From: Ochrobactrum quorumnocens
GTDB taxonomy: Bacteria > Pseudomonadota > Alphaproteobacteria > Rhizobiales > Rhizobiaceae
NCBI RefSeq assembly: GCF_002278035.1
Contig: NZ_CP022605.1
Span: 434,001 to 498,000, forward strand
Reading direction: 5' to 3'
Length of the DNA stretch: 64,000 nucleotides
Position numbers and translations under genes: made by a program. Each line of letters starts with the position of its first letter. Position 1 is the first letter of the stretch. The notes under the pieces are model-generated. The model did no database searches. It was given only the letters and a program-made list of their open reading frames with translations, and was not told where the DNA came from. This document shows, piece by piece, positions 1-64,000 of the stretch.

Positions 1-451
1 TCATGATGCGGATGACGTAAGGGGTCGTCACGATCAGATGGGCGATCACAAGGCCCGTAAATGTGCCGAGCAGTTCCAGCCGCACGAAGACCAGCAGAAT
101 GGCAAGGCCAAGCACGATGGACGGTAGAAGCAGCGGCGCGGTAAAGAGGTTCAGCACCGCTTCGCGTCCACGGAACTGATACCGGCGGATCGCATAGGCC
201 GCCGGGATTCCTGCCAGAAGCGACAGGACGGTAACGACCGATGCAATGCCGAGGCTGGTCCAGAACGCCAGAATGAGCGTTTCATGATGCAGCATTTCCG
301 CATACCAGCGCACACCCCAGCTCTGCGGCGGAAAAGTGAGATAGTTGTCATTGCTGAACGATATCGGCACGACGACCAGAATGGGGGCCAGCAGGAACAG
401 ATAGAGCAGGCCGACCAGAAGGCGGAATGGCAATGAAGTTGAACCAATCAT
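1..451 (-). CDS. ABC transporter permease, PotC-like (3' part outside window)
   Basis: Inner-membrane permease of a polyamine/putrescine-type ABC importer. The 150 codons present begin MIGSTSLPFRLLVGLLYLFL, with a first membrane helix near residues 8-28. A second hydrophobic stretch lies at about 60-80, followed by the start of the BPD_transp_1 domain. The gene continues beyond base 1, so it is incomplete here. The start at 451 is preceded by a good ribosome site (AAAGGAG, 6-7 bases upstream). It is the last gene of a minus-strand operon and follows the PotB-like permease by about 19 bases. Substrate is inferred from operon type only; spermidine, putrescine or another small cation or osmolyte is possible. 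Confidence 0.88.
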   Translation of the reverse strand, partial: MIGSTSLPFRLLVGLLYLFLLAPILVVVPISFSNDNYLTFPPQSWGVRWYAEMLHHETLILAFWTSLGIASVVTVLSLLAGIPAAYAIRRYQFRGREAVLNLFTAPLLLPSIVLGLAILLVFVRLELLGTFTGLVIAHLIVTTPYVIRIM

Positions 452-470
452 CTCGTTTCTCCTTTGCCAG

Positions 471-1361
471 TCAGTCGATACGACGTGCGATGCGGGAATA
501 GACTATCAAGGCGAGACCGAAGATGATCAGGACAATGACGGAGGTGGCGGCGGCTCGCGGCCATTCAAGCTGGATCACAGCCTGATCGTAGATTTCCGTC
601 GCCAGCAGGAACACGCGCCCGCCGCCGAGCAATTTGGGCGTGATGAAGGAGCTGATTGCCAGCACGAAGCAGAGCAGGCAGCCAAGTGCGATACCCGGCA
701 ACGTGAGTGGGAGGATGATCCGGCGAAATCGCGTGAAGGCATTGGCGCCGAGCGACGCCGCGGCCTCCTCAAGCGAGGCGTTCAGGCGCCCGAAACCGGC
801 GATCAGCGAGAGCGCCATGTAAGGGATCAGAATTTCCACCATGCCGATGAATACGCCGAGCGTATTGTTAACGAGCCTGACGGGGGAGGAAATGATGCCG
901 AGATTCATCAAAGCTCCATTGACGAGCCCCTGATCGCCGAGAAGCACCATCCAGCCATAGGTGCGCACCACACTGCTGACGAGCAGCGGCGAGACTGTCA
1001 CCACGAAAAGGAAGTTGCGCCAGACCGGCGAAACACGGTGCAGGAAAAGCGCAATCGGATAGGCACAGATAAGCGTCGCCAGCGTGATGAACGCACTCAA
1101 CCAGAGCGAGTTGAACACCAGACCCCAATTGAAACTGTCGGTGAAGAAGTTGATGTAGTTTTCGAACGTATAGCGGTCTGTCAGGACACCGCCACTCTCG
1201 CTCTGCAGGAAGGATATCTGCGCCAGATGCGCGACCGGCGCAATGAAGGCGATAAGATTGATCAAGGCCATTGGCAGAAGGAGCGCAACGGCGGTGAGAC
1301 TGTAACGCCTGCGTCTCGATGGCTTTGCCGGGATGATGTCGGTAGATGTGATCGCTGTCAT
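471..1361 (-). CDS. ABC transporter permease, PotB-like
   Basis: Permease partner of the PotC-like protein, 296 residues. The N-terminal cytoplasmic tail (MTAITSTDIIPAKPSRRRR) is followed by a helix (residues about 20-45). The typical binding-protein-dependent permease domain follows with about six helices, and the EAAxxLGA loop is visible as EEAAASLGANAFTRF. This loop docks on the ATPase. The frame is open further upstream, but the ATG at 1361 is preferred. It lies 4 bases after the stop of the ATPase gene and gives the usual family length, whereas the upstream extension would run back through the ATPase coding sequence. Co-transcribed with its neighbours. Confidence 0.9.
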   Translation of the reverse strand: MTAITSTDIIPAKPSRRRRYSLTAVALLLPMALINLIAFIAPVAHLAQISFLQSESGGVLTDRYTFENYINFFTDSFNWGLVFNSLWLSAFITLATLICAYPIALFLHRVSPVWRNFLFVVTVSPLLVSSVVRTYGWMVLLGDQGLVNGALMNLGIISSPVRLVNNTLGVFIGMVEILIPYMALSLIAGFGRLNASLEEAAASLGANAFTRFRRIILPLTLPGIALGCLLCFVLAISSFITPKLLGGGRVFLLATEIYDQAVIQLEWPRAAATSVIVLIIFGLALIVYSRIARRID

Positions 1362-1365
1362 GACA

Positions 1366-2445
1366 TCAGCTCCCGAAAACCAGCATGTCTTCCGGTTTCC
1401 ATTCGCACAGCAGCCGGTCACCGGTATGGAATGCATGCCCCGCACTGGCGGTCGGTACTTCCACTTTCAGGCAGGCGCCCTCAATCTCGATGTCGTATTG
1501 AACGATGTCACCGATATAGGTCGTGCGCCCGACCACGCCGTGGGCGCTGTTGGTTACGACACTGACAAGATTGCGATCGCGGTTGGGCGTGAGATTGATG
1601 CGATGCGGACGAATGGCGATCTGCCCTGACCCGCGCGACTTTGCATGCGTGTTGCAGCGATAGGTGCCGCTGCCCAGACGGCAGACATTTTCGTCGACGA
1701 TCTCGCAATTGTGGACGTTGGCACGTCCGACGAATTTGGCCACGAACAGGGAGGATGGCTTCTCATAGATTTCTTCCGGCGAACCAAGCTGTGCCAGCTT
1801 GCCGCTATCCATCACGCCGACGACATCGCACATTGTCAGTGCTTCAACCTGATCATGCGTGACGAAAACCGTCGTGATGTCGAGGCGCTGCTGAATCTCG
1901 CGGATTTCGATCCGCATGTCATCGCGCAGCTTCGCATCCAGATTGGACAGGGGCTCGTCCAGCAGAAGAATGCGCGGGCGGATGACCAGCGCACGCGCCA
2001 GTGCCACACGCTGCTGCTGGCCACCGGACATTTCCTTAGGCTTGCGCGAACCATAGCCAGGAAGCCGCACCATTTCGAGCGCTTCCTCAACGCGCTTCTT
2101 CGCCTCAGCCTTGCCGACCTTGCGCATATCGAGACCGAAAGCGACATTTTCGGCCACGGTCATATGTGGGAACAAGGCGTAGTTCTGAAAAACCAGACCA
2201 ATATCACGCTGATGCGGCGGCCTGTGCGATATATCGTTGCCATCGATCAGGATGTTGCCATCGGAGATCGATGCGAGACCGGCAATCATGCGCAAAGTCG
2301 TAGTCTTTCCGCAACCGGATGGGCCGAGGAGACCGAGCAATTTTCCGCGCGGCAGATCGAGATGAAGATCGTCCACTGCCCGGTAATTGCTACCGTAAAG
2401 CTTGGTGAGGGCCTTCAACTGTAGAAATGAGCTTTCTGCTACCAT
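1366..2445 (-). CDS. ABC transporter ATPase, PotA-like
   Basis: Nucleotide-binding subunit that powers the importer, 359 residues. Walker A is GPSGCGKT at residues 41-48, the Q-loop is VFQNYALFPH, the signature is MSGGQQQR at about 139-146, and Walker B is ILLLDEP at about 159-165. A C-terminal TOBE domain (about 280-355) is typical of the PotA/UgpC/CysA group. The start at 2445 (MVAESSF) fits family length; 17 further codons upstream are open but have no homology. It sits between the binding-protein gene (80-base gap) and the PotB-like permease (4-base gap). No defects seen. Confidence 0.93.
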   Translation of the reverse strand: MVAESSFLQLKALTKLYGSNYRAVDDLHLDLPRGKLLGLLGPSGCGKTTTLRMIAGLASISDGNILIDGNDISHRPPHQRDIGLVFQNYALFPHMTVAENVAFGLDMRKVGKAEAKKRVEEALEMVRLPGYGSRKPKEMSGGQQQRVALARALVIRPRILLLDEPLSNLDAKLRDDMRIEIREIQQRLDITTVFVTHDQVEALTMCDVVGVMDSGKLAQLGSPEEIYEKPSSLFVAKFVGRANVHNCEIVDENVCRLGSGTYRCNTHAKSRGSGQIAIRPHRINLTPNRDRNLVSVVTNSAHGVVGRTTYIGDIVQYDIEIEGACLKVEVPTASAGHAFHTGDRLLCEWKPEDMLVFGS

Positions 2446-2525
2446 ATCGAAACCTGTGAGTAGTCGTTGCCGCCCCAGCGAAACGGGGCAGTGCAATCAA
2501 TTTCAAGATGAGATGCGAGGGGCGA

Positions 2526-3602
2526 CTAGCGACCAGCCGGGATGATCTGGCGACGCCAAGGATTGAGCAGCTTGTCGCGCATGTCGCCGATTGTCATCCA
2601 GTTGACCGGAATAAGCTTTTCGCGTTGGACCGTATCCATGTACGGGATGCGCTTTTTCGTTTCGTCGTTCACATCCGCTTTCGTGTTCGATGGCGCATAG
2701 AACATAATCTCGGCGAAACGGGCCTGCGCCTCGGGGCTTATCGCGTAATCGATGAATGTCTTGGTCGCATCCATATTTTTGCCGTTGGCAATCGCACTGA
2801 TGACGTTCACTTGCGCAGCCGTGCCTTCCCTCGGTCCAACCGACTGAAGCTTTCCACCGGTCTGATCGAAGTAGAACTGGGCGCGTGCATTATAGCCGAT
2901 CGACAGAGTGGCCGTGCCATTTGCAACCAGCGTATAGGCATCGGGCTTCGGTTCCCATGTCTGCACGGCAGGTGCGAGCTCCACCAGCTTGTCGACGCCC
3001 GGTTTCACGGTTTTCGTATAGTCGTCTTCACCGGCGAGACGGTTCGCGATGATCGTAAGCAGGATAGCCTGAATATCACCGCCGCCCTGTGCCGGTATGA
3101 TGACCTTGCCGCTTTGCTGCTTGTCCCAGAGCCCTTCCCAGCTATCCGGCGGGCTTTCCGCAAATGCAGCGTTATTATAAAGAAGCGAAAGCGTGTCATA
3201 TGTGATGGGAATTGCGGCGGCGGCCAGTTCCTTTCCGAGATCGGCGATGTCTGCATAATTCTGGAGCGATGCCGGATCGAGCTTTTCGACCAGCCCTTCC
3301 TCCTCGGCAATCTTGGCGACCGAAAGGTCATAGATTACGGCATCCGTCTGCGGTGAAGATTTCTGGGCGCGCATATTGCCGAGCGATGTCGCTGCATTCT
3401 GCACGCCGTAATAAGTGACCTTGATGTCGGGATGTTCCTTCTGGAACGGTTCGATGACGGCCTTGACGTAATTGTCCTGGAATGCGCCGCGATAACCCAT
3501 CACGGTGATTTCCGCCGCATTGGTCGCGAAAACTGTCATTGCCGAAACACTGAACGCTAAACTTGCCAGAAAAGCCGATTTTCTGTTGATCGAACGTGCC
3601 AT
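2526..3602 (-). CDS. periplasmic substrate-binding protein, PotD-like (family 1)
   Basis: Extracellular solute-binding protein, 358 residues, first gene of the minus-strand importer operon. A Sec signal peptide is clear: basic MARSINRKS, hydrophobic core, AXA-type cleavage near TNAAE (about residue 29). The mature part begins ITVMGYRGAFQDNYVKAV, typical of the spermidine/putrescine or iron-type family 1 binding domains. It captures the ligand in the periplasm and hands it to the two permeases. The ligand cannot be read from sequence; polyamine is the best guess from operon order SBP-ATPase-PotB-PotC. The upstream 200 bases should hold the promoter, but I see no clear operator. Confidence 0.88.
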   Translation of the reverse strand: MARSINRKSAFLASLAFSVSAMTVFATNAAEITVMGYRGAFQDNYVKAVIEPFQKEHPDIKVTYYGVQNAATSLGNMRAQKSSPQTDAVIYDLSVAKIAEEEGLVEKLDPASLQNYADIADLGKELAAAAIPITYDTLSLLYNNAAFAESPPDSWEGLWDKQQSGKVIIPAQGGGDIQAILLTIIANRLAGEDDYTKTVKPGVDKLVELAPAVQTWEPKPDAYTLVANGTATLSIGYNARAQFYFDQTGGKLQSVGPREGTAAQVNVISAIANGKNMDATKTFIDYAISPEAQARFAEIMFYAPSNTKADVNDETKKRIPYMDTVQREKLIPVNWMTIGDMRDKLLNPWRRQIIPAGR

Positions 3603-3798
3603 CAGTCACTCCCCTTTTGTTTGAGGACAAAGTGAAGAATGGTATCCGGTGCGTCCAACGACTTATTCTGTCCGCCTGTTCGATTTTTGTTTATTAAACC
3701 GTATTCGACCTTTCTCAACCAAAGACAACCACGGCCGATTTGATGATGCCCCATCTGGGCTTTGACGCATCTGACAGTTGGCGACCTCACAACCAGAT

Positions 3799-4035
3799 GG
3801 ATCTGTTGCAAAAATTTCGGTGGGACAAAGCGTGGCTGACCGATGGACGCTATTATGCTGCAAGCGCTGTGAATTGTTGTTTGAGTGAAAGCGCTACGGT
3901 TGACCCGAAATTGCCTTGCAACTTTCGCATCATGTGAACGAGCTCGATACCAGCCAGAGTGATGCTGGCGGCCGCTTCGGACTTGAAGCCGAGCATGGAT
4001 CGTATCCATCGTTTGACACGGCGATGATCCCGTTT
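3799..4035 (-). pseudogene. IS6-family transposase 3' fragment
   Basis: Minus-strand remnant of the C-terminal end of an IS6-family transposase. It reads through DHRRVKRWIRSMLGFKSEAA and LAGIELVHMMRK to a stop at 3853-3855. The outer end at 3799 carries an IS6-type terminal sequence (GGATCTGTTGCAAAAATTT). The 5' two thirds are missing because a complete IS6 element of another lineage begins at 4036. It is therefore an older IS end that was overwritten. Confidence 0.75.
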
Positions 4036-4834
4036 GGCACCGTTACGTTAACCTGCCTACGGACATATCCCGGACTTTGATGCTGTTTCAAGCGGATTAC
4101 AGGCCAGCGATATCGCGCCAGATAGTATTGGCGGTTTGGCGTAATTCTCGGTGAATGGCAGAGGTGAAGCGGTGGCGGGGAAAATGATGAAGGTTATAAA
4201 TCGGGTCGTGAATGGATGCGAAACGTTGCAAGTGCCGAGCTGACTTGAAGCGCTTCATGCCGCGCTCTCGCCGTCTTATCGGTTGATGTGAATTTTCGGC
4301 CCGATTATTCAAACCCTTGTGCTGGCGATGATCACAGACCGTGAGACCGATCTCACGAATGGCGGCGCCATAAGAGCCAAGCTTGTCCGTGACCATGACA
4401 CGGGGAACTGCGCCCTGACGTGACAAGAGTTTGCGGATAAAGCGTCTGGCGGCTCTGGTATCGCGGCGTTTCTGGACCAGCACTTCAAGTACAAAGCCAT
4501 CTTGATCAACAGCGCGCCACAGAAAGTGCCGTTCTCCGTTGATTGTCACGACAGCCTCATCAAGGTGCCATTTGTCGCCAAGGCGCGGTGTGCGGCGACG
4601 GATTGTATTGGCATAGTCTCGTCCGAACTTCTCAGCCCACTCGCGCACTGTCTTGTGGGTAACGATGATCCCTCGGTATGCCAACATGTCTTCGACCATG
4701 CGAAAGCTCAGTGGAAACCGGAAATACAGCCACACTGCTTCGGCAATAATCTCAGGTGGAAAGCGAGGAGCGATTGTGGTGCATGCCATCTTATCAACCG
4801 CTGAGACTTACATCAAAGTTAAGGTTACGGTGCC
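4036..4834 (-). mobile_element. IS6-family element, lineage A copy 1
   Basis: Complete 799-bp IS6-type element. The 5' end of the element is GGCACCGTAACCTTAAC (complement at 4818-4834) and the 3' end is GGCACCGTTACGTTAAC (from 4036), forming imperfect terminal inverted repeats. It carries one transposase gene. No 8-bp target duplication is visible in the flanks. It is nearly identical, in inverted orientation, to the element at 57241-58055. Confidence 0.85.
4097..4789 (-). CDS. IS6-family transposase (lineage A, copy 1)
   Basis: DDE transposase of the IS6 family, 230 residues. The zinc-finger-like N-terminus reads RFPPEIIAEAVWLYFRFPLS. The catalytic domain shows D (KWHLDEAVV), D (VMVTDKLGSYG) and E (NNRAENSHQPIRRRERGMKR) in the usual spacing. 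The protein is identical to that of the copy at 57290-57994 except at the N-terminus. There this copy lacks about 15 bp, so the residues between the start and RFPPE differ and are fewer. It probably remains functional. The gene runs away from the PotD operon. Confidence 0.92.
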   Translation of the reverse strand: MACTTIAPRFPPEIIAEAVWLYFRFPLSFRMVEDMLAYRGIIVTHKTVREWAEKFGRDYANTIRRRTPRLGDKWHLDEAVVTINGERHFLWRAVDQDGFVLEVLVQKRRDTRAARRFIRKLLSRQGAVPRVMVTDKLGSYGAAIREIGLTVCDHRQHKGLNNRAENSHQPIRRRERGMKRFKSARHLQRFASIHDPIYNLHHFPRHRFTSAIHRELRQTANTIWRDIAGL

Positions 4835-5006
4835 CTATGACGGACATTAATGCTTGATCCGCGCACGATCGCTTTAATTCCAAGTTAATAATGTAAAGCA
4901 GCACTGCCCCGTTCGCACATCCTGAATAGATCCTGAGTTGCAGCGTTGCCGCCTAAAAAATCATAATCAATCTTGCAAAGTGCGACCTCACGAGATCGCT
5001 GTATTA

Positions 5007-5285
5007 TCAAGGATGGATTAGACTAATTTGCAGTTTTGACCCTGTGGCTTCTGCGTATCGACGTAATGTAGAAATGGACGGAGAAACCTTACCGCCTTCA
5101 AGCCGAGCAATGGCTGATTGGGTCGTGCCGATACGTTTTGCTACATCAGCTTGCGACATCTTTGCGTCGGCTCTTGCCTTCACAAGAGCTTCGACAAGAG
5201 CAAACTCTGCATCCGCCTTTTCATATTCCTTCTGGAATTCCGGATCGTTCATAAGGCGCTTTTTTAGGTCTGAAATCCTAGTCAT
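5007..5285 (-). CDS. XRE-type antitoxin (HigA-like)
   Basis: Antitoxin of a type II toxin-antitoxin pair, 92 residues. The C-terminal half is a Cro/C1-type helix-turn-helix: SQADVAKRIGTTQSAIARLE, then KVSPSISTLRRYAEATGSKL. The N-terminal part (MTRISDLKKRLMNDPEFQKEY) is helical and probably contacts the toxin. The toxin gene lies upstream on the same strand and its stop overlaps this start by four bases (ATGA). The toxin-first order is typical of HigBA and Gp49-type modules. The pair would be autoregulated through the helix-turn-helix. Confidence 0.88.
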   Translation of the reverse strand: MTRISDLKKRLMNDPEFQKEYEKADAEFALVEALVKARADAKMSQADVAKRIGTTQSAIARLEGGKVSPSISTLRRYAEATGSKLQISLIHP

Positions 5286-5608
5286 GGCTTTACCTGTTTC
5301 ATTCGCTGCTTCGCTAAATCTAAGGCGCTCTTAGGTGTTTTCTGCGATTTCTTGACAAAAACATGAAGAATGACAACGCGGCGTCCGGTAACAGTAACGT
5401 ACAGACCCCGCGCAATTCCTTCCATTGCTTTAGCACGAAGCTCCCAGAGCTTTCCCTCCAAATGCTTGACATGAGGCTCATGCAATTGGTCTAAACCAAC
5501 GCTCTCGACCATCTCCATTAAACGGACGAGACGGGCCTGCAATCCAGCAGGAAGCCCCTCGATTTCAGCATCCACAGTGTCGTCAAGCGTTTCAACTAGC
5601 CATCGCAT
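5282..5608 (-). CDS. RelE/HigB-type toxin, phage Gp49-like family
   Basis: mRNA-interferase-type toxin, 108 residues, first gene of the pair with the HTH antitoxin at 5007-5285. The family core is recognised in LWELRAKAMEGIARGLYVTV, GRRVVILHVFVKKSQKTP and the basic C-terminus LAKQRMKQVKP. The start at 5608 (MRWLVETLDD) gives the common family length; the frame is open for 11 more codons without similarity. Translationally coupled to the antitoxin. Not obviously damaged. Confidence 0.85.
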   Translation of the reverse strand: MRWLVETLDDTVDAEIEGLPAGLQARLVRLMEMVESVGLDQLHEPHVKHLEGKLWELRAKAMEGIARGLYVTVTGRRVVILHVFVKKSQKTPKSALDLAKQRMKQVKP

Positions 5609-5980
5609 ATTTGCTATATAGCGCAAAAGAGATGATAGCACAAGTTGGAATCAAGTGAATGCGCCCTGAGCTGCAACCAGTGACCGGGGTTCCAATCAAC
5701 CTGAGTAGCAAATTCTGGAATACTAGATTGCCAGTCAAGAATCTAGGGCGCTCGGCCTGAACGGATTTGAGCCGGAAACCCGTTACCAGCATGGATTAAG
5801 TGTTTGATAGAACGGATCTCGGATCATATTTCCTTCTACAGAGCCTAGTTCTGGCAAATGTGCGTTCTCAAAGCCATGCCTACACAAGAGCCCGTACGAT
5901 CCCATAGTCAGAATTTCCCGCGCCCCCCAAATTCGCCTCGTCTCGTCAGCCAGGCGCACGATCAGCGCCGCAGTTGTCGC
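5609..5980. other. gene-free interval
   Basis: About 370 bases between the HigB-like toxin start and the decayed HNH-like gene. The toxin promoter must lie at its left end, where AT-rich sequence (TTGCTATATAGCGCAA at 5611-5626) forms a weak inverted repeat. No convincing gene is seen; the plus-strand open frame beginning at 5858 is antisense to the decayed gene and has no recognisable protein features. Confidence 0.5.
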
Positions 5981-6857
5981 CTAGTGGCCCGTAATGGCCC
6001 TCTCAACTTTGAAAATTTTTTCCACGCGGAGCTTTGCCGCGGCACGCGACCCTTCGAGCTGTTCTGGCGTGGAAACGTAAACAGACAGAGCACCTGCCCA
6101 AGGTTCCAGCCCCTTAATGTCGAATTCTACCTCAATGGAGAGCCGTTAATCGACCAACTCGAATGCCGGCACTTCAACGCGATTCACCCGATTCACGCAG
6201 GCGAGCGGTGTGGCGGTTTCCTTGGCATTCTTGCGAAAGCTAGGGAGGCACGAAAGTCGGATCATTTCCATCATGGCCAAACGGGCAAACCATGGAGAAT
6301 TTTCGTATCGCCAATAGAGGTCCGACAGATCGCTTCCTCCTTCGAGGTTGGCGAACCACGTTCCCCGCGCCATCCCAACGTGCGCTCGATATTCTGGACC
6401 AGCACTTCTATTCAAGAAAATCATCGTGCCTGTTTCGGCACATACGCCCCAAACATCTGATGTGGCGCTGATCCGGGTGAGATGCTCGCGGAATAGGAAT
6501 TCGACTTCATAGAATCCATTCACTCGCTCGACCAAGGGTGCGTCCAAAAGCCGGTTGCCGTAACCGAGTTCACTGAGAAGGATTAGCGACCCCTCTCTGC
6601 CAGGCACCTGAAGCCTTCGGCGAAAGAAAACAAATCCCGGCCATTCCCTTCGACGAAATGCGCCAATTGAACGCGCGTACCAGCGGGTCCGGTTCGCAGG
6701 ATGCTGCACAGATGTGTACCGCTTTTCCGATAATGGTGGTGGCCGTTGGCTTTTCGTCGCCTGGCCCCACCATAGAGATTTTACAGAGCGAACAGTGATG
6801 ACTTGCCCGCAAAGCCAAATCGCGTTTTGTTGCTGCCGTGAAATTGTCGCGGGACAT
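5981..6857 (-). pseudogene. HNH-endonuclease-like protein, frameshifted
   Basis: A decayed minus-strand gene spread over three frames. It starts MSRDNFTAATKRDLALRASH at 6857, with CSLC and the segment DEKPTATTIIGKAVHICAAS. This looks like the zinc/HNH region of restriction-like nucleases (pattern G-x-A-x-H-I-x-A). The HNH second half (GIWLC-like) is lost at a frame change near 6700. A second frame runs through GYGNRLLDAPLVERVNGFYE and WFANLEGGSDLSDLYWRYEN. A third frame carries the end (LSIEVEFDIKGLEPWAGALS ... ERAITGH, stop at 5981-5983). Coding-like composition continues across all three, so this is one gene with at least two frameshifts. Original role, perhaps DNA cleavage in defence, is inferred. 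Confidence 0.55.
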
Positions 6858-6984
6858 ACAGACTGACTTTCGTGAACACACATTTGATACAAAATACTGG
6901 CGCCCGCGATGATGTCATTCCCGCCGAACCGGAAGCACGGTTCTTCTTTGAAGCCGCTCTATAGCATCTGCTTCGGACAAAAAT

Positions 6985-8343
6985 TCACGGGTTTGATGCA
7001 TCGGACACAGGATGAGAGGCTGATAGCATCTGGGCGACAGGAACAACGATTTCGTGCCGCATGGCGCGGTGAATCTTCAAGGCCTCATTCCCCGGTATAC
7101 CGGCCTGATCCGCATAAGTCAGCCAGTCCCCCAAATGGCTGCGCAGATCACGGATGATCGCCTCGGCCCTCTTCGACTTCAGTCCGCAAAACTCGCCAAA
7201 GGCGATGAGATCCGTTAACTCGAAGTGATCTCGCTTGCCGTTGAGGCTCATCTGATGTTGGTTGGTCCAGGCTCCGCTTGGATTATACGCATAAACGACG
7301 TCGTAGGCGGGTGACAGTCGCCACTCGCCCGTACGGTTCATCAGGAAGGCGATGTTCTTGACGTGATCGTCCTGATTGCGGATCAGCACGTTGAAGATTG
7401 CCCGACGGAACTGCTGCTCGATGTCATGAACCGGCAAGTCCAGCAAGCGGATCGTCTCTATCGCCTGTTCATAGGAATAAGCGCCGGCCATATTGAAATC
7501 ATAGTGACGGAGTGCGGCGAGGGACTGCATATGCAGCTTCTGTCCGCTGGCGCTGCGATCGAATCGTCGCGTCATGAAATGCGACCGGCCGCCTTCCTTA
7601 TGGATGCGGCATTCGCTCATATCGATGCCGGCGGCAGTCGCCATTAAGTAGAAGGCATATTCGATTACCCCGAAGCCTTGTGGATCGGCTAGTTCTTTGT
7701 CGCCGTTGTTCGATATGCCGTCAAATTTCATCAGCCAGTAGGTGAAGCCCTCTCCAGCTTTCACCTGACCCGAGCGGAACTCGCCAGTTTCCTCGTTCCA
7801 GGCCAAGATCGCCTTAGCGCGCGCACCGCCCGCTGAGGTACCGACGCGCAGAATTTCTTCAAGCATCTCCCGGTCGTCATCACCCCTGAGAATGCCGGCC
7901 AGAGCCTCCCGGTTATTGAGAGCCTGATTGGCAAGCGCTGTCAGGGCGTCGATGTCGACTCGTTTCGACTTGCGCGCGGCTTTGAGCGTGGTCGGGTGAA
8001 ACTCCAGCGCGCCCATGCCGCGTGTACCGATATAGCAGAGGCGCTCGACCGGATTGAAGCTGCTTGCCGCGCGTCCCTGCGCAGCAAGCCACGTATCGAT
8101 AAGGGCGTTACCGAACTTGTCCGGCAGGGAATCGGCGAGCATTCCCGGCAATCCCTTGAACGCCTCTTTGGGAAGGGCAGGAAACTCGTACGGATTGGGG
8201 GTGAGCGGCATCATTATCGGTGCCAGCCCTATTGCGCTGCCCACGAAGTCCGGCATGTACTGAAAGACGCCGATCCCTCGATCGGCAATCCAGCTCACCG
8301 CTCCAATATCCCTGCCCCACAATCGAACCGTCGCGTCTGTCAT
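6985..8343 (-). CDS. hipA: HipA-family serine/threonine kinase toxin
   Basis: Type II toxin of the HipA kinase family, 452 residues. HipA proteins phosphorylate targets such as glutamyl-tRNA synthetase and induce dormancy. Visible features are the N-terminal HipA domain (LADSLPDKFGNALI at about 70-84) and a glycine-rich ATP loop (GTSAGGARAKAI at about 166-177). The catalytic segment is RNQDDHVKNIAFLM and the metal-binding segment LSPAYDVVYAYN, both in the 310-345 range. Its start overlaps the stop of the upstream XRE gene by four bases, as in hipBA operons. It seems intact. It belongs to a different subfamily from the second HipA in this window. Confidence 0.93.
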   Translation of the reverse strand: MTDATVRLWGRDIGAVSWIADRGIGVFQYMPDFVGSAIGLAPIMMPLTPNPYEFPALPKEAFKGLPGMLADSLPDKFGNALIDTWLAAQGRAASSFNPVERLCYIGTRGMGALEFHPTTLKAARKSKRVDIDALTALANQALNNREALAGILRGDDDREMLEEILRVGTSAGGARAKAILAWNEETGEFRSGQVKAGEGFTYWLMKFDGISNNGDKELADPQGFGVIEYAFYLMATAAGIDMSECRIHKEGGRSHFMTRRFDRSASGQKLHMQSLAALRHYDFNMAGAYSYEQAIETIRLLDLPVHDIEQQFRRAIFNVLIRNQDDHVKNIAFLMNRTGEWRLSPAYDVVYAYNPSGAWTNQHQMSLNGKRDHFELTDLIAFGEFCGLKSKRAEAIIRDLRSHLGDWLTYADQAGIPGNEALKIHRAMRHEIVVPVAQMLSASHPVSDASNP

Positions 8344-8699
8344 TCCTCGTTATCCTCTCCCCATGCCCATTCTGTGGCTTTCGCCGCACGCTTGCGGCCG
8401 GAAGCCCGTTGGCGCTCATGACCTTCGCGCTTAACGCGCTCGATCGGCCGGACTTCGGGATTAGGCAGAAAGCCCGCCAGATCGTCGGCCAGGCCGAGTG
8501 CCGTCAGTACACGGATGAAGGTGTCGAGCGACGTGTTTTCGCCAGCTTCAAGACGCTTTATGCTGCTGACCGATGTGCTGGTTTCTCTCGCTATGTTCGC
8601 CTGCGTCAGATTTCGGCTGAGGCGGATTTTTGCTATCCGGTCCCCGATATCACGCAGGATTCCTTCCACTGTTTTGGTGGTCGTGTCACTATGGGTCAT
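8340..8699 (-). CDS. hipB: HipB-like XRE antitoxin
   Basis: DNA-binding antitoxin for the adjacent HipA, 119 residues from the ATG at 8699. The helix-turn-helix spans about residues 12-65 (IGDRIAKIRLSRNLTQANIA, SVSSIKRLEAGENTSLDTFI). The C-terminal part is basic (RQRASGRKRAAKATEWAW) and unlike E. coli HipB, so partner contacts may differ. The start choice rests on length; an open extension to 8729 adds ten non-conserved codons. AT-rich palindromes upstream (8735-8838) are plausible operators for autoregulation. Confidence 0.88.
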   Translation of the reverse strand: MTHSDTTTKTVEGILRDIGDRIAKIRLSRNLTQANIARETSTSVSSIKRLEAGENTSLDTFIRVLTALGLADDLAGFLPNPEVRPIERVKREGHERQRASGRKRAAKATEWAWGEDNEE

Positions 8700-8734
8700 A
8701 TTAGAGACCTTACATCCAATAAACACCAATAGAT

Positions 8735-8838
8735 GATCATATATGATCTCTTATGATCATAATCATTAGAATTCTTGACAAGGGTTCATATTTGGACCTA
8801 TATAATCATATATCGTTGCAAAGATCCATATATGGTCT
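8735..8838. promoter_or_regulatory. cluster of palindromes upstream of hipBA (candidate operators)
   Basis: Three related inverted repeats lie before the hipB start: GATCATATATGATC (8735-8748, perfect), GGTTCATATTTGGACC (about 8783-8798, imperfect) and AGATCCATATATGGTCT (8822-8838, one mismatched pair). They share the pattern G-R-T-C-C-A-T-A-T-A-T-G-G-A-Y-C. Multiple operators of this kind are usual in hipBA promoters. Binding by the HipB-like protein is inferred. Confidence 0.55.
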
Positions 8839-8839
8839 A

Positions 8840-9240
8840 TCGCATATAAGCAACTGAACATCGCTCAAAGTGCTGTTCAGCTGTCATCTCCGAGCCCAAC
8901 TTGTCGGCGGCGCAGACGACTAACGAGCGGGAGGTGTGACGCAGGCGCGGCGACCCGCAACACACAGGAGAGCTTCCTTCACGGTTTCCTGCGGACCCAT
9001 GAACTCAATGTCGTTACCGTCTTCGGATGACGGCATCGGAATTCCGTACCCAATCGTCTTGAGCGCATAGTTGCGCACCGTCGATGGTGTCGCCTTGGGG
9101 GATATGGACGCGTGGCCCTGTTGCCTTGAGGAAACGTTCGGCCTTCGTGAAAGATGCTACGACAGAATGCTTCAGGTCGTCGTCCAGGCGGAGGATCGTG
9201 ACCTGGATCAAGTTCCCAAGCTCTGGCTCACGCCCCCCTT
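8840..9240 (-). other. interval with weak coding relics on the minus strand
   Basis: No intact gene. On the minus strand an open stretch ending at 8920-8922 contains SISPKATPSTVRNYALKT and IGYGIPMPSSEDGNDIEF. A different frame upstream holds LIQVTILRLDDDLKHSVV and SFTKAERFLKATG. Together they look like the end of one frameshifted gene that was truncated by the IS110 element starting near 9240. I do not recognise the family. Confidence 0.3.
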
Positions 9241-9556
9241 TATGGATGGCCCACCCCTCCCGCCGGCACCAGTGTATGATGCCAGTGTTCAAGAGAGGAA
9301 GGAGCGAACCATGCAAATAATGATCGTTGGTATTGATCTGGGCAAGAATAGCTGCAGCCTTGTTGGGCTGGACGAAAGCGGAATGGTTGTTGTTCGAAAG
9401 CGGCTGCGGCGTGATGGAGTTATCGGTTTTGCTGCCAAACTGTCGCCATGTGTTATTGCGATGGAAGCTTGCTGTGGTGCCCATCATATGGGACGGTCAC
9501 TGGCGGCTCTGGGGCACGAGGTTAGACTCATGTCGCCGGAATATGTGCGGCCTTAC

Positions 9557-9588
9557 GTTAAGTAATGCTCACCTGACCATTACTTCAC
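9557..9588. repeat. near-palindrome at the break in IS110
   Basis: 32 bases with arms GTTAAGTAATGCTCA and TGACCATTACTTCAC (13 of 15 pairs match) around a CC centre. The core TAATGCTCACCTGACCATTA is almost the same as the 20-bp linker at 19309-19328, which also sits directly behind the K-P-Y-V codon of IS110 genes. Confidence 0.7.
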
Positions 9589-9875
9589 TAATCATCAGGT
9601 CACGATAATGCGGAGAGCCGTTGAAAGAGTGCACGGAACCCATTTAATTTCAGTTACTTAGCTGAAGATTTGCTTGGCATTATTTTGGTCTGAACTCATG
9701 CATTGGTTTGCCAACAGAAGCGCTATTACGCAAAAAAATATTGTAAAACTGGAAACTCAGCCTGTTCGTCTCGCTCGAAACCCAGTGAAATAATGCCAAG
9801 GACTTATGGGTGGAGGCTCCTGCAATCAAGGCGATCTGCGCGCCCTCCTTCGCATTATCGTGACCTGATGATTAG
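9588..9875. mobile_element. 288-bp element with 25-bp terminal inverted repeats (MITE-like)
   Basis: The left end 9588-9612 and the right end 9851-9875 are perfect inverted repeats of 25 bases (outermost CTAATCATCAGG, inner end ATAATGCG). The 238 bases between them hold no convincing gene. Size, perfect terminal repeats and lack of coding capacity fit a miniature inverted-repeat element. It sits inside the IS110 transposase gene, next to a palindrome. The parent transposon is unknown to me. Confidence 0.7.
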
Positions 9876-10304
9876 TCAAGGCTCAGAAAAACGATGACCG
9901 TGATGCAGAGGCGATCGCCGAAGCCGCAACTCGCCCCACCATGCGTTTTGTCGAACTCAAAAGTGAGGAACAACTCGACGTTCAGACGCTCCACCGCGTG
10001 CGCGACCGCCTGGTCGGTGAACGCACTTCGCTGACCAACCAGATCAGCAGCTTACTTTTGGAGCGCGGGCATGTCGTCGCACAAGGGCATGCTCGACTAC
10101 GGTTCTTGCTCGGCGAGTTGCTGGATACCGATGCGGTCGCACTGAGCCCGCGCATGGTGTTTCTGCTGGGTGACATGCGCACAAGCTGGGAGGAGCTTGA
10201 TCGGCGTATCGCAGCCTTTGATGCCGAGTTCGCAGCGATGGCCCGAGCCGATGTGCGGGCTCGGCGTTTAACAGAAATTCCCGGGATTGGGGCGCTGAGG
10301 ACAG

Positions 10305-10922
10305 GGCCGCTTTCGCGAATATGATCTGGGCTACATCCATATCGACGTCAAACATTTACCGAAGCTGCGGACCGCAGATGGAGAGATACGCAAGCGTTAT
10401 CTCTACGTAGCAATTGATCGCTGTTCCCGCTTCGTGCATCTGACTGTTTACGATGCTGAAAATGCAGCCAACGCGGTTGCCTTCCTGAGCCAGACACGAA
10501 AAGCATTTCCCTTCCGGATAACGCATGTGCTGACTGATCGCGGATCATGCTTTACAGCTGACAGCTTTGAAGAAGCCTGCGCAAAACTCAAAGTCATCCG
10601 CCGCACGACAAAGCCATATACGCCGCAGACTAACGGCATGGTGGAACGCTTTAACGGTCGGGTCGCGAGCGAGGTTCTCGGTATCAATGTCGCCGGCCAT
10701 GCAGACCTCGAAACACTACTCATCGGCTTCAACCATGCCTATAATCAACGAAGACAGCGGGTTCTTTCAGGAAAGTCGCCCGTCAACAAAGTAAAGCAAC
10801 ATCTTGAGCTGAATGCTCGCCTCGCCAACCCTCTTTACAAACCCGCAATTGACGGCGAACTCATGGCCAAAGTAGATGACGTGCTTTATTATGCCAATGA
10901 GGTCTCACAACCAGACAGCTAG
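10305..10922 (+). pseudogene. IS481-type transposase, 5'-truncated
   Basis: C-terminal two thirds of a DDE transposase with an integrase core (rve). Visible are FREYDLGYIHIDVKHLPKL (first D), HVLTDRGSCFTADSFEEACA (second D) and TNGMVERFNGRVASEVLG (E), then LNARLANPLYKPAID to the stop at 10920-10922. The N-terminal helix-turn-helix is missing because the sequence is fused to the truncated IS110 gene at about 10305. No start codon of its own; not functional. Confidence 0.8.
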
Positions 10923-10997
10923 GCAAGAGCAGACAGAAGCATGTTGATATTAACATCATTTGGTGCTATTTTTGGCGCCTCAACACGGAGTCAGATT

Positions 10998-11198
10998 ATG
11001 CGCTCAACCATCAACCTTGATGACAGTCTTTTAGAAAAAGCCAAATTGTTGACCGGCACGAAAGAGACAGCCGCTTTAGTCCGACAAGCGTTAGAAACAC
11101 TTGTGCGACTGGAGACCGGTAAACGCCTTATCGCCCTTGGAGGCACGATGCCTGACGTTGAAGCAGCCCCTCGCCGCCGGAGCTCAGTGGATAAGTGA
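10998..11198 (+). CDS. vapB: VapB-type antitoxin (ribbon-helix-helix)
   Basis: Antitoxin of 66 residues. MRSTINLDDSLLEKAKLLTG at the N-terminus is a ribbon-helix-helix strand and helix of the VapB/DUF2191 type. The tail LIALGGTMPDVEAAPRRRSS would wrap the toxin. The start at 10998 is chosen because the family begins with R-T-T/S-I-N-L-D; the open frame upstream carries no similarity. Its stop overlaps the GTG start of the PIN-domain gene by four bases. Sits directly behind IS481 debris. Confidence 0.88.
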   Translation: MRSTINLDDSLLEKAKLLTGTKETAALVRQALETLVRLETGKRLIALGGTMPDVEAAPRRRSSVDK

Positions 11199-11572
11199 TA
11201 CTGGCAGACACTTCAATTTGGATTGACCATTTCCGCGGCGGCGATAATGAGCTTATTAAGATTATCGGTGATGATCTTTTGCTTTGCCATCCAGCGATTG
11301 TTGGCGAACTTGCGTTGGGCAGTCTCCGGGACAGGACGAGTGTCTTGGCTTTTTTGAATGTGCAGCGTGAAGCTGTAGTCGCAACCCATGATGACGTCAT
11401 GACTATGATTGAAAAGCACTGCATTTTTAGCATGGGCATTGGCTATACTGATGCCCACCTGCTGGCGTCAGTTCTACTCGACCGGCGAACATCCTTATGG
11501 ACCCGAGACAAGCGCTTAAAGGTTGCGGCTGAAAAAGCCGACGCACGCCTTTACGAGCCGTTTCACAATTGA
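11195..11572 (+). CDS. vapC: VapC toxin (PIN-domain ribonuclease)
   Basis: 125-residue PIN-domain toxin. Acidic active-site residues are seen at the N-terminus (ILADTSIWIDHF), in the middle (VGELALGSL) and near the C-terminus (GYTDAHLLASVLL, LWTRDKRL). VapC proteins cleave tRNA or rRNA. Start is GTG inside the stop of the VapB gene (GTGA), indicating translational coupling. The module looks intact. Confidence 0.9.
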   Translation: MILADTSIWIDHFRGGDNELIKIIGDDLLLCHPAIVGELALGSLRDRTSVLAFLNVQREAVVATHDDVMTMIEKHCIFSMGIGYTDAHLLASVLLDRRTSLWTRDKRLKVAAEKADARLYEPFHN

Positions 11573-11661
11573 TTATGACACGATGCTATCCATTTCACAG
11601 TTCGCTTTGATAAAGATGGTGCGATCAACGAAATGATCAATCCAATCATTTGATTGCCAGT

Positions 11662-13287
11662 CTAGCACATTTGAGTTGAGCCAATTTTGCGAGCGGTTGC
11701 TTGCAATAGCGTGAAAGCCTCAAAACGCCTGTCGTGCCATTTGGCCCGCCCGGCATCTGGCCTGTTCACCTCCCCAAGTTCCGACATGGAAAGCATTGCG
11801 GAAGCAAGATCAGAATAAGTACCCGACGCCAGCGCACCCAGCATGGCAGAGCCTAGCAGAACAGGTTCCGGCGACGTTGAGGCCGCGATGACAAGGCCTG
11901 TCGTGTCGGCAAGCACCTGTCGCACCAGATGCGATCGCGCTGCTCCGCCCGATACGACGATAGTGTCTGTCACAATGCCCTTTGTCTTCTGGGCCTCGAC
12001 GATCTGTCGCGCACCATAGCCAAGGCCGCACAGCCCAGCGAGATAAAGCGCCGTCAAGCTATCGATGCCGGCATCAAGGTCCAGCCCGGCAATGATCGCG
12101 CGCGCATCGGGATCCGCGAACGGTGCACGATTGCCGAGGAACTCCGGCACGACATGAATGTCACCGATGATCACAGCCGCATTTTCAACACCACCTCTAG
12201 CCTCGACTTCGGCTGCAAGACCGTCAGCCAAACCCATGCCTTGAGCTGCCGCCAGCTTTTCGGCTTCCACAGCGAAGGGATGCATGTGGATCAGATGATC
12301 AATAGCGGCACCTGCAGCCGACTGACCACCTTCATTGAGCCACAGCCCCGGTACCATCGCGGAATAATACGGACCCCAGACACCATCCACAAAGACCGGC
12401 TGTTCGGTGGTGGTCATGGTGCAGGCCGAGGTGCCGAACACATAGGCCATGCGTGACAATATCCGGCCTTCCGAACCACGCGCTCCGACAGTGCCGATAC
12501 CACCTGCATGAGCGTCGATCAATCCGGCGGCAATTGCTGTGCCCGGTATCAGGCCAAGTTCTGTCGCAGCCTGTTCGCTCAAACCGCCAAGTTTCTCGCC
12601 ACCCGCGCGAACGTCGGTGCCGATGCGAACGAAACTTTCATCCGCCAATTCGCCAAGGCCAACTTCACGGAAATAAGCCTCGTCCCAGCGCTTTTCATGG
12701 CTGAGATAAGTCCATTTGCAGGTAACGGTGCAGGCCGAGCGGGCAAGACTGCCGCAGGATTTCCATGTGAGAAAATCGGTGAGGTCGAAAAACTGCCAGG
12801 CAGCGGCGAACGTTTCCGGCTTGTTTTCCTTCAGCCACAACAACTTCGGCGTTTCCATCTCGGGAGAAATGGTGCCGCCAACAAAGTCAAGTACCTTGGC
12901 GTTGGTCGCGTTGATCCGCTCTGCCTGTTCGACAGCGCGATGATCCATCCAGACAATGATGTCGCGCGCCGGATCGTTTGACTGGCCAACGGCCAACGGC
13001 TTGCCGCCCTCGCCCAGCACGACCAGCGAGCATGTCGCGTCATAGCCAATACCGGCAATGTCGGCCGAATTGACACCGGCAATCCTGACTGCTTCGCGCA
13101 CGCTTTCGCAAACGGCCTGCCAGATATTGGCGCTCGACTGCTCGACAACGCTGCCGGCTTCGCGCCAGATGGTGATATCGCGCTTGGCCGAAGCAAGCAT
13201 GGTACCGCTGGCGTCAAACAGACCGGCACGGGCGCTGCCGGTGCCGACATCGACGCCCAGATAATAACAGGTCATGGTCGCGCCCAT
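11662..13287 (-). CDS. rbtK: FGGY-family carbohydrate kinase (D-ribulokinase type)
   Basis: Cytoplasmic sugar kinase of 541 residues. The N-terminal ATPase fold reads YYLGVDVGTGSARAGLFD. YDATCSLVVL and IVWMDHRA are typical of the ribulokinase/FGGY group, and the C-terminal domain shows VVSGGAARSHLVRQVLAD. With the SDR dehydrogenase next to it, the likely reaction is phosphorylation of D-ribulose formed from ribitol. L-ribulose or xylulose cannot be excluded. The start follows the dehydrogenase stop without a gap (TAA then ATG at 13287); a second ATG 12 bases on (13275) is equally possible. Last gene of the operon. Confidence 0.87.
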   Translation of the reverse strand: MGATMTCYYLGVDVGTGSARAGLFDASGTMLASAKRDITIWREAGSVVEQSSANIWQAVCESVREAVRIAGVNSADIAGIGYDATCSLVVLGEGGKPLAVGQSNDPARDIIVWMDHRAVEQAERINATNAKVLDFVGGTISPEMETPKLLWLKENKPETFAAAWQFFDLTDFLTWKSCGSLARSACTVTCKWTYLSHEKRWDEAYFREVGLGELADESFVRIGTDVRAGGEKLGGLSEQAATELGLIPGTAIAAGLIDAHAGGIGTVGARGSEGRILSRMAYVFGTSACTMTTTEQPVFVDGVWGPYYSAMVPGLWLNEGGQSAAGAAIDHLIHMHPFAVEAEKLAAAQGMGLADGLAAEVEARGGVENAAVIIGDIHVVPEFLGNRAPFADPDARAIIAGLDLDAGIDSLTALYLAGLCGLGYGARQIVEAQKTKGIVTDTIVVSGGAARSHLVRQVLADTTGLVIAASTSPEPVLLGSAMLGALASGTYSDLASAMLSMSELGEVNRPDAGRAKWHDRRFEAFTLLQATARKIGSTQMC

Positions 13288-14016
13288 TTACAGATCAAGG
13301 CTCTGCGGAAGGATGACCAGATCGCGAATGGTGATGTTGCGCGGGCGCGTCAGCATGAACATCACGGATTCCGCAACTTCCTTCGGCTCCATCAGACTGC
13401 CATTGGCAAGCGCTTCATCGAGCTTGGCCTTCGGCCAATCGCTGATGAGTGCGGTCACGACTGGGCCGGGCAGAACGCCGCCAACGCGGATTCCATGCGG
13501 GGCAACTTGACGGCGAACCGTGTGCACGAAAGCCTGAACGGCATGTTTGGATGCCGTATAGATCGGCTCCCAGATCACCGGCACGACGCCTGCAACGGAG
13601 CTGGTCATGATAATATCGCCAGTCTTGCGTTCCATCATATGCGGCAGAACCGCATGAATAGTGCGGAAGGCCGCATTGATATTGAGGTTCAACATGCGGT
13701 CCCAGGCGTCTGGATCACCTTCCCACAGAGGGCCGCCAATATAAGCGCCGGCATTGGCGTGAAACACGTCCAGTTGGCCAGCCTGTTCGAGAATCTGCGG
13801 CATCATGGTGGCGACGGACGCCGGGTTGAGCAGATCGATGACCAGAGGCCTGGCCTTGTCACCAACCTCTGCGCATTTTTCCTTCAGCGCCTTCTCATCA
13901 CGGTCGACGAGAAACACCGTCATGCCCGCTTCGATCATATGCTTTGCACATTCGAAGCCAATGCCTGAGGCCGCACCAGTTACAGCGCCAAATTTTCCGT
14001 TGAGATCCTGAGCCAT
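13288..14016 (-). CDS. rbtD: short-chain dehydrogenase, ribitol 2-dehydrogenase-like
   Basis: NAD(P)-dependent SDR, 242 residues. The cofactor loop is TGAASGIG at about 13-20, NAG motif HANAGAY, and the catalytic YTASK near 155 with a preceding MTSSVAG serine. It probably oxidises a sugar alcohol to the ketose that the neighbouring FGGY kinase phosphorylates. The adjacency of kinase, SDR and a CUT2-type ABC importer is the pattern of ribitol operons in rhizobia. Assignment to ribitol is by context; D-arabitol or another pentitol is possible. Confidence 0.82.
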
Positions 14017-14034
14017 TTTTCAGTCCTTAAAGTT

Positions 14035-15279
14035 TTAAGCGCGACCGTGCGACTGGCGCGAGCGGCGGGCAAGAGAATCGACGATCACCGCGATTGCGAG
14101 CACTGCGCCTGTTATCATGTAGCGAAGCGAAGACGACAGATCGAGCAGGGTTAGACCGCTGGCAATCGACTGGATGACAATAATACCGAGCAGAGCCGAC
14201 CAGGCGCTGCCGCGACCACCGAAAAGGCTAGTGCCACCAATGACAGCTGCCGCAATGGCATTAAGGTTGACGTCACCAGTGCCGGCCTGCTGACTGGACG
14301 ATGCCAGACGAGATGCTGCCAAGATGCCACCGGCTGCAGCAAGAACAGAACAGGTCATGAAAGCCGACATATAGATGAACTTCACATTGATACCGGCACG
14401 GCGCGCTGCTTCACGATTGCCGCCGACCGCCTGCATGGCGCGCCCCCATTTTGTGCGGGTAAGCGCATAGTTCATCGCGATGACTAGCGCCACGAAGAGG
14501 CCGAACATCCACGGCACGCCGCGCGACTGGTTAAGGTAGGACACCGCACCACCGACAATGATTGTGATGATGATGGCTTTGAACGCGATCCCAACTGACG
14601 ACGGTGTCGACAGACCGGCTTCGCGGCGACGCTGCGCCGAACGAAAACCAGTGAAGAAAATGGCAAGCCCGGCAATCAGCACCAGTGCATAGGAAAGTGG
14701 ACGCGGCATCACCAGAAGTTGACCGAAGCTCACGAGCCACGAGCCGTAAGGCAGATTGATTGAGCCTGTATTACCAAGGAGATAAAGCTGAAGGCCAAGC
14801 GCTGCCAGCAGACCGGCCAGAGTTGAAACAAAGCTTGGCATGCTGAAGCGGTTATAGAGAAAGGCATAAAGCAGGCCGATCAGCGCGCCAGCACACAGCG
14901 CCGCCAGCATCGCGATCCCGACAGGCCAGCCGTGATTAACCCAGAGCACGCCGACGATAGCCGAAGCCAGACCGCTGACCGAACCGACAGAAAGATCTAT
15001 TTCGCCCAGCATCAGGATGCAGACGATACCGAGTGAAATCACACCGATGGTCGAGCAGTCGAACAATAGGTTGACCAGGTTGTTGCTCGATAAGAAGACC
15101 GGGTTCAACGTCTGGAAAACGGTCCAGATGATGATGAGACCGACTATAACCGGCAGTGATCCAAGATCGCCCGAACGAACACGATCAAAGAAACTGCGCA
15201 ACGCGCCTGAAACGCCTTCATCATGGCGTACCCGCGTATCCTGGCGATCAAGAGGGGTATTTCCGGTTGCCTGGTTCAT
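14035..15279 (-). CDS. sugar ABC transporter permease (CUT2 family, XylH-like)
   Basis: Large CUT2-type permease, 414 residues with a long N-terminal cytoplasmic tail and about ten hydrophobic segments. Characteristic pieces are LGIVCILMLGEIDLSVGSVS, NREAARRAGINVKFIYMSAF and the C-terminal AAVIGGTSLFGGRGS. It moves the sugar alcohol across the inner membrane. Start and ATPase stop overlap by one base (TAATG at 15277-15281). Same operon as the kinase and dehydrogenase. Confidence 0.92.
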   Translation of the reverse strand: MNQATGNTPLDRQDTRVRHDEGVSGALRSFFDRVRSGDLGSLPVIVGLIIIWTVFQTLNPVFLSSNNLVNLLFDCSTIGVISLGIVCILMLGEIDLSVGSVSGLASAIVGVLWVNHGWPVGIAMLAALCAGALIGLLYAFLYNRFSMPSFVSTLAGLLAALGLQLYLLGNTGSINLPYGSWLVSFGQLLVMPRPLSYALVLIAGLAIFFTGFRSAQRRREAGLSTPSSVGIAFKAIIITIIVGGAVSYLNQSRGVPWMFGLFVALVIAMNYALTRTKWGRAMQAVGGNREAARRAGINVKFIYMSAFMTCSVLAAAGGILAASRLASSSQQAGTGDVNLNAIAAAVIGGTSLFGGRGSAWSALLGIIVIQSIASGLTLLDLSSSLRYMITGAVLAIAVIVDSLARRSRQSHGRA

Positions 15280-16109
15280 TATGCTTCTCCCCGATCATGG
15301 GTCTCACCGGCATCATGCTGCGCCTGACGGCGTTCGGCGCGGCGGGAAACGGAATTGCTGCTCGCGCCAGTAATGGCTGCGACCAGTTCCTCATTCGAGG
15401 AATCCGGATAAAAAACACCATTATTACGGCCAAGCCGCAGAACAACGATGCGGTCTGCCACCGCGCGCACGTCTTCCATATTGTGGCTAATCATCAAGAC
15501 GCCGAGCCCGCGGTCACGGACACGCTCAATAAGATCGAGAACTTCAGCCGTCTGTGCGACACCCAGCGCTGCCGTCGGCTCGTCGAGCATGATTAGCTTC
15601 GGATCGAGCAGCAGCGAACGCGAGATCGCAACCGTCTGGCGCTGGCCGCCTGAAAGAGAGGCGACGGGCTCACGCACGCTCGGAATACGTGCGGAAAGCT
15701 CGTTGAGAAGCTTCCAAGCCCTGATTTCCATCGACACTTCGTCAAGGCGGTAAGGGCTCAACTCACGGCCAAGGAAGATATTGGCCACGACATCGAGATT
15801 TTCGCACAGCGCCAGATCCTGAAACACCGTCGCAATGCCGAGGCCCAGCGCATCACCCGGCGACGATAGCGCAACCTTCTCGCCATTGAATTCGATTGTG
15901 CCAGATGTCGGCTGGTGGACGCCTGCCAACGTCTTGATCAGGGTGGACTTGCCCGCGCCGTTGTCGCCGACAAGGGCGACAACTTCGCCCGGAAAGACTT
16001 CCAGATCGATATCGGTGAGCGCTGAAACGGCGCCGAAATTCTTGGATATGCCGCTTAGGCGCAGTACTGGTTGCCGCGACGACGCAGCGGCTTTGTGATC
16101 TTGGGACAT
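15279..16109 (-). CDS. sugar ABC transporter ATPase (FrcA-like, single domain)
   Basis: 276-residue ATPase with one nucleotide-binding domain: Walker A GDNGAGKST at 48-56, signature SLSGGQRQTVAISRSLLL, Walker B LIMLDEPTAALG. Unlike RbsA or XylG, which have two domains, this is the half-size type found with FrcA/FrcB/FrcC systems. The start at 16109 (MSQDHKAA) gives a normal N-terminus; 8 upstream codons are open. The gap to the binding-protein gene (about 100 bases) contains a strong hairpin. Confidence 0.92.
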   Translation of the reverse strand: MSQDHKAAASSRQPVLRLSGISKNFGAVSALTDIDLEVFPGEVVALVGDNGAGKSTLIKTLAGVHQPTSGTIEFNGEKVALSSPGDALGLGIATVFQDLALCENLDVVANIFLGRELSPYRLDEVSMEIRAWKLLNELSARIPSVREPVASLSGGQRQTVAISRSLLLDPKLIMLDEPTAALGVAQTAEVLDLIERVRDRGLGVLMISHNMEDVRAVADRIVVLRLGRNNGVFYPDSSNEELVAAITGASSNSVSRRAERRQAQHDAGETHDRGEA

Positions 16110-16178
16110 GTTTGCTTTCCCTGGGTGTCGCAATTTTCCCCAACGTCAACCGCACATGATAACACGCACGGGGAAAGA

Positions 16179-16204
16179 ATGCGTCCGGCCTAGGCCGGAC
16201 GCAT
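16179..16204. terminator. perfect 26-bp palindrome between binding-protein and ATPase genes
   Basis: ATGCGTCCGG and CCGGACGCAT are perfect arms around CCTAGG. No T-run follows on either side, so it is more likely an mRNA-stabilising or attenuating hairpin. Such hairpins raise binding-protein expression over that of the membrane components. Confidence 0.7.
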
Positions 16205-16211
16205 GGTTGGG

Positions 16212-17270
16212 TTACTTCGTGATACCGAGCTTCTTGCAGCCATCGGCATAACGGTCGACGCACAGCGTTTCGGCTGAAACGATGTTCTTGTCGATGATCT
16301 CCGCCTTGAGGTTTTCAGCCGTCACAACCACCGGAACGAAAAGCTTCGATGGCGTGTTGTAGAGCGTGGCTTCAGCCTTCGGGGTTTCGCTGTCGAGAAG
16401 CTGGCCAGCCACGCGTGCGGCTTCTGCAGCAACTATTTCAGATGGTTTATTTATTGTGTTGTACTGATCACCCGAAATGATGAGCTGTAGTGCGGCAATC
16501 GTCGCATCATTGCCCGTGATCGGCGGAAGCGGATCAATACCAGCTGCCTTCATGGCTGCAATCGCGCCACCTGCAGTGCCGTCATTGGCAGCCACGACCC
16601 CGATGATCTGGTCATTGAAGCGAGTGATCTGGCCGCTCGCCCACTGCTGAGCCTTGCTTGGTGCCCATTCTGGCGTGTCGTATTCGGCAAGTGTCTTGTA
16701 ACCGCTATCCTTCAGTCCGGCATGGATACCCTTTTTGATGAGACCGGCTGCGGCATCGGTCGGTGAGCCGTTGATCTGCAGAACGCCGCCCTTGTCACCC
16801 GCGACGCCCTTGTCCTTCAGACGCTTAACCAGCGATTCAGCAATCGACTTGCCGATGGCTTCATTGTCGAATGACACGTAAAAATCGGAGGTCGCATCCG
16901 GAATCGGGCGGTCATAGGCGATAACCTTGATGTCCTGTGACTGAGCGAGCTTGACCAACGAAGCTGCCGCTGCTGTGTCGACCGCATCAAGTACGATGAC
17001 CTTCGCGCCTTGCGAAATGACCGAGTTGAACTGCTGCTGCTGTTTGCTCGCATCGCCATCGGCGTTGAGATAAAGCACCTTGCAGCTTTCGCATATTTTT
17101 TTCATCTCGGCTGCGAAGCCTGGATAGTCGCGTTCCTCATAACGTGTGGATGCTTGATCCGGCATCAAAAAGCCGACCACTGCATCCTTCACTTCCGCCT
17201 GCGCGCCACTGCTTGCGAAAGATGATAGCACCAACGCAGCAAAAGCGGCCTTACCAAGTATATTCTTCAT
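16212..17270 (-). CDS. periplasmic sugar-binding protein (XylF/RbsB-like)
   Basis: Type I periplasmic binding protein, 352 residues, first gene of the sugar-alcohol operon. Signal peptide MKNILGKAAFAALVLSSFAS with cleavage after AQA near residue 25. Ligand-fold pieces include VGFLMPDQASTRYEERDYP, LYLNADGDASKQQQQ, VIAYDRPIPDA and ANDGTAGGAIAAMKAAG. It binds the substrate in the periplasm and delivers it to the CUT2 permease. It faces the LacI-type regulator across a 330-base divergent promoter region. Confidence 0.92.
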   Translation of the reverse strand: MKNILGKAAFAALVLSSFASSGAQAEVKDAVVGFLMPDQASTRYEERDYPGFAAEMKKICESCKVLYLNADGDASKQQQQFNSVISQGAKVIVLDAVDTAAAASLVKLAQSQDIKVIAYDRPIPDATSDFYVSFDNEAIGKSIAESLVKRLKDKGVAGDKGGVLQINGSPTDAAAGLIKKGIHAGLKDSGYKTLAEYDTPEWAPSKAQQWASGQITRFNDQIIGVVAANDGTAGGAIAAMKAAGIDPLPPITGNDATIAALQLIISGDQYNTINKPSEIVAAEAARVAGQLLDSETPKAEATLYNTPSKLFVPVVVTAENLKAEIIDKNIVSAETLCVDRYADGCKKLGITK

Positions 17271-17598
17271 GTCTCACTCCCACTGTTTTCAGTTTATGGT
17301 TTGCACAACCTTGCAGGCGAATTTGATCCCCCGCTCCACCCATATTTGTCCCTGTAGCGGCCTCCCACTCCATGAATGCCGCTCCTAAGGCGCTGCTTCG
17401 CATTGCTGCTTATCGCATCACCTGGGGTATAAACACGTTGCACCATCGATAGTGCAGCATTACCATCGCTCAACCCCCGACATCTGGTCAAGAGGAAAAT
17501 GGCGGAGGAATCGATTGGATTACGCTCCGCTCCTACTTGCAGCGAACAGTATCAGCCCGCTAAGATCGGGGCCCAGTTCATACGGATAAGCGCACTTA
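17271..17598. promoter_or_regulatory. divergent promoter region, sugar operon / LacI gene
   Basis: 328 bases between the binding-protein gene (minus) and the LacI regulator (plus). Promoters for both must lie here. I see no single convincing LacI-type palindrome and no gene. Confidence 0.5.
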
Positions 17599-18612
17599 AT
17601 GAATAATCCTCGGAAAGTAACCATCTATGATATATCGGAGAGAGCTGGTGTATCAGCCTCGACCGTTGCTTCCGTTATGAATGGATCTTGGAAGAATCGA
17701 AGGATTACTAAGGCAACAGCCGATAAAGTCCAGGGTATAGCGGGTGAACTTGGATATACAATCAATCTTCAGGCACGCGGACTGCGCATATCAAATTCCG
17801 GCCTGATCGGCATGATCTTGCCGATGCTGGACAATCGCTATTTCAGTTCTATGGCAGCTTCGTTTGAAACGGTGGCGCGCTCACGCAATCTTGTCCCCGT
17901 CGTGGCCAGCACATTGCGCGACCCACAACAGGAACGCAGTACCGTGGAAACATTGATCGCCCATAATATCGACGCATTGTTGATCGCTGGCGCAACTGAC
18001 CCGGACAGTGTCGCCAAGCTTTGTGAAACGGCTCACCTGAAACACATCAATGTAGATCTCCCGGGCAAACACGGCGCATCCGTCATCAGCGACAATTATG
18101 ATGGCGCCCGTCAGCTCACGCAACAAATGGCCAGACGTAGGTCACGTGGGAAAGAAAACCGTTTCTACTTCATCGGCGGGGTGGACAGCGACCACAACAC
18201 ACGTGCGCGGGTACGGGGCTACCAAGATGAGCTGGCTGCACTGAACCTTCCGGTTCACGCTGACGCCATCATGACGAATGGGTACAGTCCCGATATCGCT
18301 GCAAGAACGATCCGTGATATTTACAACAAATTGAACGGACTACCTGAGGCACTATTCGTTAATTCGACAAGCCCTTTTGAGGGCGTCGTCAGCTTTCTCA
18401 AAACGCTTCCGGTTGATGAGGTTCGAGAGTGTTCCATCGGGTGTTTCGATTGGGATCCCTTCATTGAAGTTCTCCACTTCCCGGTTGTGATGATCCGTCA
18501 GAATGTCCAGACAATGATCGAGCGTGCATTTGAGCTTCTAGACGAACCCGTTCAAACAACCGACCTACCCGAAATGATTTCGACGGAGCTGATCGTTCCC
18601 CGCGATCTTTGA
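17599..18612 (+). CDS. LacI-family transcriptional regulator
   Basis: 337 residues: N-terminal LacI helix-turn-helix (KVTIYDISERAGVSASTVAS at about 6-25, hinge near 50-60) and a periplasmic-binding-protein-like sensor domain (GLIGMILPMLDNRYFSSMAA, YFIGGVDSDHNTRARVRGY). It is divergent from the sugar-alcohol operon and is the obvious local repressor, with the substrate or its phosphate as inducer (inference). The end at 18612 is followed within 80 bases by the end of an IS6 fragment. It appears intact. Confidence 0.92.
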   Translation: MNNPRKVTIYDISERAGVSASTVASVMNGSWKNRRITKATADKVQGIAGELGYTINLQARGLRISNSGLIGMILPMLDNRYFSSMAASFETVARSRNLVPVVASTLRDPQQERSTVETLIAHNIDALLIAGATDPDSVAKLCETAHLKHINVDLPGKHGASVISDNYDGARQLTQQMARRRSRGKENRFYFIGGVDSDHNTRARVRGYQDELAALNLPVHADAIMTNGYSPDIAARTIRDIYNKLNGLPEALFVNSTSPFEGVVSFLKTLPVDEVRECSIGCFDWDPFIEVLHFPVVMIRQNVQTMIERAFELLDEPVQTTDLPEMISTELIVPRDL

Positions 18613-18692
18613 ATTTCACACAGTGAACAAAATAAAATATTACTTCTATACATTCACCTTGTGTTCTGCTCCATCAGGCAGATGAGTTGAGG

Positions 18693-18973
18693 GGCACTGT
18701 TACTTTTACCTAAGCGTACGCATCAGTGGCGATAACTGGTGATGACCGAACCTCGTTCTTCGCTTTATCGTGGCCATCGTTATCCATCTGAGATTAATGC
18801 AGAGGCGGTGTGGTTATATTTCCGCTTTCCACTGAGCTTTCGCATGATCGAAGATATGTTAGCTTATCGCGGGATCTTCGTCACACATAAGACAGTTTAC
18901 GAATGGGCTGAGAAATTCGGACAGGCCTATGCCAGTAATATCCGTCGTCGCACGCCGCGCCATGGCGATAAAT
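18693..18973 (+). pseudogene. IS6-family transposase 5' fragment (lineage A relative)
   Basis: Left IS end GGCACTGTTACTTTTACC at 18693, then a transposase start MTEPRSSLYRGHRYPSEINA at 18742 (or one codon before). The protein follows lineage A (AVWLYFRFPLSFRMIEDMLA, RRRTPRHGDK) but with several substitutions, so it is a sister element. It stops at the first catalytic region, where an IS110-type sequence begins at about 18974. The C-terminal fragment at 20536-20772 may be the other end of the same element. Confidence 0.78.
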
Positions 18974-19051
18974 GTTGGGATGGACGGTCCTCGAACGGCA
19001 TTGAAATGTGCCAGAGTGAGTTGTTAACGATCTCAAGCGAAGGAGCCGTCC

Positions 19052-19309
19052 GTGGATCAGATTATCCGTATTGGCATGGATACGTCAAAGCATGTCTTTC
19101 AATTGCATGGTGTGAACGCCGCCGAGCAACCGATCCTGCGCAAGAAGATGCGCCGTAAGGAGATGGTGGATTTCTTCGCGAAATGCCCACCGACCGTGAT
19201 TGTGATCGAAGCCTGCGCCGCTTCGCATCACTGGGCGCGGGTGCTGACAGGGTTCGGACATGATGTAAAGTTGATCGCACCACAATTGATGAAGCCCTAC
19301 GTGAACTGA
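19052..19309 (+). pseudogene. IS110-family transposase 5' half
   Basis: MDQIIRIGMDTSKHVFQLHG begins at 19052; the element's upstream part starts near 18974. First catalytic Asp in RIGMDTSK and Glu in VIEACAASHHW. The reading stops after LMKPYVN at 19309 exactly where the IS110 copy at 9311 is broken, and runs into a 20-bp palindrome. Everything downstream of this codon is absent. Confidence 0.82.
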
Positions 19310-19328
19310 TGGTCAGGTGACCATTACT
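19309..19328. repeat. 20-bp palindromic linker joining two IS110 halves
   Basis: On the minus strand the linker reads TAATGGTCACCTGACCATCA; its two halves are nearly complementary. It connects the 3' broken ends of two IS110 genes arranged head to head. It differs at only two positions from the core of the palindrome at 9557-9588. Confidence 0.7.
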
Positions 19329-19549
19329 TGAAGAACGGCTTCACATAGACAGGTGGGATCAGCCGCACTTCATGCCCCAGCTTCTCAAACTCGCGACCTC
19401 AGCCATGGGCGGTCGCACAGGCTTCCATCGCAACAATGCACTTTGGCTGCCCGGCAACAAAAGGCAAAATCTGACCCATTTGAGCCTGCGCCGTGGCATT
19501 GGAAGACGCGCTTTGCCAAGTCAATTCCAATGATGGTAACTTCTGACAT
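19329..19549 (-). pseudogene. second IS110-family transposase 5' half, opposite orientation
   Basis: Starts MSEVTIIGIDLAKRVFQCHG at 19549 on the minus strand. After GAGSN the frame shifts with an internal deletion. The other frame continues QILPFVAGQPKCIVAMEACA, hits a TGA in place of an expected Trp codon, and then reads REFEKLGHEVRLIPPVYVKP to FFK at 19329-19331. The break follows the same aligned codon as in the other two IS110 copies. Clearly inactive. Confidence 0.78.
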
Positions 19550-19625
19550 GGATGCTCTCTCTTTTTGTGATGTCTTCAACGCCCATCACATTGGCACATT
19601 ACGATGCCGAAGGGGGGAGGCATCC

Positions 19626-19976
19626 ATGCCATCAACAGAGCCATTTGAAGATGCCATCACCGATATTCCCGAAGTCCGTGATACATTGAATGAGCTGACC
19701 TCGGACGGCCAACGACAGCGCCAAATTCTACAGCTTTTTTATACCGACCTGCCCAAGTGGGTAAAATGCAGGGAAACATTGGAAGCCAAATTTAGGGTCA
19801 AGATCGTCGAACTCGAGTTGATGGTCTCGAAGGGTTACACCGTGGAGACATGGAATTCGTCTCACGGCAAATTTAACGATCTTCACTCAACGGATTCCGA
19901 CAAACCACATCCAGCGGGAGAAAATGCTTCAAGTTCACCGTCAACAGCTTCAGATCGTGAGCTTTCGCCGTGGTAG
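19626..19976 (+). CDS. hypothetical protein, 117 residues
   Basis: Open frame MPSTEPFEDAITDIPEVRDT ... LTSDGQRQRQILQLFYTDLP with a charged, mostly helical character. The last third overlaps the PIN-toxin gene on the other strand by about 100 bases, which argues that the 3' part is random or that the gene was truncated. I do not recognise it. It may be the remains of a gene broken by the IS110 insertion to its left. Confidence 0.3.
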   Translation: MPSTEPFEDAITDIPEVRDTLNELTSDGQRQRQILQLFYTDLPKWVKCRETLEAKFRVKIVELELMVSKGYTVETWNSSHGKFNDLHSTDSDKPHPAGENASSSPSTASDRELSPW

Positions 19977-20334
19977 CAATAAGGACCTCAGCAAGTCCAG
20001 AATTGCGCCCAATGGAAGTCGCCTCGGCTTCCATGACACCTGCAACGTGAGCAACATGAGGATCTATAGGAAGCACTTTATCGCCGAAATCGGTAAGCAG
20101 CTTTTCCAGCCACTCAAGCAGATCCGACGCCCGCCTGGACTCACCCCGGCTCACAAGTACTAGCTTGGACGCTCCCTTTTGGATTTCCTGCACCGTCATC
20201 GAAGACAGATAAAGGTCATCTGCGTTGTCTTTGAACCACGAAGCCAGTTCCAGTGACAACGACGGCCGACCAGGCGCAAATGCTGATATTACTGACGTAT
20301 CCAGCAGATACCCATTCAACTTGATTTCTGGCAT
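19873..20334 (-). CDS. PIN-domain toxin (VapC-like)
   Basis: 153-residue PIN protein: MPEIKLNGYLLDTSVISAFA carries the first Asp, TVQEIQKGASKL the central Glu, and NSGLAEVLIATTAKAHDLKL the late region. One aspartate usual in the last motif is not obvious here. The start at 20334 lies just after the antitoxin stop (tttTGAgcATG). The partner antitoxin gene upstream has lost its 5' end, so the operon promoter is probably gone and expression is doubtful. Confidence 0.8.
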   Translation of the reverse strand: MPEIKLNGYLLDTSVISAFAPGRPSLSLELASWFKDNADDLYLSSMTVQEIQKGASKLVLVSRGESRRASDLLEWLEKLLTDFGDKVLPIDPHVAHVAGVMEAEATSIGRNSGLAEVLIATTAKAHDLKLLTVNLKHFLPLDVVCRNPLSEDR

Positions 20335-20336
20335 GC

Positions 20337-20532
20337 TCAAAACTTGAAGTCTCTACCTGCTGACGTATTCCTCTCGAATTCAACGCCTTCGCCTGGGAAA
20401 GACATCAGGAAATCGGCAAAATTTTGCTTCTTCGACATCCATTTTTCGGCCAAAGCAAGCGGCACGATGACGGCTGCAGGCTTCCCATGTTTAGTGATAG
20501 TCACACTTTCACCGTGCTGAGCAGCATCAACC
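20337..20532 (-). pseudogene. Phd/YefM-type antitoxin, 5'-truncated
   Basis: Reads QVDAAQHGESVTITKHGKPA, then AVIVPLALAEKWMSKKQNFA and a tail to the stop at 20337-20339. The core (ESVTITKHGKPAAVIVP) is the Phd/YefM fold, and the C-terminal tail would neutralise the PIN toxin. The first residues and the promoter have been replaced by an IS6-family fragment that ends at 20533. A truncated protein might still be made from a fortuitous start, but I see none. Confidence 0.75.
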
Positions 20533-20834
20533 TGTGATCATCGCCTGCATAAAGGCTTGAACAATCGGGCCGAGAATTCACATCAACCGATAAGACGGCG
20601 AGAGCGCGGCATGAAGCGCTTCAAGTCAGCACAACACTTGCAGCGTTTCGCATCCATTCACGACCCGATCTACAACCTTCACCATTTTCCCCGCGACCGC
20701 TTCACCTCTGCCATTCACCGAGAATTACGCCAAACCGCCAATACTATCTGGCGCGATATCGCTGGCCTGTAATCTGCGCAATCACTACGTCATACTTCAG
20801 CACGCATCTGCGCACAGGTTAAGGTTACGGTGCC
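20533..20834 (+). pseudogene. IS6-family transposase 3' fragment (lineage A relative)
   Basis: Carries CDHRLHKGLNNRAENSHQPI, the catalytic Glu and the C-terminus to the stop at 20770-20772, then the IS end (complement of GGCACCGTAACCTTAAC) to about 20834. It has a few substitutions relative to the intact lineage A copies. Likely the other end of the element whose 5' part is at 18693, with the middle replaced by IS110 and other DNA. Confidence 0.75.
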
Positions 20835-20837
20835 TGT

Positions 20838-21128
20838 CTATGCAGCCGGTTGCAATCTCTGCACTACTGGCCGGTCGCGCTCCTGAGCCTTCGACAACTC
20901 GTAATTGGCCTGCAAGTTCATCCAAAAGCGAGCAGTGCTTACACCTGCCTGCTCTAGCCTGATCGCCAGATCAGGGCTAATCCCGGCATGGCCATTGATA
21001 ATTCGCGACAGCGTAGTTCGTGCTATTCCGAGCCGATGAGCGGCTTCAGTGACTTCTAGACCCAACGGCATCAACACGTCTTCGCGCAGTAGTTCACCGG
21101 GATGGGGATGGTTTTTCATCATGTTCAT
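20838..21128 (-). CDS. higA: HigA antitoxin
   Basis: 96-residue Xre-type antitoxin of the HigA/VapA family. [20 protein letters not shown] is the hallmark N-terminus, followed by the helix-turn-helix ([20 protein letters not shown]) and [20 protein letters not shown]. The toxin gene lies 6 bases upstream on the same strand. Starts at 21128, with an in-frame ATG six bases further in also possible. Autoregulation through this helix-turn-helix is expected. Confidence 0.93.
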
Positions 21129-21134
21129 TATCCT

Positions 21135-21413
21135 TCAATGATAGTCTTTGTAATCGACTAGTTCCGCGTCGGCCCCAATGAAACGAAACGTGACCCGCCA
21201 GTTACCGTTGACCCACACTGACCAATGTCCTTCTAGATCGCCATGAAGTGGATGAAGCCGGTAGCCCGGATGGTCTAGCTCTCCCGGCTTGATCGCGGCA
21301 TCCAGCACCGCCAAAATGCGCTTCAGTTTCGGCGCGTGTGCCGCCTGCACGCCACGGGTCGAACCTGTTTCATATAGGCGCTTAAGGCCTTTGTGACGGA
21401 AGCTGATTATCAT
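21135..21413 (-). CDS. higB: HigB toxin (RelE family)
   Basis: 92-residue plasmid-maintenance killer of the HigB/RelE family, a ribosome-dependent mRNA interferase. Core motifs IISFRHKGLKRLYETGSTRG, LHPLHGDLEGHWSVWVNGNW and RVTFRF are present, with the basic and aromatic residues of the active cleft. Forms an operon with higA. Intact. Confidence 0.93.
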   Translation of the reverse strand: MIISFRHKGLKRLYETGSTRGVQAAHAPKLKRILAVLDAAIKPGELDHPGYRLHPLHGDLEGHWSVWVNGNWRVTFRFIGADAELVDYKDYH

Positions 21414-21728
21414 TACTTATATGTAGCGCGTATCGCATCACGAAACAAGCCTCTTGTCTTCCGTGTTAGATTGGTGCCACCCGGCGGCAGTTGCCGTTTT
21501 ACCTCCTTTCGGGCGGTGTGGCTGATCTCCTGTCCGACAGCAATCCTGCCGTCTGTCGTCTCAGGACCTCGATTTCGCGCCTTAGTTGGAACTCTGTCGG
21601 AGTAATACATGCCCCGCCTCAGACGGCTAGAACTTCTGGTGAATACGTAAGGTCATGTTCGCTCCTTATATGCCTAGCGCTGTTGATTGACGCTGAGAAC
21701 TGATGGAGTGGGGGTGCGGATAAAAACT
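21414..21728. other. gene-free interval
   Basis: About 315 bases between higB and the IS3 element. The higBA promoter should lie at the left end. Short open frames exist on both strands, but none shows recognisable protein character. Confidence 0.5.
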
Positions 21729-21738
21729 TGGACTGGTT

Positions 21739-22624
21739 TTACGTCACAATGCCAAGACTGTTTCGATATTCGATTGGGCTTCGAGCGCCAAGTGATATCT
21801 TGATCCGCTTCTCATTGTACCACCGAATGTAGCCATCAACTTCTTTGATAAACTGCTCGAGCGTGGTGTTCTTCCAATCGCTGGGATAAAAGAGCTCTGT
21901 TTTCAATCTTCCAAAAAAAACCTTCGCATGCTGCGTTATCTGGGGAGCACGCCTTGCGGGACATTGAGCACACCAGCTTCGCATCACTGATCCTCAATAG
22001 CCAACCCGGCCAGCGATAGTGTGCACCCCGATCAGAATGCACTATTGACCGCTCATTTTTACCTGTGACAGTTTCTATTGCGGCATCGAGCATCGTGTTA
22101 ACCAATTCCGCATCTGGTTTCGTTCCGATAGACCAGCTGACAGCCCAACCCACAACGCGCCGTGAATGAAGATCGATTATGGCAGCCAGATATAGCCATC
22201 CTTCGCGTATCCATAAGTAACTGATATCACCCGCCCATTTCTGATTAGGTTTGTCAGCTGAGAAATCCTGATCCAGCAAGTTCGGTGCTATATTAAAAGT
22301 ATGGTTGCTGTCAGTTGTCACCTTATGCTTGCGGGTTCTAACCGCATAAATGTTGTTTTGGCGCATCAAACGCCCAACGCGGCGGTGCCCGACAGATAAT
22401 CCAATATCCTGTAGTTCTTGCGTCATGCGGGGACGACCATAAGATTTAAGGCTAAGATGATATTGCTCTCGAATATGCGCGAGAAGCACCATATCCTGTC
22501 TTTGCCGCTTGCTTAATGGCCGTCTGCGCCAGGCACGATAACCGCGTGATGTAACGTCCATAATTTGGCACAGCCGGTGGACTGAAAACTGAGTATGGTG
22601 TTCTTCCACGAAAGCAAACCTCAC
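21739..22624 (-). pseudogene. IS3-family orfB transposase with a frameshift in a T8 run
   Basis: Integrase-type DDE transposase. HLSLKSYGRPRMTQELQDIG, then GDISYLWIREGWLYLAAIID (first D), IVHSDRGAHY (second D), and DNAACEGFF just before the break. On the coding strand a run of eight T at 21913-21920 shifts the frame. With seven T the protein would continue FFGRLKTELFYPSDWKNTTL to the stop at 21739. As written the Glu-containing end is out of frame, so orfB is inactive unless ribosomes slip on the T run or the extra base is a sequencing artefact. Confidence 0.82.
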
Positions 22625-22896
22625 TTGCTTTGGTTCGCAAAGAACACGGTTGCCTTTTTTAATACCTCCCTCTCCTCCAAAAGTAGGCGGTTCTCTTTAC
22701 GCAAGCGTTCATTTTCTTTCGCCAAATCGATATCGTTAGCTGGAGGCATATCCGCGGGGCGAGAGCGCTGTATCCATTTGGATAGAGTAGAAAGACCAAC
22801 GCCTAAATCGGTTGCTACCTGGCGGCGAGTAAGCCCGCTTGTGAGGGCAATGCGAACTGCTTCACGTCTGAAATCGTCAGTATGTAAGGCTGCCAT
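22621..22896 (-). CDS. IS3-family orfA (helix-turn-helix protein)
   Basis: 91 residues: MAALHTDDFRREAVRIALTS, helix-turn-helix TRRQVATDLGVGLSTLSKWI and a leucine-zipper-like end (ENERLRKENRLLLEEREVLK). It overlaps the start of orfB by four bases, the region where IS3 elements normally use -1 frameshifting to make OrfAB. Binds the IS ends. Confidence 0.9.
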   Translation of the reverse strand: MAALHTDDFRREAVRIALTSGLTRRQVATDLGVGLSTLSKWIQRSRPADMPPANDIDLAKENERLRKENRLLLEEREVLKKATVFFANQSK

Positions 22897-23039
22897 AAAT
22901 CTTCTCCTTAATGACCAATAGTCTATTTAAGGAGGCGGAATCAAACAGCGACAAGTCCAGTTCAGCCGGGAGTTGTCTTCATCTAGATTGATCTAATAAT
23001 GATACCGTACAGTAACATAGTGTAGCGGCATTTAAGTTT

Positions 23040-23097
23040 GATACGCAGTTGTATCATCTTGCCTCCTCAGGCAGAATATGATACAATACGGTATCAT
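23040..23097. promoter_or_regulatory. two inverted repeats before the second hipBA (candidate operators)
   Basis: GATAC-N6-GTATC at 23040-23055 and ATGATAC-N6-GTATCAT at 23078-23097, both perfect in their arms and with the same 6-base spacer. A further TGATAC half site lies near 23000. The second repeat ends 12 bases before the hipB start, so binding there would block expression. E. coli HipB also binds repeated TATCC-N8-GGATA palindromes; the analogy is inferred. Confidence 0.65.
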
Positions 23098-23109
23098 TTG
23101 GAGACAACT

Positions 23110-23385
23110 ATGAAGCTTTCCACCGCTGAAGAACGCTTGTCTAAAGAGTTCGGTGCTGCAATACGGAACCGTAGAAAAACCTTGGGTTACACTCAGGAAG
23201 AACTCGCAGACATGATAGGAAGCAATCGGCGTTTTATCAGTGAGCTTGAGCGAGGAAAGGGGACAAGTTATCTTGGGCCTGCTCTAGCCGCCGCAGAGAC
23301 ACTTGGTTTGCAGATTAGCAGGATGTTGTCCGAGAAGAAAATAGGGTCTGGGTTAAATCTCCCTCCATTCAATGGGGTAAGATGA
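23110..23385 (+). CDS. hipB: HipB antitoxin (XRE family)
   Basis: 91 residues from the ATG at 23110. Helix-turn-helix region: IRNRRKTLGYTQEELADMIG and SNRRFISELERGKGTSYLGP, close to the classic HipB pattern, then a short C-terminal tail (SEKKIGSGLNLPPFNGVR) that would seat on HipA. Its stop overlaps the HipA start (ATGATG/TGA). Operators directly upstream suggest autoregulation. Confidence 0.92.
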   Translation: MKLSTAEERLSKEFGAAIRNRRKTLGYTQEELADMIGSNRRFISELERGKGTSYLGPALAAAETLGLQISRMLSEKKIGSGLNLPPFNGVR

Positions 23386-24629
23386 TGCAACTATACTACG
23401 AGAATTACTTAGTAGGCGAAATCATAGAGCAGAATGATATCCCGCCCCGATTTTTATATCAGGATAGTTGGTTGAATCTTGAAGGTGCATTTCCACTCTC
23501 AACAACTATGCCCCTTAGAGCGGAGCCATGGGATTGGTCTCATCTCGCGCCATGGTTAATCAACCTGTTGCCCGAAGATCATGAAGCAATCCGTATGATT
23601 GCACGAATATTGGATGTACCACATACCGATATACTGGCGCTGTTAGGACGATTAGGAAGAGACACCTCGGGAGCAATATCGTTTGCAGAACGGGGATCAA
23701 CAGAACTTGAAGCAAGGGAAATAGAATCCGAAGAGGCTTTGGAGCGGATTATCAATGAACTGCCTCGCAAGCCATTTCTGGCGGGTGAGGATGGTGTTTC
23801 CATGTCTCTAGCTGGCGTGCAAACAAAACTTGCTGTTCGCATTACGGATGCAGGAAGTATAGCTGTTCCCCTAAACGGAACAGCTTCAAGCCATATTTTA
23901 AAGCCCGACAGTGAACGGTTATGGGGCGGCGTACATAATGAAGCTCTGTGTTTAACGTTGGCTGGTTTGGTCGGTTTGAACGCGCCCGCCGTGACTACAG
24001 GTAAGGCGGGTAAGCGGCATTATCTATTGGTAGAACGCTACGACCGTTTGGCAACTAGTGGTCACCTGCGGAGATTGCACCAGGAGGATTTTTGTCAGGC
24101 CCTTGGCCTCCCCCCTTCCGCAAAGTACCAACATAATCAATCGAACGGTCCAAAAGGTAGTTTTGCAAAGATAGTTGATAGACTGAGAGCAGTTGGCGGC
24201 GGAGCCGATGTATATCAGCTTTGGGATGCCATGGTATTTAACGTGCTATGTTGTAACACGGACGCCCATTTAAAAAACTATTCACTTTTGATTGAAGGCG
24301 ATCGTGTCAAACTTGCACCCATCTACGATGTTATGTGTGCAAAAGTTTGGGATGGCATCACCGAGAATCTAGCGCTTGATGTGGCAGATAAACGACGTGG
24401 CGATGATCTTGCAGGGCGACACTGGAAGCGAGAAGCGGAAAAATGTGGGTTATCACAACGTTCAGCGTTACAACGTGTGGTACGGCTAGCATCAACGGTG
24501 GTTGATCAGCTTAAGACCGCAGTTGAACGTGTTGAAGCAATGCCAGCAGGAGGTCACGTAATGCTCGCCGAAATTCGGAACGAAGTAACTGCGCGGTGTA
24601 GTCGTATTCTCAATAATATTGGCAATTGA
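23382..24629 (+). CDS. hipA: HipA-family kinase toxin
   Basis: 415 residues. N-terminal domain YYENYLVGEIIEQNDIPPRF, ending LAPWLINLLPEDHEA. The ATP-binding loop is SLAGVQTKLAVR, preceded by FLAGEDGVSM. The catalytic segment is FNVLCCNTDAHLKNYSLLIE (Asp in NTDAHLKN) and the metal site is LAPIYDVM. This is the canonical HipA family and only distantly related to the HipA at 6985. Intact, translationally coupled to hipB. Confidence 0.93.
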   Translation: MMQLYYENYLVGEIIEQNDIPPRFLYQDSWLNLEGAFPLSTTMPLRAEPWDWSHLAPWLINLLPEDHEAIRMIARILDVPHTDILALLGRLGRDTSGAISFAERGSTELEAREIESEEALERIINELPRKPFLAGEDGVSMSLAGVQTKLAVRITDAGSIAVPLNGTASSHILKPDSERLWGGVHNEALCLTLAGLVGLNAPAVTTGKAGKRHYLLVERYDRLATSGHLRRLHQEDFCQALGLPPSAKYQHNQSNGPKGSFAKIVDRLRAVGGGADVYQLWDAMVFNVLCCNTDAHLKNYSLLIEGDRVKLAPIYDVMCAKVWDGITENLALDVADKRRGDDLAGRHWKREAEKCGLSQRSALQRVVRLASTVVDQLKTAVERVEAMPAGGHVMLAEIRNEVTARCSRILNNIGN

Positions 24630-24888
24630 TCAAGCCTATCGGCCTCCCAAGTGCCATTGTTTCAACCTACCTGAAGAAAAGCAAAAATTGCCCTGCGAAC
24701 TGTTACGATAGGCCAGAGGCGGAGGACGACAGCAAACTTGCAACGTAGATACCATCCGCAGCCTTCGGTAACCGGGGCAGCTTTGTTGGTATGTCATTGA
24801 TTTTGAGTAAGAGTCAAGAACACGCCCACTACCTCACAAAAATCAGGTGGCGATGCCACTAATTAACAAAACCGGCAAATTGTTGGTG

Positions 24889-26100
24889 TCAGTCGGGCCA
24901 ATTGAGTACGCTAGTAGTCCGCTTAGACACCTGCATCATTGCGAAATCGGGGCGCGCTTTATTCTCCAGAAGACGACTGATTGATTCAGCAACAATCTCC
25001 GCCTCACCGGGGTGCAGATTGCAAGGATCAAGATAGAAATGCCCCCTTTCTACTTCATGTCCGCGAACGACAATTGGCGGGTCCAGCTCCGCTAGCGCCC
25101 TAGCCAATCCAGCGGCGGTGAAGCCAGACTCTGGTTTTATGGAGATTTCCAAACGATCCAGTGGGTTGTCGGTTGGGTCGGGCACAATAACTGAATTTAC
25201 GCCGTTGATGTGGTTGAGTTTAGAGCGCCACAATTCAAGCGCTTCACGTTCAGTGTTGCGAATAGTACGATGATCCCGCTGTTCCCAGGCCTCCAAAGCG
25301 GCCATCACTCCCGCTATGCTCTCCTTGCCCACTTTCATCAACCGACCGATACCCCGATTTTGAAGATAAGCGCTGCGCACGAGGTCTTTACGGCCGGTCA
25401 CAATTCCAGAGGTCGGTCCACCGAGGAATTTGTGACCACTATAAATGACGATGTCGGCACCCTGCTCAAGGAAAGTTTTGAAGTCATACTCGGAGGCTGC
25501 ATCGACAATAACTGGGATGCCTCGTTGACGGCAAATTTCAGCGAACTGCGGCAGCGGGATCATCCCGTACTGAACCGTGTGATGAGAAATTACATATAGC
25601 GCCGCTGCTGTATGTTCATTTATCGCGTTGGCTATATGATAATCATGCGTACTGCTGACGGTACCAGCTTGGATGACTTTTCCCCCGCTCATCCGTATCA
25701 ATTGTTCGACGTTTCCGCCAAAACTGACTAGATGACCTTGTTGAACGATGACTTCGGTCTTTTTCAAACGGCCATTATCCGGTAATGCCTCAACAGCGAG
25801 CAGGTCATCACCAGTTATCGCACCAGCTATTGCCAATGCCATCCCACTCGCGCAGCACGCAGTGATGAAACCAGCCTCTCCCCCGGTCGATCTGGCTATG
25901 ATGGCACTCGCTTTTCGTTGAAGATCATCCATCTCCACAAATTCTGGCGCAATCTCCTGCATTGCCCGGATTGCCTCTGGAACAACGATCGAAGCGCCGA
26001 GAGCTGTCATGGTACCGGATACGTTGATGATTGGACGAAGGCCCAGTCTTTCCCTGATTGGCAAATTGGAGCGCATATTTCTCAGATCCAGTTCAGTCAT
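24889..26100 (-). CDS. SelA-like PLP-dependent enzyme (aminotransferase-fold lyase)
   Basis: 403 residues of the SelA/DgaE-like fold-type I PLP family. [20 protein letters not shown] is the typical N-terminus, VIVDAASE (Asp about 200) contacts the pyridine ring, and [12 protein letters not shown] carries the PLP lysine (about Lys224). Members include D-glucosaminate-6-phosphate ammonia-lyase and uncharacterised enzymes found beside EF0837-type deacetylases. The neighbours here are RidA, which clears reactive enamines, and an amino-acid importer. An ammonia-eliminating reaction on an imported amino compound is therefore likely (inference). ATG at 26100 lies just inside the 3' end of ridA; a GTG at 26112 is also possible. 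Confidence 0.8.
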
Positions 26101-26572
26101 GGACACCCTCACCCTCGTAAATTTCGATAATTGCTTCTATTTCCACGGTAATATTATTCGGAAGCGATCCAACCCCAATCGACGAGCGCGCATGGACACC
26201 ACGTTCTCCCAGAATTTCCACGAGCAGATCTGAACATCCGTTGATTACTTCCGGGTGCCTTTCGAAGTCAGAAACTGCGTTCACAAATCCAACGATTTTG
26301 ACCACTCTTTTCACACGATCGAGGCTTCCGATCGAAAACTGGAGTACCGAAAGAAGATTAATCGCGACTAACCGCGCATGCTCATAAGCCGTTTCAACAT
26401 CGACGTTAGACCCGACTTTCCCTTTTTGCAGTTGCCCATGAGCATCAACGGGCCCCTGTCCTGAGATAAAAATGAGATTTCCTGTTGTGCCGAAGTTAGA
26501 AAAATTGCCGATAGGGGTCTGAGGTGAAGAAAGCTCGATACCGAGATTCTTCAACCGAACTGCAGCCGTCAT
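26093..26572 (-). CDS. RidA/YjgF-family imine deaminase
   Basis: 159-residue member of the RidA/YER057c family ([20 protein letters not shown], a middle helix [20 protein letters not shown], and the C-terminal [20 protein letters not shown]). RidA proteins hydrolyse reactive 2-aminoacrylate-type intermediates released by PLP enzymes. The canonical active-site Arg (usually R-x-x-x-x-V near 105) is represented by [12 protein letters not shown]. Position between the ABC transporter and the SelA-like enzyme supports a role in the same catabolic route. Confidence 0.88.
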
Positions 26573-26586
26573 CGATTGTCTCCGCT

Positions 26587-27378
26587 CTAGAACAGGGGCT
26601 TTGCATTAAAGCGCGCGAGGAAGTTTCGGAGCCGCTCGCTATCTGCCATCATCGAGGGCAAATCACTCGGCGGGCCTTCGGCAGCGACTACGCCTTCTGC
26701 CATAAAGACAATCCGGTCACTCGCATCGCGGGCGAATGCAATTTCATGGGTGACCATCAACATAGTCATGCCTTCCTCAGCAAGCTGATGAACCACGTCA
26801 AGCACTTCATTTACAAGTTGGGGATCGAGTGCCGAAGTAATTTCATCAAGTAGAAGGATCTTCGGATCCATTGCGACCGCTCGTGCTATCCCAACACGTT
26901 GTTGTTGCCCTCCGGACAATTCGCCAGGCAAGTTATCGATTCTATGTCCCAATCCCACCCGCTTTAACCAATGCTCTGCTTTAGCACGAGCATCGTTCTT
27001 CGACATACCACGCACTTTGATAAGGCCGAGCATAACGTTCTGCACAGCCGTCAGATGTGGAAATAAATTAAAGCTCTGAAACACCATACCGGTCTCTGCG
27101 CGGATGCGTGCTAGATCCGTTTCAGTTCGTCTTTGGCGATTATTCCCATCGCGGAAGCCAACTTCCTGCCCGTCGATCTGGATAGAGCCTTTTTCGTAGC
27201 TTTCCAAGAAATTGACACATCGTAAGAGCGTGGTCTTTCCACTCCCGGAGGGGCCGATCACGGAGACGACCTCACCTTTTCTCACGTTAAGATCGACAGA
27301 ATTCAGCACATTTACTGATCCAAATGATTTCCCAAGGCTTCTAATTTGAAGAAGTGATTTGTCCGATGTTTCGACCAT
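26587..27378 (-). CDS. amino-acid ABC transporter ATPase (GlnQ-like)
   Basis: 263 residues. Walker A GPSGSGKT at about 42-49, MVFQSFNLFPHLTAVQNV Q-loop, signature LSGGQQQRVGIARAVA, Walker B ILLLDEITSALDP (Ile replaces the more common Pro after DE). It energises the polar amino-acid importer whose permeases and binding protein are directly upstream. Start at 27378 (MVETSDKS) is chosen over an open extension that overlaps the permease gene. Confidence 0.92.
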   Translation of the reverse strand: MVETSDKSLLQIRSLGKSFGSVNVLNSVDLNVRKGEVVSVIGPSGSGKTTLLRCVNFLESYEKGSIQIDGQEVGFRDGNNRQRRTETDLARIRAETGMVFQSFNLFPHLTAVQNVMLGLIKVRGMSKNDARAKAEHWLKRVGLGHRIDNLPGELSGGQQQRVGIARAVAMDPKILLLDEITSALDPQLVNEVLDVVHQLAEEGMTMLMVTHEIAFARDASDRIVFMAEGVVAAEGPPSDLPSMMADSERLRNFLARFNAKPLF

Positions 27379-27382
27379 GTTC

Positions 27383-28030
27383 CTAATCCCGGATGAACGA
27401 ATAGCGACGCTCAACTGCCTTACTGAGTGAAGACAGACTGAAATTGATCGCGAAATACATGAATGCTCCAAGGATATAGAGCGGCATTGCCTCGTAAGTA
27501 CGCCCTATTACCTCGTTGATGGACTGCATCAGGTCGACCACCCCGAGCAACGAAATGAGGGCGCTCCCCTTGACGGCGTCGGTAACACCGTTGATCCAAG
27601 GCGGCAGAAATCGACGAAGCGCTTGAGGAAAAATGACGTAGGCGAGCCGTTGAGGAAACGTCAGGCCGATCGCTTTGCCCGCCTCCATCTGGCCTTTCGG
27701 TATAGATCCGATAGCACCACGCACGTACTCAATAACTTGAGCAGTTTTGAATAGCGTGAGAGCCAACACGCCGGCCCAGAAAGCATTAAGATCGAGCCCC
27801 AGCGGAGGCAGGCCGTAATACACTGCAAAGATGAGCACCAGTATCGGTATGCCCCGAACGCAATCGCTAAACAGGCGCACCACCCATCGCACAGGTTTTG
27901 GGCCGTAGACGATGCCGACACCCAAAACCAAACCCAATGCAAGCGAAAATGCGACAACCAGTAAAGAAACCCAGAGCGTAATCAGGAGGCCCTTTCCAAG
28001 AAATGGAAGAGCGTAAAATATTGTGGCCAT
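27383..28030 (-). CDS. amino-acid ABC transporter permease 2 (HisM/GlnP type)
   Basis: 215 residues with about five membrane helices. EAAxxxGL-type loop seen as QMEAGKAIGLTFPQRLAYVI, and the C-terminus FSLSSLSKAVERRYSFIRD is typical of polar amino-acid permeases. Start at 28030 follows the stop of the partner permease by one base. It forms a heterodimer with the product of 28032-28697. Confidence 0.9.
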   Translation of the reverse strand: MATIFYALPFLGKGLLITLWVSLLVVAFSLALGLVLGVGIVYGPKPVRWVVRLFSDCVRGIPILVLIFAVYYGLPPLGLDLNAFWAGVLALTLFKTAQVIEYVRGAIGSIPKGQMEAGKAIGLTFPQRLAYVIFPQALRRFLPPWINGVTDAVKGSALISLLGVVDLMQSINEVIGRTYEAMPLYILGAFMYFAINFSLSSLSKAVERRYSFIRD

Positions 28031-28031
28031 A

Positions 28032-28697
28032 CTAACGTTCCACCTTAAATCTTCGCTCAAGGGCGCGCAGACCGAACAAAATTGTGTACCCTGTTACGAG
28101 ATACATCGCCGTAACAACCAGGTAGACCTCAACAATCCGAAATGTATTAAAGTTGATCCACTGGGCGCCGTAGGCAAGTTCCGGTACTGAGATTACTGAC
28201 GCAACTGATGTGTCCTTGAACAGTGAAATAAAGGTATTTGATAAAGCAGGCAGCGTTATGCGTGTCATCGTAGGAAGGCGGACGTAGAGCAACCGCTGTA
28301 TCGGCGTGAGTCCGATCGCTTTGCCTGCATCAATATGCCCGCGTGGAACAGCTTCAAGCCCGGAGCGGAAAACCTCGACGAGATACGCTCCTGAATAAAG
28401 CGACAGGGTGATAACGAACGAGATTGTTGGGCTGTATGCGATGTTAACAACTGTGGGCAGGCCATAAAATACCAGATAGACCAGTAGAATAAGAGGAACG
28501 TTACGAATGAATTCGACGTATGCTGATATTGCAGTGCGGACGGTCCTGCCCCCTGAAACGTACCAGATGGCCAGACCAAGTCCGATGACCGAGCCAATCG
28601 CAATAGACACCACCGCAAGTTCTAGACTTAGAACAAGTCCTTCCCACAAGCGTTCGAAATGTCGCCAAATCAAATTAAAATTGAGATGATAGTTCAC
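28032..28697 (-). CDS. amino-acid ABC transporter permease 1 (HisQ/GlnP type)
   Basis: 221 residues. Helix 1 GLVLSLELAVVSIAIGSVIG, the family signature FIRNVPLILLVYLVFYGLP and the ATPase-docking loop HIDAGKAIGLTPIQRLLYVR are clear. It forms the channel with the second permease. Located between the binding-protein gene and permease 2, all on the minus strand. Confidence 0.9.
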   Translation of the reverse strand: MNYHLNFNLIWRHFERLWEGLVLSLELAVVSIAIGSVIGLGLAIWYVSGGRTVRTAISAYVEFIRNVPLILLVYLVFYGLPTVVNIAYSPTISFVITLSLYSGAYLVEVFRSGLEAVPRGHIDAGKAIGLTPIQRLLYVRLPTMTRITLPALSNTFISLFKDTSVASVISVPELAYGAQWINFNTFRIVEVYLVVTAMYLVTGYTILFGLRALERRFKVER

Positions 28698-28763
28698 AAT
28701 ACTGTCTCGCTCATTACGCGAACCGCAGAAGCGCCACGGGTCTTCCCACGGCGCTTTATGGTA

Positions 28764-29642
28764 TCAGATCATCGGGAAACCGGGCTTTCGTGCTGGAGCA
28801 TCCAGCCCAAAAAACTCTTTGAACCCAGCATCATAGAGAGCGGTTTGATGCCCGAACATCGCGACAGTGAATGTGGCATTGACGAAAGTAAGCCAGTCGA
28901 GATCGCTCTGACGAACTGCGGCACCATAAAGCATGCTGTTCCATTGCTTGCCTGCGTCGAAATATTTATCCGGGTTCTTGGAGGCCAGCCAGCGAACAGT
29001 CGATAGATCTACCGCTGCTGCGTCAACGCGCTTCGCTTCCAAAGCCTGAAGAACGTTAGCCTGCGTGTCGATCTGCATGACCTGCGCGTCCGGCAGTGCG
29101 GCGTGTACCGTTTGCTCCGCATCCACATTCTGGAGAATAGAGACCCGGGTGGAGTTTCCATTGGATAGAAGCTGATCAAAGGTCTTTAACGCTGAATCCG
29201 GCTTCGTTAACAACGCCACGCCCTCTACATAATAAGGGCGCGAGTAATTTATGAGCTGCGCACGTTGCGGCGAAATGGTCATGAACTGGATCGTCGCATC
29301 GACCTTACCTGTCATAATGTTCGGGATACGTTGCTGTGCGTCCTGCTTTACAAACTCAACCTTGGTTTCATCATCGAAAAGCCCTTTCGCAAGAATTCGG
29401 CCCATCGTGATATCCATGCCTACGAGTTCGCCTTTATCATTCTCAAAATGCCAAGGAGCATTGGTGCTACCGGTGCCGATGATTAAGTGCCCGCGATCGA
29501 TAACCGTTCGCAAAACACTGTCACTACTTGCTTGCGCGGCAGCCTCTTCGCCGCTCGCAAGGGTTGCACCCAATGCCGTTCCGACCGCAACGCCACCAAG
29601 TCCAAGTTTTAGAAAATTACGTCGCTGCGAAATATCGCCCAT
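28764..29642 (-). CDS. amino-acid-binding protein with Tat-type signal
   Basis: 292 residues. The N-terminus carries SQRRNFLKLGLGGVAVGTAL, a twin-arginine (Tat) signal with the RR-x-F-L-K pattern. The mature SBP_bac_3 domain begins SVLRTVIDRGHLIIGTG and contains YSRPYYVEGVALL. Export through Tat would be unusual for an amino-acid binding protein and suggests folding before export. It captures the ligand for permeases 1 and 2. The start at 29642 gives a standard signal length; an open extension adds MEDI. Confidence 0.88.
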   Translation of the reverse strand: MGDISQRRNFLKLGLGGVAVGTALGATLASGEEAAAQASSDSVLRTVIDRGHLIIGTGSTNAPWHFENDKGELVGMDITMGRILAKGLFDDETKVEFVKQDAQQRIPNIMTGKVDATIQFMTISPQRAQLINYSRPYYVEGVALLTKPDSALKTFDQLLSNGNSTRVSILQNVDAEQTVHAALPDAQVMQIDTQANVLQALEAKRVDAAAVDLSTVRWLASKNPDKYFDAGKQWNSMLYGAAVRQSDLDWLTFVNATFTVAMFGHQTALYDAGFKEFFGLDAPARKPGFPMI

Positions 29643-29696
29643 TATGTCCTCCAATGATATATCATTCGCCCTCGAAAGCTACTTATGTAGTCTTGT

Positions 29697-29741
29697 ATAT
29701 AAGACATTTATCTTATATTTGATACGATAGGCCATATGGCC
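29697..29741. promoter_or_regulatory. palindromes in the IclR / transporter divergent promoter
   Basis: ATATAAGA-N6-TCTTATAT at 29697-29718 has perfect 8-base arms. GGCCATATGGCC at 29730-29741 is a perfect 12-base palindrome. Both lie midway between the divergent regulator and transporter genes and are good candidates for the operator of the IclR-type protein. Confidence 0.65.
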
Positions 29742-29782
29742 AAGTTTGGCAAGGCCATCATACAGCTGGAGATTTGAACTAA

Positions 29783-30565
29783 GTGGATCCTGAAGTTAAA
29801 CCGACCAAACCTAAGACAAGACAGGCTCAAGCTCCTCGGGAGCGCGGCCTAGACAGGGTCATTAAACTGTTTTCATACTTACACAGTATGCGCCGGCCAG
29901 TTAGACTCGCGGAAATCCCTAAAGGCATCGACGCGCCTCGCTCAACTATTTATAGTTTGGTTGGAATTCTCGCTGAGGCAGGCATTCTTGAGGTGAATGG
30001 CGACGATAATAGAGTTAGCTTCGGCAAGCTCATGTACATCTATGGCTCTAGCTACCTTCGGGAGAATAGCACACTTGAGCGGGGCAAAAACGCCGTCGAT
30101 AGGCTCGCGGAACAGACAGGGGAAACATGCGAGCTTTGCGTTCGCCACAACAACCGCCAGCTGATTGTTCATACAGCACTCGGATCGCGTCCGCTACGGA
30201 TCAGTTCAGAGGCTGGATCGGAAATTCCTCTGCCATGGACAGCCTCAGGTCGGGTGCTGCTTTCATCCTGGTCAGAACGCGAGATTAAAGAGCTGTTTGA
30301 AGCCAATGATTACATCCTCCCAAATCAGAGGGCTATCGATCCTGACTCATTTGTGACTGAATGTCACTCTGCTAAATCGATGAGTACTTTCACGACCGTT
30401 GGACTGATTAACAGTTTCTCACAATGCATAGCAGCACCCGTGACAGATGCCTCTGGAAACATTGAAGCAACGATTTGTTTCGTGCTTCCCTTAGATATAC
30501 CTTCAAGCCGTAAATCGGAACTAGAGGACGAGCTGATAGCAACAGCCCACAAGATATCGATTTAG
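29783..30565 (+). CDS. IclR-family transcriptional regulator
   Basis: 260 residues, GTG start. Winged helix-turn-helix about residues 22-85 (GLDRVIKLFSYLHSMRRPVR, LAEIPKGIDAPRSTIYSLVG) and the IclR effector domain (ENSTLERGKNAVDRLAEQTG ... AASGRVLLSSWS-like segment TASGRVLLSSWSEREI). It is divergent from the transporter-RidA-SelA operon and probably controls it. Effector unknown, presumably the imported compound. Confidence 0.9.
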   Translation: MDPEVKPTKPKTRQAQAPRERGLDRVIKLFSYLHSMRRPVRLAEIPKGIDAPRSTIYSLVGILAEAGILEVNGDDNRVSFGKLMYIYGSSYLRENSTLERGKNAVDRLAEQTGETCELCVRHNNRQLIVHTALGSRPLRISSEAGSEIPLPWTASGRVLLSSWSEREIKELFEANDYILPNQRAIDPDSFVTECHSAKSMSTFTTVGLINSFSQCIAAPVTDASGNIEATICFVLPLDIPSSRKSELEDELIATAHKISI

Positions 30566-30645
30566 TAGATCAAATATCAAAAAGCCTTGCCCCGAAGGAG
30601 ATGTGGCTCGACAACCATTGTACCCGAACCGATGTCAGTACAGGA

Positions 30646-30678
30646 AAAGCCGTCCAATAGCGGACGGCTTTCTTTTTG
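30646..30678. terminator. rho-independent terminator between convergent genes
   Basis: AAAGCCGTCC and GGACGGCTTT form a perfect 10-bp stem with a six-base loop, followed by TCTTTTT on the plus strand. The A-run on the other side makes it usable in both directions. It separates the IclR gene from the convergent amidohydrolase. Confidence 0.85.
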
Positions 30679-30691
30679 CAAGAGATGCTGA

Positions 30692-31888
30692 CTAGCAGCA
30701 TTCCATGTCAGACAAGGTGAATAACCGATTGCTACTCGCGGGTGGCTTGTGACGGGCGGACGGTACCGCTCGGGCTCCCATCACCGCCCAACGTGGTTCG
30801 AATATTTTTTTCAGCGTTAAACTTGAGCCGGTCGAATCCGTAACCACCTCATTACCATCAACCAAATCGAAGACAGTCAAGTTGGCAACGCTGCCGACTT
30901 TGAGAAAATCGTCCGACTTCTGCCCGATTGCTCTTAGCGGCGCTAGCGTGGAGCCCACAACAACATCTTGCAGGGTCATGCCAAGATTCAGCATCTTTGA
31001 CATTGTCGTCGCCATATCCCGTACTGCCCCATTCACATTGCGGGCATGTATATCGGTGGATATCGAATATGGCTTTAACCCTTTGTCCAACGCGAACTTG
31101 AATACATCGAAGGAGAAGGATGCAGCGCCATGGCCGATATCCAGGTAGACTCCACGAGCGGCTGCTTCCTGTAAAGCCTTCAGCAAATGCGGGTCTTCTT
31201 TTAATGATCCGCCGACTTTGCCGTTATACGTGTGAGTGATGATGTCGCCCTTCTCCAGCAGATCAGCCACTTCATCAACGGTTGGCGGCGCTTCACCAAC
31301 GTGACACATGAGAGGAAGGCCAACTATCCTACTGATCTTTTTCGCGTCCTTGACCGGCGTCACTCCCCAAGAGTTAAGGATGACACCGCTCGCCCGCAAT
31401 TTGATGCCGACAATGACGTCCTTGTTATTCTGAATAACTTCGACCATACGGTCTGGGTCGATTGAGCGAGCATCAATCAATTCAGTAACGTGTTTCGAAG
31501 CAACAAGCCCTGGCGATCCAAGATTGAGTAATGCGAAGACAATCTGGTTCTGTTGTTGATTGGGTTTCCAGATAAACTCCCGGAAGCCGTGAAAATTGGC
31601 TTCTCCGGCAGATCCAGCGTCAACGACCGTTGTCACTCCTCTTGCAGCTCCCGCCTGGTTCATCATTACGCCCAGATCAGTACCTCCGTACCAAACATGG
31701 GCGTGCAGGTCCGTCCAACCAGGCGATAGATAGGCTCCTTTGCCATCAACTACAGTTGCACCTGCCGGCGGTTGACCATTCGTTGCTGAGATTTTTCCGT
31801 CGTCCCCTATTAAAACGGAGGTAACGGATGAATCAGAAGAACCAAAACCAATAGGTTTTATATTGGATATATATTTGGGCCACGCAAT
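30692..31888 (-). CDS. amidohydrolase/deacetylase-family metallohydrolase
   Basis: TIM-barrel metal-dependent hydrolase of the EF0837/dihydroorotase-like group. The HxH metal motif is in GWTDLHAHVWYGGTDLG (about 62-64). The expected carbamylated lysine is in VGIKLRASG (about 163), other metal ligands are in MCHVGEAPP and ITHTYNGK, and the catalytic Asp is in SISTDIHARN. Residues LTVFDLVDG belong to the C-terminal beta-sandwich. Family members remove acyl groups from amino acids or sugars. The metal motif lies upstream of the first ATG (31666), so the real start must be further 5'. The best is ATT at 31888, six bases after a GGAG ribosome site and 7 bases after the stop of the FAD-oxidase relic. 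If so the protein has 398 residues. Confidence 0.83.
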   Translation of the reverse strand: MAWPKYISNIKPIGFGSSDSSVTSVLIGDDGKISATNGQPPAGATVVDGKGAYLSPGWTDLHAHVWYGGTDLGVMMNQAGAARGVTTVVDAGSAGEANFHGFREFIWKPNQQQNQIVFALLNLGSPGLVASKHVTELIDARSIDPDRMVEVIQNNKDVIVGIKLRASGVILNSWGVTPVKDAKKISRIVGLPLMCHVGEAPPTVDEVADLLEKGDIITHTYNGKVGGSLKEDPHLLKALQEAAARGVYLDIGHGAASFSFDVFKFALDKGLKPYSISTDIHARNVNGAVRDMATTMSKMLNLGMTLQDVVVGSTLAPLRAIGQKSDDFLKVGSVANLTVFDLVDGNEVVTDSTGSSLTLKKIFEPRWAVMGARAVPSARHKPPASSNRLFTLSDMECC

Positions 31889-31895
31889 ATTCTCC

Positions 31896-32432
31896 TCAGT
31901 CTGATTTTGGTAATTCTGGTAGAGGAATTGACATTTGATGGTGGAATATGTTGTTAGGGTCCCAAAGCCCCTTCGCCTTGATCAGGTCCTTGTAGATTCC
32001 TGGATAATAGAGTTCCATCCAGTTGTATTTTGGTGCGTTTGGCTGTTGCCCCTTGATCATGTCGACGTCTGGATAGTTGATATAACAACCTTCATAACGA
32101 CTGCTAACGTCTGGATATGGCGTTCCGTTTACACCGTCCTTTGCGTGAACAGCGTAGAACAGCTCGCGCATCCATTCGGTATGGACTTTGTCATCACTTT
32201 GCTCGCTCCAGTAGGTCTGATACCGAAGCTTCAGAATAGAGTTTCGCTGTGGTGTCGACGTATTGTTTTTTAGGGATCAAAGCCATTGTTTGTATCGCAT
32301 TTGTTATTGATAGCGCCACCATAAGAATCTATAGCAATGCGGGTATCGGAAAAAGAAGGGCTTTGCGCGCGGTCGTCCTGAATTAAGTATTTAAAAAACG
32401 CGTTAGCTTCGTCTGGCGTAAATAGCTTTTTC
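31896..32432 (-). pseudogene. FAD-linked oxidase (berberine-bridge type), 5'-truncated and frameshifted
   Basis: C-terminal part of an FAD oxidoreductase with a BBE domain. The 3' frame reads RYQTYWSEQSDDKVHTEWMR, RYEGCYINYPDVDM, and YYPGIYKDLIKAKGLWDPNN ending PKSD. The upstream frame holds DEANAFFKYLIQDDRAQSPS and DSYGGAINNKC. The two frames must be joined at a C3-T-A6 tract near 32270. The 5' half is replaced by the IS6 element starting at 32433. Probably once co-transcribed with the amidohydrolase; now inactive. Confidence 0.75.
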
Positions 32433-33249
32433 GGTATTGTCACGTTAACTGGGCTGCATTTGCCTGCCTGACGGGTTGGTGTAAATTTTGGCGATGCAGA
32501 CATCAGATATCAGCTTCAAGCGTCACCGTTTTCCGCCACAGATCGTTGCTCATGCGGTGTGGCTTTATCTGCGGTTCAACCTTAGTCTGCGTGAAGTTGA
32601 GGAAATGCTGCTTGAGCGTGGGATCGACGTGTCATACGAGACAGTTCGTCGTTGGATCGCCAAGTTCGGACCCCAGATCGCACGCAACTTGCGGCGGCGT
32701 CAGGCGCGCCCCGGCGATATTTGGTATCTGGACGAAGTGGTCGTCAAATGCGCTGGAGAGAAATTTTGGTTCTGGCGTGCGGTGGATCAAAACGGCACCG
32801 TTCTCGAAGAAATCTTGCAGAAGCAGCGTGATAAAGGGGCGGCAAAGCGACTGCTCGTGGCGTTAATGAAGCGCTATGGCTTTGCTCCCAAACGGATCAT
32901 CACCGATAAGCTCCGCTCGTACGGTGCCCCAAAGGCAGATGTGACACCCGGCCTTGACCATTGGTCGCACAAGGGCCTCAATAATCGGGCCGAGAATAGC
33001 CATCTGCCGTTTCGAAAACGGGAACGAACCATGCAAGGCCACCGATCACCAGGCATGTTGCAACGGTTCGTCTCTATGCACTCAGCTACCCGCAATTGCT
33101 TTTCAGTTCCGTCCAGCCGCCGAGCCGCACAAACAATTCGATACCATCGCCTCGAAGCTTTCGATGCATGGAAAATTGCGGCCGGTGTCGCCTGAATATC
33201 TACGAGCCGCTGACCTTTCCGGCCAGAGAAGCTTAACGTGACAACACCC
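32433..33249 (+). mobile_element. IS6-family element, lineage B copy 1
   Basis: About 817 bp. Left end GGTATTGTCACGTTAAC; right end is the complement of GGGTGTTGTCACGTTAAG. One transposase gene. A second copy in the same orientation lies at 40059-41753, so the two bracket a 6.8-kb segment as direct repeats. Confidence 0.85.
32488..33195 (+). CDS. IS6-family transposase (lineage B)
   Basis: DDE transposase, about 235 residues (start at 32488 or at the second ATG, 32494). Features: FKRHRFPPQIVAHAVWLYLR N-terminus, first D in IWYLDEVVVK, second D in RIITDKLRSYGAPK, E in NNRAENSHLPFRKRERTMQG. Differs from lineage A over its whole length. Intact, so a likely active member. Confidence 0.93.
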   Translation: MAMQTSDISFKRHRFPPQIVAHAVWLYLRFNLSLREVEEMLLERGIDVSYETVRRWIAKFGPQIARNLRRRQARPGDIWYLDEVVVKCAGEKFWFWRAVDQNGTVLEEILQKQRDKGAAKRLLVALMKRYGFAPKRIITDKLRSYGAPKADVTPGLDHWSHKGLNNRAENSHLPFRKRERTMQGHRSPGMLQRFVSMHSATRNCFSVPSSRRAAQTIRYHRLEAFDAWKIAAGVA

Positions 33250-33720
33250 TGCAAAGTCACCTTATGGCCGAGGGGATTATTATGCTGAAAGCCAAAACCG
33301 TACTTGTCAGGATGGAAAATCGCGCCTAAGACCGAAAATGCAGAGCCCGAATTTGAGTGCACGAAATATTCAAGCACTGGCGCATCTGCGACAATCGCAT
33401 CAACTTCTCCATTATCAATAGCGTCTTGTGTCGCCGCGAAGCTTCTAACATCAAGCCGTAATCCACGGCCATAAATCTCCGCTACGCTTTCACCAAGCAC
33501 ACCAACTGTTCATCCGGGTAGATCTGCAATGGAGTTGATCTGGTGCGCGAGCGAAAGAGCCGTCATCACACTGGTAGCGGACGATGTTACGTAGGCATTG
33601 ACCGCCACCCCACACACCAACCAATGATCACCTGAAATACGATCTAGCCAGCCAGGCACATTTGGCCGGCCTTTTCAAGGTCGCTGATCATCTGCCAAAA
33701 ACCACCGCTCTTCTCATTGG
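33250..33720 (-). pseudogene. relic of a glutamate-receptor-like channel / binding-domain protein
   Basis: Minus-strand remnant. A transmembrane piece (DHWLVCGVAVNAYVTSSATS, VMTALSLAHQ) runs directly into a binding-domain segment (INSIADLPG, TGA stop, TVGVLGESVAEIYGRG). That continues DAIVADAPVLEYFVHSNSGS to PLGHKVTLQ, where the IS6 element cuts it. The order helix then SBP_bac_3 lobe is that of GluR0-type ligand-gated potassium channels or related channel/SBP fusions. An in-frame TGA and a frame change upstream (near 33660) show decay. Confidence 0.6.
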
Positions 33721-35328
33721 CGACGATTAGCATTGATCACGATGTCCGGTGCGCATCGGCGCTGCCTAGTATCGATAACAATATGAATAAATGACAACCA
33801 GAGTTTTATGTAAAATAACCGTCTTTATTCATTCTTACCATATAAATTCGGTTTCTAGGAAATAGAGTTGCAGACTGCTTCTCATTTAGAGCAAGATCGT
33901 CAGAAATAAACGATTTATGAGGATCGGGTGCAACTTCGTCATCGCAGGACGCTGCAAACTTATATTCTGACCAGCGAACCTAAAGGTGGGCCTGGTTGGG
34001 CGATGGCCACGCAGATGTGGTCTATCACCGATGTGCCGTATCGCTTCGTTAGCGGATACTTGCCATTGTGTGCCGCAACTAACTTATTATGCGCGGCGCA
34101 TTACCCTGCCATACGAGCGTCTGACGTTCAAAAATTGCCGTTTATTGGGGCATCGGAAAATCTGGCAATAATTGAATGCGACGGTGCCTATCCCGGACTC
34201 CCTCTCAAGGAATGACGCCGCTATTGCTGAAACTGTTAGGCTATTAGTGTTTCTAACCGATGTTCTACGTCGCCTGACTAACGGAGATCGAGCAAATCAA
34301 ACCGTCTACGGCCAAACCTCATCGCAAAAGCGGAGTAAACGGTCGAGTGCTTTTGAAATACAGTTGATTAAATCGTCACACTATTCGAGCTACCGGAACA
34401 CACTAACTACATGAAATCGGACTAATACGACTCGAGTAAAGTGCCTCGCTTTTTTCCCGTTCTGCGCGCTACACTGCAGAACATAAATGATGATCGATGC
34501 CCTCGCGCGATTTTCTCCAAAATTGTATTATGATCGTGGACAAAGGAGTTAATGTGTCGAAATGCTCAAGATATATATACGATACAAGTCGAGAAAATAA
34601 ACTTAGATATACGGCTGCTATTGCTTGTTCTTATGCTATATACAATAGGGTTAACCGATTTGAACTTCCGGCAGTGATTTGTATGATACATGAAGCTTTG
34701 GTTTGCATCTCCGATAACAAAGAGACGCCATCTTGAGAGTCCTTTCCACGTTGAACTGAGTGGTTTCAGCCCGTTGGCGGCCTTGATTTCGCTGTGTTTT
34801 TGCCCAAGCCTTCGAGGATGGCCCATCACGTTGAACGTCAGGCCATGGCAAATGTCATTCGCCGTTTACCGTTGTGACAAATGCCACCACCAAGGCGAGG
34901 CACACGCCGACAGATCGTGTATTGTCGGCACTGCACTTTCACGTTATTTGCGGGCCGTCTTTTGGGTAAGACAATCGGTGTTCTAAACCAACATGTCCCC
35001 AGCCATGCGAACGTTCAATCGAATGCTCGTTTGCGCAGGACAGAATTGCGTTCACATCCGAGCACAACCGGACAAAACGCTTAGCAAAGAAAGGAATTCC
35101 TGTTCAAGGAGATCACACGTCGAAAACGTCTGGTATGTTACCCAGTGAATTTGCGTATATATCTTTGAAGAAATCGGATAGACACAACGACAAGCGGTGA
35201 CCCGGCATGATAGTCAGAACATGCGAGAAGCCGACTTCACCTTCTATTGATTATGTGTTGCTGCAGCCTTCCGCATGCTAACTCGGAACTATAAACACTT
35301 CTAATCCAACATTCAGCGTTTTCGTATT
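33721..35328. other. long interval, mostly without genes
   Basis: About 1.6 kb. Only one short gene looks plausible (34554-34736). The plus-strand open frame at 33928-34215 (AMATQMWSITDVPYRFVSGY, NLLCAAHYPAI) faintly resembles the C-terminal part of FAD-dependent oxidoreductases but lacks key residues, so it is at best a relic. The rest has no recognisable coding or RNA signal. Confidence 0.4.
34554..34736 (+). CDS. small hypothetical protein, 60 residues
   Basis: GTG start preceded at 6 bases by AAAGGAG, the strongest ribosome site in this interval. Protein begins VSKCSRYIYDTSRENKLRYT, followed by a hydrophobic and cysteine-containing middle and the end CISDNKETPS. No family recognised. No neighbours within 600 bases on either side. 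Could be a genuine orphan or the remains of a longer gene. Confidence 0.4.
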   Translation: MSKCSRYIYDTSRENKLRYTAAIACSYAIYNRVNRFELPAVICMIHEALVCISDNKETPS

Positions 35329-36654
35329 ATGATCCGACTCCTGTTTCTCCTGCTTGGCGCGCGCGCATCAAAACCCATGTGGCGATTGCTTATGGTGGCA
35401 GGCGTTGGTTGGATGCTCCTTGGTATAGTTATTCTATTCGACCTCGCGGATGGGAAGCTTTCGGTTTTCCTGGATACACTTGCAATTTTTCTCATAGTCG
35501 AAGGCGTGGTTGAGATCATTGCAGCCGCTTCGCTTGGAGTGCGTCGACATTGGATCGACATCCTGCGAGGAATGGCATTCCTTTTTGCAGCTTTTCTGGT
35601 TTTCAATATTCCTTGGGACAACAATATAGGAGCCGCAATTATCTTCGGGACTTCTTTCCTTTTAGATGGATTGTTCCGTATTGGGACGGCCTATGTTGTG
35701 CACAGTCCTCGCTGGAAGGCGGGCGTTGCGACAGGCCTGATTGAAATTTGTCTCGCACTAATGATACTTTGTGCTTGGCCATTCCCCCATGGGTTGACGG
35801 TGCCGTTTTGTTTCGCACTGCTGTTGCTAACTTCTGGTTACGCTCTTTTGCGTTTGGCTTTGCCGTTGCGCCAATTACCGGACAGTGCTTCGATAAGATC
35901 GCTTCCGCTTTATGCTGCCAGCAATTGGCAGGGCGGCAAGGCCTTTTCCACGGTTGGAGATGGCACAGTTTCTGATCGTCACAAGATTCTCAACGTTTAT
36001 GTGTGGACTGCGATCGGCTCAGTAAAGGATCCAGCGCGACGGCTCCTCGTTGATCGATATGTGGCTGCGGTGGATAAGAACGGAGTTATATCCACCGGCC
36101 ATTCTGCACTGGAAATGCCAACCGATCTATACATCAGCCACTATCCTGCAGAAGATATTGATCACAATCCTGATGATTTTCGGTCTCTGCTATCGGCCGG
36201 CCATGAGAACGACGTACCGGGCCGTTTCAATGAATCGATGGAGGCGGAAGCCGCCGCTTGGTGCATGCCTGATCAGAAGATCACCTTCAGACGGTTCAAT
36301 GAGCAAGCGCTACGAGCCTTCTGGGAAATCTATAGCCAAGATACGACCTATAATCTTACCGCGCGGAATTGTTCCACGACAGTCATTCAGGCCCTTGACG
36401 CTGCGGTTGAAGGGGCAGGTTATACAGGGAAGGCGTGGCGCGATCTTTTTCGGATCGTCAGCGATCCGCACTTTTGGTTGTTGCGAGTTATTCGCGGCAG
36501 AGCCGAAGCAATGACCTGGACCCCCGGACTTGTCCTGGACTATACACGGTTACTCCATCAAGTCATTGAGCATAGTGAGCGCCGCTGGAGAAACCGGATT
36601 TACAAATCCGTTCGCTCTAAGAGGGAGTTAATCAGCAGGGACGAGCGCTCTTAG
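35329..36654 (+). CDS. HdeD-like membrane protein with C-terminal protease-like domain
   Basis: 441 residues in two halves. The N-terminal half (1-185) has about six hydrophobic segments of the DUF308/HdeD type (WMLLGIVILFDLADGKLSVF, FLLDGLFRIG, LIEICLALMILCAWPF). The soluble C-terminal half has HKILNVYVWTAIGSV and DTTYNLTARNCSTTVIQALD. The N-C-S/T motif and the preceding His-rich part resemble DUF4105/Lnb-type cysteine protease domains. HdeD proteins act in acid resistance in enterobacteria; whether this fusion does is unknown. No ribosome site is obvious at the ATG used. Confidence 0.72.
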   Translation: MIRLLFLLLGARASKPMWRLLMVAGVGWMLLGIVILFDLADGKLSVFLDTLAIFLIVEGVVEIIAAASLGVRRHWIDILRGMAFLFAAFLVFNIPWDNNIGAAIIFGTSFLLDGLFRIGTAYVVHSPRWKAGVATGLIEICLALMILCAWPFPHGLTVPFCFALLLLTSGYALLRLALPLRQLPDSASIRSLPLYAASNWQGGKAFSTVGDGTVSDRHKILNVYVWTAIGSVKDPARRLLVDRYVAAVDKNGVISTGHSALEMPTDLYISHYPAEDIDHNPDDFRSLLSAGHENDVPGRFNESMEAEAAAWCMPDQKITFRRFNEQALRAFWEIYSQDTTYNLTARNCSTTVIQALDAAVEGAGYTGKAWRDLFRIVSDPHFWLLRVIRGRAEAMTWTPGLVLDYTRLLHQVIEHSERRWRNRIYKSVRSKRELISRDERS

Positions 36655-37203
36655 AACCCCAATGCTAAGAAGGGGTGCATCCAAAGAAAAAACGGCAGTC
36701 ACGATCCGCGCCGATAGAACCCTTGTCTGGTTCCTGAAACGGCCCATCAGAAGACTGATAGCGGTACGAGCTCAATGTCACGACGATTCCGGCTAACGAT
36801 CAGCTATGATCTACAATGAGTCTCTCGAAGAGAATCCATAACGCATAATTCTCTATTCCAGTACATTGTTACAATATAACCAAATTTATGAAATCCGCTC
36901 AAATTCGGTAGGATTATTAAACAAGTATCTATCAAGTATGATCAAAGTTTATATAATTTTCTGAATAATTAGCTTGATTTCTGTTTCTGCTCGAAGGGTA
37001 AACGCTGCAGGGATCTAAATGGGTTGTGCAAGACGAACTTGACTGGACATCACAGCGTTTATAGTTTCTATAAATCCTCTTTAATGGAGAGAATTATATA
37101 TACGAAAATGATGTTGCGATAATATTTTATTAATACATCCGAACAAAGTTTCTAATTTAGTGGAAAGGTTGTTCCAAATCTGTGCCGAGGGGCTTGTAGC
37201 TTA
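36655..37203. other. AT-rich interval without a gene
   Basis: About 550 bases between the HdeD-like gene and the glycosyltransferase. Markedly AT-rich from 36840 to 37180. It presumably holds the promoter of the glycosyltransferase; I see no repeat or RNA structure that I can name. Confidence 0.5.
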
Positions 37204-38172
37204 ATGGTTCGTCATATCTGTATTTCTGTTGTCACGCGCAATCGACCTATAATGCTTCAGAAGCTTTTCAAGTCATTCCGACATATGCACAGACCTCTTG
37301 GTGAACGGATTTCTTTTCTTATTGTCGAAAATGATCCTAAACAAAATCTGAGGGAAGAAATCGAAGATTTCCGAGAGGCAATGCCATCCGATCAGATCAT
37401 CTATCGAAATGAAACTGTTCTCGGAATATCGTCGGCCCGAAACCATGCATTGGAATATGCCCTCGAACATCGTTTTGATTTTCTGGTTTTCGTCGATGAT
37501 GATGAATTTGTTGAGTGTGATTGGCTTGTTAATCTGCTTGCTGCCAGAGACCGTCGTGATCTCGATATTGTTGGATCGCCTGTTCGCCCCACGCCGGTTG
37601 AAGGCCGACTTACACTGGAACAGCAATTAGTATGGTCAGGAATTCGTCGCGGAGGACTTAAGTCAGAGCAGAAATGCAGGCGCAGATGCGATGCAGGTCG
37701 GGGGCACTTGATCAAAGTTGCCACCGGTAGTTGGATTGGGCGGGTCGAGTTTTTTCGCAACACCGGCTTGCGATTTGAAACTGATCTTGGACTTACGGGA
37801 GGCGAAGACTGGCACCTGTGGTCTAAGGCGAAAGTTGCAGGAGCAAAAAGTGGATGGGCTGTTGATGCCATTGTTTACGAGACGGTTCCCCACGCGCGTC
37901 TGACATTTTCCTACCATTTTAGGCGAAGCCGGGATCACAATATAACCGAATACATGGCTCGTTATAGTTGTAATCCCCGCAGAACTTTGAAAAATCTACC
38001 GTGGAGAATCGCCGGCCGTTTTATTAAGTGTGTGGCGGTAACGAGCGTTATTCCTTTGCGGGGGGCCGAGGGTCTTGTATCTTTTGTGTCGGCCCTCGGA
38101 GGTGTTGTCGGTTTAGTACAGGGAGCATTTGGCGCGCGTTCTTCTCATTATAGCCAAACTACAGGATTTTAA
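37204..38172 (+). CDS. family 2 glycosyltransferase
   Basis: 322 residues, GT-A fold. ICISVVTRNRPIMLQKLFKS at the N-terminus, the metal-binding FVDDDEF (Asp cluster about 98-100), and the acceptor-side GLTGGEDWHLWSKAK. The C-terminal 60 residues contain a hydrophobic segment (GLVSFVSALGGVVGLVQGAF) that may anchor it to the membrane. Likely transfers a sugar to a polysaccharide or lipid carrier; no polysaccharide genes are nearby, so the substrate is open. The AT-rich upstream DNA suggests horizontal acquisition. Confidence 0.88.
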   Translation: MVRHICISVVTRNRPIMLQKLFKSFRHMHRPLGERISFLIVENDPKQNLREEIEDFREAMPSDQIIYRNETVLGISSARNHALEYALEHRFDFLVFVDDDEFVECDWLVNLLAARDRRDLDIVGSPVRPTPVEGRLTLEQQLVWSGIRRGGLKSEQKCRRRCDAGRGHLIKVATGSWIGRVEFFRNTGLRFETDLGLTGGEDWHLWSKAKVAGAKSGWAVDAIVYETVPHARLTFSYHFRRSRDHNITEYMARYSCNPRRTLKNLPWRIAGRFIKCVAVTSVIPLRGAEGLVSFVSALGGVVGLVQGAFGARSSHYSQTTGF

Positions 38173-38237
38173 GCCTTTGTAATGTCCAAAATCTTTAGTT
38201 GGTCTTTCTCAGAAGGCTCCGTTTTCTAGTATCAGTG

Positions 38238-39125
38238 CTATTTTTTAAATTTAAAAGGTGAATTATCGCGGCGTAGAATTCGTGGTGTGGTCGCCTTTAC
38301 TCTCGCCATTGTCGCAGTCATGTGACTATGATTTGCAAATCCCGTAAGACGAGCGATCTCTCCAAAAGAATAATTTGTCGTGACTATTAAGTGTTCCGCC
38401 GCTTCTAGACGTATGGCGAGAATATACTGGTGAGGTGCTTGCCCCGTTGATTGTCTAAATGCGCGTAAAAAGTGACTAGTCGACAGACTGGCAACAGCTG
38501 CCAAGTGTTCGAGTGACATTTGTTCAGCAATATTCACCCTGATGTATTCTAGCATATCACGGAGGGTTTTCGGTGCCAGTCCACCACGACGTGTCTCGTA
38601 AGTCTTATCTTGAAACCCTGAATAGTTTCGAAGAACGTGAGTTGAGAAGACGGTTAGGAGGGAATCGAGATACAGAGGATTTTGAGCTGAATCCATATTG
38701 AATTCATCTCGTATCAGACCCGCCAGCGCAAGTGCCTTTCGATCGACAATCCCCGGAGTCTTGGATTGAAGCTCGAAATATTCGTTCCCAAATTCGAAAC
38801 CTGCGAGGGCTCTAAGCTTTTCAGGCGATAGCGCTACCAGAACGTTTTCTTTTGACATTTTCCAACGCGCATATAAATCAGCGCCGGCAGGAATAAGTTC
38901 CATTGCGCCCACTGGCGCCAAAAACTGAGACTTCCGATCTGAATTAAGAGAAACCTCCCGAGCGGGTTGAGGCGTCAGCATAATTAACGCCATGTGGCAC
39001 GGCGCTTGGAATCGAATTGAATTTGGCCCGGTCTGTGTCCGACTAAGACCACCACTGGGCCCTAGGAATTTAGGTCCCCATTCATCGGGTATGCATTCTA
39101 GGAGCCTACCGACTGAGATATCCAT
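38238..39125 (-). CDS. AraC-family transcriptional regulator
   Basis: 295 residues. The N-terminal sensor part is poorly conserved. The C-terminal AraC/XylS double helix-turn-helix is clear: MSLEHLAAVASLSTSHFLRA, FRQSTGQAPHQYILAIRLEA, then NYSFGEIARLTGFANHSHMT. Convergent with the glycosyltransferase; its 5' side faces IS701 debris, so the original target may have been lost. Confidence 0.9.
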   Translation of the reverse strand: MDISVGRLLECIPDEWGPKFLGPSGGLSRTQTGPNSIRFQAPCHMALIMLTPQPAREVSLNSDRKSQFLAPVGAMELIPAGADLYARWKMSKENVLVALSPEKLRALAGFEFGNEYFELQSKTPGIVDRKALALAGLIRDEFNMDSAQNPLYLDSLLTVFSTHVLRNYSGFQDKTYETRRGGLAPKTLRDMLEYIRVNIAEQMSLEHLAAVASLSTSHFLRAFRQSTGQAPHQYILAIRLEAAEHLIVTTNYSFGEIARLTGFANHSHMTATMARVKATTPRILRRDNSPFKFKK

Positions 39126-39246
39126 TTTTCACCTTTCGCTCCAGGTTGGTATCGGACCAATCAGTAGTTTCTAAGCTCACAAACTGGAAGCCCGCAGTTC
39201 CTACAGTTCGTTTATCATTCGGGACATAAAAGCTCTCTTGATCCGA

Positions 39247-40058
39247 ATCTAGCTGTTTGGTTGCAGAACATCATTGGGATGCGGTTCTGGTCATTGATGA
39301 GACGGGCTTCCTCAAGCAGGGCAAGACATCGTGCGGTGTTGCACGTCAATATACAGGTTCGGCTGGCAAGATAACGAACTGCCAGATCGGTGTGTTCGCC
39401 ACCTATGTCTCCGTTCGCGGTCATGCCTTCATCGATCGAGCGCTGTACTTGCCCAAGAGCTGGACTGGCGATCCGGCAAGGCTTGCAGCAACCCATGTTC
39501 CTGAGGATGTAGCCTTCACTACCAAACCAGGGCTGGCTGTCGATATGATACAGCGTGCACTGGCAGCTGATGTACCATTTTCATGGGTGGCTGGCGATGC
39601 GGTGTACGGCGTCGGGAAATAGAAGGTTGTCTGCGCCGTGCCTGTAAAGGCTATGTTCTTGGTGTAAAATCCGATCATCACTTCGGATCCTGGTCGGGAA
39701 AGCCTCCGGTCGCCGGCACGGCGCTGGAGATCGCCCGTGATCTCGATCCTGAAGCATGACAGCGTCTTTCCGCCGGTGAAGGCACCAAAGGCGCACGGCT
39801 TCATGACTGGGCCTATTGCGAACTCGCCGACCTCGATGCCGACGAATACAACGAGACGAAATCGGGGCTTTGGACCCGTGGCCTCCTGATCCGGCGCAAC
39901 ATCAGCGACGGCGATCTGGCATTCTTCACCACATGGTGCCCGGCCGGGACGGGCATCCAGACGCTCGTTTCCGTTGAAGGCCATCGCTGGGCAATCGAAG
40001 ACAGCTTCGAGACTGCCAAGAACGAGCTCGGACTCGATCACAACGAAACCCGGTCATG
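39247..40058 (+). pseudogene. IS701-family transposase fragment
   Basis: Middle and C-terminal part of an IS701-type transposase. The first frame runs HHWDAVLVIDETGFLKQGKT to SWVAGDAVYGVGK; after a frameshift at about 39620 it continues RRACKGYVLGVKSDHHFGSW, has a TGA after DLDPEA, and reads GHRWAIEDSFETAKNELGLD to 40050. Both ends are missing; the right end is cut by the IS6 copy at 40059. Inactive. Confidence 0.83.
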
Positions 40059-40211
40059 GGTATTGTCACGTTAACTGGGCTGCAGTTGCCTGCCTGACGG
40101 GTTGGGCGTAAATTTTGGCGATGCAGACATCAGATATCAGCTTCAAGCGTCACCGTTTTCCGCCACAGATCGTTGCTCATGCGGTGTGGCTTTATCTGCG
40201 GTTCAACCTTA

Positions 40212-41086
40212 CGCCGTGTGGACGAATTGACTCAGGTATAAGTTTTCCGGTTCCAGACTTTCTCTCGACGTGATTCACATATTGCTGACGTGATTTGGAG
40301 GTCAGTAATGTGCACCAAGATGACAGAAAATGACTATGAACTGGCACTTGAGGTTTTTCGGACTTGTCTGCCAGCCGTTGGCGCGAAAGCTAAAAATGAC
40401 CGCCTATTCCTTGAGGCGTTGCATTATTTCACCCTTCACAACATCTCATGGCGGGCTTTGCCTGAGCGGTTTGGTAACTGGAACAGCGTATGGAAGCGTT
40501 TTGACCGTTTAGGTAAAGCAGGTGTTTTCGAGGACTATTTTTCCATTTTGGCTGGGCTTGATGAAAGCGCTCATCTTATCGCTATGTTCGACAGCACCGT
40601 CATTCGCGCCCATGTATCTGCAGCAGGCGCTAAAGGGGGCAGGAAGGTCAAGCGCTCGGCCGGTCTCGTGGAGGGTTCGGAACCAAAATCCATCTGAAAA
40701 CCGACCGAAATGGTCAGCCCCTTGGCTTTGAACTGACCGGAGGCGAAGCCTCCGATAGCAAACAGTTTGAAAGCCTCATGGACACGGGCCCTCAAGTCAG
40801 GCACCGCGCTATCATTGCTGACAAAGGCTATGATAGCGACGTTAATCGAGAGATTGCGCGAAAGGCTGGCGCTATCCCTGTGATCCCTTACAGATCAAAC
40901 AGGCGTAATATTCCGAAGCATTTTGCCACGGCGCTTTATCGAGGTCGCGCACGTATCGAACAAATGATGGGGAAGCTCAAACGGTTCAAACGTGTCGCAT
41001 TACGCTGCGAGAAAACAGCAAGAAACTTCCGATCCATCGTCGCAATCGCTTCTGCTTTCATCTTAATCAAATCCGTCCACACGGCC
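40212..41086 (+). mobile_element. IS5-family insertion sequence (IS427-like group)
   Basis: 875 bp inserted in the IS6 transposase gene with a TA duplication (40210-40211 and 41087-41088). Inverted ends GCCGTGTGGACG(A)ATT and the complement GGCCGTGTGGACGGATTTGA. It contains a two-frame transposase gene on the plus strand. Confidence 0.85.
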
Positions 41087-41089
41087 TAG
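40308..41089 (+). CDS. IS5-family transposase, two-frame (orfA/orfB)
   Basis: orfA (MCTKMTENDYELALEVFRTC to 40697) holds the DUF4096-type N-terminus and the first catalytic Asp (MFDSTVIRAHVSAAGAKGG). The catalytic continuation (GRSRGGFGTKIHLKTDRNGQ, AIIADKGYDSDVNREIARKA, YRGRARIEQMMGKLKRFKRV) lies in another frame. The frame change falls at AAAGGGGG (about 40632-40639), a plausible slippery site as used by IS427-type elements. The final stop TAG (41087-41089) is made from the duplicated target TA plus the following G, so termination depends on the insertion site. Confidence 0.83.
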
Positions 41090-41753
41090 TCTGCGTGAAG
41101 TTGAGGAAATGCTGCTTGAGCGTGGGATCGACGTGTCATACGAGACAGTTCGTCGTTGGATCGCCAAGTTCGGACCCCAGATCGCACGCAACTTGCGGCG
41201 GCGTCAGGCGCGCCCCGGCGATATTTGGTATCTGGACGAAGTGGTCGTCAAATGCGCTGGAGAGAAATTTTGGTTCTGGCGTGCGGTGGATCAAAACGGC
41301 ACCGTTCTCGAAGAAATCTTGCAGAAGCAGCGTGATAAAGGGGCGGCAAAGCGACTGCTCGTGGCGTTAATGAAGCGCTATGGCTTTGCTCCCAAACGGA
41401 TCATCACCGATAAGCTCCGCTCGTACGGTGCCCCAAAGGCAGAAGTGACACCCGGCCTTGAACATTGGTCGCACAAGGGCCTCAATAATCGGGCCGAGAA
41501 TAGCCATCTGCCGTTTCGAAAACGGGAACGAACCATGCAAGGCCACCGATCACCAGGCATGTTGCAACGGTTCGTCTCTATGCACTCAGCTACCCGCAAT
41601 TGCTTTTCAGTTCCGTCCAGCCGCCGAGCCGCACAAACAATTCGATACCATCGCCTCGAAGCTTTCGATGCATGGAAAATTGCGGCCGGTGTCGCCTGAA
41701 TATCTACGAGCCGCTGACCTTTCCGGCCAGAGAAGCTTAACGTGACAACACCC

Positions 41754-42019
41754 AAATTCCAAGTCTCAATGAGTGGAAAGGGAAACTGCTGGGATAATGC
41801 TGTGTCAGAAATATTCTTCAAAACACTGAAGGCGGAGCTGATTTGGCGACATGCCTGGCAAACACGTCAACAGCTGACAGATGCGCTTTTCAAATACATC
41901 AACGGATTTTACCACATACACAGAAGGCATTCGACCCTCGGAGGAATATCGCCCGCTCAATTCGAACAAGTAACCGCCGAAAAAAGATAAAGAGGCGGAA
42001 ATAAAACGGGACAAGTCCA
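41754..42019 (+). pseudogene. IS3-family orfB 3' fragment
   Basis: C-terminal end of an IS3-type integrase domain: VSMSGKGNCWDNAVSEIFFK and the catalytic Glu region, then YINGFYHIHRRHSTLGGISP to the stop at 41988-41990. The right IS end (complement of TGGACTTGTCCCG) is at 42019. The 5' part is replaced by the IS6 element. Confidence 0.82.
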
Positions 42020-42234
42020 TCTGCCGGGTGATGCCACCTGCTTCCCGTGGCGGAAGAAGGTTCTCCCTGGGCGAGAGAGCAGGCCGTCATGACGAATGAG
42101 GCCTGTTCGCCCCACGCGTCCAATGGCAAGCACTGCTAACGCCTTTATGAGGATTGAACCCACGGCTGGGCTGTGATGTGGACATTAATACAACAGCTAG
42201 ACTACCAATAAGTGCCGGGAACAAACGTTAGGGA

Positions 42235-42636
42235 CTAAACAGTCCAGTCTTCTACTCGTAAACCAGGAACACGATCAAACTCCCTGCGATTATTCGTAAC
42301 TATAATCAGGCCACGTGAGCGAGCGTGGCCAGCAATCAACTGATCGTATGGGCCGATAGGAGTTCCATTGCGTGCCAATTCGGCACGTAATTGACCCGTA
42401 TGGTTTGCCGCCGGTTCATCGTATGATAATACCTCAAGACGAGCTGCGAACCCCTCCACGACGGCAAGGTTCTTTTCCGGATGGTGAGACTTTTCCGCAC
42501 CGTAAATTAATTCCATCAAACTAACCGAGCTGATGCACAATTGATCGTGCAGGCGGTTGAACGCCTCACGCACTTGCTGCGGTCGATTCTTGATCGTAAA
42601 AATACATATATTGGTGTCCAGCATGTACTTCAGCAT
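42235..42636 (-). CDS. vapC: VapC toxin (PIN domain)
   Basis: 133 residues: LKYMLDTNICIFTIKNRPQQ (first Asp), SSVSLMELIYGAEKS (central Glu), IGPYDQLIAGHARSRGLIIV and TNNRREFDRVPGLRVEDW (late Asp and Glu). This is the MvpT/VapC subfamily that cuts initiator tRNA in enterics. Start overlaps the vapB stop by one base (TAATG). Intact. Confidence 0.93.
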   Translation of the reverse strand: MLKYMLDTNICIFTIKNRPQQVREAFNRLHDQLCISSVSLMELIYGAEKSHHPEKNLAVVEGFAARLEVLSYDEPAANHTGQLRAELARNGTPIGPYDQLIAGHARSRGLIIVTNNRREFDRVPGLRVEDWTV

Positions 42637-42866
42637 TAAAACGTCTCGCGTTCCTGCGACGCAGGCTGAACACGATCATTCATGAAGTCGGACGTCACCT
42701 CTAAGCCGTCAAACCAGCTATCCCAAACCTCGCCAGCAGGCGCTATAATTCGAGTGCGCCCCACAGCAACGATATCGACACGCTTCACATCAGCAGGCAA
42801 AGCTACTGCCTTCGGCAAGCGAATAGCTTGGCTTCGGTTGCTCTGGAATACCGCTCCCTGCTCCAT
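42636..42866 (-). CDS. vapB: VapB antitoxin (AbrB/SpoVT fold)
   Basis: 76 residues from ATG at 42866 (MEQGAVFQSNRSQAIRLPKA). Swapped-hairpin AbrB DNA-binding domain (SQAIRLPKAVALPADVKRVD) with the toxin-binding tail GEVWDSWFDGLEVTSDFMND. Partner of the PIN toxin downstream. Confidence 0.92.
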   Translation of the reverse strand: MEQGAVFQSNRSQAIRLPKAVALPADVKRVDIVAVGRTRIIAPAGEVWDSWFDGLEVTSDFMNDRVQPASQERETF

Positions 42867-43202
42867 CTGCGTCGCTCCTAGTTGCATCTACGATGATACA
42901 ACGTAAATAGTGCATCCATCGGGATATGTCAATGGGATATACAAACAAGAGTCCGCCAATGGAATAATCGATTTGACCATAGAAACTTAAGGCTACTGGC
43001 CATGAGAAACGGCGCAGGCACATACAGTCAAATCCGTGTCCAAATTGTCAGTCAAGGTTCTTGGTTTTTGTCCCTCACCATCAACAAAATGGACATGTAG
43101 TTGCGCATGGAAAGAAGCCTTAAACGAGGCAACGGTGAGTATGATATCGAAAGACGCCCAAGAGATGCTCTATCAAATTCTGTTAAACGGATATGAAGGG
43201 TT
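42867..43202. other. gene-free interval
   Basis: About 335 bases carrying the vapBC promoter at the left edge and then sequence up to the IS6 end. A plus-strand open frame from 43036 runs into the IS and has no recognisable protein character. Confidence 0.5.
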
Positions 43203-44010
43203 GTGTCGCAAATTTTTCAGTAAGTTAAAAGCGGCGTTAACTCTGGACGCAATTATGCTGCGAGTTCCGCAAAGACCTGAAATGGCGATTGATTGTCGTT
43301 GGTGAATTGGTTCTTACGGATCATGTGAGTCACTTCGATGCCTGCGATGGTGGCTGAAGCGGAATGGAATGCTTTAAAGCCCATCATTGGCTTGGTGATC
43401 CGTTTGATAAAGCGGTGGTCTTGCTCAAGGATATTGTTCAAGTATTTGACCTGCCGGATTTCAATCGTGTCGCCTGCGCCTGTGAATTTCAGGATGGTGT
43501 TGACGGCGTGCAGTCCGGCCAGATTGGCTCCACTTTTGTCAATGACAACCTTCTCAGGAGTACCGTTGGTTGTGATCGCCTTCTTGAAGAAACGCCGCGC
43601 TGCAGCCAGATCCCGACGTTCAGACAAAAGAAAATCAAGGGTTTGGCCATTGCGGTCAACGGCCCGATACAAATAGGTCCATTTGCCACGAACCTTGATA
43701 TAGGTCTCGTCAACACGCCAGGAACTGGCCGTGGGCCGCTTGCGCATCTGAGCCTGAGTGGCGATTTGAGGCGAGTAGCGAACAATCCATCTGTTCAATG
43801 TTGCATGATCGACGCATACGCCACGTTCGGCCAGAATTTCCTGAAGGTCACGATAGGAGACGGGGTAGCGCACGTAAAAGAAGACCGCGTGCAGAATGAC
43901 ACTTTTAGGGAAATGAGTTCCCTTGAAATCGACTGTCATTCGCAGCCACCTCGCTCATTTATTCACAATGACCGGCTTATAGATCTATAAACATGAAAAA
44001 TTTGCGACAC
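43203..44010 (-). mobile_element. IS6-family element, lineage C
   Basis: 808 bp with perfect 17-bp terminal repeats GTGTCGCAAATTTTTCA (43203-43219 and complement ending at 44010). One transposase gene. Inserted in or next to a LivF pseudogene. No target duplication recognised. Confidence 0.88.
43253..43939 (-). CDS. IS6-family transposase (lineage C)
   Basis: 228 residues, the classical IS26-like branch. FPKSVILHAVFFYVRYPVSY N-terminus, first D in SWRVDETYIKVRGKWTYLYR, second D in KVVIDKSGANLAG, E in LNNILEQDHRFIKRITKPMM. Ends GIEVTHMIRKNQ and FQVFAELAA. Intact. The IS6 end fragment at 3799 belongs to this branch (LAGIELVHMMRK) but is a different element. Confidence 0.93.
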   Translation of the reverse strand: MTVDFKGTHFPKSVILHAVFFYVRYPVSYRDLQEILAERGVCVDHATLNRWIVRYSPQIATQAQMRKRPTASSWRVDETYIKVRGKWTYLYRAVDRNGQTLDFLLSERRDLAAARRFFKKAITTNGTPEKVVIDKSGANLAGLHAVNTILKFTGAGDTIEIRQVKYLNNILEQDHRFIKRITKPMMGFKAFHSASATIAGIEVTHMIRKNQFTNDNQSPFQVFAELAA

Positions 44011-44430
44011 TACCAGCGCAGTTGCGCTTCGCATGCGGCCATGGTTGAGCAGATAGGTGTAATCACCACATTCAAACGCCAACTGCACATTTTGCTCAAC
44101 CGGCAGGATGGAAATGCCTGACTGAGACAAATCAAGAATAATCCGGAAAATCTGATGGATGATTTTTGGAGCAAGCCCCTATGATGGTTCATCCAGCATC
44201 AGCAATCTAGGCTCCGACATCAGCACACGCCCAATGGCCAGCATCTGCTGTTGCTCACCCGACATACGGCTTCCCATCCCATTGCTGCGCTCTTTGAGGA
44301 CTGGAAACAGACCGAAAACCTCTTCACGAAGAGCGTCAAAACTCTTCCCCATGCGACCGACATGTGCGGCAACCAGATTTCCTTCCACCGTAAGACGCTT
44401 GAAGATTTGGCGGCCTTCACAGGGATTGGT
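44011..44430 (-). pseudogene. LivF-like branched-chain amino-acid ABC ATPase, truncated
   Basis: C-terminal two thirds of a LivF-type ATPase: EGRQIFKRLTVEGNLVAAHV, signature SRMSGEQQQMLAIGRVLMSE, Walker B LLMLDEPS. A TAG follows DEPS where LivF proteins have Leu (DEPSLGLAP), then GLAPKIIHQIFRIILDLSQS and ILPVEQNVQLAFECGDYTYL to 44011, where the IS6 element begins. The Walker A half is not found upstream and the frame is disturbed near 44420. Inactive. Confidence 0.75.
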
Positions 44431-44723
44431 ACGGCACTCCCGAATGCCCCATATTTCGGCAAGGCACACCATCTTCGACAGAACGTCGAGTGTCCGGTGC
44501 CTGATAGGCGGACCATGCGCAGTAATTGGCACAATAGTATATGTCGAAGGGCATTAGTGCCCCCTGCGGTAGGCTCGCTAAGTATTGAAAAAGTGCGCGG
44601 CCTATGGGATGAGAGCAGGAAGGGCCCCTTGAATGCTCGCATCATCGCCCATAACGCTCTGCACATCGCTATAGAGCGACCATTGCATACAGGTTCCTGA
44701 TGAGTCCTCGTCTTGTTTGCGTT

Positions 44724-45617
44724 TTAACTGTCCACACCCCAAAGTTCCGGATTACGTTTGAAGTACTCGGCCAGTATTTCGGTGAGAACCCGCACTTTTC
44801 GGGTGGGATGCTGACTCGGTGGGCGTACGACATAGACGGCCCCTGGCGGGACCGGATAGCGCGTCATGATCGACACCAATGCGCCGGACGCCACATACGG
44901 GTATGTGATACAATCAGGGAGCCAAGCGATGCCAAGCCCGGCCGCCGCTGCGGCGGCTAGTGGCGCTGCACTGTCCGCCTTGAACCTGCCTTGAGGCTGG
45001 ACCGTGACGATCTTGTCGCCATCCATGAACTGCCAGGCTTCCGTGCCCTGCATCAGGGCCTGATGGGTGATGACTTCTTCAGGGGTCTGAGGCGATCCGT
45101 GTACCTTGATATAATCCGGGCTGGCAACAAGCTTTCCATGAATCGGCCCGACGCGTTTCGCGATCAGGGCGGAGTCCTGGAGGTAGGCACCACGGATCGC
45201 GCAATCGAATCCCTCCGCGATGAGATCGACGAAGCGGTCGCTGTAGGAGGTGTGGATGTGAAGTTTTGGGTGCAGACGCGCCATTTCCGCGAGTACGGGA
45301 GCGAAATGGGTCGCCCCGAAGGTAAGCGGCATTGCGACCCTCAGACGACCGCGCAACTCGCCGGTTGGCAGGATCGCTTCTCTGGCGGTATCGATCTCGG
45401 CGGTGGCTCTGGCCGCATGATCCCTGAACGTTGTTCCGGCCTCCGTGAGCGCTGCGCCGCGGGTTGTCCGTGCAAGAAGCTGAACGCCAAGCTCCGCTTC
45501 GATCCTAAAAAGTCGCCGGCTGACGTTTGATTTGGAAACGCCAAGCCGCCGCGCAGCAGCCGATATCCCCCCGGTATCGGCCACGGCGACGAATGTCTGT
45601 AAATCTTCGATGTCCAT
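44724..45617 (-). CDS. LysR-family transcriptional regulator
   Basis: 297 residues from MDIEDLQTF. Winged helix-turn-helix at 1-60 (ISAAARRLGVSKSNVSRRLF), then the LysR substrate-binding domain of the group with ELRGRLRVAMPLTFGATHFA and HIHTSYSDRFVDLIAEGFDC. Divergent from the isochorismatase-like hydrolase (153-base gap), which is its most likely target together with the oxidoreductase behind it. Confidence 0.92.
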   Translation of the reverse strand: MDIEDLQTFVAVADTGGISAAARRLGVSKSNVSRRLFRIEAELGVQLLARTTRGAALTEAGTTFRDHAARATAEIDTAREAILPTGELRGRLRVAMPLTFGATHFAPVLAEMARLHPKLHIHTSYSDRFVDLIAEGFDCAIRGAYLQDSALIAKRVGPIHGKLVASPDYIKVHGSPQTPEEVITHQALMQGTEAWQFMDGDKIVTVQPQGRFKADSAAPLAAAAAAGLGIAWLPDCITYPYVASGALVSIMTRYPVPPGAVYVVRPPSQHPTRKVRVLTEILAEYFKRNPELWGVDS

Positions 45618-45770
45618 TTCAGCGTTCTCCGTTTTGCGACACAGCTTGTCTGACTTTGACACTATTGCGGTATCGAAAGGAACGGCAAATTACGTTCCGG
45701 CAACGTCGCCCGCTGACGCGTGTCTCTCGTGAATTCATCACCGCCATGGCGGCAGAGAAAGGAAGTCTTA

Positions 45771-46415
45771 ATGACCATTCGTAACGGCCTCGATTCTCTT
45801 CTTCGTCCCGAAGATTCGGTCCTCGTTCTGATCGACCATCAGCCCTACCAGCTCGCAAATCTCAACAGCCACGATCCTCAAGTTGTGGTCAACAATACGA
45901 CCGCGCTAGCGAAGCTGGCAAAAGCCTTCAATGTTCCGACTATTCTCACCAGCGTGATTGCCGCGCGCGGCGGACTTCTCTTCAAGCAGATCACGGACGT
46001 CTTTCCGGAGCAGGAAGTCATCGACCGCACCTGGGTGAATACCTGGCAGGATGAGAACGTGGTGAATGTCGTTAAAGCGACCGGTCGCAAGCAACTGATC
46101 ATCGCCGGGCTTTGGACAGAGGTCTGCGTCGCAATGCCCGTGATTCAGGCCGCAGGCGAAGGCTGGGACGTAACTGTGATCACCGACGCGTCGGGCGGGA
46201 TTTCGAAGGAGTCTCACGAAGTTGCCGTTCAGCGAATGATCGCAGCCGGCGCAAACCCGATGACCGTGATGGCGCTCGCTGGCGAATGGCAACGCGATTG
46301 GGCCCGCACCGAGCATGTCGAGGAGTTGACCGAGATACTCATCCAGCACTTCCCCGGAAGCGGCATCGCATATCTTTGGGAACAGCAGCTTCTCAACACC
46401 CCTGTAGCTGGCTGA
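45771..46415 (+). CDS. isochorismatase-like cysteine hydrolase (YcaC-type)
   Basis: 214 residues. Catalytic triad candidates: Asp22 in VLVLIDHQPYQLAN, a lysine in VVKATGRKQLII and Cys about 118 in AGLWTEVCVAMPVI. YcaC-type members have unknown natural substrates; hydrolysis of an amide or similar is inferred. The ATG at 45771 has GGAAG 7 bases upstream. Divergent from the LysR gene. Confidence 0.9.
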   Translation: MTIRNGLDSLLRPEDSVLVLIDHQPYQLANLNSHDPQVVVNNTTALAKLAKAFNVPTILTSVIAARGGLLFKQITDVFPEQEVIDRTWVNTWQDENVVNVVKATGRKQLIIAGLWTEVCVAMPVIQAAGEGWDVTVITDASGGISKESHEVAVQRMIAAGANPMTVMALAGEWQRDWARTEHVEELTEILIQHFPGSGIAYLWEQQLLNTPVAG

Positions 46416-46729
46416 TCCGGGCCGGGATGGCGGACGTTTGATAAAGTGGTCGCATCGATCCTTTTCCGCTCTTCGCCATCCCCACTTTAGAGCAGACCGG
46501 GATGGTCACGGGCGTTTGGAACAAGCCGCTGAAGATTACGGCATCGATGATCGCGCCGTCGACGCCTTTGCCATTTACGGACGCGCTGGATCTGAAGAAC
46601 GCGATTCATATCGGTCATTGCGCGGCTGGCGGTGAAGTCACACGCATGGCGCGATATGGCGGAACTGCGGAGTGGGTGACGATGCGTTCAATTCTTCTTC
46701 CAAGTCACTGATGGAGCATCAGGAAAACC
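46416..46729 (+). other. interval with a possible gene fragment
   Basis: An open frame at 46502-46711 (MVTGVWNKPLKITASMIAPS, DLKNAIHIGHCAAGGEVTRM) is collinear with both neighbours and has alphaproteobacterial codon use. It may be the end of a lost gene. I cannot name the family. Confidence 0.3.
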
Positions 46730-47698
46730 ATGAAAGCAGCTGTCTACGATCACTCAGGCACGCCGGATGTCCTTCATTACGCGGATGTTCCAGATCCGGT
46801 TTGCCCAAAGGACGGCGTCCTTATCCGCATTGAAGCGGCTGCCATCGAAGGCGGCGACCTGATCAATCGCGCGTCGGCACCTCCGCCTCACCCTGGCTTC
46901 ATCGGCGGCTATGCAGCCGCTGGAGAAGTTATCGAGGTCGGTGAAAAAGTGAAGTCTCGTCATGTGGGCCAGAAGGTCACGAGCTTCGATCTGGGCGGAT
47001 CGCATGCCGAGTTGCGCGCGGTTCCCGCCAGCCGGACCTGGCCGGTGCCGGAAGGACTTGATATGTACGCCGCCGCCGCGCTGCCCATTTCATTCGGAAC
47101 CGCCCATCACTGCCTGTTCGCGCGTGGCGGCTTGAAACGGGGCGAAACCGTCCTCATTCAGGCTGGTGCCGGCGGCGTTGGGCTCGCCGCCATTCAGCTA
47201 GCGCATCATGCAGGTGCGACTGTGTTGGCAACAGTATCCGGGGGCGAGAGAGCCGAACGTCTTACCGGGCTCGGGCTGGATCATGCGATCGATCATCGCT
47301 TGGTCGATGTCGTCGAGACGGTCATGCGTCTGACGGAAGGGCGCGGTGTCAATCTGGTCGTGGATCCTGTGGGAGCGACCCTGCAAGATTCTCTTGCGGT
47401 GCTGCGCCCCGAGGGACGTCTGGTCTTCGTCGGCAACGCCGGCGGTTCGCAGCCTAGTATCGATCTTTGGTCGGTGCTGCAGGCGAACCAATCGCTTTAC
47501 GGCGTCTTCATGGGAACCCAATTCGAAAAACCCGATGTTTATGCCACGGTTTCCCAGATGCTGGGTTGGGCGGCCGCCGGGGATATCAAAGTGGTCGTGG
47601 ATAGGACATTTCCGCTCTCGGCGGCGGCTGAGGCCCACGCCTATGCCGAAAGCAATTCCATCCTCGGACGCGTTGTCATCGTGCCGGCAGGTCGTTGA
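46730..47698 (+). CDS. zinc-type/quinone oxidoreductase (MDR superfamily)
   Basis: 322-residue NADPH-dependent oxidoreductase of the quinone-reductase branch: MKAAVYDHSGTPDVLHYADV, GroES-like domain (IEAAAIEGGDLINRASAPPP), nucleotide loop QAGAGGVGLAAIQLAHHAGA at about 143-162. No structural zinc cysteines are seen, as in QOR. Might reduce quinones or enals. Probably one transcription unit with the isochorismatase-like gene. Confidence 0.9.
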   Translation: MKAAVYDHSGTPDVLHYADVPDPVCPKDGVLIRIEAAAIEGGDLINRASAPPPHPGFIGGYAAAGEVIEVGEKVKSRHVGQKVTSFDLGGSHAELRAVPASRTWPVPEGLDMYAAAALPISFGTAHHCLFARGGLKRGETVLIQAGAGGVGLAAIQLAHHAGATVLATVSGGERAERLTGLGLDHAIDHRLVDVVETVMRLTEGRGVNLVVDPVGATLQDSLAVLRPEGRLVFVGNAGGSQPSIDLWSVLQANQSLYGVFMGTQFEKPDVYATVSQMLGWAAAGDIKVVVDRTFPLSAAAEAHAYAESNSILGRVVIVPAGR

Positions 47699-47742
47699 AA
47701 AATCCCTTCACTCCCTGTGCAAGGCTCCGTGGCCGATGTCCG

Positions 47743-48146
47743 TCAGCTCATACTCGACTCGTGGCGGCACGTCAGGGAAACCTGTCGCTCTTTCTCAGCA
47801 TGGATGGCCGTTTCCATCTTCGTCGCCTCGATGGATACCAACACATCACCAGCTTTAGCCGCCTGGCCCGGCGAGACGAAGACAAGGGAAACGACACCAG
47901 GCATTGGAGATCCCACCTGTGTATCATTGCCCGGCTCCGCCTTGCGGTGGGCAGCAGCACCAGTCGCGCCGTGGGCGTGATCCGGCACCCTGATGCGGCG
48001 CGACTGGCCGTTGAGTTCGAAAAAACCGTGACCATGCCTTGACTGTCGGTCTGGTTCATCGCCTGACTGACAATGACGAGCGTCTTACCCTTTTCGATGT
48101 CGGCAAACAGCTCCCCGCCGTCGCGTAGGCCGTAGAAATAGGCCGG
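47743..48146 (-). pseudogene. pyruvate carboxylase C-terminal fragment
   Basis: Minus-strand relic of the pyc 3' end: LPTPAYFYGLRDGGELFADI and MNQTDSQGMVTVF in one frame, then (after a frame change in a T6 run near 48020) GQSRRIRVPDHAHG and PMPGVVSLVFVSPGQAAKAG in another. The biotin motif reads EATKMETA; the residue before the biotinylated lysine is Thr instead of Met. The end is replaced by unrelated residues. No upstream 3 kb of pyc is present, so this is a stray fragment. Confidence 0.8.
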
Positions 48147-48378
48147 GGTTGGCAATGCCCGAAACCGGGCGGGTGGGCGCGGGCGTCATCAAGAGGTCGG
48201 TCAGCAGCACGCGCGCATCTCAAATCGAACGGCAATAGCTTCTGCGCGTAGAGTTATCCTATGCTCTCCCACCAATCTTTGAGCCGCTGCGCCTTTCTGG
48301 CAGCATCTTCCCGTTCAGCTTGAGCCAAACGCGGGCATGTGAGCGAATTTATCCGACAATCGGTAAAAGGATTCTGAA

Positions 48379-49017
48379 TTATTTGCGCTGACCCATGGAG
48401 GGATCAACAGAGCAATCCGCCTGAATCAGGCAGGCGAAGGGAATGGTCGTGGACTGGAAACTGGTATCGAAATCGACATAAACGACAGTGAGTTCGCAGG
48501 TCTTGTACCGCTCAATATCCGGATTCCTTTCCGCGTTCGCCAAACCCGGTGCGACGATGGTTCCCGTCATGTACTGCTGCTCACCCTAAAATTTCACTTT
48601 GAATTCGTTAGTCTTTCCGGGTTCGATCACTGAGAATATGCTAGCGGTTTGGAGCGTGTCTTCGAACTATGCAATTCCTTTGCAGGAGCCTTCTGCAAAC
48701 TTTCCTTTGACCGATCCTTGCATGATCGTTGCGGCGCGGTTTCCGGTGTTTGACAAAGAGAAATACACACCAGTTTGATCCACCTGAGCAACGGCCCCGA
48801 TCAGCGACGCTTGCTTGGCCTCAATCCATGACCAGGCTGTTCCGCCGGCAAGTGTGCATAGCGAGATGACGGAAAGCGCCGCCCCGCCAGCCAGGCCGAT
48901 CGAAGACCACGTAAAACGTTCTTGCTCGGATCCGCAATGGGGACATTTTGAGGCGTCTTTCTGAATAGGCTCCTTGCAAGCATGACATGCTTGTTTGGGC
49001 TCGCGTGAAATCTCCAT
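48379..49017 (-). pseudogene. zinc-ribbon membrane protein interrupted by two UAG codons
   Basis: A single frame of about 212 codons. MEISREPKQACHACKEPIQK with CHAC and CPHCGS forms a zinc ribbon (about 11-35). A membrane helix (IGLAGGAALSVISLCTLAGG) follows, then a predicted periplasmic part (VYFSLSNTGNRAATIMQGSV). TAG codons occur after CKGIA and again after FKVKF, but the frame stays coding-like through to DPSMGQRK at 48379. Two nonsense mutations without a frameshift suggest recent decay. Function unknown. Confidence 0.65.
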
Positions 49018-49133
49018 GGCCAACGTCTCCAAGCGGGGCTCAAATTCAGGCTCGTGGGATAGAACACAAGCCCTCGACAATCCATCACCGGCACATCATT
49101 CCGGTGTCAAGCTAATGGGCCACGCTCAGCAGT

Positions 49134-49547
49134 TCAGAATTCCCATGGGTTGACCAGATCCAAGCCAGTTGTGGTGAAATCGTTCAAATTGCGAGTGGCG
49201 AGACGGCCACCATTGACGCGAGCGATTGCTGCTATCATGCCGTCAGGAGCGGACATTCCACGCCCCTGACGAGCAGCAGCGCCCATGATCTCCCCGTAGG
49301 CCAGTGCTGCTTCCTCTGTTAGACCAAAAATCCGGTCAGCAAAACGACGTCGCCAGTCCGCAAGACCCGTTTCCAGGCGTTCAGCGCGCTGATCAGGCCG
49401 TATTTTCTGGATGCCAAAGGCAATTTCAGCGATCGTCACAGTCGGTAGGGCAATCTCGGCGTCGTGCCGGACAAGCCAAGCTAGCACCGCTTCGTTGGGA
49501 GCTTTTTTCAAAGTCTCGGAAATCACATTGGTGTCAAGAAAGATCAA
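49134..49547 (-). CDS. FitB/VapC-type PIN-domain toxin
   Basis: 137 residues. MIFLDTNVISETLKKAPNEA (first Asp, Glu), PTVTIAEIAFGIQKI (central Glu), GMSAPDGMIAAIARVNGGRL and ATRNLNDFTTTGLDLVNPWE (late Asp residues) match the FitB branch of PIN toxins. Start overlaps the antitoxin stop by four bases. Intact. Confidence 0.92.
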   Translation of the reverse strand: MIFLDTNVISETLKKAPNEAVLAWLVRHDAEIALPTVTIAEIAFGIQKIRPDQRAERLETGLADWRRRFADRIFGLTEEAALAYGEIMGAAARQGRGMSAPDGMIAAIARVNGGRLATRNLNDFTTTGLDLVNPWEF

Positions 49548-49798
49548 AGTTCGACACCCTGATGAGAACGACGGTGTTCGCGGATGACGGCTTCGAGATC
49601 GATCTCTGTGCCAGATTGCGACGCCAGTCGCATGTAGAACGCCGATGCCGGCTCGCGACCTGCTTCGCGAACCTCGTAGGATTCGAGTGCGCGCTCGACA
49701 ATATCGGCGATCGAACGATTTTCACGCCGGGCTAGCCGATGAGCAAGATCACGCGCTTTGGAGCTTCGGACAGAGAGTTGTGGTTCGGCCATAGTCAT
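49544..49798 (-). CDS. antitoxin of the FitA/VapB (Rv0623-like) type
   Basis: 84 residues (78 or 82 if an inner start is used). VRSSKARDLAHRLARRENRS, then IADIVERALESYEVRE, is the pattern of PSK/Rv0623-type antitoxins, a ribbon-helix-helix fold. The tail RLASQSGTEIDLEAVIREHR would contact the toxin. Partner of the FitB-like gene downstream. Confidence 0.88.
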   Translation of the reverse strand: MTMAEPQLSVRSSKARDLAHRLARRENRSIADIVERALESYEVREAGREPASAFYMRLASQSGTEIDLEAVIREHRRSHQGVEL

Positions 49799-49964
49799 CT
49801 CCTTTTATTACCAATATAGATCCTATGCCTCATGCCATCAAGATGGCTTATCGTGGCTTGGTAATCCCCCGGCAATTAACCTATCTGATGCACACATCTC
49901 TGAACAACTAGCATTTCTTGTAAAAGACTGATTCACTGAGTGCTGATTTGCTCAGGAGGTTGAG

Positions 49965-51364
49965 ATGGGCATCAACGGTATTGAATTGAAGCGGTTTTCA
50001 GTCGGCAGATTTGGCGATCTGCGGCTAGAAAAAAGGGGACGTGGTGCCATGAGGCGTTGGTGGCTCGGCCAGGCTCATGTATTCATGAGCTTGCTAAAGG
50101 CCAGCGGCGCGGCGAGGTTGGCTTTGGGCGATTTTTACGCAACCCCTCGGTGACAGTTGCAGCTTTGAGCGAAGCCGCAGGCAATAGAACTGGGGAGCGT
50201 GTCGCGGGCCGCGATATTCTGGCCATCCAGGACACTAGCGAGATTGTGCTGGGCGGGCCGAAGTTGCGGAAGGCGGGTTTTGGGCCAGTCGGTCGTGGTG
50301 GCTTTCTGGGCGGAGTTCTGCTGCATCCTGTGCTGGCGGTCGATGCAATGAGTGGTGAGTTGGTGGGTCTCGCCGACATTGCGGTGTGGAACCGCGGTAA
50401 ACGAAATGACTTGCATCACGCACGCAGGCCCCTGGAGCAAAAGGAATCCCAGAAATGGCTCAATGGCGCAAGGCGGGCCAGCGAGGTTTTGGCCAAGGCT
50501 TTGCGCATCACGGTCGTTTCAGACAGGGAAAGCGATCTTTATGAGGATTTTGCACTGAAGCCTGAGAATGTGCAGGTGCTGATCCGAGCCAGTGCCAACC
50601 GCAACCTTGTTAACGGCGAGAAGTTGTTTGGATATGCTTCCCGTTTGCCGGAAGCTGAACGCATAAATGTCACGATCCCCGCCAGTCCTGGCAGGCCAAT
50701 CCGAGAGGTGCGTCTGGCGCTGCGCTTCGGCCCCGTGACGATCAAGAGACCGGAACGCGGCATGCCAAGCCTTGACCTCAAATGCTTGCCTGAGATGGTC
50801 AAACTTAATCTGGTTGATATCTGTGAAATTGATCCCCCGAATGGTGCAGAGCCCATCCACTGGCGCTTGCTCACCAGCCATGAGGTTGAAGACTTTTGCA
50901 TGGCCCATCTGATGCTGGATTTTTACCGCAAGCGCTGGCTTATCGAAGAATATTTCCGCACCCTGAAGTCGGCGGGGTTCAAGATAGAGAATGCCAGGAT
51001 GAGTGACCCGAAGGTCTTCATGAATTTCGCTGCCCTTGCAGCCATTGCTGCAGTGACGGTCACCCAGATGCTGCGCGCCCGCGACAATCCTTCCGGTCAG
51101 GCACTCGTCGATGCCTTTGATCCTGATGACAGGCCTTTGCTTCTCGCAATCTGTAAGGACTACGAAGGCGAGGCTCCAACCGCACGCCAGAAAAATCCTC
51201 ATCCGCCGGACACGTTGGCTTTTGCCACTTGGATCATCGCAAGGCTTGGAGCTTGGACCGGCTACTACGGCAAGCCTGGCCCCGCAACGCTCTCACGCGG
51301 CCTCAGGCGTTACTATGAGATCAAATACGGTGCACGAATATCGGAACTGTTGCAAAATCGTTGA
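49965..51364 (+). pseudogene. IS4-family transposase with one frameshift
   Basis: Tn5/IS4-type DDE transposase. 5' frame: MGINGIELKRFSVGRFGDLR then LEKRG. After an A6-G4 run at 50029-50038 the protein continues in another frame: TWCHEALVARPGSCIHELAK, ILAIQDTSEIVLGG (first D), VVSDRESDLYEDFALK (second D), and YRKRWLIEEYFRTLKSAGFK (Y-x-x-R-W-x-I-E-x-x-x-x-x-K, the Glu signature) to the stop at 51362-51364. Everything except the single frame change looks intact. Either a sequencing or recent indel error, or slippage on the homopolymer. Boundaries of the IS were not resolved. Confidence 0.85.
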
Positions 51365-51421
51365 ACGACGTACAATTGCGCGCTAGCGACCGCGCGCCGC
51401 TTGAAATTTATCCTGCCAAGA

Positions 51422-51442
51422 TGTATATACTCGTGTATATAC
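51422..51442. promoter_or_regulatory. repeated GTATATAC before vapBC (candidate operator)
   Basis: Two copies of the palindrome GTATATAC (51422-51429 within TGTATATACT, and 51435-51442) separated by five bases lie just before the vapB ribosome site AAAGGAG. VapBC complexes often bind such paired palindromes over their own promoter. Confidence 0.5.
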
Positions 51443-51455
51443 AAAGGAGACCAAT

Positions 51456-51725
51456 ATGCCACAGCTCCGACACTCCGAACCTACACCAGCCCGCGAAGCA
51501 AAACTCTTCCGTAACAATAAGAGTCAGGCTGTACGCATTCCAGCTGACTTCGAACTTCCCGGCGACCGGGTGATGATCCATCGCGATGGAGATCGACTTA
51601 TCATAGAGCCGGTGCGTCGCCTGAACCTGTTGGAAGTGCTTGCCGGATTGGAACCGCTTGGGCCGGAAGATCAGTTCCCTAATATTGACGATACCCTGCT
51701 ACCGTTGAAAGAAATCGACCTGTGA
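51456..51725 (+). CDS. vapB: VapB antitoxin (AbrB fold)
   Basis: 89 residues. AKLFRNNKSQAVRIPADFEL, then PGDRVMIHRDGDRLIIEPVR, is an AbrB/MazE-type swapped hairpin, followed by a toxin-binding tail (LGPEDQFPNIDDTLLPLKEI). ATG at 51456 follows AAGGAGACCAAT. Its stop overlaps the vapC GTG by four bases. Confidence 0.92.
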   Translation: MPQLRHSEPTPAREAKLFRNNKSQAVRIPADFELPGDRVMIHRDGDRLIIEPVRRLNLLEVLAGLEPLGPEDQFPNIDDTLLPLKEIDL

Positions 51726-52129
51726 GCGCGCTCTACATGCTTGACACCAATGTCGTGTCCGAGCTTGCACGAAACCCCAAAGGTGCTGTCGCCAGACGCA
51801 TCGCCGAGGTTGGACCAGAAGCAGTTTGTGTCAGTATCATCACGGCAGCAGAGTTGCATTATGGATGCGCCAAAAAGGGGTCGCCGAAGCTACTGGCGCA
51901 CATCGAGGCCATTCTTGGAAGTATGCAAGTGCTCGCACTTGATACGCCTGGTGACGCCGAATATGGGCGAATCCGAGCCGAATTGGAAGCCGTTGGTAGG
52001 CCCATCGGTCCAAATGACCTCTTCATCGCTGCCCATGCTTATGCGCTCGGGGTGGTGTTAGTCACGGCCAATACCGGAGAATTCTCACGCGTCCGTGCTC
52101 TGAGGGTCGAAAACTGGCTACGCGACTGA
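51722..52129 (+). CDS. vapC: VapC toxin (PIN domain)
   Basis: 135 residues: LYMLDTNVVSELARNPKGAV, VSIITAAELHYGCAKKGSPK, RPIGPNDLFIAAHAYALGVV and TANTGEFSRVRALRVENWLR hold the conserved acidic residues. GTG start in the vapB stop. A third VapBC-type module; unlike that at 42235 in sequence, so not a duplicate. Confidence 0.93.
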   Translation: MSALYMLDTNVVSELARNPKGAVARRIAEVGPEAVCVSIITAAELHYGCAKKGSPKLLAHIEAILGSMQVLALDTPGDAEYGRIRAELEAVGRPIGPNDLFIAAHAYALGVVLVTANTGEFSRVRALRVENWLRD

Positions 52130-52311
52130 GCCGTGCTCTTGTTCGTTCAAAGAGAATCTGACGCTGAATGGACAGATCACTAGAAAGTGCATTTATGATC
52201 GGTAGATTGTCCCTTGGTCTGCTCATGCCTCGGATAAAGACTGGTTTTCCGCTGATGTCTGCTATGAATGTAGGCGCCGAATCTGAACAACAAATGATGC
52301 CTTGACTGCTG

Positions 52312-54114
52312 ATGATGACCGACCCGCCCCATATTCTCAAAACCATCTATGGATACGATGCTTTCCGTGGGCGGCAAGCAGAGATCGTGTCGCATGCGAT
52401 AGCAGGCAATAATGCATTCGTCCTCATGCCAACGGGCGGCGGCAAATCGCTATGCTATCAGATTCCCGCCCTTGCCCGGCCGGGCATGGGGATCGTGGTT
52501 TCACCGCTTCTGGCGCTGATGGCCGATCAGGTCTCCGCACTCCGGCAGGCAGGTGTGAAGGCTGCGGCGCTCAATTCCGACCTTGCTGGCGATGACAGGC
52601 TGGCCTTGTGGCGTGATATCCATGCTGGGGCGCTTGATCTGCTCTATGTCGCGCCTGAAACCCTGCTCAGACCGGATACATTGCAACGTCTGAGCGACGT
52701 GTCTCTCTCGCTGATCGCTATCGACGAAGCACATTGTCTGTCGCAATGGGGGCATGATTTCAGACCATCCTATCGGCAGCTCGATGTGTTGACGACGCAG
52801 TTTCCCGACACGCCACGCATGGCATTGACCGCAACCGCCGACGAGCCGACACGTGCGGAAATCCTGTCGCATCTGCAGATTGACAAGCGCGATGCCTTCA
52901 TTGCCGGTTTCGACCGTCCCAATATTCGCTACACGATCATGGAGAAGGACAATCCCCGCGCGCAATTAAAACGTTTTCTGCAGGATCATCAGGGCGAAAG
53001 CGGCATCGTTTACTGTCTTTCGAAACGGAAGACGGAAGAAACGGCCGAATGGTTGCGCAGCCTGGGCTACGATGCCCTCTCCTATCACGGCGGCATGGAA
53101 AAGTCCGCGCGCGAGGCGAACCAGGCACGATTCCAACATGACGAGGCGGTCATCATGGTGGCGACGATTGCCTTTGGGATGGGCATAGACAAGCCGGATG
53201 TACGCTTCGTCGCCCATATCGATCTGCCGGGAAGCATCGAAGCCTATTATCAGGAGACAGGGCGTGCAGGGCGCGACGGACTACCAGCCGAGGCGATGAT
53301 GCTCTACGGTTATGACGATATCGTCCTGCGCAGCCGCTTCATCGAGGAATCAGACGCCCCCGATCAGCGCAAGCGGATGGAGCGGCAGAAACTCGACACG
53401 CTTCTTGGGCTCGCCGAAACGGCGAACTGTCGCAGACAGGTGCTACTGTCTTATTTCGGTGATCGATGCGAACCATGCGGCAATTGCGATACCTGCGCCG
53501 AACCACCAACCCTCTTCGATGGGACAATAGCCGCGCAGAAAATATTGTCCTGCATTCACAGAACCGGGCAGCGGTTCGGGCAAGCCTATATTGTCGATGT
53601 CCTTCTTGGCGTCGATGATGAGCGTATCAGCCGCTTTGGCCACGACCAGATTTCGACTTTCGGAATCGGCCGCGAGCATGACAATCACACCTGGCGTGGG
53701 ATCATACGGCAGTTGGTCGCGCAGTGGCTGATCGATGTCGACTTTGCCGGACATGGTGGTCTATTGATCTCGGAGACAGGCAGGCAGTTTTTGCGCGCAA
53801 AGCAGACGCTGATGTTGCGTGTCCCGCCGAAATCGAAGCCATCGCGTGGGGCTGTTTCGCGTGGAAAATCGGTAACATCCGCCCTTTCGGAGCGTGATGA
53901 GGCGCTGTTTCAGGCGCTGCGCGAGAAGCGGTTAGAAATCGCGCGCACGCAAAATGTGCCACCTTATGTGATCTTCCACGATCGCACACTGATCGAACTG
54001 GCCATTGCCAGGCCAGCCTCACGCGCCCAAATGGCCGACGTGCCCGGTGTCGGCGAAACAAAGCTCGAACGCTACGGCCCGGCCTTTTTGGCCGTCATCA
54101 ATGCACACGGGTAA
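52312..54114 (+). CDS. recQ: ATP-dependent DNA helicase RecQ
   Basis: 600 residues. Walker A LMPTGGGKSLCYQIP (about 38-52), DEAH box in IDEAHCLSQWGHDFRP, aromatic-rich loop inside it, motif VI QETGRAGRDGLPAEAM, zinc-binding cysteines in CRRQVLLSYFGDRCEPCGNC, winged-helix domain and a C-terminal HRDC domain (REKRLEIARTQNVPPYVIFH ... MADVPGVGETKLERYG). 3'-5' helicase in recombination and repair. Start MMTDPP at 52312 or the second Met. It lacks the 5' leading residues some RecQ have but is complete. A second chromosomal recQ is likely in such organisms; this copy sits among mobile DNA. Confidence 0.95.
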   Translation: MMTDPPHILKTIYGYDAFRGRQAEIVSHAIAGNNAFVLMPTGGGKSLCYQIPALARPGMGIVVSPLLALMADQVSALRQAGVKAAALNSDLAGDDRLALWRDIHAGALDLLYVAPETLLRPDTLQRLSDVSLSLIAIDEAHCLSQWGHDFRPSYRQLDVLTTQFPDTPRMALTATADEPTRAEILSHLQIDKRDAFIAGFDRPNIRYTIMEKDNPRAQLKRFLQDHQGESGIVYCLSKRKTEETAEWLRSLGYDALSYHGGMEKSAREANQARFQHDEAVIMVATIAFGMGIDKPDVRFVAHIDLPGSIEAYYQETGRAGRDGLPAEAMMLYGYDDIVLRSRFIEESDAPDQRKRMERQKLDTLLGLAETANCRRQVLLSYFGDRCEPCGNCDTCAEPPTLFDGTIAAQKILSCIHRTGQRFGQAYIVDVLLGVDDERISRFGHDQISTFGIGREHDNHTWRGIIRQLVAQWLIDVDFAGHGGLLISETGRQFLRAKQTLMLRVPPKSKPSRGAVSRGKSVTSALSERDEALFQALREKRLEIARTQNVPPYVIFHDRTLIELAIARPASRAQMADVPGVGETKLERYGPAFLAVINAHG

Positions 54115-54405
54115 ATCCGCCGCAGCCTTTGGAATTCAACAATACCGACCTTAGAGTCTGTCAGCGCTACTCGGGATCGCCATGAGATTCGCTCGGGTTT
54201 GATTTTGCGATTCAAGATCATTGCTGGATCGAAGGCCAGCGATGATGACGCAGCCTCTTTCACTGACGTGCCCCTGTTAAAATGGTTCGGCTTTAATGTT
54301 AGTCTTCCCGCCTCGCTTCTTCCATAATAAGGCCTTCCTAATTATCATTAAGCCATTGTTTTTTTATCTTATTAACTCGCGCACCATGGCGCTCATTGCC
54401 CCTAT

Positions 54406-55215
54406 GGGTATTGCCAAGTTGTTTGACCTTTGCATTTCGGTTATCAACACGGGATGAAATTACCGAGCAGCTTTCCCCGGTTGAAGGGTTTTCGTTTTCC
54501 ACGTGATATTGTTGCCTACGCGGTCTGGACCTATTATCGATTTGCGTTGAGCACGGCCGATGTGGAAGATCTTCTTGCAGAGCGGGGCGTACTTGTGAGC
54601 CGCGAAACTGTTCGCCTCTGGATCAATCGCTTTGGCCGCCATTTTGCCGACAGTACCCGCAAGGGCCGGCCAAGGCCAAATGATAAGTGGCACCTTGATG
54701 AGGCCGTCATCACGATCGGTGGAAAGAAGCTCTGGCTCTGGCGGGCAATTGACGCAGACGGCGATGTCCTTGATATTCTGGTTCAAGCACGCCGCAACAC
54801 CAAAGCCGCTAAGCGTTTCTTCTCAAAACTGGTTAGGCAATTCGGTCAGCCACGCGTCGTCGTGACGGACAAGCTGCGCAGTTACATCAAGCCGATACAA
54901 AACCTTGCGCCAAATGCCGATCATAGGGCCCATAGAGGCCTGAACAACAGAATTGAAAATTCACATCGCCTGAGCCGAAAACGGGAGAAAATCATGGGGT
55001 GGTTTAAATCACCGCGTCAGGCGCAACGGTTTTTGTCTAACCACGATCAAATCAACACGATCTTCCGTCCTCGCCGCTACAATCTCACCGCTATCTCCTA
55101 CCGCCATGCACGCACCGATGCATTTGCATTATGGCGTGACTACACTGCTGAAATGACGGCTTGAAAAACACAGGGCAAACGGCTCGAAGCCTTAATTAAA
55201 CAACTTGGCAATGCC
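54406..55215 (+). mobile_element. IS6-family element, lineage D
   Basis: 810 bp. Ends GGGTATTGCCAAGTTGTTT (54406) and complement of GGGCATTGCCAAGTTGTTT (ending 55215), one mismatch over 19 bases. Carries one transposase gene and truncates trbB. No target duplication visible. Confidence 0.88.
54430..55164 (+). CDS. IS6-family transposase (lineage D)
   Basis: 244 residues, or 236 from the inner ATG at 54454 (MKLPSSFPRLKGFRFPRDIV). Catalytic residues: D in KWHLDEAVITIGGKKLWLWR, D in VVVTDKLRSYIKP, E in NNRIENSHRLSRKREKIMGW. Closest in style to lineage A but clearly distinct. Intact. Confidence 0.92.
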   Translation: MHFGYQHGMKLPSSFPRLKGFRFPRDIVAYAVWTYYRFALSTADVEDLLAERGVLVSRETVRLWINRFGRHFADSTRKGRPRPNDKWHLDEAVITIGGKKLWLWRAIDADGDVLDILVQARRNTKAAKRFFSKLVRQFGQPRVVVTDKLRSYIKPIQNLAPNADHRAHRGLNNRIENSHRLSRKREKIMGWFKSPRQAQRFLSNHDQINTIFRPRRYNLTAISYRHARTDAFALWRDYTAEMTA

Positions 55216-55820
55216 CATTGAAGTTCACCAGTATCTTCAATGATGACAAGCCGATGATCCGGCGTGACTTCAGCCATATGGTTGATAATGGCATTAGTCA
55301 GCGTCGTCTTACCGCTCTGTGTGCCACCGACCACAAGAATATTCTCGCGATCTGCGACGGACTGTTTGATGGCATCGCAGTAACGCTGTGAGATGATTGA
55401 GGCCTGAACATAGTCATCGAGCGTGAAAATCTTTACCGCCCTCTTGCGGATCGTAAACACTGGAGCACTGACAACAGGTGGAACGAGCGCCTCAAAACGA
55501 GAGCCATCCAATGGCAGTTCACATTCGAGGATTGGATCTTGCTTTGTAATCGTTGTATTTAGAAAGGAAGCAACGGTGCCAATCGCAGAGATTGCAGCGG
55601 CTCCAAGAATCTCTCCTCCCTGCTCCATCCCTTTCCCAACTCGGTCAACCCAAAGGGAACCGTCTTCATTCAATATGATTTCGATAACTTCAGGATCATC
55701 CAGCCAAGAACAAACAGTCGTTCCAAGCTCTCGGCGGAGCTTTTCCTGATTTCGGCGGCTGGCTTCGTCGGTTACACTTAAAATGCGCGTGCTTTGCGTC
55801 TCTGTTTTAGTCGTTTGCAT
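55216..55820 (-). pseudogene. trbB: TrbB-like conjugal-transfer ATPase, truncated by IS6
   Basis: N-terminal 200 residues of a VirB11/TrbB-type ATPase. SRRNQEKLRRELGTTVCSWL, DPEVIEIILNEDGSLWVDRV, PLDGSRFEALVPPVVSAPVF, TIRKRAVKIFTLDDYV and Walker A VVGGTQSGKTTLTNAIINHM; the protein is cut after IIEDTGELQ by the IS6 end at 55215. TrbB drives the mating-pair-formation type IV secretion machine. Its presence implies that this stretch came from a conjugative plasmid or ICE; no other trb gene remains. Confidence 0.88.
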
Positions 55821-56308
55821 ATATTGTCTCTATTATCAAAAATAAAATTAACCGGCATTTGACGATGCAATATCAATATTATTTAGAGCATAAAGGTGTT
55901 TTCTAATAAAGGATACTCTCAATTAAGCGCTTACTCTCAATTGCTCATAGACAATTGTTAGTTAACTCAGTACCGGTATTTGTATACGTATCTGGCTCGA
56001 ATGAAGATCACTGCGTAGCGGGGCATTCCCCAACTCTGATTGCTTTTGATCCGTCTCGGCTCGTAGATGTGCTGCCTTTTACTTCTGCGTACCAGATGGT
56101 CATTTCGGAGACTAGTGCCCTCGACGGACTGGGCGCTGAATTGATCCAAATTCGGTGTCGCCTATTCGACATTCTAAGTGAACTGCCAGTTGACTACTTT
56201 GGACAACGGGCGACTTTCTGCTTATCAACAAGCGGGCGTTGAAGCGCCTAAGGTTCGCTTAGTGGCATCGGAAATTAAGAAAGCCTCGTTTAAATTTATG
56301 ACACCGAA
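55821..56308 (+). other. interval with a possible short gene
   Basis: Contains the 5' side of trbB and a plus-strand open frame at 55955-56242 (LVNSVPVFVYVSGSNEDHCV, FDPSRLVDVLPFTSAYQMVI, FDILSELPVDYFGQRATFCL). Composition is protein-like, but no family is recognised and no ribosome site is clear. It could be an orphan immunity-type gene like the two that follow. Confidence 0.35.
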
Positions 56309-56575
56309 ATGGAGGGCGAGACATTGAATTCAGAAGAAAATGGCCAAGTTATTGAGATTAAGAGTCTGCAAGATTTTCTCGGTGGCCTCAAGATTTTGCT
56401 AGCTGACACTTCGTTTCCGCGGGAGAATATTAGTACATTCGATTTTGTGGAAGCTATGCATGCATGGCTTGTAGATGTTGACGGGCAGAACAGCTTCTTT
56501 GAGGAGCCGAATGATAAGTACATCACTTGGTCTGATCTTTTCATATTAATCCAAGCTGCAGCGGTATACGAATAG
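56309..56575 (+). CDS. small acidic protein, DUF7660-like
   Basis: 88 residues, acidic. IKSLQDFLGGLKILLADTSF, STFDFVEAMHAWLVDVDGQN and ITWSDLFILIQAAAVYE follow the DUF7660 pattern (short helical protein with W-L-x-D-x-D-G in the middle and a W-x-x-(F/L)-x-x-(I/L)-L-x-A-A end). Such proteins are often found as orphan or array members near polymorphic toxin and CDI loci, so an immunity role is possible. No toxin gene is adjacent. Confidence 0.6.
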   Translation: MEGETLNSEENGQVIEIKSLQDFLGGLKILLADTSFPRENISTFDFVEAMHAWLVDVDGQNSFFEEPNDKYITWSDLFILIQAAAVYE

Positions 56576-56827
56576 CTCATTAATAAAAATGAAGCTATTC
56601 AAACCGCAAAGTCCTATTGTCAATCACTTCCAATCGTTCGTCCAAGTTCAATACGTTAAAGTCAAGGTAATTTCCGCGTTTTCAGAGAGGTTCGTCAGTA
56701 GAATTCACGCAGCTAATATTTTGACGGTTTAAATCCGGAGCGGACAGAGGGCGAATTGAATTGTCGTTTCTTCCCGATCATCATGTGCATACCGTTCGTC
56801 CCACTTCTTTTAAGTAAGGGAATTTAA

Positions 56828-57139
56828 ATGAATTCCAAGTTTCCGACGTTAGCTACTCTTGAAATAGAGAGTGATCAATTAGTCATCTATAGCTGGGATT
56901 ACCTCTCAGAGGATTCGAACCCGCCCATTGGCTGCAATGTTCAGATGCTTGACGGCGAAGGAAATGTAATCTGGACTGTGAACGGTATGTCTTCTGACAA
57001 TTATTGGCGTCAGGGGGTGGATGTATTCGTCGGGTTCCGGAGGTTAAACGGCGCCATTCAGCTAACCTCATTTAGTGGCAACTCATATGATCTGGATTTG
57101 AGAACTGGAAAGATAACTTTTTTCGAGTTTCAAAAGTAA
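56828..57139 (+). CDS. small hypothetical protein, 103 residues
   Basis: ATG at 56828 after AAGTAAGGGAATTTAA. Protein MNSKFPTLATLEIESDQLVI to YDLDLRTGKITFFEFQK, predicted all-beta and acidic. The phrase VQMLDGEGNVIWTVNG and the closing RTGKITFFEF resemble small immunity-like proteins, but I cannot assign a family. Stands alone between the DUF7660-like gene and an IS6 copy. Confidence 0.55.
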   Translation: MNSKFPTLATLEIESDQLVIYSWDYLSEDSNPPIGCNVQMLDGEGNVIWTVNGMSSDNYWRQGVDVFVGFRRLNGAIQLTSFSGNSYDLDLRTGKITFFEFQK

Positions 57140-57240
57140 GTTATATGGAGTCTGTTCTCACCCCAATCCTATAGAATACGTATGACCTGATGGGGTGACG
57201 GCGCTCCTTTATGTGACTTTCGCCAGCCGCACTTTGGCAG

Positions 57241-58055
57241 CCACCGTAACCTTAACTTTGATGTAAGTCTCAGCGGTGGATAAGAGAGCATGCACGACCG
57301 TCGCTCCTCGCTTTACCACCGCCATCGCTTTCCACCTGAGATTATTGCCGAAGCAGTGTGGCTGTATTTCCGGTTTCCGCTAAGCTTTCGCATGGTCGAA
57401 GACATGCTGGCATACCGAGGGATCATCGTTACCCACAAGACAGTGCGCGAGTGGGCTGAGAAGTTCGGACGAGACTATGCCAATACAATCCGTCGCCGCA
57501 CACCGCGCCTTGGCGACAAATGGCACCTTGATGAGGCTGTCGTGACAATCAACGGAGAACGGCACTTTCTGTGGCGCGCTGTTGATCAAGATGGCTTTGT
57601 ACTTGAAGTGCTGGTCCAGAAACGCCGCGATACCAGAGCCGCCAGACGCTTTATCCGCAAACTCTTGTCACGTCAGGGCGCAGTTCCCCGTGTCATGGTC
57701 ACGGACAAGCTTGGCTCTTATGGCGCCGCCATTCGTGAGATCGGTCTCACGGTCTGTGATCATCGCCAGCACAAGGGTTTGAATAATCGGGCCGAAAATT
57801 CACATCAACCGATAAGACGGCGAGAGCGCGGCATGAAGCGCTTCAAGTCAGCTCGGCACTTGCAACGTTTCGCATCCATTCACGACCCGATTTATAACCT
57901 TCATCATTTTCCCCGCCACCGCTTCACCTCTGCCATTCACCGAGAATTACGCCAAACCGCCAATACTATCTGGCGCGATATCGCTGGCCTGTAATCCGCT
58001 TGAAACAGCATCAAAGTCCGGGATATGTCCGTAGGCAGGTTAACGTAACGGTGCC
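57241..58055 (+). mobile_element. IS6-family element, lineage A copy 2
   Basis: About 815 bp. Left end CACCGTAACCTTAAC at 57242 and right end complement of GGCACCGTTACGTTAAC ending at 58055. Same as the element at 4036-4834 in inverted orientation, with 15 extra bases at the start of the gene. No target duplication. Confidence 0.85.
57290..57994 (+). CDS. IS6-family transposase (lineage A, copy 2)
   Basis: 234 residues, MHDRRSSLYHRHRFPPEIIA at the N-terminus, then identical in sequence to the copy at 4097-4789. Catalytic D, D, E in KWHLDEAVV, MVTDKLGSYG and NNRAENSHQ. This is the fuller version of the gene, so it is the better candidate for an active enzyme. Confidence 0.93.
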   Translation: MHDRRSSLYHRHRFPPEIIAEAVWLYFRFPLSFRMVEDMLAYRGIIVTHKTVREWAEKFGRDYANTIRRRTPRLGDKWHLDEAVVTINGERHFLWRAVDQDGFVLEVLVQKRRDTRAARRFIRKLLSRQGAVPRVMVTDKLGSYGAAIREIGLTVCDHRQHKGLNNRAENSHQPIRRRERGMKRFKSARHLQRFASIHDPIYNLHHFPRHRFTSAIHRELRQTANTIWRDIAGL

Positions 58056-58407
58056 TCAGCACTACCTTGTCCGCTCCGGGAAGGATCTGGACAATCGTCA
58101 GCGTAGCGGAAACAAGTGAACGGAAAACATTGAGCACGGGCAAATCATCGGGAGGATTGCGATTCCCACCTTATGACCGCATTCGCCAGATATGTGAATC
58201 CTGCTTCCTGCACCAAATGTGCGCAAGAACCCGGAATTGCTGTCCGCGTTCACTGAAATACGCAAAAAGCAAGCGAGCCCATTTCGGTAACTCTCAGAGC
58301 ATCACAGATTGTCTGCTCTTGAGCGACGATCTCCACAGGATGCGACACGTTAAAAGCAGCATACAGGCGTGGATAATATCCGCGAGGTGCCAAAATTAAT
58401 CCGCTAA
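58056..58407. other. gene-free interval
   Basis: About 350 bases. Minus-strand open stretches (for example DLPVLNVFRSLVSATLTIVQ near 58067-58140) could be a relic of a regulator or dehydrogenase end, but nothing is firm. Confidence 0.4.
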
Positions 58408-59049
58408 TTATTCTTTAGGGCGATGGGGATCATCGTTAGGCAAAATATCGCGAATATAGTCTCGGGTTTTCCATTCCGGCGCAGGAGGTGTCGGATGTTC
58501 CTTGCGTGGCACGTGAGGAGACTTTCCATTATCGACCATCTGCGGGAGATAGCGTGGACAGTTGGGATAAATTTCACATTCGACCCGTACGACTACTTTA
58601 GCTCCAAAATGCCGGTCGAGCACCGCTGGGTCAGTGGTCGCGATGGCTTTGCCATTGATCCTTATACGGCGGCTTTTACCGTCGAAGACGACAAAGAGCA
58701 TACCAATATTTGGGTTCTTCACAATGTTGCCCAGTGTTCTATACATCGAGTTTCCATCATATTCAGGATATTCAAGCGCATTTGGCCCGACAACTTGAAC
58801 AAAGCCAGGATCGCCTGACTTGACGTTGCAGTCCACATATCCATCGTAAGCGGATGCGATAAAGAAGAATCTAGCCTGACTTATGATATCTATCTCGTCA
58901 TCCCAAAACTGATAGTGTTTTCGACGACGCTCAATAGCTTCGGCGGTTCTGCGGCCATCAAATTTGTCTTGCCACTCTCTCATACCTTTATGAAAGAAGG
59001 CTCTGTTTTTGAATTCCAACCTATACCCCTTCCTTGCGAACACTTGCAC
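58408..59049 (-). CDS. pyridoxamine 5'-phosphate oxidase-like FMN-binding protein
   Basis: Up to 213 residues (a shorter start at 58983, MREWQDKFDG, is possible). PNPOx-like split barrel: ARFFFIASAYDGYVDCNVKS, FVQVVGPNALEYPEYDGNSM, YRTLGNIVKNPNIGMLFVVF and RRIRINGKAIATTDPAVLDR. This subfamily (GDxGFV, YPEYDGNxMxR) binds FMN, but reactions are mostly unknown. It is divergent from the IclR gene of the nitrile/aldoxime cluster, with operator-like repeats between, so it may take part in making or handling the aldoxime (inference). Confidence 0.83.
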   Translation of the reverse strand: MQVFARKGYRLEFKNRAFFHKGMREWQDKFDGRRTAEAIERRRKHYQFWDDEIDIISQARFFFIASAYDGYVDCNVKSGDPGFVQVVGPNALEYPEYDGNSMYRTLGNIVKNPNIGMLFVVFDGKSRRIRINGKAIATTDPAVLDRHFGAKVVVRVECEIYPNCPRYLPQMVDNGKSPHVPRKEHPTPPAPEWKTRDYIRDILPNDDPHRPKE

Positions 59050-59061
59050 AATAACTGAAGG

Positions 59062-59218
59062 ATTCCATATCCGGAACTATATTCCGTATATAGAATACTA
59101 ATCGAGGGCTTTGCAAGGTTCTTCCGACGCTCAACAACCCGGATTTGCATCTGAATATGGAAAAACTTGACACAACGATATCCGCCGCACCATTTACCGA
59201 GTAATTCAATATACTGAA
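59062..59218. promoter_or_regulatory. three ATTC-N8-GAA repeats in the IclR / FMN-protein divergent promoter
   Basis: Sites ATTCCATATCCGGAA (59062-59076), ATTCCGTATATAGAAT (59081-59096) and ATTCAATATACTGAAA (59204-59219) share ATTC, eight bases with a central (C)RTAT or ATAT, and GAA. The same pattern occurs upstream of the nitrilase and amidase genes. Binding by the IclR-type regulator is inferred from repetition and position. Confidence 0.6.
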
Positions 59219-59229
59219 ACGGCCCCTCT

Positions 59230-60006
59230 ATGGAGAATAGCATGACGAAGAAAAGCGGCGCCCCTGCACTTGTGCGTGGTCTACGAGTTCTCGAGTTGAT
59301 AGCTGGTTCCATGGAGCGACAAAATTTGACGACGATCGCTACAAACCTAGGTATCGCTATGAGTTCTGCACATTCGATCTGCACCACGCTGATGAACGAA
59401 GGCTATCTTTCGCGACGTAGCGATGCGACCTTCGACTTGACACTGCGTATCCTTGACTTGGCCAGTTCCAAGATTAACCGCTATGAAATCGTTGAACATT
59501 TTCATTCGGCCTGCGACGAGATCCAAATTATCCGAGAGAACGGCGCAACGCTTTCGGTACTTGAGGGACCTGACGTGTACTTTATCGCGACGCGTAACAG
59601 CCCACAGCCATTGGGTGTAACGTTCAAAGCTGGCACTAGGCTACCGGCCTGTTGCATGGCAAGCGGGCGCGCCTTGCTGGCGTCTTTAAGCGATGATGAG
59701 GTTAAAGCGCTCTATCCAGACGATGAGTTGCCACAGCTGACGAAGGATAATCCCAAGTACCGGGGCGAACTTCTGGCGATTTTACGACAGACACGCGAAC
59801 AAGGCTATTCTGAAGAAATCAAAGGGACACGTCCGCATATGTGCTCGTATGGAGCCGTCGTGTCAGGGGGAGCGAACAAGGCAATCGCCGGCGTCGCAAT
59901 TACGATGTATGAGGGTGATCTCACGCCCAAAGTGGAGCTTCAGGCTATTGAGGCTATTCAACTCCTAGCCAGGAAGCTTTCGCGATTCGGCGGCCTTATT
60001 CACTAG
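59230..60006 (+). CDS. IclR-family transcriptional regulator
   Basis: 258 residues. Winged helix-turn-helix: LVRGLRVLELIAGSMERQNL, TTIATNLGIAMSSAHSICTT. Effector domain with RLPACCMASGRALLASLSDD (the conserved alanine/glycine-rich ligand loop) and EEIKGTRPHMCSYGAVVSGG. First gene on the plus strand of the aldoxime/nitrile cluster; ATG at 59230 or the inner MTKK. Repeated ATTC-N8-GAA sites before this gene, the nitrilase and the amidase point to local control by this protein. Confidence 0.9.
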   Translation: MENSMTKKSGAPALVRGLRVLELIAGSMERQNLTTIATNLGIAMSSAHSICTTLMNEGYLSRRSDATFDLTLRILDLASSKINRYEIVEHFHSACDEIQIIRENGATLSVLEGPDVYFIATRNSPQPLGVTFKAGTRLPACCMASGRALLASLSDDEVKALYPDDELPQLTKDNPKYRGELLAILRQTREQGYSEEIKGTRPHMCSYGAVVSGGANKAIAGVAITMYEGDLTPKVELQAIEAIQLLARKLSRFGGLIH

Positions 60007-60101
60007 GCTATTTGCGTCCAAAAAGCTCATTTTCGACGACGTTTGTACAAATCCAACTCAAACGGGCTTGACCGTGAATGGACAACCCGCTAACGCTTAT
60101 T

Positions 60102-60119
60102 TATTCCATATGCTGAATT
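60102..60119. promoter_or_regulatory. ATTC-N8-GAAT operator-like site before the nitrilase
   Basis: TATTCCATATGCTGAATT, arms ATTC/GAAT with the central CATAT seen in the other sites. About 40 bases before the nitrilase start. Confidence 0.6.
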
Positions 60120-60158
60120 ATCTTCAGCCAGTCGAAGTATGTGATGGAGGAGGATACT

Positions 60159-61085
60159 ATGACCTCATTTAGGGCGGCAGCGCTTCAAGCCACACCTGTG
60201 GTGGGTGATACGAAGGCAACAGTGGACAAAGTCGTCGATCTTATAGGAAGACTAGCCAACCAGGACGTCAACGTAGCCGTTTTCCCTGAAGCCTTTGTAG
60301 GCGGATACCCGAAAGGTGCAAATTTCGGCGTCACAATCGGTTCCAGAACCGCTGAAGGACGAAGCGAGTTCGCCTTCTATCACTCTCAGGCAATTAATGT
60401 TCCTGGCCCTGAAACGGCACTCATTGCGGAAGCGGTTCAAGCAGCAGAGATATTTCTTACTATTGGTGTCATCGAACGAGATGGCGGGACTTTATATTGT
60501 ACTGCACTTTACTTCACGCCTGATGGGCTTGCCGGGAAACATCGCAAGCTGATGCCCACAGCTTCTGAAAAACTTATTTGGGGCTTCGGTGATGGCTCTA
60601 CGCTGAAAACCGTGGAGACCCCATGGGGGGCGATGGGGGCCGTAATTTGCTGGGAAAACTATATGCCGTTGATGAGGATGGCGATGTTTGGTCAGAACAT
60701 AAAAATTTACTGCGCTCCTACGGCAGACGATCGAGATACCTGGGTCGCGACGATGCGCCATATCGCATTAGAAGGCCGTTGCTTCGTGATCTCATCGTGC
60801 CAATACCTGACGACAGAGGATTCCCCAAGCGCGATTGTTAACCACCTCCCACAAAGCGGTTCGAACGTTCTCATGCGCGGAGGGGCACTTATCGTCAGCC
60901 CGTTAGGCCACATCGTTGCAGGTCCTGATTATTCAGGAGAAACAATCCTAATCGCGGATCTAGATACTGACGACATTACCCGAGCGCAGCTGGATTTCGA
61001 TGTAGTTGGTCATTATGCGCGCCCAGACATATTCCGTTTGGACGTAAACGATGCGCCGCAACAGGTCGTCACGTTCAATAAATAG
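60159..61085 (+). CDS. nitrilase
   Basis: Nitrile aminohydrolase, 308 residues. Catalytic triad Glu44 (VFPEAFVGGYPKG), Lys130 (HRKLMPT) and Cys164 (VICWENYMPLMR); the C-W-E-N-Y signature is that of true nitrilases (not ureidopropionases). It converts nitriles to carboxylate and ammonia. The ATG at 60159 has GGAGGAGG 8 bases upstream. It is followed by the aldoxime dehydratase, whose product would be its substrate. Confidence 0.93.
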   Translation: MTSFRAAALQATPVVGDTKATVDKVVDLIGRLANQDVNVAVFPEAFVGGYPKGANFGVTIGSRTAEGRSEFAFYHSQAINVPGPETALIAEAVQAAEIFLTIGVIERDGGTLYCTALYFTPDGLAGKHRKLMPTASEKLIWGFGDGSTLKTVETPWGAMGAVICWENYMPLMRMAMFGQNIKIYCAPTADDRDTWVATMRHIALEGRCFVISSCQYLTTEDSPSAIVNHLPQSGSNVLMRGGALIVSPLGHIVAGPDYSGETILIADLDTDDITRAQLDFDVVGHYARPDIFRLDVNDAPQQVVTFNK

Positions 61086-61209
61086 TGGTTCGAGTCCGGA
61101 CATCCGTTATGCGTATCTATTGGCAACCCGGACCTTCAAAATCCCGTTCCGCAACTCTCGCTGTCGCTAACTGCGAGTCTATTCACTTATCATTGTAAGG
61201 GAGTGTTGT

Positions 61210-62301
61210 ATGGTCTTTCACATCAAGTACGATAGAACGATAGCACCACGCAAACCCGACTGCCACAATCCTGCGGCGCCGCGTTATGCATTGCGCTGGG
61301 AACAACCTGTATCCGCGATTATCTCCGACTATTTTGCCATGCAACAAAATGGACTGCCGTTAGGGCGCGAGACGGATTTTTTCAATTTTGCACGCGAAAG
61401 CTTTGCGGATGAAGATGGCCCGGATACGTACGAAGTAATGCGGGCGACCGATGAACTCGGTGATACGAATGCGGTCATCGTCGGATATTGGGTGGATGCT
61501 GTGCGCCACGCTAGGTTCTGTCTTCGATCCGAACTTACCGCCTGGTTTAAAAGCGACGCTCGTCTGGCTGAAACAAGCGGCGTGTGGCGTGAAACGATTT
61601 CGGTACCTTATGACCGGCACGAAACGATCTACTCAGAGAATTGGTATCGCATTGGAATTGGCCGCACCGCGGGTAGTACAATTGTCCCGATAACCACAAA
61701 TGGCTATTTTGGAGCAGCTCGAGATCGTATACCGTTGTCAGCAATTGATCCATTGAACACACCTTGTAGCGCCCCTCTCCAACAGCCGAAAGAAACTGAG
61801 TCAAAGGGGAAGCGAATCCAGATTCGCGCTCCGCTTAATATGGTGACTCTTCGGTCAGGCCAGTACTGGGCCCATGCGCACCAGGAACAGCTTGAAGACT
61901 ACACCCAGAATATGCGACCGCGACTGATGACAGGGATGAGCTACCTGCTGGATAATAAGCAAAAAACGGGAACGCTCGCGCTTCGCATTCTCACTAATTT
62001 AAACGAGGATGGAAGCGAGAAACGTGAGACCTCTGTCCTCGCACACTTCATATCAATGGAGCATCTCGAAAGTTGGGCCGCATCGCATAAGACGCATCTT
62101 GATATTTACAAGCATGCCATTGCGATGAACCGTAAATTCAAGCAAGAGCGCGAATTCGTGTCATGGCACGAGTTGTTCGTAAATCAATCTGCAAGCTTCG
62201 AGTACGTAAACTGTAATCCCACTACAGGTTTGCTCCCCTTTGCGAGCCTGGAAGGTTTCGACGGAACGGTTGCGACTCCACTCACCAAAGCTGTAGGATA
62301 A
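61210..62301 (+). CDS. oxd: aldoxime dehydratase (heme protein)
   Basis: 363 residues of the Oxd family, which dehydrates aldoximes to nitriles at a ferrous heme. Recognised by GMSYLLDNKQKTGTLALRIL and SMEHLESWAASHKTHLDIYK. The proximal His should be His296 (KTHLDIY). Ser216, Glu143 (IYSENWY) and His320 (SWHELF) fall at or near the numbers known for active-site residues of OxdRE. A ribosome site (AAGGGAG) precedes the ATG. The gene lies 124 bases behind the nitrilase, so the pair can convert R-CH=N-OH to R-COOH. Confidence 0.92.
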   Translation: MVFHIKYDRTIAPRKPDCHNPAAPRYALRWEQPVSAIISDYFAMQQNGLPLGRETDFFNFARESFADEDGPDTYEVMRATDELGDTNAVIVGYWVDAVRHARFCLRSELTAWFKSDARLAETSGVWRETISVPYDRHETIYSENWYRIGIGRTAGSTIVPITTNGYFGAARDRIPLSAIDPLNTPCSAPLQQPKETESKGKRIQIRAPLNMVTLRSGQYWAHAHQEQLEDYTQNMRPRLMTGMSYLLDNKQKTGTLALRILTNLNEDGSEKRETSVLAHFISMEHLESWAASHKTHLDIYKHAIAMNRKFKQEREFVSWHELFVNQSASFEYVNCNPTTGLLPFASLEGFDGTVATPLTKAVG

Positions 62302-62410
62302 CGGAAATGCTTTCTGAATCTAGTAAGTATTTGACAGTTGTTCCTAGAATGGCCGGGGGTTGCTTGAACACGGCGTTACAGATGTATCAGCAGTTGTTTG
62401 CGCTATAAGC

Positions 62411-62438
62411 TTGACAGACCAATAAAAAATTTTACTAT
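62411..62438 (+). promoter_or_regulatory. promoter of the amidase gene
   Basis: TTGACA at 62411-62416 and TACTAT at 62433-62438 with a 16-base spacer. It lies inside the possible 5' extension of the amidase reading frame, which supports the later ATG at 62479 as the true start. Confidence 0.55.
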
Positions 62439-62456
62439 TCACCATCCTGAAACCTC

Positions 62457-62472
62457 TTCTATATATGGAATA
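62457..62472. promoter_or_regulatory. ATTC-N8-GAA operator-like site before the amidase
   Basis: TTCTATATATGGAATA; on the minus strand ATTC-catatata-GAA. It lies just downstream of the predicted transcription start and 6 bases before the ATG, a position where a repressor would block transcription or translation. Confidence 0.55.
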
Positions 62473-62478
62473 TCCTTG

Positions 62479-63984
62479 ATGCCGGTAATCCGTCCTGATT
62501 TGAAAGAGCTGAAGGCGACCGCTGAAAGTCTGTCTCTTGACTTATCTTCCGCCGATCTCGATTTCTTTATGGAGGAGATGCAATCGACACTCGACCTTTA
62601 TGACCTTGTCGAGGCAGAGCCTGATTACCTGCCGGATGTTAAGTATCCTCGCACCTCAGGCATACGGCCAGCCCTCGCAGACAATCCCTTGAATGCTTGG
62701 TACGTAAAAACTGATATCAAGGGTGCGGCTCAAGGCAAGCTGTCTGGTAAATCTGTTGTTATCAAAGACAATATTGCTGTTGCAGGTGTCCCGATGATGA
62801 ATGGAGCGTCAACGTTAGAGGGATATGTGCCGGATATAGACGCAACAGTCGTAACACGTTTGTTGGATGCAGGGGCTACCATAGTAGGAAAAGCGCACTG
62901 TGAGTATCTTTGTCTTTCAGGAGGTTCTCATACTGGCGCACTGGGTCCGGTCAGAAATCCTCATCGTTCAGACTATTCGGCTGCTGGATCATCATCGGGA
63001 TGCGCGGTTCTTATCGCGACTGGCGAAGCCGATATGGCAGTCGGCGGGGATCAAGGCGGTTCTATTCGTACGCCCGCTTCTTACTGCGGTATCGTAGGCA
63101 TGAAACCAACATGGGGCCTCGTCCCATACACGGGTGCTATGCCCATAGAGCTTACCATCGACCATCTGGGGCCGATGACGCGCACTGTTGCTGATAATGC
63201 GTTGATGCTTGAGGTACTCGCGGGATACGATGGATTTGATCCGCGACAATCAGCTTCTATCCAACCCCAACAATACACCGATGCACTCGGAAAATCTGTG
63301 GCCGGCTTAAAAATTGCCATCTTAAAGGAAGGCTTTGCACACGCCGAATCCGAAAACGATGTTGACGAAACCGTGCGTGCCGCCGCAGCGAAGTTCAGGC
63401 AACTTGGTGCGACTGTCGAGGAAATTTCTATACCCATGCATCGATTGGGTTCGGCCCTTTGGGTTGTCGTCGCATTCGAAGGCGCAACGGAACAGCTGAT
63501 GAAAGGCAACGGTCACGGATTCAACTGGAAAGGCCTCTATGCCACCAGCATGATCGACGCCCACGCTAAGTGGCGTGAGCGAGCAAATGAGCTCCCGGAC
63601 TCCGTCAAGAAAACAATGCTGGTCGGAGAAAGTATGATACGAGCAGGCAGCGGTCGATACTATGCGAAGGCGCAAAACCTAACCCGCAAACTCCGAGCTG
63701 AATATGACGCTGCACTGGCTCGACACGACCTTTTGTTAATGCCAACTACGCCCATGAAGGCGACACGTTTGCCTGACAACACCGCTTCACGTACGCTCGC
63801 CTTGCGTCGTGCCACAGAAAATATGGCCAATACTTTTCCATTTGATCTAACGAGTCATCCGGCGATCAGTATACCTTGCGGATCAATCGACGGTCTGCCT
63901 ATCGGAATGATGCTCGTCGGAAAGCACTATGACGAAATGACGATTTACCGCGCTGCTCACGCATTTGAACAACTCGAGAGCTAA
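62479..63984 (+). CDS. amidase (amidase-signature family)
   Basis: 501 residues from ATG 62479. Ser-cisSer-Lys triad: Lys96 (VVIKDNIAV), Ser171-173 (SAAGSSSGCAVLIA) and Ser195 (GGDQGGSIRTPASYC). Residues 96, 171 and 195 match the numbering of the nitrile-linked Rhodococcus amidase. It hydrolyses amides to carboxylates. In aldoxime/nitrile clusters the amidase usually follows a nitrile hydratase; here a nitrilase is present, so the amidase may handle amide side products or imported amides. It ends 16 bases before the window edge. It has its own promoter and operator-like site. Confidence 0.92.
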   Translation: MPVIRPDLKELKATAESLSLDLSSADLDFFMEEMQSTLDLYDLVEAEPDYLPDVKYPRTSGIRPALADNPLNAWYVKTDIKGAAQGKLSGKSVVIKDNIAVAGVPMMNGASTLEGYVPDIDATVVTRLLDAGATIVGKAHCEYLCLSGGSHTGALGPVRNPHRSDYSAAGSSSGCAVLIATGEADMAVGGDQGGSIRTPASYCGIVGMKPTWGLVPYTGAMPIELTIDHLGPMTRTVADNALMLEVLAGYDGFDPRQSASIQPQQYTDALGKSVAGLKIAILKEGFAHAESENDVDETVRAAAAKFRQLGATVEEISIPMHRLGSALWVVVAFEGATEQLMKGNGHGFNWKGLYATSMIDAHAKWRERANELPDSVKKTMLVGESMIRAGSGRYYAKAQNLTRKLRAEYDAALARHDLLLMPTTPMKATRLPDNTASRTLALRRATENMANTFPFDLTSHPAISIPCGSIDGLPIGMMLVGKHYDEMTIYRAAHAFEQLES

Positions 63985-64000
63985 CGGAAATCTTAGCGAA

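Follow-up and report, generated by a model that had tools for sequence, protein, structure and literature searches.

The window, as we call the 64,000-nucleotide stretch of Ochrobactrum quorumnocens DNA analyzed here, contains an IS110-family transposase gene that is split by a short insert (Table 1). The reading frame that opens at 9311 shares 71% identity over residues 1 to 84 with an intact IS110 from Lichenicola (tblastn) and closes on a TAA stop codon directly after the hexamer GTTAAG (9557-9562). An earlier note on this DNA had placed the break after ...YVRPYVK, and the gene does stop there, at 9562. With an intact S. fredii IS110 protein as the tblastn query, the 5' half ends at residue 84 (9562). 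The 3' half covers residues 83 to 229 in tblastn, from 9875 onward. The 5' half alone has no Pfam match at 1e-3. IS110-family proteins combine a DEDD transposase domain with a Transposase_20 domain; for the piece at 9878-10303, PF01548 is the only Pfam match, and the gene ends before most of the second domain. There, a truncated DDE integrase-core (rve) transposase (10304-10922) abuts the IS110 3' half, cutting the broken gene again. Two small gene pairs lie beside IS110 remnants, at 10941-11572 and 20838-21413; by eye, both are toxin-antitoxin-like, one VapBC-like and the other HigBA-like.

The insert begins with the near-palindrome that the earlier note had described, in which 13 of 16 positions pair across 32 bp (9557-9588). 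We divide it into an outer 6-bp spacer (L6), a 20-bp core (P20), and an inner 6-bp spacer (I6); a third spacer (R6) precedes the 3' half of the gene. A 33-bp inverted repeat (9583-9615 and 9848-9880, 94% complementary) closes the insert. When the window was searched with the 20-mer TAATGGTCACCTGACCATTA at up to 3 mismatches, two sites were found (9563-9582 and 19307-19326), each matching both strands, and none appeared in 100 dinucleotide shuffles. The core therefore recurs at one other IS110 break, not at several as had been claimed. The exact P20 pattern has its sole match in the entire window genome at 9563-9582.

At 19307, the palindrome stands alone between two IS110 5' halves in inverted orientation. 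With the S. fredii query, the plus-strand copy ends at residue 83 (19303), followed by one mismatching codon, and the minus-strand copy ends at residue 84 (19327). Apart from that mismatching codon in the 19052 copy, all three 5' halves in the window stop at the same aligned codon, as originally proposed. Their identities to the Lichenicola reference are 71% (the 9311 copy), 32%, and 45%. By eye, the segments at 18739-19010 and 20557-20772 resemble the N-terminal and the C-terminal portion of a single IS6-family transposase, and the ~1.5 kb between them holds the 19307 palindrome with its two IS110 5' halves.

Table 1. Positions of the features at the two IS110 breaks in the window.
Feature	Position	Strand	Basis or remark
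IS110-family transposase 5' half	9311..9562	+	84 codons, two spacer codons counted in
Outer 6-bp spacer L6 (GTTAAG)	9557..9562	+	Position by homology with 51 one-palindrome insertions
20-bp near-palindrome P20 (TAATGCTCACCTGACCATTA)	9563..9582	none	
Inner 6-bp spacer I6 (CTTCAC)	9583..9588	+	
Miniature RIT-derived body, 286 bp, without recombinase gene	9589..9874	+	Aligned to full RIT ends
Left terminal inverted repeat	9589..9615	+	
Inner inverted repeat, left arm (CTTGGCATTATTT)	9673..9685	+	RIT counterpart CTCCGCATTATTT in L001
ritC 3'-end remnant up to stop codon	9759..9788	+	Aligned with the right ends of RITs
Inner inverted repeat, right arm (AAATAATGCCAAG)	9788..9800	-	RIT counterparts at the ritC stop in L001, L002, and L005
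Right terminal inverted repeat	9848..9874	-	
6-bp spacer R6 (GTCAAG), gene-3' side	9875..9880	+	
IS110 3' half	9881..10321	+	Restarts with AQKNDDRDAE; PF01548 positions 92-151, E 9.8e-12
Second IS110 5' half	19052..19306	+	Ends in GTGAAC (19301-19306)
Lone P20-like palindrome between two inverted IS110 5' halves	19307..19326	none	
Third IS110 5' half, decayed	19327..19543	-	Ends in TTCAAG; tblastn residues 2-84, in two pieces

Relatives and origin of the insert

A distant DNA search of plasmids returned 38 records. On Salipiger pTPRO8 (locus L001), S. medicae pMl2 (L002), and Roseomonas p2 (L005), the right end of the insert matches where a three-gene block of tyrosine recombinases ends, and an IS110 3' half directly follows the trio (annotated in L001 and L002, read from the sequence in L005). 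From their gene order and overlaps, we named these blocks RIT elements (recombinase in trio, ritABC), after descriptions in the accessible parts of PMC3414803 and PMC2864759. The genes of L001 overlap at ATGA, and all three of its Rit proteins match Phage_integrase and carry the box I arginine motif, HxxR, and C-terminal tyrosine context (RHRY-type residues).

A scan of species genomes identified 72 RitC loci. Together with four plasmid loci and the window, these made 77 scored rows, 38 of which had both ends readable. Among the readable rows, P20 was found at one end in 32 (13 left, 19 right), at both ends in three, and at neither end in three. The last group, as defined by our scoring rule, consists of L053, which has no readable gene on one side; L081, which has an indel in P20; and L084, which is mis-registered. 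L118 likewise lacks P20. Later additions came from S. medicae ml42, other Salipiger plasmids, B. elkanii, Hoeflea, and sphingomonads. S. medicae ml42 has 10 RIT copies over three plasmids, eight of them with one P20. In Sphingobium DEHP117 (G248), near-identical pairs of RITs spaced ~7.6 kb from each other are found at several contig ends; these ends may be misassembled, and the pairs may be duplicates produced by assembly. A search for RITs in viral contigs gave 11 pattern stretches, none of them a relative.

The left ~125 bp and the right ~116 bp of the window body align to the ends of full RITs. The best right-end match is to L043 (96/116), and the right-end alignment extends over the final codons of ritC and its stop codon (9759-9788). 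The terminal inverted repeats, ~28 to 34 bp in RITs, are present and of the same sequence type, and a palindrome overlaps one end (9557-9588). The three adjacent, overlapping genes that make a RIT autonomous (ritA, ritB, and ritC) are missing. Judged by its sequence, the insert at 9557-9874 is a RIT-derived, internally deleted, nonautonomous element that has kept both ends, has lost the three tyrosine-recombinase genes between them, and occupies a RIT target site. The window copy cannot move by itself. The window genome contains no close RitC (best match, 29%), and a RitB search of 35 genomes of the genus gave one match at E 1e-30 (33% identity) and none in the window's own genome. Since the window genome has no close RIT gene, mobility of the window copy is unsupported.

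Two further miniatures interrupt IS110 genes. One, from Hoeflea (L003), is 516 bp long and retains part of ritC; the other (L091) is 601 bp long, with a truncated P20 and an IS110 3' half that starts at residue 83 (tblastn). The internal deletions differ among the three, and miniature derivatives of RITs thus exist. We lean toward the view that the window miniature formed in place, that is, that a full RIT inserted and then lost its middle, leaving a dead fossil and not a mobile element. The window genome has a single copy of the miniature, neither the genome nor the genus has close RIT genes, and each of the three miniatures has lost a different interior. Set against this, the window copy keeps both ends, all spacers, and P20, and copies moved in trans would look alike.

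Palindrome, empty sites, and target genes

Although RITs lie in both orientations, P20 adjoins the 5' half of the interrupted gene. We compared its asymmetric center among copies from three multicopy genomes: 10 of 11 from Sphingobium DEHP117 (L081 was left out), 8 of 10 from S. medicae ml42 (L116 and L118 were left out), and 6 of 6 from Salipiger, each set with both insertion orientations. P20 reads identically in the RIT frame in all 24 tested copies and flips in gene coordinates. Because the asymmetric center is fixed relative to the RIT, P20 is part of the element. In at least one pair of lineages, Leisingera (L016) and Salipiger, P20 has opposite orientations in the RIT frame.

Empty sites point the same way. 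Six records were considered, of which three were informative; in the others (L125, L126, and L127), the partner flank was not found, was too diverged, or lay beside a recombinase gene. The empty counterpart (L122) of a B. elkanii RIT (L103) has flanks identical over 300+300 bp and contains TTGGAA, which is the R6 of the insertion and not its L6 (CTTGAG). Likewise, an intact S. fredii gene (L123), 96% identical to the flanks of S. medicae L120, contains GTCAAA, again R6 and not L6 (GTGAAG). The empty site for L117 (L124) is one base from R6 and one base from L6, matching neither exactly. The palindrome is missing from all three. Since L122 and L123 keep only R6, insertion adds the unit L6-P20-I6-body and leaves the original 6 bp of the target attached to the 3' half.

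Several simpler accounts fail on these data. Target-site duplication is rejected, since L122 and L123 carry only R6. The earlier note had taken GTTAAG and GTCAAG in the window for a target-site repeat; the empty sites of the relatives give the two hexamers different origins, and by that comparison the L6 of the window copy would have been brought in by the element. The inserted unit would thus start at GTTAAG, not at the TAATGG that had been proposed as the beginning of its ends. The empty sites and the fixed orientation in the RIT frame also rule out the target gene as the source of the palindrome. A rule by which I6 is the complement of L6, as seen in L002 and L005, does not hold generally (11 of 44 unique insertions).

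The palindrome might instead be an independent tiny element or hairpin target that was in IS110 first, with RITs inserting beside it later. The 19307 site, where the palindrome occurs without any RIT, speaks for such an account. We nevertheless regard it as very improbable: the orientation of P20 is tied to the RIT body and not to the gene in 24 of 24 copies, the three empty sites have no palindrome, and the window genome holds the exact pattern once. The lone copy itself sits between 5' halves, the arrangement expected once a RIT flanked by P20 on each side has been excised. Such RITs are found between two 5' halves at L006, L020, L034, and L116, and losing one would leave the order 5' half-P20-5' half. 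We therefore propose that the 19307 palindrome is the scar expected from RIT loss.

Where RITs insert can be read from 51 insertions with one P20, which lies on the left (ritA) side in 22 and on the right (ritC) side in 29. The interrupted genes, classified by running Pfam on one or two representatives per class, encode IS110 (28), ArdC (14, plus L041, which is mis-registered by one base), IS66 (2), IS21 IstA (1), IstB (1), and AAA_34 (4). The targets come from at least six gene families, IS110 being just one of them. The 28 IS110 insertions, all from alpha-proteobacteria and in both orientations, comprise 26 RITs and 2 miniatures, and the RITs are ~3.8 kb long except for L023 (5.3 kb). By tblastn, the 5' flank ends at residue 82|83 in 27 of 28 cases and the 3' flank starts at residue 83 in 26 of 28. 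L023 is off on both sides, its 5' flank being a short stub beside another IS110 end, and L043 is off on the 3' side by a frameshift.

In alpha-proteobacteria, 25 unique insertions, the window's counted in, use this IS110 codon. It is highly unlikely that a single, previously broken IS110 gene gave rise to the window's three broken copies, although these share a break codon and their palindromes are similar; the earlier note had said that such a descent would refute its proposal. The copies are too divergent for that (71%, 32%, and 45% to the Lichenicola reference), the same codon is cut in the 25 unique insertions, and we reject a common broken ancestor on the divergence of the target genes. 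Hardly any weight attaches to an origin from a DDE transposase, whether of the RNA-guided IS110 type or another, for which a short element with inverted ends inside a transposase gene might speak: RITs have matching ends, inner repeats, and ritC 3' end, the RIT relatives make no target duplication, and 6-bp spacers are typical of tyrosine recombinases.

Around the spacer, two triplets recur. At unique sites, TAY lies 13 to 15 bp before the spacer in 25/25 IS110, 11/11 ArdC, 4/4 AAA_34, and 1/4 other targets, the single "other" site being the mis-registered ArdC insertion L041. The triplet GAY lies 13 to 15 bp after the spacer in 25/25 IS110, 9/11 ArdC, 0/4 AAA_34, and 2/4 other targets. Inside one gene family, the triplets may reflect protein conservation alone. 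What is suggestive is the agreement of TAY across unrelated families.

Targets are also clustered on a RitC tree, with 15 changes compared to a shuffled mean of 28.8 and a value as low in 0 of 200 shuffles. The tree forces at least five changes for the IS110 label and at least five for the ArdC label. Label changes that are few but repeated indicate that lineages keep a target yet have switched several times. The tree covers 62 rows, 14 of them unlabelled, with labels assigned by short motifs and with L080 and other broken RitC rows left out; one set of identical proteins falls in two groups. At L117, on S. medicae ml42 pMl2, the interrupted IS110 gene lies directly downstream of the plasmid repC, and several related Sinorhizobium plasmids have IS110 genes at the same place.

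Proposed joint and spacer register

Together, an end, a 6-bp spacer, and an arm of P20 resemble a tyrosine-recombinase core site. From this arrangement, we infer that the RIT recombinases link both ends of the element through 6 bp-P20-6 bp, which would create a joint with two mirror-image cores. A target (5' arm, 6 bp, 3' arm) could then recombine with either core, and the element would accordingly land in either orientation. After integration, the 5' half of the gene would have P20 next to it, and the 3' half would keep the 6 bp of the original target. No closed joint or tandem RITs were found in 135 loci, the viral contigs, or 10 RIT-bearing genomes or records. On C. necator pHG1, a perfect 32-bp 6-20-6 palindrome (L104:2092-2123) adjoins the inverted repeat of a distant RIT (RitC 41%), which suggests that the anatomy of the joint extends beyond alpha-proteobacterial RITs. 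L116, which has two IS110 5' halves, and L118, which has two 3' halves, are both on S. medicae ml42 pMl2. The RITs with two P20 copies and L118 look like products of recombination between RIT copies, with L116 and L118 as reciprocal products.

As a whole, we consider it very probable that the window insert is a RIT-derived miniature at the RIT target codon, with a palindrome that travels with the element and integration through a joint of the kind inferred above. The earlier note's proposal of a recombination system that targets this IS110 site, palindrome included, survives in this form; the system is not an unrecognised one, but RIT, a known family.

The spacers may also hold a record of past transposition. 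In such a register, the three 6-bp spacers of each RIT insertion would record its last three targets, the 3'-half spacer standing for the current target, the inner spacer for its predecessor, and the outer spacer for the target before that. Because integration would proceed at whichever of the two cores in the joint is older, the element would flip at every hop. We rate this reading a little short of an even chance, and the rule as only suggestive. In DEHP117, which has 11 copies, nine rows were usable after removal of L041 and L081 (misregister or indel), and eight of the nine have an orientation-flipped parent, representing 5 distinct target sites. The non-flipping alternative fits no row. 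Specifically, the outer and inner spacers of four other sites, all in the opposite orientation, are predicted from L044 (CTCGCC, CTGGCG, GCCAGG); one of these four, L085, predicts L066, also in the opposite orientation. In G265, the step from L129 to L128 fits the register, while the non-flipping alternative fits the hexamers but not the orientation. Counted as events, six of six hops in DEHP117 and G265 are flips.

Other genomes are less readable. The spacers of S. medicae ml42 vary too little, which leaves this genome ambiguous: L114 and L120 agree with the register (L120 also as a non-flipping descendant of L114), L113 lacks a parent, no parent consistent in orientation exists for L115 or L117, and L111, L112, and L119 could each derive from several parents. 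Salipiger gives no information on the register. Misassembly around RIT repeats could imitate or mask parts of the pattern. If the register is true, transposition pedigrees would be readable from a single genome, and it would account for a joint with two mirror-image cores.

Comparison with known elements

The RIT family, its inverted repeats, and a palindrome are already known. RIT elements have been described since ~2009, and the accessible text of PMC3414803 and PMC10214605 reports no laboratory transposition. The accessible text of PMC3414803 notes the palindrome at the inverted repeat without explanation and gives no target rule; its repeat search was convincing only for the inverted repeat and palindrome. 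Single RIT insertions have been reported in an IS66 tnpA, radC, and a Tn6049-like transposase gene (parts of PMC3414803 and PMC2864759), and target specificity is entered as "not tested" for RIT in Table 1 of PMC10214605, as far as that text is accessible. One paper calls the need for three recombinases difficult to understand (PMC3414803/PMC10214605, accessible parts). Within the accessible parts of the open literature covered (PMC3414803, PMC10214605, PMC2864759, PMC8138268, and PMC5385486), we found no IS110/ArdC target rule, 6-20-6 joint, empty-site result, or miniature RIT; Ricker 2013 (Plasmid) and Nielsen 2017 lie outside this set, and either may contain parts of these. The anatomy described here supplies exact element borders, an insertion-site rule, and a predicted joint. 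It accounts for the one-codon cuts in IS110, ArdC, and other plasmid or transposon genes of RIT-bearing genomes.

Like full RITs, the window element has terminal inverted repeats and an overlapping palindrome (compare the accessible description in PMC3414803). It also occupies the same IS110 target codon and keeps a 3' remnant of ritC. RITs are ~3.8 kb long and carry recombinase genes, whereas the window body has 286 bp and none. MITEs, commonly understood as multicopy derivatives of DDE transposons, are likewise short and noncoding and keep the ends of a larger element. In contrast to the many near-identical copies per genome that characterize MITEs, the window genome has one copy of its element, which is recombinase-derived.

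Closer parallels are found among tyrosine-recombinase systems. According to the accessible text of PMC10214605, strand-biased circularizing elements (SE) and Tn554 resemble RITs in using tyrosine recombinases and in carrying 6-bp spacers between sites; Tn554 also resembles them in making no target duplication (a title cited in PMC10214605). The full RITs with empty sites L122 and L123 show both the lack of target duplication and the 6-bp footprint, with L124 one base off both hexamers. SE and Tn554 have one 6-bp footprint, whereas RITs have two spacers around a palindrome and insert in both orientations. The gene sets of SE and Tn554 (IntA-Tfp-IntB-Srap and TnpABC) are absent; the RIT relatives have three tyrosine recombinases in a row. 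In the multi-tyrosine-recombinase system described in the accessible part of PMC10214605, several recombinases act jointly, like those of RITs, but four genes are required, unlike in RITs.
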